From the NCBI GenBank assembly GCA_029259545.1, contig JAPHEE010000014.1, forward strand, positions 1 through 41,546: a stretch of 41,546 bases of DNA, written 5' to 3'. Origin of the DNA: Candidatus Alkanophaga volatiphilum (GTDB lineage Archaea > Halobacteriota > Syntropharchaeia > Alkanophagales > B39-G2). The notes under the pieces are model-generated. The model was not told the origin of the DNA. It was given only the letters and a program-made list of their open reading frames with translations, and ran no database searches. The position numbers were made by a program, and so were the translations under genes. The number at the start of each line of letters is the position of its first letter. The first letter of the stretch is position 1. This document shows positions 1 to 41,546 of this stretch, piece by piece.

Positions 1-97
1 TTATATGACGCAGCGGGGATCGAAGATGCGAGATGAAAAGTTTTATATAAAACCTTTACACACCCCTGAATCGGGCGCGGACAGAGGAGACGTGCCT
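1..97 (+). promoter_or_regulatory. CRISPR leader (partial) with TATA-like promoter
   Basis: This 97-base stretch before the first repeat contains no repeat copy. It holds an A/T-rich box, TTTATATA at about 42-49, roughly 50 bases upstream of repeat 1, which is a suitable place for an archaeal TATA box driving pre-crRNA transcription to the right. The best-conserved repeats lie on this side and the degenerate ones at the far end, so this is the leader end. The leader probably continues beyond the window. Confidence 0.6.
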
Positions 98-3000
98 GAA
101 AGAAATCAGACCAAGGTGGGATTGAAACAAAACTGCGACCGCCCGGACCTTCTTGGACGGACGCGAAAGAAATCAGACCAAGGTGGGATTGAAACGTGGC
201 TGCTCTACGAAAGACTCTCCGTCGTGGGCGAGGAGGAAAGAAATCAGACCAAGGTGGGATTGAAACTGCGGCATCACTCCTCCCAGAAGCGTATGCACTC
301 CGTGGAAAGAAATCAGACCAAGGTGGGATTGAAACTGATCAAAATTTCGGGCGGCGTTCCTAAGCGAACCTGCGTCGAAAGAAATCAGACCAAGGTGGGA
401 TTGAAACAGCGCCCGGATGATCTTGATCGGGACATCTACTTCGAGAAAGAAATCAGACCAAGGTGGGATTGAAACCCGACGAGGATTACAGAGTGGTACT
501 GCCCGAAGTGCGAAAGAAATCAGACCAAGGTGGGATTGAAACCACTAACGCAAATATACAAGCTAAGACGAATAACACGAAAGAAATCAGACCAAGGTGG
601 GATTGAAACGAGGAGAGCGTGATGCTCATGGCAAACTTTTACAGGAAAGAAATCAGACCAAGGTGGGATTGAAACCCGCGATATGCAGCGCATGCATTGC
701 AAGAACAGTCGTAGAAAGAAATCAGACCAAGGTGGGATTGAAACCGGAGCTCGACGACGAAGACCGTCGCCATCAAGTTCGAAAGAAATCAGACCAAGGT
801 GGGATTGAAACCACGCTGTCGTCATCTCCAACATTCCCAGTTGCCGCAAAGAAATCAGACCAAGGTGGGATTGAAACCAGCTCCGCCTCGTCCTGCCAAG
901 TGTGGTAGTGGTCGAAAGAAATCAGACCAAGGTGGGATTGAAACCGTCACCTCAAGCTCCCGTATCAACACGTCTAAAAGAAAGAAATCAGACCAAGGTG
1001 GGATTGAAACATCTTGTCAGGATGATGAGGGTGAGCGTGTCTGATCTGAAAGAAATCAGACCAAGGTGGGATTGAAACCTCTTTATCCTATGATACGCCC
1101 TCCTCTCCTGCCTGCGAAAGAAATCAGACCAAGGTGGGATTGAAACACGCAGTACTTCTCGTAGTGCCGCATGCTGACTTCGGAAAGAAATCAGACCAAG
1201 GTGGGATTGAAACCGACTTCGAGGTTGCGAGCGAGGAGACCGCCGAGGAGGGAAAGAAATCAGACCAAGGTGGGATTGAAACCGCCGAGCAGGCGGCGGC
1301 ACACCCCGTGCATCGTCGGAAAGAAATCAGACCAAGGTGGGATTGAAACGCGGCGGCAGACGGAGAGCGTCGCCGGCGTTGCGAGGCGGGAAAGAAATCA
1401 GACCAAGGTGGGATTGAAACCGGGACAACGGTGATCACCATGAAATGGTTTGGCTCGAAAGAAATCAGACCAAGGTGGGATTGAAACCTCGTAAGTCGGG
1501 TACTCCACTCTGATGATCTCATCCGAAAGAAATCAGACCAAGGTGGGATTGAAACAGCTGAAGCCGGAAGAGCGCCAGCCTCGCCAGAAGAAGAAAGAAA
1601 TCAGACCAAGGTGGGATTGAAACATTTAAATACGAACCTACAACAAACGTCATAGGAGGTGAAAGAAATCAGACCAAGGTGGGATTGAAACTGTTTTACA
1701 CAGATTGGACTAACGACGACGACTGGAAAGAAATCAGACCAAGGTGGGATTGAAACTAAAGCTTGCGCTCTAGTCCTCTCCATCCTTTACCTGAAAGAAA
1801 TCAGACCAAGGTGGGATTGAAACCAGTGAGCTACAAAAAAATAAGCTAAAAAATTGAAAAGAAAGAAATCAGACCAAGGTGGGATTGAAACGACGGCGTG
1901 CACGTCTGCATTTTCTGCGGCACGTTCGGAAAGAAATCAGACCAAGGTGGGATTGAAACTGCGGGGAGGATTAGCAATTTTTCTTTCAACACCGGAAAGA
2001 AATCAGACCAAGGTGGGATTGAAACGTGATCTTGTCGGCGATGAGTACAAAATATCGATTGGAAAGAAATCAGACCAAGGTGGGATTGAAACCGTGACCG
2101 AGGCGGCGGACGCACTCACGGCACACCGGCAGAAAGAAATCAGACCAAGGTGGGATTGAAACTGTTTCTCCTATAATGGCTATCAATGCGTTTTTGTGAA
2201 AGAAATCAGACCAAGGTGGGATTGAAACTTTGACTTGATGCAAGGGGGGCGCAAAATTGGGACAGAAAGAAATCAGACCAAGGTGGGATTGAAACTGTCC
2301 ATCCTTCCAGCCCCCACTAAAACCATCTCCGTTTGAAAGAAATCAGACCAAGGTGGGATTGAAACATGATTTCAATGTCTTTGATGCGTTCGAAATGGGA
2401 AAAGAAAGAAATCAGACCAAGGTGGGATTGAAACAAGAACTTGGCGACGCCCGTCCTGTTGCGAACTCTGAGAAAGAAATCAGACCAAGGTGGGATTGAA
2501 ACCATACTCTTCGCCGCTAGCGATAAGTTGTTGTTGCAGAAAGAAATCAGACCAAGGTGGGATTGAAACTTGCGTCGCTCGTCGCAAGACATGGCGGCAA
2601 AACGTCGAAAGAAATCAGACCAAGGTGGGATTGAAACGTCGGTGTCAATGCGTTTCATGACCTCCCGAAACTGGAAAGAAATCAGACCAAGGTGGGATTG
2701 AAACACTACGAGGAATTCCTGATTCCGGTCAAGGCTTCGAGGAAAGAAATCAGACCAAGGTGGGATTGAAACCAAGAATCTCGCCGAATAAAAGCGAAAG
2801 AACGTCGGCGGAAAGAAATCAGACCAAGGTGGGATTGAAACCTCCGCAAAGGCGTCTGCGAGGCTTTCCGCCCGCTTAGGAAAGAAATCAGACCAAGGTG
2901 GGATTGAAACCTTTTTTCGCTGTATGCATTATGCATACACCCAGAAAAGAAAGAAATCAGACCAAGGTGGGATTGAAACAGGAGGTGGCGAGCCACGAGA

Positions 3001-6000
3001 GAGGAGAAAGAGCCGAGAAAGAAATCAGACCAAGGTGGGATTGAAACAGATCTTGCAGGATTCCTGCAAGATTTTTTTCCTTTTGAAAGAAATCAGACCA
3101 AGGTGGGATTGAAACCGGTTGCTATTTGAAAAAAACTTTCAGACTGCGAGAAAGAAATCAGACCAAGGTGGGATTGAAACTTTGAGTTATAAAGCTTTTG
3201 GTTTCGCTGCGAGTCGAGAAAGAAATCAGACCAAGGTGGGATTGAAACTCGAAGAAGTTCACATACAACGAGTCCAAGTTCGTCGTTTCAGAAAGAAATC
3301 AGACCAAGGTGGGATTGAAACCGTGACGCTCTCAGAGACGTTACGAAGAAGTTGCGGGAAAGAAATCAGACCAAGGTGGGATTGAAACCGCTACTTCGAG
3401 CTCTCGATGATGCTCGAAGAGAAGGAAAGAAATCAGACCAAGGTGGGATTGAAACACGATCACGTAAGCTCCGCAACCCCGCACGATGCTGAAAGAAATC
3501 AGACCAAGGTGGGATTGAAACGAAACGGGTACGCCTCCCCTCCTGCACCTTCCGCCTGAAAGAAATCAGACCAAGGTGGGATTGAAACTGATGTTGCACT
3601 CCGCCTCGCCCACGACGATTTTGCCGAAAGAAATCAGACCAAGGTGGGATTGAAACGCTAATTCCATCCTCTCGTCCAACAGCTCGAAGAAGGGAAAGAA
3701 ATCAGACCAAGGTGGGATTGAAACGTCATCATAGGCGGCGTGCCGCAAGACCGCACTTACGGAAAGAAATCAGACCAAGGTGGGATTGAAACTGGTCTCG
3801 CCCGCACTGATGGTAAGCGATGCGGTAAGAAAGAAATCAGACCAAGGTGGGATTGAAACTATCATCGATGATTAGCTCCAGCTTACCAGTTTCGAGAAAG
3901 AAATCAGACCAAGGTGGGATTGAAACTGCTTTGCAACTTCGGCATGTTGATGGGAAGCTTCTGAAAGAAATCAGACCAAGGTGGGATTGAAACAGAGCCA
4001 TCAGGCGGGCTTGTGGCTCTTACATAGTAAGGAAAGAAATCAGACCAAGGTGGGATTGAAACGAAAGTTGGTGATAAGATAATCTCGAAGACAAACAAGA
4101 AAGAAATCAGACCAAGGTGGGATTGAAACGACGCCTGCGAGGTACGCATCAGGGCTGATGTTCGAAAGAAATCAGACCAAGGTGGGATTGAAACCACGAG
4201 TGATGACCGATGCGGTGGCATGGAAGTAGAGAAAGAAATCAGACCAAGGTGGGATTGAAACGCGTTGACATCTTCGACTATGATACTGACTTCTGTAGAA
4301 AGAAATCAGACCAAGGTGGGATTGAAACCTGTATAACGCCTCTACGAAATCTAACTGAACCCTGAAAGAAATCAAGGCACGAGTAATACGGTCTATCATC
4401 CGCACCGCCTACGAAATCTAACTGAACCCTGAAAGAAATCAGACCAAGGTGGGATTGAAACCGTAAAGGTGATCGCATGCCCGTCTTAGCTATCATAGGG
4501 AAAGAAATCAGACCAAGGTGGGATTGAAACTTCGTCGGTGATTTTGAACTTCTCTTCTAGGAAGTCTGAAAGAAATCAGACCAAGGTGGGATTGAAACGC
4601 TTCAACCTCTACGTCAAAGAACGCCTCCCCGAGCGAAAGAAATCAGACCAAGGTGGGATTGAAACCGAAAAAGATCTATTTACGCATCAACAAAGACAGA
4701 ACAGAAAGAAATCAGACCAAGGTGGGATTGAAACGAGTACCAGCGGAGTATTCTATCAGCGGAGACGGAAGAAAGAAATCAGACCAAGGTGGGATTGAAA
4801 CGCGTCTCAAGAGAACTACCCAACACGAGCAGACTTGAGAAAGAAATCAGACCAAGGTGGGATTGAAACTGATGTATGACAATTCTGCTGCTGGGTGCTT
4901 CTTTCGCGAAAGAAATCAGACCAAGGTGGGATTGAAACTTCGGGATGTGAAGATTAAGCTAGGCATCAGTGATAGAAAGAAATCAGACCAAGGTGGGATT
5001 GAAACATGTGCGGTATGCACATGATCATGTTCTCCTTAAGAAAGAAATCAGACCAAGGTGGGATTGAAACTCTCTCTCTGCCTTGAGTCTCTCAATTGTT
5101 TGTTCTGGAAAGAAATCAGACCAAGGTGGGATTGAAACCTCTCATCATTATGGCTATCGTCATAGGTGGCTTCATCGAAAGAAATCAGACCAAGGTGGGA
5201 TTGAAACAAGACGGTGTGCAGGGTGCGGAAGGAGTTAGGGCTAACGGAAAGAAATCAGACCAAGGTGGGATTGAAACAAGAGAAAAATACCAACCCGACG
5301 AGGCAAGGTAGAGGCGGAAAGAAATCAGACCAAGGTGGGATTGAAACTCTTATCATACGTCTTAAAGCCGCATACTACGCATTGAAAGAAATCAGACCAA
5401 GGTGGGATTGAAACAGGGACGGCACAACTTACGTCGAACACTCGTTAAAGAAAGAAATCAGACCAAGGTGGGATTGAAACAAATTTGGGACTTGGAAGCT
5501 GAGGAAAGAGCTTGGAAAAGAAAGAAATCAGACCAAGGTGGGATTGAAACAAGAGAGTTAGCTTATTGCAAGAAAGCCACATGCCCAGAAAGAAATCAGA
5601 CCAAGGTGGGATTGAAACAGAGAGGCTGCGGCTTGCCGTACTTGAGTATTCTTGGAAAGAAATCAGACCAAGGTGGGATTGAAACTGTGAGCCGTGAATT
5701 ATAACGGTTCTACATCTATATAGAAAGAAATCAGACCAAGGTGGGATTGAAACTAAAACAGGCGTACGAGGAGAAACGTGAGGAATTGACGCAGGAAAGA
5801 AATCAGACCAAGGTGGGATTGAAACGAGTGGGACGCACGACAGTAACGTAACGAGGCTTTGAGAAAGAAATCAGACCAAGGTGGGATTGAAACTTCAGGC
5901 GGCGGTTCGGCTGGCACAGGGATTACAACTGAAAGAAATCAGACCAAGGTGGGATTGAAACGAGCTTGAGGCGGAGGAGCTGATCAAAGAAGCTTTAGAA

Positions 6001-8548
6001 AGAAATCAGACCAAGGTGGGATTGAAACATCACCCGCCCCGAATTCCTTAAGCGTTACGCAGAGGAAAGAAATCAGACCAAGGTGGGATTGAAACTGAAG
6101 TAGCAACGGCGCTATGGGAGTTGTTCAAGCTTTACAAGAAAGAAATCAGACCAAGGTGGGATTGAAACTGCCTCCCACGACGTTGCCGTTCTCGTCGTAG
6201 CACCTGAAAGAAATCAGACCAAGGTGGGATTGAAACTCAATCTTCCTCACGGCTCCCCTTTCCACAAGCTCTTTAGCGAAAGAAATCAGACCAAGGTGGG
6301 ATTGAAACCATAACCGCTAAGCTCGAAGCTCTAAGACGCTACAAGAAAGAAATCAGACCAAGGTGGGATTGAAACCCGATACGAACAGCACCGCAAACTT
6401 TAGCTTAACTCCCCGAAAGAAATCAGACCAAGGTGGGATTGAAACTGTTGAAGAACCGCACCTCTGTTGCGGCGGAATACTCCTGAAAGAAATCAGACCA
6501 AGGTGGGATTGAAACGTGCGTAGATCGCAATTACGGCGTCGTCGCCGCTCCGAAAGAAATCAGACCAAGGTGGGATTGAAACCGAACGTGAGTTTCCTCG
6601 AGCGCTCTGGTGGACGCGAAAGAAATCAGACCAAGGTGGGATTGAAACAATTGTGGATACTCACGAAGAGAATTAGCTTACTGCGAAAGAAATCAGACCA
6701 AGGTGGGATTGAAACATAGCGCCGTTGCCACCTCATGGATTTGGTCATAAAGAAAGAAATCAGACCAAGGTGGGATTGAAACCATACCTCGCAGATCCAA
6801 CCGTATCCCCGATACGGGAAAGAAATCAGACCAAGGTGGGATTGAAATCTTGATGGTGTCGAGTGCTGGGAGCATGACCGATATGCGAAAGAAATCAGAC
6901 CAAGGTGGGATTGAAATATGCATCGTGCTGCCCATATCAACAGGTTCATAGCGGGAAAGAAATCAGACCAAGGTGGGATTGAAAGGCTTGCGAGGTGCCG
7001 TCCTCTTTGCGGCAGGCGTCGAAAGAAATCAGACCAAGGTGGGATTGAAAGCGTAGAAGACGGGCGTCGTGTCCAGCGGCTTCTCTTCCGAAAGAAATCA
7101 GACCAAGGTGGGATTGAAAGTGTTGTCAAACTCCCGATCCACCTCTACGATGTATTGAAAGAAATCAGACCAAGGTGGGATTGAAAGCGAGACCGCCTTC
7201 ACCGCCTCCCACCAACCTCCAAGAAAGAAATCAGACCAAGGTGGGATTGAAAGGCTTACCGATGTTGAAGTTTCATGGGACGAATGCAGAAAGAAATCAG
7301 ACCAAGGTGGGATTGAAAGGTTTGGAAATCCCGGAAGGTGCGAGCGTTTCAGCCAAGAAGAAATCAGACCAAGGTGGGATTGAAAGGCAGGAGGAACAAA
7401 GGATTTTCGAGCGCCAGAGGGCGAAGAAATCAGACCAAGGTGGGATTGAAAGTTCGGCTGTGCGTGGCAGGACGCCGGTCCCTACGTCTTTCCGGAGGAA
7501 GAAATCAGACCAAGGTGGGATTGAAAGTATAAAAGCCGTCGCAGCTCTTCGAGAAACCGCTTCCGTGAAGAAATCAGACCAAGGTGGGATTGAAAGAACT
7601 GAAGCATTGAGCGACGGCGACGCTGTGTTTGAAGAAGAAATCAGACCAAGGTGGGATTGAAAGTATTTCCTTGTCCATCGTTGCTAGCTCTTCTTTTATC
7701 GTGAAGAAATCAGACCAAGGTGGGATTGAAAGAGCCGCAATATCGTCAGGACTCCAAAAGCACATCTCGAGAAGAAATCAGACCAAGGTGGGATTGAAAG
7801 GGGACGAGGGTGGAGGAGGTGAGTGAGGGCGCTAAAGGGAAGAAATCAGACCAAGGTGGGATTGAAAGATGTGGAAGGGTCATAGTCCCTCCATCCTAAC
7901 ATGCGGATGAAGAAATCAGACCAAGGTGGGATTGAAAGAAATACTCGATGAAACGATTGCAAGGCTGAAAGCGGAAGAAATCAGACCAAGGTGGGATTGA
8001 AAGAAGAGATGGGATCGCCGATGAGGAGATCAAAGAGCATCTTGAAGAAATCAGACCAAGGTGGGATTGAAAGCTGAAACCCGCCCTGCGGCTTCTGTGC
8101 TGTGAGCAAGAAGAAATCAGACCAAGGTGGGATTGAAAGTTCTAGAGTGGGTGCTCTCTAGGAAGGACGCCTTGCAAGAGAAGAAATCAGACCAAGGTGG
8201 GATTGAAAGCACTCGCTCTTCTTGCAACTTCTTTTTGTCGAGCTTCAGAAGAAATCAGACCAAGGTGGGATTGAAAGGCAGCAGAATTGTCCTACATCAA
8301 GGTAGCAGAATTCAGAAGAAATCAGACCAAGGTGGGATTGAAAGAGTACATGAGCAGCCTTGCGTCCTCCGGGCGTAGCTCCCGAGAAGAAATCAGACCA
8401 AGGTGGGATTGAAAGGCTCCACATCCAGAACGTTGAACGTCGCAGCATGACCGAAGAAATCAGACCAAGGTGGGATTGAAAGGAGAACTTAGACATCGCT
8501 CTTTCGGCTCTTAGAGATGAAGAAATCAGACCAAGGTGGGATTGAGAG
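98..8548 (+). CRISPR. CRISPR array, about 124 repeats
   Basis: The array has about 124 intact repeats by manual count. Each is 30-31 nt, starting GAAAGAAATCAGACC and ending GGTGGGATTGAAAC, and they are separated by unique spacers of about 34-44 nt. The ending ATTGAAAC/G matches the 8-nt crRNA 5' handle known from type I and III archaeal systems, so transcription runs left to right. Repeat variants are layered: ATTGAAAC up to 6782, ATTGAAAT in two repeats (6818-6917), ATTGAAAG from 6955, and from 7357 a 30-nt form that has lost one A near its start (GAAGAAATC). The final repeat (8519-8548) is further mutated, ending ATTGAGAG, and marks the old end. No cas genes lie in the window. ORFs listed across the array are repeat translations and not genes. 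Confidence 0.98.
4329..4430 (+). repeat. Aberrant CRISPR unit with off-register duplication
   Basis: The stretch between two intact repeats is 102 nt instead of about 36. A 33-nt sequence covering the 3' part of the spacer and the first 11 bases of a repeat occurs twice, at 4342-4374 and 4409-4441, exactly 67 nt apart, which is one repeat-plus-spacer length. Between the copies lie 34 nt of unrelated sequence, the size of a spacer. The repeat fragment at 4364-4374 is only the first 11 bases of the normal repeat and lacks the ATTGAAAC handle. Confidence 0.9.
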
Positions 8549-9407
8549 AAAACCTCCACATTCTCTTCACCTGCGGCAATGCCCCTGCCCTTGCGTCCCG
8601 CCTCAAGAACCTTAGGTCTTCAGGGCTAACCCCGTTATCCAGCAGCTGCTTAAACACTGCGAGAATACAGCCCGAAATGCCCACTCTGAGTGACGGTGCC
8701 GCTCTCTTACACGCAGATGCGACTTCTAAAATCTCAAAAATCCTAGAAGAACTCTCGAAATCGAAGCCTGCCGCCCGCAGTCTCTCTTCATTAGCGGCGT
8801 AAACCGTGCACGGCTGTATCATTAATTCGTCCACTCCTAAAGACTCTATGAGCGCCGCAAGCTTCGGAAGCTCGTCATCGTTAATCCCAGGGCAGTAAAC
8901 TGCCCTTGCAACTCCTAGAACGTCGTCGGAACGCCCCACTAACTCTAAGGCTTTAAGAGCTGCTTTAAATTCTCTAGCTCCACCGCCTGTGATTTTTGCA
9001 TAGGTCTGCGGCGTCGCGGCGCTCATGCTCACCATCACGATGTCCACCAGCGGCTCAAGCCCCGAAAAACTTTTTTCGTCAAGAAGCGTGCCGTTCGTCT
9101 GCAAATCAATACGCACGTCCCCGAACTTCCTGCGAAGACCCTTGATTATTGAGATGAGGCGATGGGCGCCAGCGAGCAACGGCTCACCGTACTGCGAAAT
9201 CGTTATAGCCTTAGGGTTTTCGTCTCCATAGTAGCCCTCCCTAGGCGCCGCTCCCGCCTCCGCAGCGACTCTTGAATAGCAGAAAATACAATTTAAGTTG
9301 CATGCCGCAGTTATCTCGTAGGAGGGGTGGTGTTTAGGGTTTTTTATCTTAGTATCGAGCCCTTCACAAAAGATACAATGCGATGGTGTATTAATGTCAA
9401 TTAACAT
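8526..9407 (-). CDS. Radical SAM domain protein
   Basis: This 293-residue protein carries the radical SAM cluster motif CNLNCIFC (CX3CX2C) near residue 36, which would bind a [4Fe-4S] cluster and cleave S-adenosylmethionine. An extra Cys pair (HCIFC) lies near the N-terminus. The motifs SQYGEPLL and LQTNGTLL match the conserved strands after the cluster loop of radical SAM barrels. The substrate cannot be assigned; it does not look like NrdG or NifB. The gene starts 27 bases after cdhE on the same strand and may be the last gene of the CODH/ACS operon. The last 23 bases, including the TGA stop, lie inside the terminal CRISPR repeat, so the C-terminal residues (SLNPTLV) are repeat-encoded. The original C-terminus may have been replaced when the array abutted the gene. 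Confidence 0.85.
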   Translation of the reverse strand: MLIDINTPSHCIFCEGLDTKIKNPKHHPSYEITAACNLNCIFCYSRVAAEAGAAPREGYYGDENPKAITISQYGEPLLAGAHRLISIIKGLRRKFGDVRIDLQTNGTLLDEKSFSGLEPLVDIVMVSMSAATPQTYAKITGGGAREFKAALKALELVGRSDDVLGVARAVYCPGINDDELPKLAALIESLGVDELMIQPCTVYAANEERLRAAGFDFESSSRIFEILEVASACKRAAPSLRVGISGCILAVFKQLLDNGVSPEDLRFLRRDARAGALPQVKRMWRFSLNPTLV

Positions 9408-9434
9408 ACGAGAAAGGGGAAAGCTGAAAAAGAA

Positions 9435-10838
9435 TTATTTAGGAGGCCAGTTCTTCTCCATCCAGTCAGGAATTCTGCCGCTGTCCGTAGGCCCAACCAT
9501 AACCTTCCAGCCTGTCGCCTCCTCGGTCTCTCCAGAGATTCTCGCCGCGAGCCCTGGTAGGACCAATGTTTTATGTTTAACTTTTTCTTCGACGCCGCTC
9601 TCCTCAAGCGCCTCCTTTATCTTCGCAGCGGTCAACTGACCGCCCGCAACTGCAGCTTCGACGCAGATGCCCTCGGTGTCGATGACGAGGAGGTAGGAGT
9701 CGATGTTGTTGGACGTGATGTCGCTTTCCACCGTGTAGTATGTTAATGCGAAGTTCGTGGTCACGAAAACCGGCGACTCCTCCGTCGGGCTGCCGAGGGC
9801 TCTCAAGCCGGGCGTCACCGCCACCGGACGCCTTGGATCCGTGTATATGTTTGCGACGAGCGTTATCTGCGGAATCAACGCGTACGGCTCTATGCTGTGC
9901 AGAATCATGATATCCGCATACTTTATCGTGAAAATCGTGGCGAGCACCGTCTCCCAGTAAGCAGCATCGATCTCGTTATCATATACGAGCCATGCCGTCA
10001 TCGGCACGCAGAGCAGCGGATATGCAATGTCTTTTTGCCCTTCTGCAATTGCTGCTCTCCTCAGACGCACGAAGTTCGCAAGCGTCGTCTCTAAGCCCTT
10101 GCCTGTCGGATACGTTCCGGGATCGAGCACGATATCCTCGATGCCCGCTTGCGAGAACGTGACCGCGAGACTCTTCAGCCCGTCGAGGTCGTTCGGCGCC
10201 GACACCGTCACCGGCACCTTGTACTCCAGCACCAGCTCCAAAACACGCTTCCAGTTATCCTTCGTCGCCGCATACAGCAGTGGTCTTTTATCAGCTACTA
10301 TTTTCAAAGCCTCTTCTAAGGCGGTCGCGTCGAAGGAGCAAAGGACAAGCGGCAGGTCCGTGATCTCAGAGACTTTACGCACGCATTCCGCAAACCTCTT
10401 CGGATCGCCAGAGGCGTTGCGCACCGCTACGCCGTCAAGCTTCAAGAACTCGCCAACATAGAACTTCTGCCAACTTTGTATCCTGTCAACACGCTCCTTT
10501 AGCGCGTCGTCACTCATCGTATCCCAAACGTCGTAGAATAACCCCGTACTATTGAAAAACGTCAGTTCGTGCCTGTGTAACACGTCCTCGCCGCCTATCT
10601 TCTTCGCATGTTCACCAACGCCTATCACAACTTCTCGAACTTCCGGCGCCAACAACTCCTTCAATTTCTCGTATTTTTCTCTGTACTTTTCCTCCTCGAG
10701 CAACGGCTTACATTCCTCCAGCTTCTTCCCCCGCTCTATCAACAGCGATGCAAACGCCATACAGGTCTTCTCGCCACACTCCCCGCAGTTCGTCTTCGGT
10801 AGCAACTCATAAAGCTCCATGGGGCTCTTCGCTTTCAT
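9435..10838 (-). CDS. cdhE: CODH/ACS gamma subunit (corrinoid Fe-S protein, large)
   Basis: This is the large subunit of the corrinoid iron-sulfur protein, which passes a methyl group between tetrahydromethanopterin and the acetyl-CoA synthase A-cluster in the cytoplasm. The N-terminus has the four-cysteine [4Fe-4S] pattern (CGECGEKTC, then a fourth Cys in KKLEEC), followed by a TIM-barrel-like region and a C-terminal cobamide-binding portion (GPTDSGRIPDW). The length of 467 residues is normal for the family. I chose the ATG at 10838 over the upstream GTG at 10847 because GAGGTG lies seven bases before it. It follows cdhD by 29 bases in the same operon. Its corrinoid need fits the cobyric acid synthase gene upstream of the operon. 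Confidence 0.95.
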   Translation of the reverse strand: MKAKSPMELYELLPKTNCGECGEKTCMAFASLLIERGKKLEECKPLLEEEKYREKYEKLKELLAPEVREVVIGVGEHAKKIGGEDVLHRHELTFFNSTGLFYDVWDTMSDDALKERVDRIQSWQKFYVGEFLKLDGVAVRNASGDPKRFAECVRKVSEITDLPLVLCSFDATALEEALKIVADKRPLLYAATKDNWKRVLELVLEYKVPVTVSAPNDLDGLKSLAVTFSQAGIEDIVLDPGTYPTGKGLETTLANFVRLRRAAIAEGQKDIAYPLLCVPMTAWLVYDNEIDAAYWETVLATIFTIKYADIMILHSIEPYALIPQITLVANIYTDPRRPVAVTPGLRALGSPTEESPVFVTTNFALTYYTVESDITSNNIDSYLLVIDTEGICVEAAVAGGQLTAAKIKEALEESGVEEKVKHKTLVLPGLAARISGETEEATGWKVMVGPTDSGRIPDWMEKNWPPK

Positions 10839-10867
10839 TTTCAACACCTCGCATTTCGCCTGTCATA

Positions 10868-12253
10868 TCACTTCTCAGTCCACGTCAGCCAATTCTCGAA
10901 CTCTATCTCCTTCTCAACTTCCTTGAAGCCGCCGAGCGTCTGCGTCACCTCCTTGACAACCGCCGCCGCCCCCGGATGCATCATCATAAAGAGATTTCCG
11001 CCCGCAAGCGCCAGCGTCAGCCCCGTCACTATCTCGTAAATCGGACCTCGATACTCACGGGGACCCCAGTCCGAGTCCTCTTTTATCGGCGATTCCTTCA
11101 TCCATGCCTCTCTTGCACCCCAAGCGTTCGTCACGCCGCACGAAATCGGGAACGCCAGCTCCTCGTCGCCTTTTAAGGCGGCAATCTTCATACGCTCGAT
11201 GTTCGTAAATGCGTAGTCAAGGCCGTAGCCGAGAGCCGCAGTTGTCGGATCCATCACAAGGTCCTCACGCTTCACGCCGAGCTTGAACAGGTGACGGTTC
11301 AGCGTCTTCTGATCGTTGATGTCGAGCTGCGTCCACGAGAGTACGACGTGCCCGTGATCGATTGCAGCTTTCGCAATTCGCTCGTAGTCCATGTTCAGAT
11401 TCGCTGACGCTAGCAGGCAACGCTCGCCCTCCGCAACTTCCGCTGCCGCCTCAAGCACCGCTGGGTCCTTATCCGGATTGCCGGAACCGCCGATGATTAT
11501 CGGAACCTTCACCGCCTGCAGAACTTCCTCAACGACCTTAGCTGCCTCCTTCGGCGGCGTGTCCTTGATCAACGGGTCGGTGCTGATCAAGTGAATTGTT
11601 ACCATGTCCGCCCCGAATTTTTTGACGTTCTTCTTCGCCCATTCTCCAGGATCCTCCATCACATCCGCATAGTGTTCACGAACCGCCTTTGCCAGCGGTA
11701 TTGGCATGTCGAAGCAGTCGATCGCAATCCTTGGCGGGTTTGGATTCTGATATTCAAAGCCATAAAACGGGAGCGTCTTATCGCCGCCGATCTTCACGAC
11801 GTTCTCACGAGTGCCCCCGTCAGCGGCGGTTGCTCCAATGATTACCTCCTCAATTTGCCCGACCCACTCCTGCTTCCCCACCTCAAACTTCGCAGCTACC
11901 AGTTCCTCCGGGATTGCGGGAGCGACAGGCGCGGGAGGCGCCATTTCCGCAGGCGCCGCCGCAGGTGCAGCCGGGACGCCCAAGGATTGCAGCACGCTCT
12001 CCACAGGATATCCGGCGAGCTTTGCGATGGCAAGAATGCCGAAGAGTCCGTGCGCCGCCTGCACCGCAAACTGGCTTATCATCTGCGAAGATTGTAACGC
12101 TGCTTGCAGCGTCGCCAACAATTCTGAAGAGACGCCAACGCCACCCTCAACTTCTAGCTCGATGTCCCCTTCGATCTTCACGTCCTCAAGCTCCAAGACG
12201 CCGTACTTCTCCAGCAGCTTGCCTATATCCTCCAGAGTGAACTTCCTTGCCAT
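10868..12253 (-). CDS. cdhD: CODH/ACS delta subunit (corrinoid protein, small)
   Basis: This is the small subunit of the corrinoid iron-sulfur protein (461 residues). It has a short N-terminal region (about residues 1-35), a low-complexity Ala/Pro linker near 90-115 ([18 protein letters not shown]), and a TIM-barrel methyl-carrier domain with conserved stretches such as [13 protein letters not shown] and [11 protein letters not shown]. The start is supported by GGGGAGGT just upstream of the ATG. Two features lie in its upstream region: a 14-base palindrome 22 bases before the ATG, and repeat element A at 12307-12449, which separates cdhD from the rest of the operon and runs in the opposite direction. 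cdhD may therefore need its own promoter. Confidence 0.95.
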
Positions 12254-12274
12254 TTTTACCTCCCCATTTACAGT

Positions 12275-12288
12275 ATGAATTTATTCAT
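12275..12288. promoter_or_regulatory. Palindrome ATGAATTTATTCAT upstream of cdhD
   Basis: Six-base inverted arms around a 2-base centre lie 22 bases upstream of the cdhD ATG. The same 14 bases occur again at 31758-31771 upstream of the redoxin gene, with a related palindrome at 27554-27571. It could be an operator, or an A/T-rich box serving as a TATA element (ATAAATTC on the minus strand). Both readings are inference. Confidence 0.45.
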
Positions 12289-12306
12289 GAAATGAATTTG
12301 TTAAAA

Positions 12307-12449
12307 CAAGGCCGTGCCTATACGGTGCGGTCAGGGCTGTGGTGAGCCAGCCTGAACACGCCGTGAGGCATAGGCTCCGGAGCGGTGCTCCTTAGGGAGT
12401 CTATGTTGAGAGGCGTGAAGCTCCCGACTTCAGTCGTGGAGCAGCTCAC
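12307..12449 (+). repeat. Structured repeat element, copy A (IS200/IS605 right-end-like)
   Basis: This 143-nt non-coding element is nearly identical to copy C (31828-31970) and related to copy B (28092-28234). It starts CAAGGCCGTGCC and ends GGAGCAGCTCAC. Predicted hairpins include GGGCTG/CAGCCT, GGAGC-GGT-GCTCC and a 3' terminal stem with loop TTCA. The 3' hairpin followed by TCAC resembles the right end, or omega-RNA region, of IS200/IS605-family transposons. No transposase or TnpB reading frame is attached. It separates the 42-codon mini-gene from cdhD in an otherwise tight operon and lies antisense to it. Confidence 0.75.
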
Positions 12450-12453
12450 CACC

Positions 12454-12582
12454 CTAGCCCAGCTCGAGCTCCACCGTACCTTTAACCTTTACATCCCTCA
12501 ATTCCACTTCCCCGTACTTCTCAAGGAGCTCCACAATATCCTCTATGCTCACTCCCTCTTCCTTATCTTTCTCTTCTCCCAT
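12454..12582 (-). CDS. 42-residue mini-protein copying the CdhD N-terminus
   Basis: This short gene is not in the ORF track. An ATG preceded by GGGGGGTT opens a 42-codon frame ending in TAG. Residues 13-42 align with the N-terminus of CdhD: SIEDIVELLEKYGEVELRDV here against [20 protein letters not shown] there, and the match continues into a following V-x-G-x-x-E-L-E segment. The gene is 10 bases downstream of cooC and its stop lies 4 bases from the end of element A. Two explanations are possible: a truncated relic of a duplicated cdhD cut by element A, or a retained stand-alone domain that binds the same partner as the CdhD N-terminus. The charged N-terminal lead (GEEKDKEEG) is not present in CdhD. 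Confidence 0.7.
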   Translation of the reverse strand: MGEEKDKEEGVSIEDIVELLEKYGEVELRDVKVKGTVELELG

Positions 12583-12592
12583 GATAACCCCC

Positions 12593-13345
12593 CTACAAAG
12601 CCAAAAACCCCATGAGTTCATCAATTGCATGGGAAAAGGGTGAGTCTTCGGGCAACTCCGTCAGCGGTCTCCCCTCGATATCGAGCTGCAAAACGTTCTC
12701 GTCGTAAGGCATGACGCCCGCGACCTCCAACCCCAACTCCGCAGCGCCCCGCCTCAAAACCCTCTCCTCCTTCTCGCTCCTGACCATGTTGAGCACCAAA
12801 TACTGCCTTTTCACCCTCACGAGACCCGCCAGCTCTTTTATCCTCCTCGCAGTGCTGAGCGCCTTCTTCGTGGCGTCCACGACGACCAGCAGCTTGTCAA
12901 CGTCACGGACCGTCCTTCGGCTGAAGTGCTCAAGCCCCGCCTCGCAGTCCACCACCACAAAACGGTAACCTCCTACAATCCTGTCTAAGACCTCCCTGAG
13001 CAGGTGATTCACCGCACAATAACAGCCGGGACCCTCAGGACGCCCCATGACGAGGACGTCGAAACCTCGACTCTCGCAAAGCACGCCCATCAGCTTGTAT
13101 TCGAGCTGCAGCTTCTTGTCAACGGTCGGCGGCATCCTGTCACGCTCACGCTCGAACGCCTCACGCACATCGCCCACCGTCCTTTCGAAGCGCTCGCCAA
13201 GAGCCTCGCAAAGATTGGAGTTGGGGTCGGCATCCACCGCAAGCACCGGACGCCTTCCACGACGCACAAGCTTCAGCACGAGGAGCGCCGCAACCGTGGT
13301 CTTCCCCACGCCGCCCTTGCCCGTCACCGAAATGACTGTCGTCAT
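12593..13345 (-). CDS. cooC: CooC-type CODH nickel-insertion ATPase
   Basis: This 250-residue P-loop ATPase of the MinD/CooC group begins with a deviant Walker A, GKGGVGKTT. It has the CYC pair (GPGCYCAVNHLL) that forms the dimer metal site in CooC proteins, and a Walker B-like FVVVDCEAG. It is expected to load nickel into the CODH C-cluster (CdhA) or the ACS A-cluster (CdhC) using ATP. Its place between cdhC and cdhD supports this. No clear ribosome binding site precedes the ATG; the preceding bases are pyrimidine-rich. It lies 24 bases after the cdhC stop, so translation may be coupled. Confidence 0.93.
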   Translation of the reverse strand: MTTVISVTGKGGVGKTTVAALLVLKLVRRGRRPVLAVDADPNSNLCEALGERFERTVGDVREAFERERDRMPPTVDKKLQLEYKLMGVLCESRGFDVLVMGRPEGPGCYCAVNHLLREVLDRIVGGYRFVVVDCEAGLEHFSRRTVRDVDKLLVVVDATKKALSTARRIKELAGLVRVKRQYLVLNMVRSEKEERVLRRGAAELGLEVAGVMPYDENVLQLDIEGRPLTELPEDSPFSHAIDELMGFLAL

Positions 13346-13369
13346 CGATGGGAGGAGAGAGGAGAAAAA

Positions 13370-14893
13370 TTACTTCTCCTCCTTTCTCTTCAGTATTATC
13401 TTGCCGATCGTTACGTTCGCATCTTTCAGGATCACTTTCACCGGCGCACCTGCGGGCGTCGTTGGTATCTGGATTTGCGGCTGCGCCGCCGGCGCCGTGG
13501 GCAGCAATGGGAACTGCGGCATAGCAACCTGTGGCGCCGCCGGCTGCTGTGCCGGCGCCGCTGCCGTCGGCGCTGCGGCAGCTTCCGGCGCCGCTGCCTC
13601 CGCCGCAGCTGCTTCTGGCGGCGCCTCCTCCTCAGCCCAGCCTTCTGTGATCTTCTTGCCGTCGACCGGGCGGACCACGCCCTTCACCACCGGATGGTCC
13701 ACCTTCTTCAAGAACTCCTTAAGCTCATCGATGGTCTTTGCCTCCTTCTCCGTCGCTATCTTGTCCTTCATCTCGTCGGGAATGGCGTCGGCAACCCGCT
13801 CCTTGAGGTCGGACGCCATCCAGACGACCCGCCGCCAGCCACCGTCCGCCTGTATGAACTTCGGCGAGTAGAAGTACGGGATGCCGATGCCGAGGAAGCC
13901 GTACACCTGGCGACCGCCGCCCACGCTCCCGGCGATCGTGGAGAACGGCAGCCCGATCGGCGTCTCCCTGACCTTTGAGCCACGGTGGATCCAGCCGATG
14001 CCATCCACCTCTGGAATGTAGAAACCTGCGACCTCGAAGCAGCCACAGCTCGTGTGCGGGCAGTCGAAGAACGAATGCAGCTTTATCCTGTTGTACTCGC
14101 CGCCGGAGAGCCGGACGGCAGCCTCGTTCACGCCGGTGTACTCGCCGGCAATCGGATCTATGCACTCGCCCTTCGGGACTGGAGCGTTCGGACCCTCGGG
14201 GTCGACGCGCGCGGAAGCCCGGCAGTCGAACCATGACATCGCACCACAAAGCGCTGGGCGATCAGGCGTGACGATGCAAACGTTCGTCGGCGCGAAGCTC
14301 TGACACAGCGTGCACTGGTAAAATTCCTCAACATCCTCTTCGTGCAGCCCCCTCGCACGCTCATCACGAGCCCTGTAGACCTTACGAGCTTCCTCAAGCC
14401 TCTTCTCTACCTCTTCTTTATCAGTGATGTAAAGAGCTTCCATTTTCTGAATAAACGGCAACTCTGATTTGAAAAGCTCGATGGTCTTCCTCCCTATCTG
14501 CTTCAGCGACTTCAGCCCCTTCTTCATCGCAGACTTGCTGATCCGCACCCAGATTTCATCCCGCTGGTTAAGGTGCATGTATCCCTGGATATAAGGCTGG
14601 AACTCGTGGTTCCGCCGTTCGATGACGGGCTCCAAGTCCTTGTCGATCTCCGGACCCCAGACCTTGTAGATCATGGCGTAGGGGTAGGCTTTGCCCTCTT
14701 CCATCTCTGTGAGATCGGGTCCGATGAGCTCGACGTGTCCATCCTTCACCTTTTCGGCATCAGGCTCGTAGATAACAAGCTCGAAGCCGGGCTGCGTCGG
14801 TCCGCCGAGCTCCACGAACATGTCTTCCTTCCTCACCCGCTCGCCCTCATACATCGGGCTCACGTCCAGCGGAAACTCCTCCTCCCCTGCCAT
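13370..14893 (-). CDS. cdhC: CODH/ACS beta subunit (acetyl-CoA synthase)
   Basis: This is the acetyl-CoA synthase subunit (507 residues), which joins methyl, CO and CoA at the nickel-iron-sulfur A-cluster. The [4Fe-4S] ligands are visible in CTLCQSFAPTNVC and the Cys after RPAL, and the nickel-site C-G-C in CPHTSCGCFE. After about residue 415 there is an Ala/Pro/Gln low-complexity linker, then a conserved 25-residue tail (VKVILKDANVTIGKIILKRK). GGAGGT precedes the ATG. It starts 4 bases after cdhB. The linker-plus-tail may be a mobile arm, comparable in composition to the linker in CdhD; that is inference. Confidence 0.96.
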   Translation of the reverse strand: MAGEEEFPLDVSPMYEGERVRKEDMFVELGGPTQPGFELVIYEPDAEKVKDGHVELIGPDLTEMEEGKAYPYAMIYKVWGPEIDKDLEPVIERRNHEFQPYIQGYMHLNQRDEIWVRISKSAMKKGLKSLKQIGRKTIELFKSELPFIQKMEALYITDKEEVEKRLEEARKVYRARDERARGLHEEDVEEFYQCTLCQSFAPTNVCIVTPDRPALCGAMSWFDCRASARVDPEGPNAPVPKGECIDPIAGEYTGVNEAAVRLSGGEYNRIKLHSFFDCPHTSCGCFEVAGFYIPEVDGIGWIHRGSKVRETPIGLPFSTIAGSVGGGRQVYGFLGIGIPYFYSPKFIQADGGWRRVVWMASDLKERVADAIPDEMKDKIATEKEAKTIDELKEFLKKVDHPVVKGVVRPVDGKKITEGWAEEEAPPEAAAAEAAAPEAAAAPTAAAPAQQPAAPQVAMPQFPLLPTAPAAQPQIQIPTTPAGAPVKVILKDANVTIGKIILKRKEEK

Positions 14894-14897
14894 TTCT

Positions 14898-15437
14898 CTA
14901 CCTCCTTATGTTTTCTACAAACTTCTTTAGCATCTCCTTATATTTGTCTTCATCCTTTGGGCGGAAGTTCGGGAACGACATGGCGGCGTTCGGGTGGAAG
15001 TAGCGATCGATGGAAATCGCCCGCATCAGCGGTCGGACGCAGAAGTTCCGGATGCAGGAGAGCATCTGCGACGCATAGTAGTAGAGGATGCCGAAGAAGA
15101 TGACGACGTCGTAGCTCCCGCCGCCGTCGAGCCCCCGCCACTCCGGGTCCCTGAGGCAGTTCGTCAGCTCGTGCAGGTTTATGATGTGCACGTTGTCGGT
15201 GTAGCCTTTCTGGACGAAGCCTTTAATCGAGTGCCCGGTGGCGGCGATCGGAATGCCCTTCCTGCCGATCTCGATGGCGACGTCTAGATAAAAGTCATCT
15301 CTGAGGATCTCGGAGCCGACGACGAGCAGCGGACGCCTCGCTGAGGACACGACGGATGCCATCGCCTCCGGCGTCGCCACCACGCCGAGCGCCGCCGGTC
15401 CGGGAACGTTCGCAATGTCGAAAGGCTCGCACGCCAT
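14898..15437 (-). CDS. cdhB: CODH/ACS epsilon subunit
   Basis: This is the epsilon subunit of archaeal CODH/ACS (179 residues), which associates with the alpha subunit and has a DHS-like NAD/FAD-binding fold. Conserved stretches include PLLVVGSEIL, GHSIKGF and DVVIFFGILYYYASQML. I chose the ATG at 15437 over the upstream GTG at 15446 because GGAGGTG is well spaced from it. It lies between cdhA and cdhC in the standard archaeal order. Bacterial CODH/ACS lacks this subunit, so its presence marks the operon as archaeal in type. Confidence 0.94.
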   Translation of the reverse strand: MACEPFDIANVPGPAALGVVATPEAMASVVSSARRPLLVVGSEILRDDFYLDVAIEIGRKGIPIAATGHSIKGFVQKGYTDNVHIINLHELTNCLRDPEWRGLDGGGSYDVVIFFGILYYYASQMLSCIRNFCVRPLMRAISIDRYFHPNAAMSFPNFRPKDEDKYKEMLKKFVENIRR

Positions 15438-15455
15438 ACTCCTCACCTCCCCTCA

Positions 15456-17837
15456 TCACTCCTTCTTCTTTCTTATCAGCCTCGGCAGGTTTGTCGGGTC
15501 GAAGGACGGATCATAAGGACGCATCGGACCCTCCAGAATCCTCTTCCGCTCCCAGTCTATCTTCCAGCCGTGCTCGTCCTCCAGCCTCTTCAGAAGCTCC
15601 TCCCTCCTCGCAATCGGCAGGTCGGTGGCGGTCCGCACGAACAGGTGCCAGTCCGGCGGCAGGCATCCGAGGTACTTCTCGTGCAGGTCTATGTAGTGCG
15701 TCAGTTTTATCGAGCGGCCGCGGTCGGTGTCGGACGGGCGGAAGCACAGCTTCGCAATCATCGGAAGTGCCTCCTCGACGGTCTCGCAGGCGACGAGCAG
15801 GTGCTGCGGCGCCGGCTCGAAGCGGTACTCGGTGCCGTCCCTCGCATCTATGATCTTCCAGTCGTCCTCGATGTCCGGGCGTCCCAAGTAGGCTCTGCGG
15901 TACTTCGTGCCGTGCGGTCCGACGACCGCCGGAACTCCAAGGCGGTTGAAGCCCGTGGCGATCGACGCCGCCTTCTGCGACATCGCACCCCATGCGACGC
16001 CGCAGGCGCCGACCCTGTTGAGGATGTAGTCGGCAATCTCCTCGTAATTCCCTCTGAGGTTCCTCCTTGCGTATATCGAAGCTATTTTGATGCACGCACC
16101 ATGGATGTGAGCGTTGGAGACGCAGGAGCCAATGTTTATGACGCCACCGGCGTCGAATCTTCCGTGGTGCGTCTCATAAACTCCTCTGCCCTCCTCATCC
16201 TTCCAGAGGGCGGCATCGATCGCCATGCAGCCCGTGAGCACCACGATGTAGTTCCTGTCTGCGAACTCCTTGGTGATGAGGTAGGCATCCCTCGTGCCGT
16301 TCGGGTAGTTGCCGCAGCCTATGATCGCAATCACGCCCGGGATCGTTCCGAGAACGATCGGAGCGCCAACGTCCCGGATCTCAGTGTCCCAAACGGGACC
16401 TCTCCCCACTCTCGCCTTCCCCCGCTCCTGCCTGACGTACGGGTACGCAGCCTTCGTGATCACGTCCACGATCGGGATGTGACGCTTGCAGACCTGCTCG
16501 CAGCGTCCGCAGCCGACGCAGAGGTCGAAAAGCTCGGCGAGCGGCTTCGTATCGCCCGTCGCCGCCTTCGCCATCGCGCTCCCGATCCTGAGACCGTTCG
16601 GGCAGGCGAGCGTGCAGTTCCCGCACTGGTAGCAGAGCCGCACCCAGCGCTGGAATTCCTCGTCGTCCATGATTATTTTCATCGCCCGCCGCTTCGGAGC
16701 GATCTGCATTGCGGTCTTCACCGCAACCTCGCCGACCCGCTCGGGATCAAGGATCAAGACGCCCGGAACCTTGCCCTCCACGAGGTCCTTCACGACCTTG
16801 TCCGGCTCGTCGTAGGTGCGGTCTTCGAGCCCGTGCAGCGCCTTGTCGTTCGTTGCGATCACCGGCGTGAACGTCTTCTGCGCAAGCTCTACGATGTCCG
16901 CCCTGATGCACTGCTCGTCAACGACGATGACGTCGGCGATGCCGAGCCTTATCGCACGGAGCTGCCTTCCGAGAGCACATACGATTTTCGCCTTCGGGTA
17001 GTAGCGCGTGGTGTCGTGGGCGGTGCAACAAATGCCCGCAAGCTCGACCGCGTCTTCAAGCCCGTGCTCCATGAGGTAATCGGCGATGTCGGCGGCGGGC
17101 GGCACGTTGTGCCCGATCACCAGAATCACAGGCTTGCTCGTGTCAACGGTGCCCAAGCCGACCTCGACGAGCGGGACGTCGGGACCGCCACCGGGATGGC
17201 TCGACGGCAGCTTGTAGGCTGCGATCTGTATGATGTCCGCAACCTCCTTCGCCAGCGAGTCGAGCATGCCCATGTGCAACGCCTTCGACTCGAAGTCGAG
17301 GAACGAGCCCTCCTGCCCCGTGTGCAGGGCATCAGAAAGCTGGACGATCTGCTCCTCGATGTAATCAAGAACCTCCTCCATGTCGCCGATCGTCTTCGGT
17401 CTTATTCCGGTGATGAGTCTCGTGAGCGGCGCCTCAACCGCGATCTCGGGTCCGAAATCAATCGGGGCGTCCCTGCCAAACTTCCTTATCAGATCATGCA
17501 GCAGGTGCCTTGCGTGCCCGGCGTGGGCGGTGCAGCCGATGAGGCATGCGAGCAGCACGATCCTCCCCTGCTGGGCATCCATCCTGATGCCGCAGGCGCC
17601 CTTTTTGTTCCCTGAAAGGTCGCACTTCCCGTAAGTACAGAGGCAGCACATGTCGCAGAACGGTGCGTAAAACGGCTTGTAGCGCTGGAGAAGTTTGAAA
17701 TCCCAGTTGCGGAGCGTCGTGATCCCCGGCTTCGGATGCGGACCCATCGGTTCCCACTCTTCCTCCTCCTCCGCAACCTCTCCGATGAAAATGCGTACGT
17801 TTTCCAGTCCTGCGACGTCTAAAATGCCTTTTGCCAT
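15456..17837 (-). CDS. cdhA: CODH/ACS alpha subunit (CO dehydrogenase)
   Basis: This is the nickel CO dehydrogenase subunit (793 residues), interconverting CO and CO2. The N-terminal cluster region is CDMCCLCTYGKCDLSG followed by CGI. Two ferredoxin-like [4Fe-4S] motifs typical of the archaeal enzyme follow at about 405-460, CYQCGNCTLACPNG and CVGCGRCEQVCKR. C-cluster ligands are seen in GSCVSNAHIHGAC and further C-terminal Cys/His residues. It is the first gene of the operon, with a TATA-like box about 60 bases upstream. The 681-codon plus-strand ORF over the same DNA is a GC-rich shadow. Confidence 0.97.
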   Translation of the reverse strand: MAKGILDVAGLENVRIFIGEVAEEEEEWEPMGPHPKPGITTLRNWDFKLLQRYKPFYAPFCDMCCLCTYGKCDLSGNKKGACGIRMDAQQGRIVLLACLIGCTAHAGHARHLLHDLIRKFGRDAPIDFGPEIAVEAPLTRLITGIRPKTIGDMEEVLDYIEEQIVQLSDALHTGQEGSFLDFESKALHMGMLDSLAKEVADIIQIAAYKLPSSHPGGGPDVPLVEVGLGTVDTSKPVILVIGHNVPPAADIADYLMEHGLEDAVELAGICCTAHDTTRYYPKAKIVCALGRQLRAIRLGIADVIVVDEQCIRADIVELAQKTFTPVIATNDKALHGLEDRTYDEPDKVVKDLVEGKVPGVLILDPERVGEVAVKTAMQIAPKRRAMKIIMDDEEFQRWVRLCYQCGNCTLACPNGLRIGSAMAKAATGDTKPLAELFDLCVGCGRCEQVCKRHIPIVDVITKAAYPYVRQERGKARVGRGPVWDTEIRDVGAPIVLGTIPGVIAIIGCGNYPNGTRDAYLITKEFADRNYIVVLTGCMAIDAALWKDEEGRGVYETHHGRFDAGGVINIGSCVSNAHIHGACIKIASIYARRNLRGNYEEIADYILNRVGACGVAWGAMSQKAASIATGFNRLGVPAVVGPHGTKYRRAYLGRPDIEDDWKIIDARDGTEYRFEPAPQHLLVACETVEEALPMIAKLCFRPSDTDRGRSIKLTHYIDLHEKYLGCLPPDWHLFVRTATDLPIARREELLKRLEDEHGWKIDWERKRILEGPMRPYDPSFDPTNLPRLIRKKKE

Positions 17838-17895
17838 AATATCACCGCTCTCCTCTTGTCATCCTCTCGAACTCGTATTACCACTCGCACAAATC

Positions 17896-17904
17896 CTATA
17901 AAAA
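17896..17904 (-). promoter_or_regulatory. TATA box of the cdh operon
   Basis: On the minus strand TTTTTATAG, inside AAAATTTTTATAGG, lies about 60 bases upstream of the cdhA ATG. That would leave a 5' leader of roughly 35-40 bases. It is the only A/T-rich box in an otherwise GC-rich spacer. Confidence 0.6.
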
Positions 17905-17917
17905 TTTTGCTTTTTGT

Positions 17918-18393
17918 TCAGAACGACAGCCCGCCGCTCTCTTTAAGCTCTTTGTAGATTTCACGCTGCACGATGAACCGCATGATCTCGTTAGTGCCCG
18001 TCGGGATCATAGAGAGGCGTGCCCGCCGGAAAGCCCACTCCGCCGGATATTCATCGCTCAAGCCACGCCCGCCAAGGATCTGGACGGCATTGTGGGCTAT
18101 CTCAAAAACGTCTCCGAAGCGATAGCCGTCGCCGACTCCTTGACGGCGTCGAAACCAGCGTCTATGAGACGTACGGCATGGTACACAAGGAGCCTCGCGG
18201 CTTGGAGCTTCGTAGCCATGTCCGCAATCCTGAAACTGATCGCCTCAAAGCTCCTTATCGGGACGCCGAACTGCACACGCTCGCTGGAGTATTTGACTGC
18301 GAGTTCAAGCGTCGGCTTAGCTTCACCGACGAGCATCGCAGCGTACAGCGAACGTTCTATGGCAAGCTCGTCCACCATCACCTTAAGTACCAC
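17918..18393 (-). pseudogene. Acyl-CoA dehydrogenase remnant (5'-truncated, frameshifted)
   Basis: Only the C-terminal half of an acyl-CoA dehydrogenase is left. The first frame (18393-18097) encodes MVDELAIERSLYAAMLVG and on to the helix ending SETFLR-stop. Homology resumes at once in another frame (FEIAHNAVQILGGRG to MIPTGTNEIMRFIVQREIY) and ends at TGA 17918. The switch falls at a run of five Ts, consistent with loss of one base. The roughly 230 N-terminal residues are missing, and homology begins directly after the cobQ stop codon. The IERSLYAA helix resembles the position that holds the catalytic Glu in isovaleryl/long-chain type enzymes, while the usual YEGT Glu is PTGT here. It is probably inactive, barring a sequencing error in the T run; the 5' truncation stands regardless. 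Confidence 0.85.
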
Positions 18394-19890
18394 CTACGCC
18401 CTCAAACCAATGATATTGTAAATCCGATCCATGTCAAGGCTCCGTCGCACAACCGCTGCGAGCTTATCACACTCCCTGTCCAAGTCCAGCACCCTTCCCA
18501 TCTTTAACGGCTCTAAACCTTTCCTTAAACGTAAAAAATTGACGAAAGCTCTCCTAAACGCATTGTTATCAAAAATACCGTGTATATACGTGCCGAAGAC
18601 GTTTTTCTCGGCGGAAAACGCCCCATCTCTCTCAAAAACTTCTTGATCCGAGCGCTTTAGGATCGTGAAAGCATTCTTCTCCTTTGAGAGCGTCCTGCCC
18701 ATATGGATCTCGTAGCCCTCAACTCGCCCGTCGTAAAAGGGTAAATTCGAGGCGGCGACCACCTGATGCGTTATTTTGTCCTTTTCGAAGAGCGTGACGG
18801 CGTCGAGCAGCCCCAAGCCCTCAGCCCTCCTCACGGCAGATTCCACGCCGCTCTCGTCCACGACGAGGCGTCCGAGCATCTGGAAGCCCCCGCAGATGCC
18901 AACTATGAGCGTGCCCCGCTCATGCGTCCGTAGGATCTGCGCGGCGAGTCCGCTCTTTTTCAGGTCCAGCAGGTCATGAATCGTGTTCTTCGTCCCGGGC
19001 AAAATTATGGCGTCGGCGTCCGCTCTGAGATCCTCGCCGAGACGCACGTAGCGCAGCGAGACGTCCGGCTCCTTTTCAAGGGCGTCGAAGTCCGTGAAGT
19101 TGGAGATGTGAGGCAGTAAGATGACGTCCACCTTCACCTCCGCATCCTCACGGCTGCCACGCCACGATTCGAGGGCGACGGAGTCCTCCTCGTGGATCCT
19201 AAACTGGAAGTAGGGGACGACTCCGAGTACCGGCTTGCCCGTCCGCCGCTCCAGAAAATCGAGCCCGGGCTTCAAAATGCTGAGGTCGCCTCGAAATTTG
19301 TTGATGATGAAGCCACGGACGAGCTCCCGCTCATCCGGATCGAGAAGCTCGAGCGTGCCGAGGAGCCATGCGAAGACGCCGCCCCTGTCTATATCACCGA
19401 CGAGGAGGACCGGAGCTTTGAAAAGTTTCGCAATAGTCATGTTCACGATGTCGTTTTCCTTGAGATTGACCTCGGCGGGGCTGCCGGCGCCCTCGATGAC
19501 GATGATATCGTTCTCGGCGGCGAGCTTCTCGTAACACGCCTTAATGGCGACGAGCGCCTTGGGCTTGAACTCGTGATACTCACGAGCGGTCATATTGCCG
19601 ATGGGCTTTCCCAAAAACACGACCTGCGCCCCGGTATCCCCCGTCGGCTTCAGGAGGACAGGGTTCATCTCGACCCGCGGCTCCTTGCGGGCGGCAAACG
19701 CTTGGACCGCCTGCGCCCTCCCGATCTCGTGCCCGTCCTTGGTGACGAAGGAGTTGAGTGCCATGTTTTGCGCCTTGAAGGGTGCAACCTCGAAGCCGTC
19801 GTCCGCAAAAATCCGGCAGAGGGCGGCGACGAGCACGCTTTTCCCGACATGCGAGCCTGTGCCTTGAATCATGAGCGGCTTCGCCGCCAT
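18394..19890 (-). CDS. cobQ: Cobyric acid synthase
   Basis: This glutamine-dependent cobyric acid synthase (CobQ/CbiP) amidates peripheral carboxyl groups of the corrin ring during cobamide synthesis. The N-terminal ATPase-like domain has the P-loop-like GTGSHVGKSVL, then LLVGDIDRGGVFA. The C-terminal class I glutaminase domain has the nucleophile elbow VGICGGFQMLG and the His of GYEIHMGRT. I chose the ATG at 19890 (MAAKPLMIQG), preceded by GGGGTG, over the longer ORF start at 19923; it gives 498 residues, close to the family length. The gene sits between the ribosomal genes and the CODH/ACS operon, whose corrinoid protein is a likely user of the product. Confidence 0.94.
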   Translation of the reverse strand: MAAKPLMIQGTGSHVGKSVLVAALCRIFADDGFEVAPFKAQNMALNSFVTKDGHEIGRAQAVQAFAARKEPRVEMNPVLLKPTGDTGAQVVFLGKPIGNMTAREYHEFKPKALVAIKACYEKLAAENDIIVIEGAGSPAEVNLKENDIVNMTIAKLFKAPVLLVGDIDRGGVFAWLLGTLELLDPDERELVRGFIINKFRGDLSILKPGLDFLERRTGKPVLGVVPYFQFRIHEEDSVALESWRGSREDAEVKVDVILLPHISNFTDFDALEKEPDVSLRYVRLGEDLRADADAIILPGTKNTIHDLLDLKKSGLAAQILRTHERGTLIVGICGGFQMLGRLVVDESGVESAVRRAEGLGLLDAVTLFEKDKITHQVVAASNLPFYDGRVEGYEIHMGRTLSKEKNAFTILKRSDQEVFERDGAFSAEKNVFGTYIHGIFDNNAFRRAFVNFLRLRKGLEPLKMGRVLDLDRECDKLAAVVRRSLDMDRIYNIIGLRA

Positions 19891-20056
19891 CACCCCACGT
19901 TCGGCAAACCTGATTAAAAACAATTTCGTATGAGTTTACGAGGGTAGCGGGGCAGCAACTAGGGACAGCACAAAAAGCAGATTAAGATTACGATTCCGCC
20001 GTACTGCGAGAAGGCTTAAGTTTGAGTTCTCGGTCGATGTAGCTGAGGGGTGGCGC

Positions 20057-20413
20057 TCACTTCTCAAGGATGCGCGCCCGCCACTTGTCCTTCAGGTCCA
20101 GCTTCGTGATCATCACGTTCGACGGGTGCACGGGGCGGGGCACTTCGGAGAGGTCGGCTTTTGCCACGACGACCCCGTCCACGAAAATCACACCACGCTT
20201 GAGATCGACGGCGGTCACCTTACCTTCCTTGCCCTTGAAGTCGCCACGGAGGATGCGGACGGTGTCGCCCTTGCGCACGGGGAGGCTCCGCCGCCCGTAT
20301 TTTTCACGAAGCTCCTTACTAAGCGGCGCACTCAAGAACTTGCGACGGACGTGCAGCGGCGCCTCGTACATTGCGAGCCGCTGCTTCCTCGGCTGCTTGG
20401 ACTTCGTGCGCAT
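20057..20413 (-). CDS. rpl24: Ribosomal protein L24 (uL24)
   Basis: Archaeal L24 has 118 residues with a KOW motif ([20 protein letters not shown], about residues 45-65) and the lysine-rich archaeal N-terminus [11 protein letters not shown]. It binds 23S rRNA early in 50S assembly. I chose the ATG at 20413, since the upstream codon at 20422 is GTG and families start at [12 protein letters not shown]. It follows L14 closely, as in the conserved operon. The next expected gene, S4e, is absent; cobQ follows after a 166-base spacer. Confidence 0.94.
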
Positions 20414-20432
20414 CCTTAACACCTAACCCGAC

Positions 20433-20831
20433 CTAAACAATTATACTCGCCGCAGATGCGATCTTCGAGAAGCGCTCGACAGCCTCCTTGGCGACAGGAC
20501 CCCTAATTTCCGTGCCCTTCGGGTCGCCTTTGTCGTCGGTGATGATGGCGGCGTTATCTTCGAACTTCACCCTTATCCCCGAGGGGCGGCGTATCTCCTT
20601 CTTCTGCCTTATGATCACGGCGTTCAGCACCTGCTTCCGCATCTCCGGCGTGCCCTTCTTGACGGAAACGACCACCATGTCGCCGACGCCCGCCGCCGGG
20701 TAGCGGTTGAGCACACCACGGTAACCTTTTACCATGATGATCTGCAATTCCTTCGCCCCCGTGTTGTCTGCGCATTCCAAACGGGCACCAACTGGCAACG
20801 CCCGCGGAACGCTCGACTTTATTCCCTTCAT
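20433..20831 (-). CDS. rpl14: Ribosomal protein L14 (uL14)
   Basis: This is universal ribosomal protein L14 (132 residues), recognised from [19 protein letters not shown], the [11 protein letters not shown] segment and the C-terminal [16 protein letters not shown]. It sits at the subunit interface. The ATG at 20831 is preceded by GGGGAGG at good spacing, so the 12 extra N-terminal residues of the ORF track are not real. It is separated from S17 by an unusual spacer of about 490 bases and probably uses its own promoter. Confidence 0.96.
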
Positions 20832-20886
20832 CTGCCTCCCCTTCTGTGAATGCAAGACGGACCTCACTTGCGATTCGTAGGGAGTT

Positions 20887-20901
20887 CTTTAATAAGTTTC
20901 G
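20887..20901 (-). promoter_or_regulatory. Promoter for L14-L24
   Basis: On the minus strand a purine-rich CGAAA is followed by CTTATTAAAG, a good match to an archaeal BRE plus TATA box, about 60 bases upstream of the L14 ATG. It lies in the S17-L14 gap and would restore transcription of L14 and L24 after the interruption of the operon. Confidence 0.5.
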
Positions 20902-21130
20902 CTCGGTGCCCTTTAAACGGTGAACAGACCGAGAACATCATGCGTTAAGGGTGACGCGCGGAAAACGTTGATCCAGTATGAGTAGTAGGATCATAGCTTA
21001 ACGGTCGGAGTCGGTGCGCAAGCTCTTAGGAGGATGCATATTTTCATAAGCCTTGGCGGCAGGAGACCTTTTAATGGGTGGAGGGATGCCACCTTTCTCA
21101 CCCCGTTTTAAGCCGATAATTTTCGAGGCA

Positions 21131-21276
21131 GAGCCTTAGGGCGCGCTTGCGGACGCTTCGAAGGCGATGCCGCTCTTAACTGGCTCCTCCCGCAGGCTGC
21201 TGCCAGCTGCCTTATGCGGGCGATGATCGCTCGCATGAGACCACCGCAAGCCGCCCCTTCAGACGGGGTAGTTGAC
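21131..21276 (+). repeat. Structured repeat element, copy E (in the ribosomal operon)
   Basis: This sequence of about 146 nt begins GAGCCTTAGGGC, like copies B and D, and ends with the hairpin CCGCCCCTTCAGACGGGG followed by TAGTTGAC. That terminus resembles IS200/IS605 right ends. An internal hairpin, GCGGGCGAT/ATCGCTCGC, is visible. It lies on the plus strand, antisense to the ribosomal genes, inside the S17-L14 gap (20832-21323). The rest of that gap (20902-21130) shows no gene. It is more diverged than copies A-C; boundaries are approximate. Confidence 0.5.
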
Positions 21277-21323
21277 CTGGGCCTCCGATTCGGAAAACAG
21301 AATGAAACCTAAAACTGCCTCCT

Positions 21324-21668
21324 TCACTCCTTTCTTATCTTCTCAACGACGACGAAACTTTTCGTCTTACTTATCGGACGGCATTCTGCAATCTTCACGA
21401 TGTCGCCGACCTTCGCATTTATACATGGCGGGTTGTGAGCATGGATTTTAGAAGTACGCCGCTCGTACCTCTCATATTTTCTTATCTTCTTCAAATACTC
21501 CCGCTTCACGACGACGGTCTTGGGGGCCCTATCTTTGATGACCTCTCCCACCAGTATTTGCCCGCGTATGGGCAACTTCCCGTGGAACGGGCAGTTCTCG
21601 TCGTCGCACTCCTCCTCAGGAGGTTGCACATCCAGCCCAATATCCCTCGCTTTGCCCAACCGTCTCAC
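21324..21668 (-). CDS. rps17: Ribosomal protein S17 (uS17)
   Basis: Archaeal S17 has 114 residues and an archaeal N-terminal extension with Cys residues ([20 protein letters not shown]), then the OB-fold core ([20 protein letters not shown]) and [16 protein letters not shown]. It binds 16S rRNA. It starts with a GTG overlapping the Rpp29 stop by four bases, so translation is coupled. It ends the upstream part of the operon, and a long gap with element E follows. Confidence 0.94.
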
Positions 21669-21967
21669 CTTGCCTTCCTCATAAGCTTTTTAATTCTATC
21701 TTCAGGTCTCACCGCCAAAATATCGCCCCTGACAAGGACATTACCTTCCTCTAACTTGAAAAGGAACACATTTCCACGTTTTGGTATCTTCTTCCTGACG
21801 CCACCTTTTTCGATGACGAACATATTTTTTGTCTCATCAACGACAATACCACTCAGCCCGCGCATACACTCATTCGTACTCTCTGCGACCTCAATCTCAA
21901 GCCCAATGAACTCATGGAGTATTAGATTTCTTGGTGTTATTTTCACCCTCCACCCTCCTGCTGGCAC
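21665..21967 (-). CDS. rnp1: RNase P protein component 1 (Rpp29)
   Basis: This is the archaeal RNase P subunit Rpp29/POP4 (100 residues), with the Sm-like barrel motifs [30 protein letters not shown] and the lysine-rich [14 protein letters not shown]. With Rpp21 it helps RNase P RNA process pre-tRNA 5' ends. Its place between SUI1 and S17 is the standard archaeal arrangement. The stop overlaps the S17 start. Confidence 0.93.
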
Positions 21968-21979
21968 GCCGCAGCACGG

Positions 21980-22273
21980 TCACTCTTCGACAGTGTATCC
22001 CATCTCTTGCAACACTTTCTTCACTTTTTCAGTCTGATCGCCCTGAAGCTCGATGCGTCCGTCTTTGACGGTGCCGCCGCACGCACACCGCGTCTTCAGC
22101 TCCTTGGAAAGCGCCCGGAGATCTATGTCCTTTGCGTTTATCCCTTCGATGACGGTCATCAGCTTCCCAAAGCGCCTCCTCGTCGTCGTCACCTTCACCC
22201 GCTGTAGCTCCTTTACTATCTCTTCACAAACGCACAAATCCTTAGGAAGCCCACACTTCTCACAAACTTCCAT
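21980..22273 (-). CDS. Translation initiation factor SUI1 (aIF1)
   Basis: Archaeal initiation factor 1 has 97 residues and helps select the start codon on the 30S subunit. It has a small N-terminal zinc ribbon ([13 protein letters not shown]) and the SUI1 fold with [34 protein letters not shown] and the C-terminal KVLQEMGY. The start overlaps the L29 end by 14 bases. The zinc ribbon is typical of archaeal versions. Confidence 0.93.
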
Positions 22274-22475
22274 GCGCCCTCCGCCTCTCTTCTAACACCG
22301 TTTTTATCCTCGCAATCGTCCTCCTTATCTCACGAACTCGTCCAGGATTTTCAAGGGCGCCCCCCGCCGCTATCTTCGTGCGTTCCCGCAGCAACTCCAT
22401 ACTCAGCTCTCGCAGCTCCTCTCTAAGCTCCGCATCGCTCATTTTCCTTATCTCGTCCATCCTTAAAATCGCCAT
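22260..22475 (-). CDS. rpl29: Ribosomal protein L29 (uL29)
   Basis: L29 has 71 residues and is a two-helix bundle near the peptide exit tunnel. Conserved segments are [13 protein letters not shown] and [19 protein letters not shown]. The start codon overlaps the final base of S3 and the end overlaps SUI1, which indicates tight translational coupling. Confidence 0.93.
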
Positions 22476-23137
22476 CAGACTCCCCCCTCCGTAGCTTCGG
22501 TCTCTGCAACTTCCTCAGCTTCTGCTTCAACTCCTGCCCCCGCCTCTGGCTTGACCACCTCGAACCTATCTGGGATCTTGGCGTCGGGGCGTATTAGCCT
22601 CACCTTGACGCCGATGACCCCCGCTTTTTTCTTTGCGATCGCAAAGCCCTCGTCCACCATCTCCTGAGCGGGCTCGCCGCAGTGCTTGATGTAGCCGGCG
22701 ACGAACTTCTCGGTCCTCGCTCGAGGTCCAGAAAGTTTCCCTGAGATCGTAATCTCACAACCGAGAGCGCCTGCGTCCATGATGCGGCGGAGCGTCGAAC
22801 GCCCCGCACGACGGAAGTGCCAGCCACGTTCTATGAGCTTTGCGAGCTTTGATGCCATCAGCTGCGCGTTCAGCTCCGGCATCTCTACTTGCTGCACATC
22901 AATCTGTGGGTTATCGAAGTCGTGAGCCTCCACAACTTCCTTTGTTATCTTCCGTATCGTCCTGCCGTCCTTCCCGATCACCATGCCCGGTCGCTCCACG
23001 TACACCGTAATTTGCGTGCCCATCGGCGTCCTCTTTATTTCCATACCGCCATAGCCGCCCCTGTCCAGCTCTTTCGCAAAGTATTCATTAAGCTTTACTT
23101 TCTTCAAACCTTCCTCCACGAACGTTCGCTCTATCAA
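22475..23137 (-). CDS. rps3: Ribosomal protein S3 (uS3)
   Basis: S3 has 220 residues with a KH domain ([18 protein letters not shown], about 50-70) and a C-terminal S3 domain ([20 protein letters not shown]). An acidic low-complexity tail (about 195-220, Glu/Ala rich) is typical of some archaeal S3 proteins. It lines the mRNA entry tunnel. It overlaps L22 by four bases. Confidence 0.96.
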
Positions 23138-23601
23138 TGCCCGCCCTCACCCCTTAGTATAACCTCAACGGTGACGGTTTCTGTGTTTTTCGGAGTTGCT
23201 CTGCCAAAAGCTCGTGGCATGAAACCTCGTATCGTCCTGCCTTTTTTGGTGGCGATGTGCCAGATCCGCATCTCTTCGGGCTCAAGCCCCTTGTAGGCGG
23301 CGTTCGCCGCCGCATCCTCCAGTAATCGCAAGATGGCTCTCGCTGCTTTCACGGGATAACGTCCTGCATACCATTTCTCCAACCCTCGGCGGTGCCCGAC
23401 CTTGCGCTTGTGCTTCCTGAACGGCACCGGTCTCTTCATTTCGATCACTTCCTCCAGATACCTCTTCGCGTCGCTGAACTTCATGCCCCTGATGGCATTA
23501 CATATCTCATAAGCATGCTTTCTGGAGATGTGCAACTCGCACGCCATCGCCTTTGCCGTCGTTTCCGGGTCTGCCTCGACGCAGAACTTTAACCGTCCCA
23601 T
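23134..23601 (-). CDS. rpl22: Ribosomal protein L22 (uL22)
   Basis: L22 has 155 residues, the archaeal size. Its motifs include [38 protein letters not shown] and the C-terminal hairpin region [15 protein letters not shown] that reaches into the exit tunnel. It starts 7 bases after S19 and overlaps S3. Confidence 0.95.
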
Positions 23602-23608
23602 ATCCGCA

Positions 23609-24022
23609 TCACTTCAGCGGCACATACTTCGACGACCTCGTGGCGCCGACGCCCGCGGCGCCGTGCACGACTCTCTTACGCGTGAGCGCGAATTCCCCCA
23701 AATAATGCCCTATCATCTCCGGCTTTATCTCCACGTACTGGAATGCCTTGCCGTTATGGATTCCGATGGTTTTCCCCACCATTTGCGGCAGTACTATCAT
23801 GTCTCGCAGGTGCGTCTTGACAACATCCCTCTTCCGCAACTTCTCAAGTAGCTTCTTCTCTTCCTCTCTAAGCCCACGACGCAACTTCCTACGTTGCCTC
23901 GCTGGTAATAGCTCCGCTAGCTCCTCTAAACTCATCTTTCGCAGCTTTGCCAGCGTGTAACCTCGATAAATGAACTCCTCAGCCTTCTTCGGCTTCACCT
24001 TTGCCCTCTTCTTCTTTGCCAT
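23609..24022 (-). CDS. rps19: Ribosomal protein S19 (uS19)
   Basis: S19 has 137 residues with the archaeal lysine-rich N-terminus and the conserved core [19 protein letters not shown] and [17 protein letters not shown] strong TATA box lies about 30 bases upstream of the ATG, so the S19 mRNA is probably leaderless and starts a new transcription unit inside the operon, after a 208-base gap from L2. Confidence 0.95.
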
Positions 24023-24047
24023 CTCACTTCACTTTTGTTTATCTTTA

Positions 24048-24057
24048 TTTTTATAAG
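24048..24057 (-). promoter_or_regulatory. TATA box of S19, leaderless spacing
   Basis: CTTATAAAAA on the minus strand is centred about 30 bases upstream of the S19 ATG, the distance expected between TATA box and start site, so transcription would begin at or next to the start codon. The rest of the L2-S19 gap (24058-24230) holds an inverted repeat, CTCCC/GGGAG with a loop containing TTCAGTAG, near 24075-24100, and no gene. Confidence 0.65.
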
Positions 24058-24230
24058 GTGCCGCCAAGAGGCCTCCCTTTTCAGTAGTAGGGGGGAGCTG
24101 CGAGGATTTAAAAATATGTGTCGGGTGCATAAATCCAAAACGATCTCCGTGGCGTCTCCAACATTTTTGAAAAAGTGACGGAAAAGGAAAACCGAGCCGA
24201 GAGGCATGAGAAAGTAGAATAAGATGTGGT

Positions 24231-24944
24231 TCATCTCTTCCTTCGCCCTGTGCGGCGGGCTGCGATGCTTCCGACTTTACGTCCAGGCGGCGCGCCACGA
24301 GCGACGGTCTTCGGGCGTCCGACATGCTGGTGCTTGCCGCCGCCGAACGGATGGTCTACGGGATTCATCGCAACTGCACTCGTGCGAGGCCACTTTGCAG
24401 CTTTTGACTTCATCTTGTGGTATTTCTTACCGGCTTTCACGAAAGGTTTATCGGTCCTGCCGCCGCCAGCGACGACGCCGACGGTCGCCAAGCACCTCGA
24501 GTCGAACCACTTCTTCACGCCACTCGGCAACTGGACGAGCGTCCTATCACCCTCATGTGAGATGACTGTCGCGTAGCTTCCAGAAGCTCGTACGAGCTTC
24601 CCACCGTCGTTACGTTGTATTTCGAGATTACAGACCGGAAAACCCTCTGGAATCTTGCCAAGCGGGAGCGTGTTCCCTATCTTGGGCTCGGCGTCGTCGC
24701 CGTACGCGAGCACGTCGCCGACGGCTACACCCTCAGGTATGAGAATGTATTTCTCCTTGCCGTCCACCCGCACCTTACCGATTGGAGCGTTTCTCCCCGA
24801 ATCATGAACTATTTCCGTGAGCACGCAGGTCACAGTCTGCCCAATATCCACTTTTACATGTGTCAGGTCCGCCTTCCTGCGGGGCGGCGCCCGGTACGTG
24901 GGCGTGCCCTTCCCTCGGTTCTGCGCTATTATTCTCTTGCCCAT
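24231..24944 (-). CDS. rpl2: Ribosomal protein L2 (uL2)
   Basis: L2 has 237 residues and is needed for peptidyl transferase activity and subunit joining. Conserved stretches are [38 protein letters not shown] and the OB-fold with [19 protein letters not shown] lies 6 bases upstream of the ATG and the gene follows L23 by 10 bases. The His in GGGKHQH corresponds to the conserved histidine of the family. Confidence 0.97.
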
Positions 24945-24954
24945 TGTTCACACC

Positions 24955-25203
24955 TCAGAGTATGCCAAGCTGTGTTGCAATTTCCCTCGCCTTCCCTTCC
25001 TCCTCAAACTGCACGATTGCTTTCTTTTCGCCTTTTGGAGTTATCATAGTGCGCACGCTGCGGACGCCGACGCCAAAACGCCGCTCCACCTCCTCCTTTA
25101 TCTGTTTCTTGTTTGCGTTAATGTCGACGACAAACGTCAGCTTGTTTTCCTTATCTATCAGCGTCGTCGCCTTCTCGCTTGCCACGATGTGCTTTAGGAC
25201 CAT
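24955..25203 (-). CDS. rpl23: Ribosomal protein L23 (uL23)
   Basis: L23 has 82 residues, the archaeal length, with SEKATTLIDKENKLTFVVDI and VRTMITPKGEKKAIVQF. It sits at the exit tunnel and docks SRP. It is normally preceded by L3 and L4, which are absent here. A TATA-like CTTTAAATC about 30 bases upstream suggests that transcription begins at L23, probably leaderless. Confidence 0.95.
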   Translation of the reverse strand: MVLKHIVASEKATTLIDKENKLTFVVDINANKKQIKEEVERRFGVGVRSVRTMITPKGEKKAIVQFEEEGKAREIATQLGIL

Positions 25204-25228
25204 AACTGTGAATAATTAAAGCCCCTCT

Positions 25229-25237
25229 GATTTAAAG
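25229..25237 (-). promoter_or_regulatory. TATA box of the L23 operon
   Basis: CTTTAAATC on the minus strand is centred about 30 bases upstream of the L23 ATG, in a 59-base spacer behind the MBL gene. It marks a new start for the shortened ribosomal operon, most likely leaderless. Confidence 0.55.
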
Positions 25238-25262
25238 GTTCTTACGGTGAACAGCTTTCACG

Positions 25263-25949
25263 TCACACCCGTACTCGGGCGCCGACGCCGCACCGTATAA
25301 AGTTTGCGCCGAACGCCGCTTCAAGCTCTTTTGAAGCTGCGATGCCCGTGCAGTGGCACGGCGCAACCTTCATAACGCCCAACTTTTTAAGCTCGTGAGA
25401 AATGCCGCTCTTCGGCATGTGGAAGCCGCCAAGTACGAGGTATATGGCGCCGAAGTTCTTTTTCACCAGTTTTAAAATATCGACGATGCCAGGGTGAGCG
25501 CAGCCCGTGACGACGACGTTCCCAAGCTCGGTCCGTGCGACCAGAGCTTGCTCTCTTATGAAGCTTCCGAGAGCGCCGGTGCTGTAAATGTCATCAAAAA
25601 GTCTCGTTTGCTCCTCAATGACGACAAGCCTCGTACTTCCCCCAACCGGTAACATCGAAGGACTATAAACGGTTACTGATGGGTTTTCTTTGAGTACAGC
25701 ATTCAAACCACCAGTGTGGTCGCCATGAGCGTGCGAAATTACCACAGCTTCTACGCTTCTCACATCAATACCGAGTTTCTGCATATTCCTCAGAAGAGTG
25801 GCTCCGTCACCACCTGTATCGAAAAGGAGTTTATGAGAGGCACCACACACCTCAACTTCCAAAAAGCAGGCAAAGCCCCAGCGTGGTGTCAATTCGCTTT
25901 CGAGGCTATAATTGTCGTAGACGACGGTTATGCTCAGCATCGTCCTCAC
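25263..25949 (-). CDS. Metallo-beta-lactamase-fold hydrolase (COG1237 type)
   Basis: This 228-residue protein has the metallo-beta-lactamase fold. The metal motif is SHAHGDHTGG (about residues 71-80), preceded by LLFDTGGDGATLLRNM and followed by metal-binding His and Asp in TGCAHPGIVDIL. The pattern matches COG1237, which includes the archaeal enzyme annotated as a dihydropterin ribofuranosylaminobenzene-phosphate synthase of methanopterin synthesis. A role in methanopterin formation would fit a CODH/ACS organism but cannot be shown from sequence alone. It starts 4 bases after the mrp gene and is likely cotranscribed with it. Confidence 0.8.
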   Translation of the reverse strand: MRTMLSITVVYDNYSLESELTPRWGFACFLEVEVCGASHKLLFDTGGDGATLLRNMQKLGIDVRSVEAVVISHAHGDHTGGLNAVLKENPSVTVYSPSMLPVGGSTRLVVIEEQTRLFDDIYSTGALGSFIREQALVARTELGNVVVTGCAHPGIVDILKLVKKNFGAIYLVLGGFHMPKSGISHELKKLGVMKVAPCHCTGIAASKELEAAFGANFIRCGVGARVRV

Positions 25950-25953
25950 TCAT

Positions 25954-27192
25954 TCACTGCTTTTCCCCCAAAAATTCCCTGATCCTTTCCACGATCTCCT
26001 CGAACGTCTTAGCAGCTTCGACGTTTTTAACAACGAAGGGGACGCCGTCATCCCCAGCTTCCACGATTCTCGGCTCGAAAGGTATGCTCCCAAGGAAGGG
26101 GACGCCGAGCTCCACCGCCGCCCTACGGCCGCCGCCGACCTTGAACGGGAAGAGGCGAGCGCCGCAGTTTGGGCAGACGAAACCACTCATATTTTCGATG
26201 ATGCCGATGACTGGCACGTTAAGCTGCGAGGCGAAGACCACGGCTTTCCTCGAGTCCAAGAGGGCGACGTCCTGCGGCGTCGTCACCACGACGGCGCCGT
26301 TGACCTTCGGAATGAGCTGCGCGACGCTCAGAGGTTCGTCGCCTGTGTTATGGACGACAAAGCCGTTGGCGATGAAGTTCCCGCCCTCCACCCGGAGGTC
26401 ATAGACCTCGCCGATGCCTGCGGCGCTAATACTGACGACCGTTTCGACGCTCAGCGGTTGCTGCCGGCTGGCGTGCATTATGGCGTCACCCATCTCGAAC
26501 ACCGGGAGGGCGTCTCCGGGCTTGATGTCTAAAAGCTTTTTCCAGAAGAAGCGCCCGTTTTCAGCGACAAGGATGGGATGGCTCGCTGTACCTTTAATGC
26601 GGTAATTCTCGGTCTTGAGCTCGAAAAGGGAAGTGACGCCCTGCGGAATCACTTCTAAAACTCTTCGCGTCACGATCCGCCTGCGACTGTCGAGGCAATA
26701 CACCATGGCGCCAGCTCTGGTTTCTGAGATGCGAAGCGGTCCGAATGGCGTGAGTATATGAGTGTCAACGGACAAGCAACCCGGCGGTAAGTCCACAATT
26801 AGATAATCAAGCTCGCCCCATCGGACGTCGCTGAGGAACTGCCTTATTGCTGTTGCTTTCAGCGGGCCTCGCCATATCACCGGGGAGTCCTTACTTGAAA
26901 GCAGGAAACCCAAGGACATGACCTTAACGCCATATTGCGATTCCACAGGGAGGATCTCGCCGCTTTCTACGGTCGGACGCTCGTCTTCAATTCCGAGCAT
27001 CTTCGGCACATTCGGACCATGCAGGTCAGCGTCGAGAAGCCCAACACGTAAACCCTTCCTCGCAAGCGATGCCGCAAGGTTGACGGCGACCGTTGTTTTC
27101 CCAACACCACCTTTCCCGCTTATCACTACAATTTTGTATTTTACCTTCTCCATCTTCTTCTCTATCCCTTTCCGCGCCTCTTCCATCCCCAT
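25954..27192 (-). CDS. Mrp/Nbp35-type Fe-S carrier ATPase with mini-intein
   Basis: This P-loop ATPase of the Mrp/Nbp35 family transfers iron-sulfur clusters to apoproteins. It has the deviant Walker A GKGGVGKTT (about residue 27), LLDADLHGPNVPKMLG, and a C-terminal CPNC (GFVCPNCGARLFPF) for the bridging cluster. The reading frame is interrupted by a 144-residue intein after DLPPG; the extein resumes at TGDEPLSVAQL. Without the intein the protein is about 268 residues, a normal size. Three start codons are close together (GTG 27195, ATG 27192, ATG 27186); I chose 27192. It lies next to the DUF134 regulator, a frequent partner. Confidence 0.93.
   Translation of the reverse strand: MGMEEARKGIEKKMEKVKYKIVVISGKGGVGKTTVAVNLAASLARKGLRVGLLDADLHGPNVPKMLGIEDERPTVESGEILPVESQYGVKVMSLGFLLSSKDSPVIWRGPLKATAIRQFLSDVRWGELDYLIVDLPPGCLSVDTHILTPFGPLRISETRAGAMVYCLDSRRRIVTRRVLEVIPQGVTSLFELKTENYRIKGTASHPILVAENGRFFWKKLLDIKPGDALPVFEMGDAIMHASRQQPLSVETVVSISAAGIGEVYDLRVEGGNFIANGFVVHNTGDEPLSVAQLIPKVNGAVVVTTPQDVALLDSRKAVVFASQLNVPVIGIIENMSGFVCPNCGARLFPFKVGGGRRAAVELGVPFLGSIPFEPRIVEAGDDGVPFVVKNVEAAKTFEEIVERIREFLGEKQ
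26347..26778 (-). other. Mini-intein in the Mrp ATPase
   Basis: The 144-residue insertion begins with Cys (CLSVDTHILT, block A). It contains the block B T-x-x-H in GTASHPILV and ends with VYDLRVEGGNFIANGFVVHN (blocks F and G), followed by extein Thr. Cys1, the block B His, the terminal His-Asn and a Thr at +1 are all present, so splicing should be active. There is no LAGLIDADG homing endonuclease region, which makes it a mini-intein. It sits in the conserved PPGTGD loop of the ATPase, a typical active-site insertion position. The penultimate His and terminal Asn are residues 282 and 283 of the precursor counted from the GTG. Confidence 0.93.
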
Positions 27193-27195
27193 CAC

Positions 27196-27543
27196 CTAAG
27201 GCTGCCACCACGGCGGTCCTCGGCGCCTGTATCTATACGGCGGCGGCATGCCCCAAGCCTCGGTTTTGAGCACATAGTCCCCGCCCTCGATCCTGAGAGC
27301 CTTACCGTTCACGAGGGCATCTGCAATTTTCCTGCGAGCTTCTTTCAATATTCGGTGGAACGTGGGCTGGGAGACCCCCATCTCCTTCGCAGCCTCGCTC
27401 TGATCGAGCCCAAGCAGGTCCTTTAGCCGGAGGCTTTCCAGCTCCTCGACCTTCAGCACGACCTCACCCGTCACAGTCCCGACCGGAGCGAAGTATCGGA
27501 AGCCCGGCTCGAGGGCTACGAAACGGCACCGCCGCCTCGGCAC
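27196..27543 (-). CDS. DUF134 (UPF0251) HTH protein
   Basis: This small DNA-binding protein of about 115 residues has a sigma-70 region-4-like helix-turn-helix (LGLDQSEAAKEMGVSQPTFH, about 55-75) and the arginine-rich start PRRRCRFV. The family is often found next to Mrp ATPase or nitrogenase-cofactor-like genes, as here. I chose the GTG at 27543, because families begin PRRRRC and because the A/T-rich AATATATATT about 20 bases upstream would be the TATA box. The last base is next to the mrp start, so the two are cotranscribed. It may regulate this cluster. Confidence 0.85.
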   Translation of the reverse strand: MPRRRCRFVALEPGFRYFAPVGTVTGEVVLKVEELESLRLKDLLGLDQSEAAKEMGVSQPTFHRILKEARRKIADALVNGKALRIEGGDYVLKTEAWGMPPPYRYRRRGPPWWQP

Positions 27544-27553
27544 TTCCCTCACC

Positions 27554-27571
27554 AATGAATATATATTCGTT
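27554..27571. promoter_or_regulatory. Promoter/palindrome upstream of DUF134
   Basis: AATGAATATATATTCGTT is an 18-base inverted repeat with one mismatched pair. It overlaps the hisI stop codon and supplies an ATATAT core at TATA-box distance from the proposed GTG start. Its half-site AATGAAT resembles the exact palindromes upstream of cdhD and of the redoxin gene, so it could be both TATA box and regulator site. Confidence 0.45.
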
Positions 27572-27992
27572 AGATAAGAGGTTTTCGGTCGTCGCCCCTC
27601 ACGCCGTACTTCTCTTCGGGCTCAAAAACCTTCTCGCTGACGATCCTCCCGTCGAGCGTCCGGTAGAAGCAAGAGCGGTAGCCAGTATGGCAGGCGCCGC
27701 CCACTTGCTCCACTTTTAGGAGCACGGCGTCGCCATCGCAGTCCACGAGTATTTCTTTCACTATCTGTATGTTCCCGGAGGTCTCACCCTTCTTCCAGAG
27801 TTTCCTACGGCTCCGACTCCAGTAATGAGCGACGCCCGTCTCTAAGGTCTTCCTCAGCGCCTCCTTGTTCATGTGCGCCAGCATGAGAACTTCACCGGTC
27901 TTGTAGTCCTGCGCTATCGCGTGTATTAGTCCGTCTTCCTCCTCTGATTCCTTCTCTTTCCATCTTATTCCTACTAGCTCCTTCTCTGCCAT
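27570..27992 (-). CDS. hisI: Phosphoribosyl-AMP cyclohydrolase
   Basis: HisI (140 residues) opens the purine ring of phosphoribosyl-AMP in histidine synthesis. Signature segments are [38 protein letters not shown] and the metal-binding [12 protein letters not shown] and [13 protein letters not shown], with conserved Asp and Cys ligands. It is a stand-alone enzyme without the HisE pyrophosphatase domain. hisB lies at the far right of the window, so histidine genes are dispersed. Upstream, a box in GGTTAAAATCATAAG on the minus strand could serve as promoter. Confidence 0.94.
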
Positions 27993-28091
27993 TTTACAAA
28001 ACGTAGCTAAGAACGCTTATGATTTTAACCATAAGATGAATTGGTGGTGGGTTATCGATAGGTTTATATTTTGAATAATGCGGATATTGGG

Positions 28092-28234
28092 ACGAGCCTA
28101 GGGCTATAAGCTCCGGTCAGGGGCTGCGGCGAGCCGCCCTGAAACGTCGTGAAGCTCATTCTCCGGAGCGGCGCTCTAGGCTGAGCGGAGAGGCTTAAAG
28201 TGAAGCTCCCGGCTTTAGCCGTGGAGCAGCTCAC
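28092..28234 (+). repeat. Structured repeat element, copy B
   Basis: This is the diverged member of the element family, again about 143 nt. It starts near GAGCCTAGGGC and ends GTGGAGCAGCTCAC. Relative to A and C, the 3' terminal hairpin changes on both arms (GAC/GTC to GGC/GCC, loop TTTA), a compensatory change that supports an RNA stem. The last four bases overlap the stop codon of the glycosyltransferase gene on the other strand, so it sits between two divergently ordered minus-strand genes (hisI and the GT). Confidence 0.7.
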
Positions 28235-29136
28235 CTCCTTTTCAAGGCATTCATAAGCTCTCTTTGTAACGCTACCATCATGTCGCCGAGCAGCCCGAAC
28301 ACGAGAAATTGAATGCCAGAAATTATGAGGAGGGCGGTCAGCACCGAGAGTGGAACGTGCGTCACACCTTTAAACCATTCAAGCACCACGTACACGCCGG
28401 TGGCAAGCCCAGCTATTAGGAAAACTGTACCCAAAATCCCAAAGTAAAATAGAGGGTTATAGGTTCTTGCAAGCATGTAAATAGTATATCCGATCCTGAG
28501 ACCGTCGCGCAGTGGACTTAATTTCGTTTTACCTTTTCTTCTCCTGTAAGTTACCGGAACTTCTTTTATTCTGAAGCCTTTCTTCACGCACTCTATGGTC
28601 ATCTCAGCTTCCACTTCAAATCCACGTCTCTTCAGTTCTATACCTTCGATGCACTCTCTGGTGAGCGCTCGGTAGCCTGAAAGCATGTCTTGTAGGCGTA
28701 TCCCATAGCCAAAGCCGAAGATGCGGTTCAGAATTTTATTCCCGACGAGGTTTATGCGGCGGAACGCCCCTTTTTGAGCGATGCGGCAGCCGATGACGTG
28801 GTCCGCATTGCCATCAAGTATGGGTTTTAAGAGCTTCTCGACATCCTCCGGCAAGTAGGAGCCGTCGCCGTCTATCATGACGATGGCGTCGGCGTCCGTC
28901 TCTTCCAATATCATGCGGAACGCCTGTATTATGGCGGCGCCCTTGCCACGCCCCTCCTGCATGACGACTTTTGCGCCCTCGCGTTTTGCAATTTCAACAG
29001 TACGGTCGGTGCTGCCACCGTCTATGACAAGTATGTTATCGTAACCCATGCTCTTGAAGCCTCTAACAATATCCCCAATGGATTGCTCCTCGTTGAGCGT
29101 TGGTATCAAAATGCAAACCTTTTGATGCTCCATCAT
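28231..29136 (-). CDS. Membrane-anchored family 2 glycosyltransferase (DPM1/AglJ-like)
   Basis: This GT-A glycosyltransferase has 301 residues. The N-terminal catalytic domain shows IPTLNEEQSIGDIVRG, the nucleotide-binding VIDGGSTDRT and the metal motif IDGDGSYLPED. Two hydrophobic C-terminal segments (about 225-250 and 262-288) would anchor it in the membrane. This layout is that of polyprenyl-phosphate sugar transferases working in N-glycosylation or S-layer decoration; the sugar is unknown. The start overlaps the nrdD stop by four bases (ATGA). A UPF0104 flippase-like protein at 34747-35793 could belong to the same pathway. Confidence 0.88.
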   Translation of the reverse strand: MMEHQKVCILIPTLNEEQSIGDIVRGFKSMGYDNILVIDGGSTDRTVEIAKREGAKVVMQEGRGKGAAIIQAFRMILEETDADAIVMIDGDGSYLPEDVEKLLKPILDGNADHVIGCRIAQKGAFRRINLVGNKILNRIFGFGYGIRLQDMLSGYRALTRECIEGIELKRRGFEVEAEMTIECVKKGFRIKEVPVTYRRRKGKTKLSPLRDGLRIGYTIYMLARTYNPLFYFGILGTVFLIAGLATGVYVVLEWFKGVTHVPLSVLTALLIISGIQFLVFGLLGDMMVALQRELMNALKRR

Positions 29137-31448
29137 CGTACGTCGGCGGCGGAGTACCTCTTCCTATCTAGCAGCTCCTGCTTCTTGCCCTCGTTCCAGC
29201 CACTCACCGCCTGTATATACCCTGTAATCCTTGAGAGGTGGTCGACGTTTTCAGAACCGCAGTTCGGACATTTTTCATGGAGACCAGCAGCGACGTGGAA
29301 GTCATCCATGCAGACCGTCAGGTCCTTCGTGAATGCGAAGTAGCCGATTTGCGTGTTCTTCGCGATCTTCATCGCAAGGCTCTTTATGCCCTTCGGATCC
29401 GGGTAGCTCTCGCCCATGAAGATGTGGAATATGTTGCCGCCGTCCACTATCGGGAAGAAGATGTGCTCGATTCTTATGCGTTCCGTCAGCGGAATGTCCG
29501 CCGACGGAGGGACGTGCGTGCCGTTCGTGTAGTAAACGGGGAGGTCTCTCGTCTCATCCATCATAGCTAACGCCTTCTCGACGTCGCCCTTGACGACCTT
29601 CTTCGCCTTCTCCCTGAACTCCTCGTGCAGGAGGTCCGCGACCGCAAAGCGCTGGGCGCAGCTCTCCGCAGGCGTCCTCGCAAGCCTTATGTTCATGTTA
29701 TGCCGCCGGCACAGCTCCTTGGCGTAAAGCTCCATCTCCGTCATCGCCCTGACGGCGAGCCTGAGCGCTTCGTCGGACTCGTGCATCTGCTTCCCGGTGT
29801 GGTACTGCACCATGTCGTTGATCCCGACGACGCCGATGATGTAGACGAGCTCGTCGAGATATGTGGCGACCTCGCCCTTCTCGCCGGTCACAGGATCCTT
29901 AGGACGCTGCGTGAGGAACGGCATCCGGTTGTTCTTTATGATGTACTCCATCCACTGCCGCTTCACCTTAAAGACTTCGACAGCGAGGTCCATCATACGC
30001 TTCAGCTCTTTAAACAGCAGTTCGTCGTCGTGTTCCGCTCTGTACGCAGCTCTTGGGCAATTTATGGTTACGACCTGCCAAGCACCCATGCTGAAGTGCT
30101 TGCCGTTGCGGAAGTAGACCTTGTCGAGGAAGTCCTTGTCGTCAGGCGACGTCACGAAATTATAAGCGCAGCACTGGTAGCACGAGACGCCCTCGCCGCC
30201 GCCCCGGTACTCAGGCATCTCATTGTCGAAATAAGGAGTGCCAAACTTCGCCGCAAGCTCGAAGGCTAAGTCGTAAAGCTCATCGTATGTTGGAAGCTCA
30301 GGATGCTTCTCGTCGAATTCTCGAACCCACTCGTCAGGCTCCAGAAAGTCCTTTTTGAGAGAAATTTCAGGCTTCGGGAAGTTAAAGGGCTTGCCCCAAT
30401 AATCACCTTCGAGCATGACTTCCATGAGCGCTTTGAACGCGAGCCGCACCTCACGCTCGAATTCACCATAGGTGCGGAGCGGCGCCTGTTTCCCATCCCA
30501 GACGTGTCCTTTATAGACGACAGGCTTATCGCGCCATATTTTTGGGACGCCGGGCGTGAGCTGGACGCTGGAGAAGACCAGCTGACCCCCTCTGGCGACC
30601 TGCATCTGCGTCATCTCGAATACGAACATCTGCATCAGCTGCTTGATCTCCTCGTAGCTCAGCCCCTCGAAATACGGAGCAAGGAACGTCAGGAAGTTGA
30701 AATAGCCCTGACCGCCCGCACAATTCGTCTGTGCTGCGCCTAAGACCTTGACGGCATGCAAAACCGCAACCTCAGGCTTCTTAGCAGGACCGGCGACCGA
30801 AGCTTTTACGCCGGTGCCGTCAGGCATCAGCCCGTAGTAGAAGAAATAGCGAAGGTCGTGGTCCATGCAAAATGGGCGAGTTCCAAAGTATTCAAGGTCG
30901 TGGATGTGAATATCTCCGCTCAGATGCGCGTCGGCAATGTGTTGCGGCATTAAAAGCAAATACTGCTCCTTGCAGATCTTATCCGCCTTTTTCTTGTGCG
31001 AGGTCTCAGCGTTCTCCTGCAGATTTGCATTCTCCTTGGCTTCGAAGCCCTCGCCGATGTCGATTAGATGCGCATCATAGACAGGTGTGCCGACTCGTGT
31101 GCAGATGTTCTTCCACTCCGTCGCCCCGTACTCCTCAAGTAGGATCATGTTCACGATCTCCCGAATGAGCGCACTTGAAAGATTCTTGGTGACTCCCATT
31201 GCCAGAATGCGCTTCTCAGCCTTCGCCGCTATTTCACGGGCGGTCTGTTCGTCGATCGGCGGAATTCCATAAAACTTCTCACTCAACTCAGTTTCCCTGA
31301 GGAGTTGCCTCACTATCGCTTCCCTATCCCATTCGAGAATGTGCCCATCGCTCGTCCTAACTTTGGGGAGGCGAAGCTTAATCCCGCTCAGCGTCGTCTG
31401 CACAATGTTATTCTTACGCTTTGCAGCCGTTTCATGCACCCCCCTCAC
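29133..31448 (-). CDS. nrdD: Anaerobic (class III) ribonucleotide reductase
   Basis: Class III ribonucleoside-triphosphate reductase (771 residues) makes deoxynucleotides anaerobically with a glycyl radical. It has an N-terminal ATP-cone (KVRTSDGHILEWDREAIVRQ), then the ten-stranded barrel with FSSVQLTPGVPK and GGGEGVSCYQCCAY. The C-terminus has a CPNC zinc half-site followed by the glycyl radical loop SRITGYIQAVSGWNEGKK. The start is taken as the GTG at 31448; it overlaps the end of the redoxin gene by 17 bases. No NrdG activase lies nearby. The adjacent redoxin suggests this enzyme may be reduced by a redoxin instead of formate; that is inference. Confidence 0.94.
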   Translation of the reverse strand: MRGVHETAAKRKNNIVQTTLSGIKLRLPKVRTSDGHILEWDREAIVRQLLRETELSEKFYGIPPIDEQTAREIAAKAEKRILAMGVTKNLSSALIREIVNMILLEEYGATEWKNICTRVGTPVYDAHLIDIGEGFEAKENANLQENAETSHKKKADKICKEQYLLLMPQHIADAHLSGDIHIHDLEYFGTRPFCMDHDLRYFFYYGLMPDGTGVKASVAGPAKKPEVAVLHAVKVLGAAQTNCAGGQGYFNFLTFLAPYFEGLSYEEIKQLMQMFVFEMTQMQVARGGQLVFSSVQLTPGVPKIWRDKPVVYKGHVWDGKQAPLRTYGEFEREVRLAFKALMEVMLEGDYWGKPFNFPKPEISLKKDFLEPDEWVREFDEKHPELPTYDELYDLAFELAAKFGTPYFDNEMPEYRGGGEGVSCYQCCAYNFVTSPDDKDFLDKVYFRNGKHFSMGAWQVVTINCPRAAYRAEHDDELLFKELKRMMDLAVEVFKVKRQWMEYIIKNNRMPFLTQRPKDPVTGEKGEVATYLDELVYIIGVVGINDMVQYHTGKQMHESDEALRLAVRAMTEMELYAKELCRRHNMNIRLARTPAESCAQRFAVADLLHEEFREKAKKVVKGDVEKALAMMDETRDLPVYYTNGTHVPPSADIPLTERIRIEHIFFPIVDGGNIFHIFMGESYPDPKGIKSLAMKIAKNTQIGYFAFTKDLTVCMDDFHVAAGLHEKCPNCGSENVDHLSRITGYIQAVSGWNEGKKQELLDRKRYSAADVR

Positions 31449-31716
31449 TCTTAGTCTTAGCTTTAAGGTCCAAAGCCTCTAAAATTTTCTCCTTTCTTAA
31501 CTCCCCGCCCTCAAACATATCAGCGTACGTGAGGAACTTCTCACCAACTTGAAGGACGGGAGCGGTGAGCGTGAAGACGCCATGCAGCCTCAACTCCGTG
31601 AGCGCCTCGGCGGTCGCCATGTTCACCTCCTCATAGCGAACGCCTTTGGCGGCGAGGAACCTCTTCAAAAGCTCACAGTTGGGACATCGCTCCGTGGTAT
31701 AAACTCGTACTTTCAT
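31432..31716 (-). CDS. Glutaredoxin/NrdH-like redoxin
   Basis: This thioredoxin-fold protein of 94 residues has the redox motif CPNC after VRVYTTER, the cis-proline region LTAPVLQVG, and C-terminal GELRKEKILEAL. I chose the ATG at 31716, preceded by GGAGGTTGAGG, over the TTG at 31725. It overlaps nrdD, so the two are translationally coupled and it is the likely electron donor to the reductase. The lysine/serine tail is short and unremarkable. Confidence 0.85.
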   Translation of the reverse strand: MKVRVYTTERCPNCELLKRFLAAKGVRYEEVNMATAEALTELRLHGVFTLTAPVLQVGEKFLTYADMFEGGELRKEKILEALDLKAKTKSEGGA

Positions 31717-31757
31717 AACCCTCAACCTCCCTTACAGAATGTCGCTAAAGAAAGCTT

Positions 31758-31771
31758 ATGAATTTATTCAT
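31758..31771. promoter_or_regulatory. Palindrome ATGAATTTATTCAT upstream of the redoxin gene
   Basis: This 14-mer is identical to the one upstream of cdhD (12275-12288), located about 42 bases before the redoxin ATG. On the minus strand it reads ATGAATAAATTCAT. It could be a shared operator or a TATA-containing promoter core for the redoxin-nrdD operon. Confidence 0.45.
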
Positions 31772-31827
31772 GAGATAGGGGAGGTGGGTGGGAAATATTT
31801 AAATACTCTGAAGTCAATCCATTGAGG

Positions 31828-31970
31828 CAAGGCCGTGCCTATACGGTGCGGTCAGGGGCTGCGGTGAGCCAGCCCGAAACGTCGTGAGGCATAGGCTCCG
31901 GAGCGGTGCTCCTTAGGGAGTCCACGCTGAGAGGCGTGAAGCTCCCGACTTCAGTCGTGGAGCAGCTCAC
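31828..31970 (+). repeat. Structured repeat element, copy C
   Basis: This 143-nt copy is nearly identical to A. Differences include a G-U to G-C strengthening in the GGGCTG/CAGCCC hairpin, which favours an RNA-level constraint. It ends GGAGCAGCTCAC and lies between the divergent redoxin and UPF0280 genes, about 50 bases upstream of the UPF0280 start. The A/T-rich AATATTTAAATAC just left of it (31793-31805) could be a promoter reading into the element. Confidence 0.75.
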
Positions 31971-32018
31971 TTCCTCCCCACAAATCTTTTTTGACCCAAA
32001 GTCGGTATATGAGCGGCG

Positions 32019-32756
32019 ATGAAGGAGCGTTTCATTTTCAAGGAGACGAACGTCCTAATAATCGCCGACGAGAAGGAATACATAGAAGCGGCGAAGGAGG
32101 AGATATTACGGCAAAGGCGAAACTTAGAGGCTTTTATTAAGGAGGACCCGTTCTTCCTCGTGACCTTAGAACCTTACAAACTCGACTCTTCGAGAGAGCG
32201 GCGGGCGCCGGAGATCGTGCGTCGTATGATAAAGGCGACGCTGGAGTTCGATGTCGGGCCCATGGCGGCGGTCGCCGGCACGCTTGCAGAACTAGCTGTC
32301 GAAGCAATGTGTGAGCGGGGGGCGACGTACGCCATCGTGGAAAACGGCGGGGACATTGCACTCATAAACGACCGCCCGGTAACCGTCGGAATATTTGCGG
32401 GGGAGCACAGTCCGTTCTCGGGAAAGATTGCGTTGAAAATAGAGCCGCAGCATGAAATTCTCGGCGTCTGCACCTCATCGGCGACCGTAGGTCATTCGAT
32501 AAGCTTCGGCGCCGCCGATGCCGCCACGGTCATCGCAAGGGGAGGGGCGCTCGCGGACGCCGCCGCGACGGCGCTCTGCAACGCTGTTAAAGATGAACCC
32601 TCTGTGAAGGCTGCTTTCTCAGTCGTGAGCGGTGTTGAAGGCGTCGAGGCTGCTTTGATTATCTATAAGGACATCATGGCGACATGGGGTGACATGCCTG
32701 AAGTTTTGACGAACGTCGCTTCCAACTCTGCGCTCACCAGCCGCACAGGGCATTAA
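32019..32756 (+). CDS. UPF0280 family protein (ApbE-like)
   Basis: This is a 245-residue member of UPF0280 (COG2122), common in methanogens and relatives and distantly similar to the FAD-transferase ApbE fold. Recognisable stretches are MAAVAGTLAELAVEAM, YAIVENGGDIAL and VGHSISFGAADAATVIARGG ending in alternating Ala/Asp. The exact substrate is unknown. Gly/Ala-rich loops suggest nucleotide or flavin binding. It is the first plus-strand gene after the array and stands alone. The ATG at 32019 is the only clear start; no strong Shine-Dalgarno sequence is seen. Confidence 0.85.
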   Translation: MKERFIFKETNVLIIADEKEYIEAAKEEILRQRRNLEAFIKEDPFFLVTLEPYKLDSSRERRAPEIVRRMIKATLEFDVGPMAAVAGTLAELAVEAMCERGATYAIVENGGDIALINDRPVTVGIFAGEHSPFSGKIALKIEPQHEILGVCTSSATVGHSISFGAADAATVIARGGALADAAATALCNAVKDEPSVKAAFSVVSGVEGVEAALIIYKDIMATWGDMPEVLTNVASNSALTSRTGH

Positions 32757-33536
32757 GGCGTTTGCATGAAGACAGCAACATACAGCACTCGTACGTTTAT
32801 CCGAAGTGCCGAGCGGTGGGCGGAAGGCGGGTCGGCGACACGCTCTGCACGAGGATGACGCTCGTGATGAACGCCGCAGGGCGGTCGCCCTCTCGCCCGC
32901 AGCCCCCGACGGCACGCAGTCGCCACGAATGCTTTGAGAGCGCCGACGAGCGAGCTTCAACTCTGCTTAACCCCACCCAACCCTGTTCGAGCCTGCTTTA
33001 GACTCCTGACCGTTGTCATTCTGTGGGCAGAATTTTTATGGGCAAAATCAGGACACCATAGATGAACAGCAAGATGTCTAGGATGATGTCCCACTTGGGC
33101 AGGAGAGCGTAGAGGACGCCTTGCGCAACAGTTCCACTTTTTGTAGGCGTTGATAGTCGTTCATTGTAGGTACCTAAGCGCTAGCAGGTAAGCTGACGCC
33201 GTATGGACAGCTAAGCCAAGTTTCCTGCTTAACAATATGGCTTTCGGCAAGACAGCTAGATACTTGGATGCCACTTTTAAGTTTGACGGAGGGAGTTTTG
33301 GAGAGCCCGATGAACAGGGGATGAGCTTAAATGAACCGCGTCCGCCGAGGGAGGCGCAAGCTCCCGCAGGAGGGCGTGGAGGATACCATGGGTGATGAAT
33401 GCCTGCGTGGGTTTACCGATGCCTACGTGGGAGGAAACCCTAGTAATATGGTGCAGATAATGACTCTAAGCATCCATTCCAGCGGGTTTGCGATCATTGC
33501 TCACACGTATCCAGTAATAAAAAATGTAAAGTGAAG
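32757..33536. other. 780-bp stretch without a convincing gene
   Basis: No ORF here has the look of a conserved gene. Two coherent fragments are visible. A minus-strand open stretch at 33016-33180 has no start codon and encodes a hydrophobic C-terminus (VLYALLPKWDIILDILLFIY). A plus-strand 52-codon frame at 33237-33395 encodes MAFGKTARYLDATFKFDGGS and a Gly/Pro-rich end. Further right are imperfect direct repeats, ATGCCTGCGTGGG and ATGCCTACGTGGG (about 33404-33434), and G/C-rich inverted repeats. This looks like gene or mobile-element debris, or an unrecognised structured RNA. Confidence 0.5.
33016..33180 (-). pseudogene. Possible remnant of a membrane protein gene
   Basis: This is a 54-codon open stretch bounded upstream by TAG and lacking ATG, GTG or TTG at a sensible place. 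Its translation reads like the end of a real protein: a polar segment (TYNERLSTPTKSGTVAQG) followed by about 25 hydrophobic residues. I do not recognise the family. It is most simply a 5'-truncated relic. Confidence 0.3.
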
Positions 33537-34691
33537 TCATCCCCTGCGCTTCCCGATCATAAAGTCTGCAATGGTGTTTTTCTGTATTTCTGAGGTGCCC
33601 TCGTAGATCTCGGTGATCCTAGCATCTCTTGCAAAGCGCTCAACTTCGTATTCAGTCATGTAGCCGTAACCGCCGAGAATCTGGACCGCCTCATAGCACA
33701 CTTCGTTCGCAACTCGCGACGCGAAATATTTAGCCATCGAGGTCAACTTCGGGTCTATCCGCCGTCCTTGGTCGAAATTCCACGCCGCCTTGTAGACGAG
33801 GTTCTTCGCAGCTTCGATCTTCGTCGCCATCTCCGCAATCTTGTGCCGGATCACGGGCATGTCCGCCAGCGTGACGTCAAATTGCCGCCGCTCCTTCGCA
33901 TACGCGATCGCCCGCTCTAAAGCACCTTCGGCGATGCCGAGCGCTTGCGCAGCGACTTCGATGCGGCTCTCGTCAAAGAACTCCAGCACTTGGTAAAAGC
34001 CCCGGTTCTCCTCGCCGACGAGGTTTTCAAGGGGGACTCTTGCGTCTCTGAAAGACAGCTCCGCCGTCGATGTCATACGAATGCCCATCTTAAGTCCGAG
34101 GTCGATCGCTTCGAACTGCTCCTTAGGCACGATGATGGTGCTCATCCCTCTGTATTTTGGCGTAGCGTTCGGATTCGTCTGGCAGAGGACGATTGCGAAG
34201 TTGCAAATTCCGCCATTAGAGATAAAAGTTTTCGTACCGTTGATCACCCACTCGTCGCCGTCTTTTACTGCGACGGTATCCATCTCCGTGATGTCTGATC
34301 CGTGGTTGGGCTCGGTGAAGGCACCTGCAGAAATCCACTCGCCAGCACAGACCTTTGGGAGGTAAGCGGCTTTCTGCTCGTGCGTCCCGAACCATTTTAT
34401 GATCTCACATGCGAAGTCCGAAAGCAGGAGGCAGGTGCCAAGTCCGGAGTCGGCTCTGCACATCTCCTCGACGATCAAAGCGTTCTCGAGAGTGCCGAGC
34501 CCCTGCCCGCCGTACTCCTCAGGGTAGTGCACGCCGACAAAGCCGAGCTTCGCCGCCTTCCGTAATAAATCAAACGGGTATTTGTGCTCAGTTTCGTATT
34601 TTAACGCCAGCTCTTTATCGAATTCCTTCTCGCAAAATTCACGAACCGCCTCTACAATGTCCTTCTGCTCCTCAGTGAGCTCAAAATTCAT
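33537..34691 (-). CDS. Acyl-CoA dehydrogenase
   Basis: This full-length flavoprotein (384 residues) oxidises acyl-CoA to enoyl-CoA. It has the N-terminal helical domain, the FAD-binding beta domain (SAGAFTEPNHGSDITEM, WVINGTKTFISNGG) and the C-terminal domain with AVQILGGYGYMTEYEVER. The catalytic Glu is in the canonical YEGTSEIQ. The LGTCLLL and FDESRIEVAAQALG regions are normal. It follows the UPF0104 gene by 55 bases, with GGTG before the ATG. Together with the remnant at 17918-18393 it indicates past or present acyl-CoA beta-oxidation, unusual for a strict methanogen. No electron-transfer flavoprotein genes lie next to it. Confidence 0.95.
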   Translation of the reverse strand: MNFELTEEQKDIVEAVREFCEKEFDKELALKYETEHKYPFDLLRKAAKLGFVGVHYPEEYGGQGLGTLENALIVEEMCRADSGLGTCLLLSDFACEIIKWFGTHEQKAAYLPKVCAGEWISAGAFTEPNHGSDITEMDTVAVKDGDEWVINGTKTFISNGGICNFAIVLCQTNPNATPKYRGMSTIIVPKEQFEAIDLGLKMGIRMTSTAELSFRDARVPLENLVGEENRGFYQVLEFFDESRIEVAAQALGIAEGALERAIAYAKERRQFDVTLADMPVIRHKIAEMATKIEAAKNLVYKAAWNFDQGRRIDPKLTSMAKYFASRVANEVCYEAVQILGGYGYMTEYEVERFARDARITEIYEGTSEIQKNTIADFMIGKRRG

Positions 34692-34746
34692 TTATATCAC
34701 CCCATCACTCTCTTCACCTCCTTATGTTTTTGCTTTTTTCGGTTTT

Positions 34747-35793
34747 TCACGCCCGTAGAAGCTTGTATTGCAGCACGCCGCTTACCACAATGTTAGTGTA
34801 GTAAGTGACGAGCCGCCACCCTATTATCAGAGGACCGAGAAGCGACACGCTCACGAATGGGGAGAAAAAGGTCAGGGCGCCGAACTCTGCGACGCCGCTG
34901 CCGCCGGGGGTTGGCAGTATCGTAAGTATGATGATAATTACTTGGGCTGCAAACAGCTTTACGTACGCAGCGCTCGCTCCGAAGCCCATCAGTATCAAGG
35001 AGGGTGTGGAGAAGTCCACACACCAATGTAACACCGTAGAAAACATGCCCTCTAACATACTTTTTTTGTGTCTCAGTAGCATGAGCAGCCCGCTCTTGAA
35101 ATTTTCTATCTCCCTCGCCGCTTTTTCGAGCAGTCTCTCTTGTCTCGGATTTTCAAAGCCCGCTCTACCAATAATTCTTTTGACGAAGTTTTGCAGCGAC
35201 GAAGATGCCTTTTTAAGGGTTTCTGGCTTTAGCATGAAGATCACAACCACTAAGACGGCTAAGAACGTCAGTGCGAGCACTGAGATGGCGACGGACATCA
35301 AGACGTGCTGTAAGCCCGACGTTGCGGCACCGCTCCTAAGCACGCCAAAAAAGACGGCAAACGCAAAAGGGAGCGTGAGTAGGAAGAAAAGTGCGTCGAG
35401 GATGCGCTCACTCAGCACGACCGCAGTGGCATTGCCGACGCTCATGCCGCTTTTGTGCAACATGTACGCTCTGACAGGCTCGCCGCCGAGCATCGTCGGC
35501 GTTATAGCTGCGGGAAAGAGACCTGCGATCACTGCCTTAAGTGCCTCTTTAAAACTTATTTTCGTGCCAAGCGCCACGCTCAGCGAGCGTATGCGGAGCG
35601 CCGTGAAAAGCCACGAGAGCATGTGCGCGGCAGCCGCTGCCACAAGGAACTTCAAACTAATACTGCGAATGCACGCCAAGGTCTCAGCACTTAGAGTAAG
35701 GATGCATATCAGGACGACCGAGACGACACTTACAGTCAGTGCCAAAGCGAGTTTTTTTGCGTCACTTAACTGCTTCCAGCTTGAAGCTTTCAC
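34747..35793 (-). CDS. UPF0104 membrane protein (flippase-like)
   Basis: This integral membrane protein (348 residues) of the UPF0104/lysylphosphatidylglycerol-synthase transmembrane family has about 7-8 hydrophobic segments. The conserved motif MLGGEPVRAYML follows the third helix, and PTPGGSGVAEFGAL lies near the C-terminus; both are hallmarks of the family. Archaeal members include AglD-like proteins linked to glycolipid or S-layer glycan synthesis. It starts with GTG at 35793, only 24 bases from the end of repeat element D, so the element probably sits in its 5' region. The substrate is unknown. Confidence 0.88.
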   Translation of the reverse strand: MKASSWKQLSDAKKLALALTVSVVSVVLICILTLSAETLACIRSISLKFLVAAAAAHMLSWLFTALRIRSLSVALGTKISFKEALKAVIAGLFPAAITPTMLGGEPVRAYMLHKSGMSVGNATAVVLSERILDALFFLLTLPFAFAVFFGVLRSGAATSGLQHVLMSVAISVLALTFLAVLVVVIFMLKPETLKKASSSLQNFVKRIIGRAGFENPRQERLLEKAAREIENFKSGLLMLLRHKKSMLEGMFSTVLHWCVDFSTPSLILMGFGASAAYVKLFAAQVIIIILTILPTPGGSGVAEFGALTFFSPFVSVSLLGPLIIGWRLVTYYTNIVVSGVLQYKLLRA

Positions 35794-35817
35794 GTCTGTT
35801 TTTTAGGGCGTAGGGAT

Positions 35818-35955
35818 GTGACCTCCTCCCCTCACAGGGGCATCCTGAGGGAGGCTCCCAGTTCATCCACCTCGACTTGCCCGCCAGCTCTTTCTCACGG
35901 GCAGCGGTCGTGGTGTCGAGGGCTTCACTTCGGGCCGGCCCAGCCCTAGGCTCGC
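35818..35955 (-). repeat. Structured repeat element, copy D
   Basis: Read on the minus strand, this 138-nt sequence begins GCGAGCCTAGGGC, like copy B. It forms a long stem CCTCGAC/GTCGAGG enclosing an inner hairpin, and ends with the hairpin CCCCTGTGAGGGG followed by AGGAGGTCAC. The TCAC terminus and 3' hairpin match the other copies in layout, although the primary sequence is diverged. It runs toward the UPF0104 start codon and probably forms part of its leader. The rest of the gap up to hisS (35956-36054) shows only A/T-rich sequence. Confidence 0.55.
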
Positions 35956-36054
35956 ATAGCAGGCAATGAATAATACGATGGTGCTATATAAATATTTTTC
36001 CCCACCCACCTCCCTGCTGCACCTTTGAAAAGGCGGGAATTAGCAGCAACAATA

Positions 36055-36063
36055 TTCTTAAAT
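36055..36063 (+). promoter_or_regulatory. TATA box of hisS
   Basis: TTCTTAAAT, within AATATTCTTAAATC, lies about 40 bases upstream of the hisS TTG start, in a spacer that is otherwise G-rich. It is a reasonable archaeal TATA box for the rightward operon. Confidence 0.45.
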
Positions 36064-36098
36064 CTAGAGGGGGAAAGCAAGAGCGAGGGGGGCTTGCG

Positions 36099-37355
36099 TT
36101 GAAGATAGAAAGGCCTAGGGGCACTAGGGATTTCCCACCAGAAGAGATGAAGCGGCGGCGTGCAGTAGAACAGAAAATGCGAGAGATTGCGGAGCGTTGG
36201 GGCTATGAGGAGGTGCAGACGCCGACGTTCGAGCACGTGGAGCTCTTCACGTTACGTTCTGGTGAGGAGATAGTGAAGGAGATGTACGATTTTGAAGATA
36301 AAGGCGGGCGGCGGTTAGCGCTACGTCCGGAGCTTACAGCGCCAGTGATAAGGATGTATGTAAACGAGATGAAGCTGCGGACGAAGCCGTTGCGTCTATA
36401 CTATTTTGGAAACTGCTTCAGATACGAACGTCCACAGAAGGGTCGTTTTAGGGAGTTCTGGCAGTTTGGCACCGAGCTCATAGGGGCGGGGACGCCTGAG
36501 GCTGAAGCCGAGAGCATAGCGCTCGCTTACACGATTTTAAAGGAGCTAAATGTGGAGTTCGAGTTGCAAATAGGGCACGTAGGGCTCATAAGGAGCGTTC
36601 TCGGCGATGTTTCTGAGGAGCTTAAGAACAGGGTGATGCGGCTGATAGACAAGGGGGAGCTGGACGCTGCCGTCCAAATGTTGCGTGACTGCGGCGCTGC
36701 GGGCTGCGTCGACGACCTTTTAAACTTGGTGAGCTTAAGCGGGGACGTGGCTGCCATCGACGAGGCTTCTGAAATACTGAAGAACAAAGGCGAAGCTGCC
36801 ATCAGCGAGCTGAAAGGACTTCTTGAAGCTTTAGAGTGCTACGACGTGGATTTTAAGCTGAATTTCAGCATTGCCAGAGGGCTGGATTATTACACAGGCA
36901 TGGTCTTCGAGGCTTACGCCACGAAGGGACTCGGCGCACAACGCCAGATATGCGGCGGCGGCTCCTACCGGCTTGCGGCGCTCTTCGGCGGCGATAACGC
37001 ACCTTCAACTGGATTCGCCATCGGCTTCGATAGAGTCATGGAGATCTGCGAGGTGCCTGAGGTGCGTCGCCTGAAAGTGGTAGTAGCTCCGGTTGGGAGA
37101 GAGAGGGATGTCAGAAAGGCAGCAGTTACAGTCGCAGAGCAGCTGAGAGAAGAGTTTGTGACCTACGTGGATGTGATGCGGCGCAGCCTCAGCGCCCAAC
37201 TCTCGTTTGCGGATGCTGTCGGTGCGGACTTCGCAGTCATCATCGGGAAGAAGGAATTAAGCGAGAGCAAAGTCCTGGTCAGAGACTTGAAGACGGGAGA
37301 GCAGAGGCTGGTGGGATTAGAGGAGTGCATTGCATACTTACGTTCATTCGTTTAG
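36099..37355 (+). CDS. hisS: Histidyl-tRNA synthetase
   Basis: This class II aminoacyl-tRNA synthetase (418 residues) charges tRNA-His. Motif 1 follows RPRGTRDFPPEEM; motif 2 is FRYERPQKGRFREFWQFG; the histidine-specific signatures are ARGLDYYTGMVFE and GGGSYRLAALFGG; motif 3 is TGFAIGFDRVME. A C-terminal anticodon-binding domain (KVVVAPVGRERDVRKAAVTV) ends the protein. The proposed start is TTG (MKIERPRGTRDF), which fits family N-termini; no upstream ATG is in frame. Confidence 0.96.
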   Translation: MKIERPRGTRDFPPEEMKRRRAVEQKMREIAERWGYEEVQTPTFEHVELFTLRSGEEIVKEMYDFEDKGGRRLALRPELTAPVIRMYVNEMKLRTKPLRLYYFGNCFRYERPQKGRFREFWQFGTELIGAGTPEAEAESIALAYTILKELNVEFELQIGHVGLIRSVLGDVSEELKNRVMRLIDKGELDAAVQMLRDCGAAGCVDDLLNLVSLSGDVAAIDEASEILKNKGEAAISELKGLLEALECYDVDFKLNFSIARGLDYYTGMVFEAYATKGLGAQRQICGGGSYRLAALFGGDNAPSTGFAIGFDRVMEICEVPEVRRLKVVVAPVGRERDVRKAAVTVAEQLREEFVTYVDVMRRSLSAQLSFADAVGADFAVIIGKKELSESKVLVRDLKTGEQRLVGLEECIAYLRSFV

Positions 37356-37404
37356 CTGCGTCCTTTCCGCAAGTATTAAAAGCGTTTGAGACCTCTTGTG
37401 AGTG

Positions 37405-38457
37405 ATGAGTAAAGGGTCTTCTAACGGCGATAAAAGCACTGGGCTCGTGTACCATCACGATTTCTTGAAGCACGATACTGGCGCCTATCACCCTGAAAGG
37501 GCAGCTCGTTTGACGGCGATAATTGAGCGGTTGGAAAGTTCGGGGTTGTCAGAGCGTCTCGTCAGGATTTCGCCCGAGCCTGCGGCTTTAGAGCAGATAG
37601 AATACGTTCACGAGCGCTCCTATATCGAGAGCGTGCGGGAGGTGTGCGAGCGAGGCGGCGGAATGCTCGACCCAGATACACCAGTTTCTGCGGCTTCGTA
37701 TGAGGTAGCGCTGCTCGCTGCTGGTGGCGTCATAAAGGCGGTCGAAGAGGTTCTTAATGGCAACTTAAAGAGCGTATTCGCCGCGGTAAGACCCCCAGGA
37801 CATCATGCCGAACGCAGCCGGGGCATGGGCTTCTGCATATTTAACAACGTGGCGATCGCCGCCGAACATCTTAAACGGCGAGGACTCAGGCGCATCCTAA
37901 TTGTGGACTGGGACGTGCACCACGGAAACGGCACGCAAAACGCTTTTTATGAGGATGCGAGCGTCCTTTACTTCTCGACGCACCAATACCCATATTATCC
38001 GGGCACGGGCTGGCTCGACGAGGTCGGCAGCGGCGACGGGCGGGGCTTCACGGTCAACGTGCCGCTGCCTGCGGGATGCGGCGACCCCGACTACATCTAC
38101 GTGTTCAAGGAGGTGTTAGCGCCGATAGCGGCGGAGTTCCGCCCGGAGTTCGTGCTGATCTCAGCCGGCTTCGACCCGCACGCTTCGGACCCTCTTGCGG
38201 GCATGCGGCTGTCCTCAAGGACGTTCGGCGTCCTCACTGAAGTTATAAAGAGTGCGGTTGGGGGCGGCGGCAGGATTGTCGTATCGCTCGAAGGCGGTTA
38301 CTCGCTGAACGCCCTTGCGGAGTCCGTGCAGTATGTGCTGGAGGCTCTGCGTGACGAGTTTGAGGGGGGCGGCGTTCCGGAGGCTGAGGCGAGGGCGGCG
38401 GTCAGAAATAGGGTTGCGGAGATAAAAAGAATACAAAGGGAGTATTGGGGACTATGA
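37405..38457 (+). CDS. Histone deacetylase-family hydrolase
   Basis: This zinc-dependent deacetylase-fold enzyme has 350 residues. Zinc and catalytic residues are visible: VRPPGHHAERSRGMGFCIFN with the His-His dyad, DWDVHHGNGTQNAF, and SAGFDPHASDPLAGMRL. The C-terminal LEGGYSLNALAESV is also typical. Archaeal members act on acetylated small molecules (polyamines, acetoin-type AcuC) or proteins; the substrate here is open. It lies 49 bases after hisS and overlaps purF by four bases (ATGA), so it is cotranscribed with purF. A TATA-like GTATTAAAAG about 30 bases upstream could give a separate start. Confidence 0.92.
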   Translation: MSKGSSNGDKSTGLVYHHDFLKHDTGAYHPERAARLTAIIERLESSGLSERLVRISPEPAALEQIEYVHERSYIESVREVCERGGGMLDPDTPVSAASYEVALLAAGGVIKAVEEVLNGNLKSVFAAVRPPGHHAERSRGMGFCIFNNVAIAAEHLKRRGLRRILIVDWDVHHGNGTQNAFYEDASVLYFSTHQYPYYPGTGWLDEVGSGDGRGFTVNVPLPAGCGDPDYIYVFKEVLAPIAAEFRPEFVLISAGFDPHASDPLAGMRLSSRTFGVLTEVIKSAVGGGGRIVVSLEGGYSLNALAESVQYVLEALRDEFEGGGVPEAEARAAVRNRVAEIKRIQREYWGL

Positions 38458-39872
38458 TCGAGGCAGGAGCGATGCGGGAGTGTTGTGGCATCGTGGGCAT
38501 TTCGCTCAGCGAGGGGAATTCCTCCCTACCCATCTATTACGGGCTCTACGCGCTGCAGCACCGCGGTCAGGAGTCTGCGGGGATTGCCGTCTGCGAAAAC
38601 GGAGAGATCAACGTCCTGAAGGGCATGGGGCTCGTTTACGAGGTCTTTGACGAGAAGAAGCTTGAGCTGCTGCGGGGGAACGCCGGTATAGGGCACGTCC
38701 GTTACTCGACGACTGGCGCTTCGAGAATAGAAAATGCGCAGCCGCTCGTCCTCGACTTCAAGGGCGGGAGCATCGCGATCGCCCATAACGGGAACCTCGT
38801 GAACACGCAGGAGCTGCGGCGGGAACTCGAGCGTGAAGGTCGTGTGTTCCATACGGACTGCGATTCTGAGGTCATCGCACAACTCCTCGTGAAAGAGCTG
38901 ATGCGGCACGACCTGCTGACAGCAATAAAGGAGATAATGCTAAGGCTTCGAGGCTCTTATTCCCTCGTCATGCTTGTTAATGATGCTCTCGTGGCGGTGC
39001 GGGACCCCCTGGGCTTCAGACCGCTCTGCATCGGCGAGCTCGACAGCGGTTACATCGTCGCCTCCGAGACCGCCGCCATCGACGTTCTGGGCGGGCGGTT
39101 TCTCCAAGACGTGAAGCCGGGAGAGGTAGTGATTTTCAAAGATGGAGAGCTGCTAGAGAGGCATCGCCTCTACAAGGCGAGCAACACGGCGCACTGCGTC
39201 TTCGAATACATATACTTCGCGAGGGCGGACTCCGTACTCGACGGGCGCCTCGTTTACGACGTACGACTCAAAATAGGGGAGCGGCTCGCTGAGGAACATC
39301 CGATCGAAGCCGATATGGTGACGCCGGTCCCGGACTCCGGCGTGACGTTCGCCATCGGTTATGCTCGACGCTCCGGCATCCCCTACATGGAGGGCTTCAT
39401 CAAGAACCGTTACGTGGGACGCACGTTCATCATGCCGGAGCAGCGAATGAGAGATGTTGCGGTGCGGCTCAAGTTGAACGTCGTCCGGAAAAACGTCGAG
39501 GACAGGCGGGTCGTCGTCGTGGACGACAGCATCGTCCGGGGGACGACCTCAAGAAGGATCGTCAACTACATAAGGCGAGGCGGCGCCAGAGAGGTGCACT
39601 TCAGGATCGGCAGCCCGCCGATAATAGCGCCGTGCTACATGGGCATCAACATGTCCACGAGGGAGGAGCTGATCGCCGCAAACCACGACGTCGATGAGAT
39701 ATGCAGGCTCATAGAAGCTGATACGCTCGGCTACTTGAGCATCGAAGGGCTTATAGATGCCATCGGGCTGCCCGCCCGCAGCTTGTGTCTGGGATGCCTC
39801 ACCGGACGCTATCCCATCGAGATTCCAGGTGAAGTGTGCATTTTAAGACAACTCACGCTAAGTCAGTTTTAA
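38454..39872 (+). CDS. purF: Amidophosphoribosyltransferase
   Basis: This enzyme makes phosphoribosylamine in the first step of purine synthesis. The N-terminal nucleophile glutaminase domain begins at CGIVGISL, and the start at ATG 38454 gives a 10-residue propeptide to be cleaved before that Cys. The PRPP-binding motif VVVVDDSIVRGTTSRR lies near residue 355. Four Cys residues match the Fe-S cluster ligands of the Bacillus-type enzyme (HCVFEY, APCYMG, and SLCLGCLTG). The ORF track start at 38445 (TTG) is less likely, because 38454 overlaps the preceding stop as ATGA. The stop codon is directly followed by tRNA-Leu. Confidence 0.96.
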   Translation: MIEAGAMRECCGIVGISLSEGNSSLPIYYGLYALQHRGQESAGIAVCENGEINVLKGMGLVYEVFDEKKLELLRGNAGIGHVRYSTTGASRIENAQPLVLDFKGGSIAIAHNGNLVNTQELRRELEREGRVFHTDCDSEVIAQLLVKELMRHDLLTAIKEIMLRLRGSYSLVMLVNDALVAVRDPLGFRPLCIGELDSGYIVASETAAIDVLGGRFLQDVKPGEVVIFKDGELLERHRLYKASNTAHCVFEYIYFARADSVLDGRLVYDVRLKIGERLAEEHPIEADMVTPVPDSGVTFAIGYARRSGIPYMEGFIKNRYVGRTFIMPEQRMRDVAVRLKLNVVRKNVEDRRVVVVDDSIVRGTTSRRIVNYIRRGGAREVHFRIGSPPIIAPCYMGINMSTREELIAANHDVDEICRLIEADTLGYLSIEGLIDAIGLPARSLCLGCLTGRYPIEIPGEVCILRQLTLSQF

Positions 39873-39957
39873 GCGGGGGTTGCCGAGTCAGGCCAAAGGC
39901 GCGGGATTCAGGGTCCCGTCCCGTAGGGGTTCGAGGGTTCAAATCCCTCCCCCCGCA
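39873..39957 (+). tRNA. tRNA-Leu (CAG)
   Basis: This 85-nt class II tRNA starts in the base after the purF stop codon. The acceptor GCGGGGG pairs with CCCCCGC and the discriminator is A. The anticodon stem CGGGA/TCCCG encloses loop TTCAGGG, giving anticodon CAG. The long variable arm and the T arm GAGGG-TTCAAAT-CCCTC are present. The 3' CCA is not encoded. No intron is seen. Confidence 0.96.
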
Positions 39958-40050
39958 TGCTGCGGCGCCGCTTCACCCCGTATCGCCCATCGCCTCAGTA
40001 CGCCCGTGGCTTGTCGCATGCTCTGCTGCGCTCGGATCGGACCGGTCGTC

Positions 40051-40674
40051 ATGGGTATGGATGGGAGCGCCGGCGTCACGACTTCGATGCGGCGGACGAA
40101 ACACCTGCACTTCGACGGAAGATACAAGAGCAAACTGCACTCAGGTCGGAAGCTGTGCACGATCCGCCTCCTCAAGAGGGAAAAGTACGAGCCGGGGCAG
40201 CTCGTCATGATACATTGCGGCGGCGAGTACGTGGGGAAAGCCCGGATAACGGCGGTCAGCGTGAAGAGGGTCTGCGAGCTGACGCAGGAGGACGCTGAGA
40301 AGGACGGATTCAGGAGCAAGAGCGAACTCATTAAAGCCCTTAACAGGCATTACGGGGGCATTCGTCTCTCGGACAGCGTGGCGGTCATCGAGTTAGAGCT
40401 TCTGGAGCGTTCCAAGCGTCCTGTGCGGTCGGCAGACCTCCCGCTTGAGGGAAACGATCCGATGGAGGTTGCGAGGCTCGCCCTTCAGCACGACGTTCTG
40501 GACTCCAACTCTGATCGGAAGCTGCTCGAACTTTTACTGGAAGAGCGGAGCATAAGAGCCGCTGCCATGAGGCTCGGAGGGCTCAGCCGGAGAGGAGCGA
40601 TTCGACGCATACTAAGACGGGCTTATGCGAAGCTCAAGCAGCTCGGACTGATAGAGGCTAAGGTGTGGCTGTAG
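40051..40674 (+). CDS. ASCH-domain protein with C-terminal helix-turn-helix
   Basis: This protein of about 207 residues has an ASCH domain: KHLHFDGRYKSKLHSGRKLCTIR, then YEPGQLVMIHCGGEYVGKAR and KALNRHYGG. ASCH domains are PUA-like RNA-binding or modifying modules. The C-terminal 65 residues (LLELLLEERSIRAAAMRLGG and RRAYAKLKQLGLIEAKVWL) look like a winged-helix or sigma-4-like DNA/RNA-binding region. Starts at 40051, 40057 and 40087 are all possible; the longer ORF from 39880 runs through the tRNA and is not credible. It lies 93 bases after tRNA-Leu, which suggests a tRNA- or translation-linked job, but the function is not known. Confidence 0.75.
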   Translation: MGMDGSAGVTTSMRRTKHLHFDGRYKSKLHSGRKLCTIRLLKREKYEPGQLVMIHCGGEYVGKARITAVSVKRVCELTQEDAEKDGFRSKSELIKALNRHYGGIRLSDSVAVIELELLERSKRPVRSADLPLEGNDPMEVARLALQHDVLDSNSDRKLLELLLEERSIRAAAMRLGGLSRRGAIRRILRRAYAKLKQLGLIEAKVWL

Positions 40675-40719
40675 AATGATCTTGGGCTCAGGGATTCATC
40701 AACTCTTGTTCTACTTATA

Positions 40720-41217
40720 ATGATGCTCGTCCCTTGGAGGGACGTCCGCTGGTGGGAGTGCGGGCGCTGCGGCAGGTGCTGTTTCGACTTCCGCCCGAAG
40801 CTGACGGCGTACGAGGCTCTGAAGCTCATGAGAACCGGCTTCGTCGAGTGCAGAGACGGCAAGTTCTACATCAGGAAGATAGGAGGGAGGTGCCCGTTCC
40901 TACAGGGGGAGCTCTGCTCGCTCCAAGGGGCTCTTAAGCCCATAACCTGTAAGATCTTCCCGTTCTCGGTGCACAGGCGGGGGAGCGATCGTGCGCTCTA
41001 CCAGTACAAAGGGCGGAAGTTCTACGTATACGTCAACGACTATTGCCCGAACGTGATCCTAGGAGGCGACGGGGACGCCGAAATCTTGGTCAGGGAGGTC
41101 GTGATGGTTGCGACCGGCGAGCTGAGCGTGCCTCGGCTCCTCACGGCGCCCACGCCCCCAAGGGTCAAGACGCTGCGGCGGCGTGATTTTCTCAGAGCGG
41201 CGGCGTCCGCCGTCTGA
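40720..41217 (+). CDS. YkgJ-type cysteine-cluster protein
   Basis: This protein of about 165 residues has the Cys pattern of the YkgJ/UPF0153 family: WECGRCGRCCFDF at the N-terminus, then GRCPFLQGELCSL and PITCKIFPFSV. These are the usual eight-Cys signature of a putative metal or Fe-S binding module. The C-terminal 60 residues are basic and variable. No partner can be assigned. It lies 45 bases after the ASCH-HTH gene and could share its transcript. Confidence 0.85.
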   Translation: MMLVPWRDVRWWECGRCGRCCFDFRPKLTAYEALKLMRTGFVECRDGKFYIRKIGGRCPFLQGELCSLQGALKPITCKIFPFSVHRRGSDRALYQYKGRKFYVYVNDYCPNVILGGDGDAEILVREVVMVATGELSVPRLLTAPTPPRVKTLRRRDFLRAAASAV

Positions 41218-41389
41218 CACTAGCTTCATGGCATCAAGCTGAGCGTGGACGATGGGCTCATGAGCGTGTGGATTTCTCGGCTAAGCAAAAATTGAGGTTC
41301 GATGAGCGATGTGACGTTTCCGGTGCCGCCCTTTGAGGGCTGCACTAGGGCTGAAGCTGGGAGGACAGCTACAGGAGACTAAGACGAGC
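41218..41389. other. 172-bp intergenic region
   Basis: This is the spacer between the convergent YkgJ-type gene and hisB. It contains a short hairpin, GCCCTTTGAGGGC, near 41330 and no coding capacity. It is likely the joint terminator zone of the two genes. Confidence 0.4.
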
Positions 41390-41546
41390 TTAATGCTGGC
41401 TGCCATAGGGGGAGGAAACCGCCTCACGCAGTGCGACGGCTAGAGCTTTGAAGATGGCTTCAATTTTATGATGGTCGTTTTCCCCTTCCGCCCGGATGTG
41501 CGCCGTGATCCTAGCGTGCGTGACGAAGGAGCGGAGGAAGTGCTCG
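41390..41546 (-). CDS. hisB: Imidazoleglycerol-phosphate dehydratase (3' end only)
   Basis: The last 51 codons of hisB enter at the right edge and end at TAA 41390-41392. The translation [20 protein letters not shown] and then [19 protein letters not shown] matches the C-terminus of the dehydratase, including the metal-binding His-His. The enzyme acts in histidine synthesis. The gene is not in the ORF track because it is cut by the window edge. Its start lies beyond the window. Confidence 0.9.

What the first reader, a model, noticed from the sequence alone, without database searches (positions are those of the whole stretch)
4329..4441. Fossil of an off-register spacer integration inside the CRISPR array
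A 33-nt sequence spanning the end of one spacer and the first 11 bases of a repeat is duplicated exactly 67 nt apart (4342-4374 and 4409-4441), with 34 nt of unrelated DNA between. A repeat-length duplication around a spacer-length insert is what Cas1-Cas2 integration produces, but here the duplicated block is shifted about 20 nt upstream of the repeat boundary and sits deep in the array. The insert therefore has no proper handle and should be poorly processed.
Basis: partly seen in the sequence, partly recalled or inferred. Interest (0 to 1): 0.85.

Follow-up and report, generated by a model that had tools for sequence, protein, structure and literature searches.

The report
Misplaced spacer insertion in CRISPR array
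In a heat-loving archaeon's long CRISPR memory bank, one stored virus-size fragment was apparently pasted in out of step, inside an older fragment that happens to look like the normal insertion site, leaving a rare natural record of the integrase making a sequence-guided mistake.

Summary
A 33-nt block (4342-4374) recurs identically at 4409-4441, 67 nt away, with 34 nt of unrelated DNA between. The block joins the last 22 nt of one spacer to the first 11 nt of the 31-nt repeat. Removing one copy plus the insert restores a normal 66-nt unit. It is the only off-register unit among 374 inter-repeat intervals in this genome's arrays.

The left breakpoint (ACGCCT|CTACGAAATC) imitates the real leader-repeat junction (GTGCCT|GAAAGAAATC). 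It is the best non-repeat match on the array's + strand (20 of 37 positions; next best 18). Non-CRISPR DNA matches as well at about 0.3-2 in 10,000 sites under most scoring windows. The likeliest event is full-site integration by Cas1-Cas2 at a chance look-alike of its target, duplicating 31-33 nt. Exact 127-nt contig overlaps suggest a k=127 assembly, so the 113-nt structure fits within one k-mer, arguing against misassembly.

Array position does not show that insertion occurred deep inside. The insert lacks a crRNA handle; the interrupted spacer keeps its own. The insert's source is unknown, and no Cas1 gene was found in this 88%-complete genome. It is a new variant of known ectopic/off-target integration.

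The parts
1..97 (+). Leader, ending ...GGAGACGTGCCT before the first repeat
   Evidence: Shared base for base with the C51 allele and continuing on C25; the last 8 nt match the leaders of two other arrays as ACGYGCCT
98..8548 (+). CRISPR array, 124 repeats; 31-nt form GAAAGAAATCAGACCAAGGTGGGATTGAAAC, 30-nt form GAAGAAATC...GAAAG at the old end
4298..4328 (+). Intact repeat upstream of the odd unit; supplies the 5' handle of spacer A
4329..4363 (+). Spacer A (35 nt), the interrupted spacer, containing the leader-repeat-junction look-alike ACGCCT|CTACGAAATC
4342..4374 (+). First copy of the duplicated block (33 nt maximum: 22 nt of spacer A plus 11 nt of repeat)
4364..4374 (+). Repeat fragment GAAAGAAATCA, first 11 nt of the repeat only
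4375..4408 (+). Insert, 34 nt (35-36 nt if the true duplication is 32 or 31 nt)
4409..4441 (+). Second copy of the duplicated block, running into a complete repeat
4431..4461 (+). Intact repeat downstream of the odd unit

Best explanation
An ordinary-size prespacer was fully integrated by the Cas1-Cas2 integrase at the wrong place. Spacer A happens to contain GCCT followed four bases later by GAAATC, which is how the leader meets the 31-nt repeat (GCCT|GAAA GAAATC). [quoted passage not shown] bottom strand TCT|GATTTC). Gap repair then duplicated that stretch around a 34-36 nt insert. Shown: the duplication, the insert, restoration of a normal unit on removal, and the rank of the site as a junction look-alike. 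Inferred: that Cas1-Cas2 did it, that the insert is foreign, the exact second cut, the time of the event, and the functional outcome (insert without handle; spacer A still headed by a full repeat).
For: Exact 33-nt direct duplication flanking 34 unrelated nt, total 67 = one array unit. The left breakpoint matches the leader-repeat junction at 11 of 14 positions (-4 to +10) and 20 of 37 (-6 to +31); it is first of 8,344 + strand positions in the array with the insertion removed (next best 18 of 37), and in non-CRISPR host DNA such scores occur at 3.5e-5 and 1.1e-4 per site. GCCT ends the leaders of all three arrays with a visible leader. Site 1 has C at -2 and C at +1, and a 32-nt second site has C at -2 and G at +1, the intrinsic preference reported for Sulfolobus solfataricus Cas1-Cas2 (PMC5815122). 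Off-target integrations by S. thermophilus Cas1-Cas2 in vitro also resemble a leader-repeat junction (PMC6895254). Insert length falls within the observed 33-44 nt spacer range. The insert does not resemble other spacers or the replaced array sequence. Contig ends overlap by exactly 127 nt, implying k=127, longer than the 113-nt structure.
Against: No protospacer was found for the insert in phages, plasmids or IMG/VR; broad phage searches with the two array alleles also gave only weak, chance-level matches, so the absence says little. No Cas1 was found in this 88%-complete assembly, although a congener has one and this genome has cas genes at a contig edge. The scoring windows were chosen after the resemblance was seen; with the widest leader window (-10 to +31) the host-DNA rate rises to 8e-4. 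The middle of the repeat is not imitated.
Confidence: 0.85

Rival explanations
1. Two steps: the spacer A-repeat unit was tandemly duplicated by slippage, then 33 nt at the new junction (the rest of the repeat plus the first 13 nt of spacer A) were replaced by 34 unrelated nt through an error-prone or templated repair event.
For: Adjacent identical spacers occur twice elsewhere in this genome (C51 3711/3782; C33 segment L057 6972/7039), so tandem unit duplication happens here. Duplication by replication misalignment is a proposed mechanism (PMC8047081).
Against: Needs two events; the replaced stretch and the insert show no similarity (global score -8.0 against a shuffled mean of -7.2); nothing in it predicts a breakpoint at the best junction look-alike or an insert of spacer length.
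Confidence: 0.08
2. Assembly or chimera artefact of a mixed population: the MAG holds two alleles of this array, and sequences of different strains were joined.
For: Two alleles are present: C14 and C51 share the leader and 127 nt near the old end but differ in between.
Against: Both odd junctions and the whole duplication (113 nt) fit in one 127-mer, and contig ends overlap by exactly 127 nt. The 11-nt repeat/insert junction and the insert/spacer junction have no homology on which an assembler would jump. The insert occurs nowhere else in the assembly.
Confidence: 0.05
3. Insertion by another mobile-element integrase or casposase that leaves a long target-site duplication.
For: Casposases are Cas1 homologues that integrate with target-site duplications and recognise leader-like sequences (literature titles and abstracts; own knowledge).
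Against: A 34-nt insert is too short to be an element; duplication and insert are both of this array's own unit sizes; no casposon was looked for or seen.
Confidence: 0.02

Closest known systems
Ectopic (mid-array) spacer integration in type II-A systems of Streptococcus thermophilus and S. pyogenes (PMC5338259, PMC7999890; McGinn and Marraffini 2016 as cited there)
   Same: A new spacer away from the leader-repeat junction, thought to be guided by leader-like bases at the end of an existing spacer
   Different: There, as described, integration is at repeat boundaries within the array; here the cut lies inside a spacer, 22 nt off register, and leaves an 11-nt repeat fragment. Archaeal host
Off-target integration by purified Cas1-Cas2 at sites resembling a leader-repeat junction (S. 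thermophilus, PMC6895254; S. solfataricus, PMC5815122)
   Same: Site chosen by short similarity to the leader-repeat junction; C at -2 and C/G at +1 in the archaeal enzyme
   Different: Those are in vitro, and the S. thermophilus ones are described as likely half-site; this is a natural, full-site, inherited product
Non-canonical spacer integration in E. coli (Nivala et al. 2018; cited in PMC9456107 and PMC11788318, not read here)
   Same: Spacer integration outside the canonical site in vivo
   Different: Reported under Cas1-Cas2 overexpression in non-array genome sites and linked to IHF sites; here inside an array of an uncultured archaeon

Membership tests
Full-site Cas1-Cas2 integration product | Direct duplication of about repeat length around a spacer-length insert | tested here: met
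   33 nt maximum around 34 nt minimum; repeat 31, spacers 33-44 nt
Full-site Cas1-Cas2 integration product | Site 1 resembles the leader-repeat junction | tested here: met
   First of 8,344 + strand array positions; about 2e-4 per site or less in host DNA for most windows
Full-site Cas1-Cas2 integration product | Insert derives from a mobile element next to a PAM | tested here: inconclusive
   No match to the insert in any collection searched; no PAM known for this array
Full-site Cas1-Cas2 integration product | Cognate cas1/cas2 in the same cell | tested here: inconclusive
   No Cas1 in the 88%-complete MAG; the MAG has Cas6, a weak Csc3-like match and a Csa3-like protein near the start of C10; congener has type I-B-like Cas1. 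Cas2 was not searched for
Ectopic spacer integration as described in type II-A arrays | New spacer flanked by two complete repeats at an interior repeat | tested here: not met
   The insert is preceded by an 11-nt repeat fragment and followed by 22 nt of spacer A
Ectopic spacer integration as described in type II-A arrays | Leader-anchoring-like bases upstream of the insertion site | tested here: met
   GCCT before the cut, as in three leaders of this genome
Functional repeat-spacer unit | Insert preceded by a full repeat that supplies the 8-nt 5' handle | tested here: not met
   Only GAAAGAAATCA precedes it; the repeat's 3' part with GGTGGGATTGAAAC is missing
Functional repeat-spacer unit | Processed crRNA present | not testable with these tools
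   No RNA data

The most novel reading that the evidence does not exclude
In this archaeon, integrase targeting in vivo can be satisfied by about 14 nt across a leader-repeat-like junction (GCCT, then GAAATC at +5), without the leader or the middle of the repeat, and the second cut is set by distance (31-33 nt) rather than by a motif inside the repeat. Chance look-alikes inside spacers would then be predictable hot spots for off-register spacers.
Probability: 0.4. Interest if true: 0.6.

Novelty: new variant of a known kind. Interest (0 to 1): 0.48.

Why it matters
Rules for where Cas1-Cas2 integrates come mostly from mutated targets and in vitro assays in a few model systems. A natural, inherited, full-site mistake at a sequence look-alike is an independent in vivo data point on what the integrase recognises. 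Here it suggests that the bases flanking site 1 matter most, while the middle of the repeat, which acts as a molecular ruler in type I-B and I-E systems, was not needed to give a duplication of nearly normal length. It also shows how array units can be corrupted and how spacer order can mislead as a chronology. It is one case in one MAG, so it prompts a survey rather than settling the rule.

Tried and rejected
Source of the insert: exact 24-nt and 18-nt patterns and four translated frames (perfect peptide match required) against IMG/VR, blastn of the odd unit against phages and plasmids, and the own assembly: no significant match. Broad array searches against phages gave only chance-level hits, best E 0.7, and none in plasmids, so no PAM could be derived. 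A protospacer shared by both array alleles and a conserved coding protospacer were scanned in IMG/VR without a hit. Insert as a copy of another spacer: best local score 19, reached by 74 of 100 shuffles. Insert as a mutated form of the missing repeat-plus-spacer stretch: no similarity. Search for a second off-register unit in the other array segments: none. Nivala 2018, Grainy 2019 and Wang 2016 are not in the library.

Full report
Setting. The window is contig 14 of an 89-contig, 1.85-Mb assembly estimated 88% complete. Its only same-genus relative held carries the same repeat core, and that relative's contigs match the named record 'Candidatus Alkanophagales archaeon B39_G2', so the host is most likely an uncultured, heat-loving Alkanophagales archaeon. 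Genes right of the array encode a CO dehydrogenase/acetyl-CoA synthase and other metabolic and ribosomal proteins. The array runs from 98 to about 8548 with 124 repeats and a leader on the left.

Observation. The 33-nt sequence at 4342-4374 recurs exactly at 4409-4441. Read as array units: intact repeat (4298-4328), spacer A of 35 nt (4329-4363), the first 11 nt of the repeat (4364-4374), 34 nt found nowhere else in the window, the last 22 nt of spacer A (4409-4430), intact repeat (4431-4461). Deleting one copy and the insert (67 nt) leaves a normal 66-nt unit. In 374 inter-repeat intervals from five array segments no other contains a repeat fragment of 9 nt or more, and the other spacers are 33-44 nt.

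Not an assembly accident. Contig 51 is a second allele of the same array: it shares exactly 127 nt of leader and first repeat with the window, and its last 127 nt equal window 6685-6811. Contig 25 overlaps both by 127 nt. Exact 127-nt overlaps indicate a k=127 assembly graph. The odd structure is 113 nt, so one k-mer holds all of it. This is inference about the assembler; multi-k assemblers can carry sequence forward from shorter k, and reads were not available.

Mechanism. Full Cas1-Cas2 integration leaves a duplication of the target between the two attack points around the new spacer. Here the first attack point would be 4341|4342. Aligned without gaps to the leader-repeat junction, that point matches at -4 to -1 (GCCT), +3, +5 to +10 (GAAATC), +13, +14, +17, +23, +24 and +27 to +30. 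In the array with the insertion removed it ranks first of 8,344 + strand positions outside true repeat starts, with 20 of 37 matches against 18 for the next; over -4 to +10 it shares the top score of 11 of 14 with one other position. In 113,202 sites of non-CRISPR DNA from the same genome, scores as high occur at rates of 2.7e-5 to 1.9e-4 for five windows and 8e-4 for the widest leader window. These windows were chosen after I saw the resemblance, so the rates are somewhat optimistic; the rank in the array is the fairer number. The contig 51 allele does contain non-canonical sites scoring 20 to 23 of 37, so a look-alike alone does not force an event.

Second cut. The longest possible duplication is 33 nt, but chance identity of the insert's end with the target could hide a shorter one. 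For duplications of 28 to 33 nt, only 32 nt puts C at -2 and G at +1 on the attacked strand. S. solfataricus Cas1-Cas2 prefers C at -2 and C or G at +1 (PMC5815122), and site 1 here also has C at -2 and C at +1. I therefore favour 32 nt with a 35-nt insert; 31 or 33 remain possible. The middle of the repeat is hardly imitated, so the near-normal length is more easily explained by the reach of the complex than by a repeat motif. This is inference from one case; published work reports ruler elements inside repeats of type I-B, I-E and II-A systems (PMC6895254).

When, and with what effect. New spacers enter at the leader, so the 62 spacers left of the odd unit may all be younger. The event could have happened when spacer A was close to the leader; its present depth is no evidence of mid-array insertion. 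Spacer A still follows a full repeat and so should keep its ATTGAAAC handle. The insert has no such handle and no processing site directly upstream, and should be carried silently in the tail of the spacer A transcript. This is read from sequence and general knowledge of Cas6 processing, not tested.

Enzyme. No Cas1 was found in the assembly. Cas6 lies on contig 10 beside a protein with a weak, below-cutoff match to type I-D Csc3 and a Csa3-like regulator, all in the first 4.1 kb of that contig. The rest of the cas locus may therefore be missing from the assembly. The congener carries an intact Cas1 best matching the type I-B model, beside type III-B genes. Which Cas1 serves this array is not known.

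Literature. Spacer insertion inside arrays is known as ectopic integration (PMC5338259, PMC7999890, PMC8047081), and off-target products that resemble a leader-repeat junction are known in vitro (PMC6895254). Within a limited search I found no description of a natural off-register, full-site insertion inside a spacer. That search covered only open-licence papers, and three relevant papers could not be read.

Verdict.

Noticed in passing
L041 (contig 51) 1-7928 against window 1-127 and 6685-6811: Second allele of the same array: same leader and near-tail spacers, different spacers between, so the MAG mixes at least two strains.
   Followed up: partly
window 6816-8548: Repeat drift along the array: old-end repeats are 30 nt (GAAGAAATC...GAAAG), then 31-nt forms ending AAAG and AAAT, then the 31-nt form ending AAAC. 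In contig 51 the two leader-proximal repeats end AAAT.
   Followed up: partly
window 2229 and L041 3711, 3782: Nearly the same protospacer stored on opposite strands in the two alleles, and tandemly duplicated in contig 51. No virus match found.
   Followed up: partly
window 5278 and L041 3919: Two spacers on opposite strands encode nearly the same peptide (RKIPTRR[GS]KVEA), apparently from variants of one viral gene. No IMG/VR match to a back-translated pattern.
   Followed up: partly
window 25954-27195: NUBPL/Mrp-type ParA ATPase that appears to be interrupted by an intein (Pfam Intein_splicing, residues 174-283).
   Followed up: no
L073 129-4105 (contig 10): Partial cas locus near the contig start: weak Csc3-like protein, Csa3-like regulator and Cas6; no Cas1 anywhere in the assembly.
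   Followed up: partly
L071 5821-6748 (G001 contig 42): Cas1 in the congener split over two reading frames beside type III-A csm genes, possibly a pseudogene or sequencing error.
   Followed up: no
L054 1-480: Congener contig with repeats in opposite orientations about 60 nt apart and mirrored flanks, probably a chimeric contig.
   Followed up: no
L055 300-620: An Archaeoglobales MAG has an array with a closely related repeat (TTCAAATCAGACCAAGATGGGATTGAAAG).
   Followed up: no
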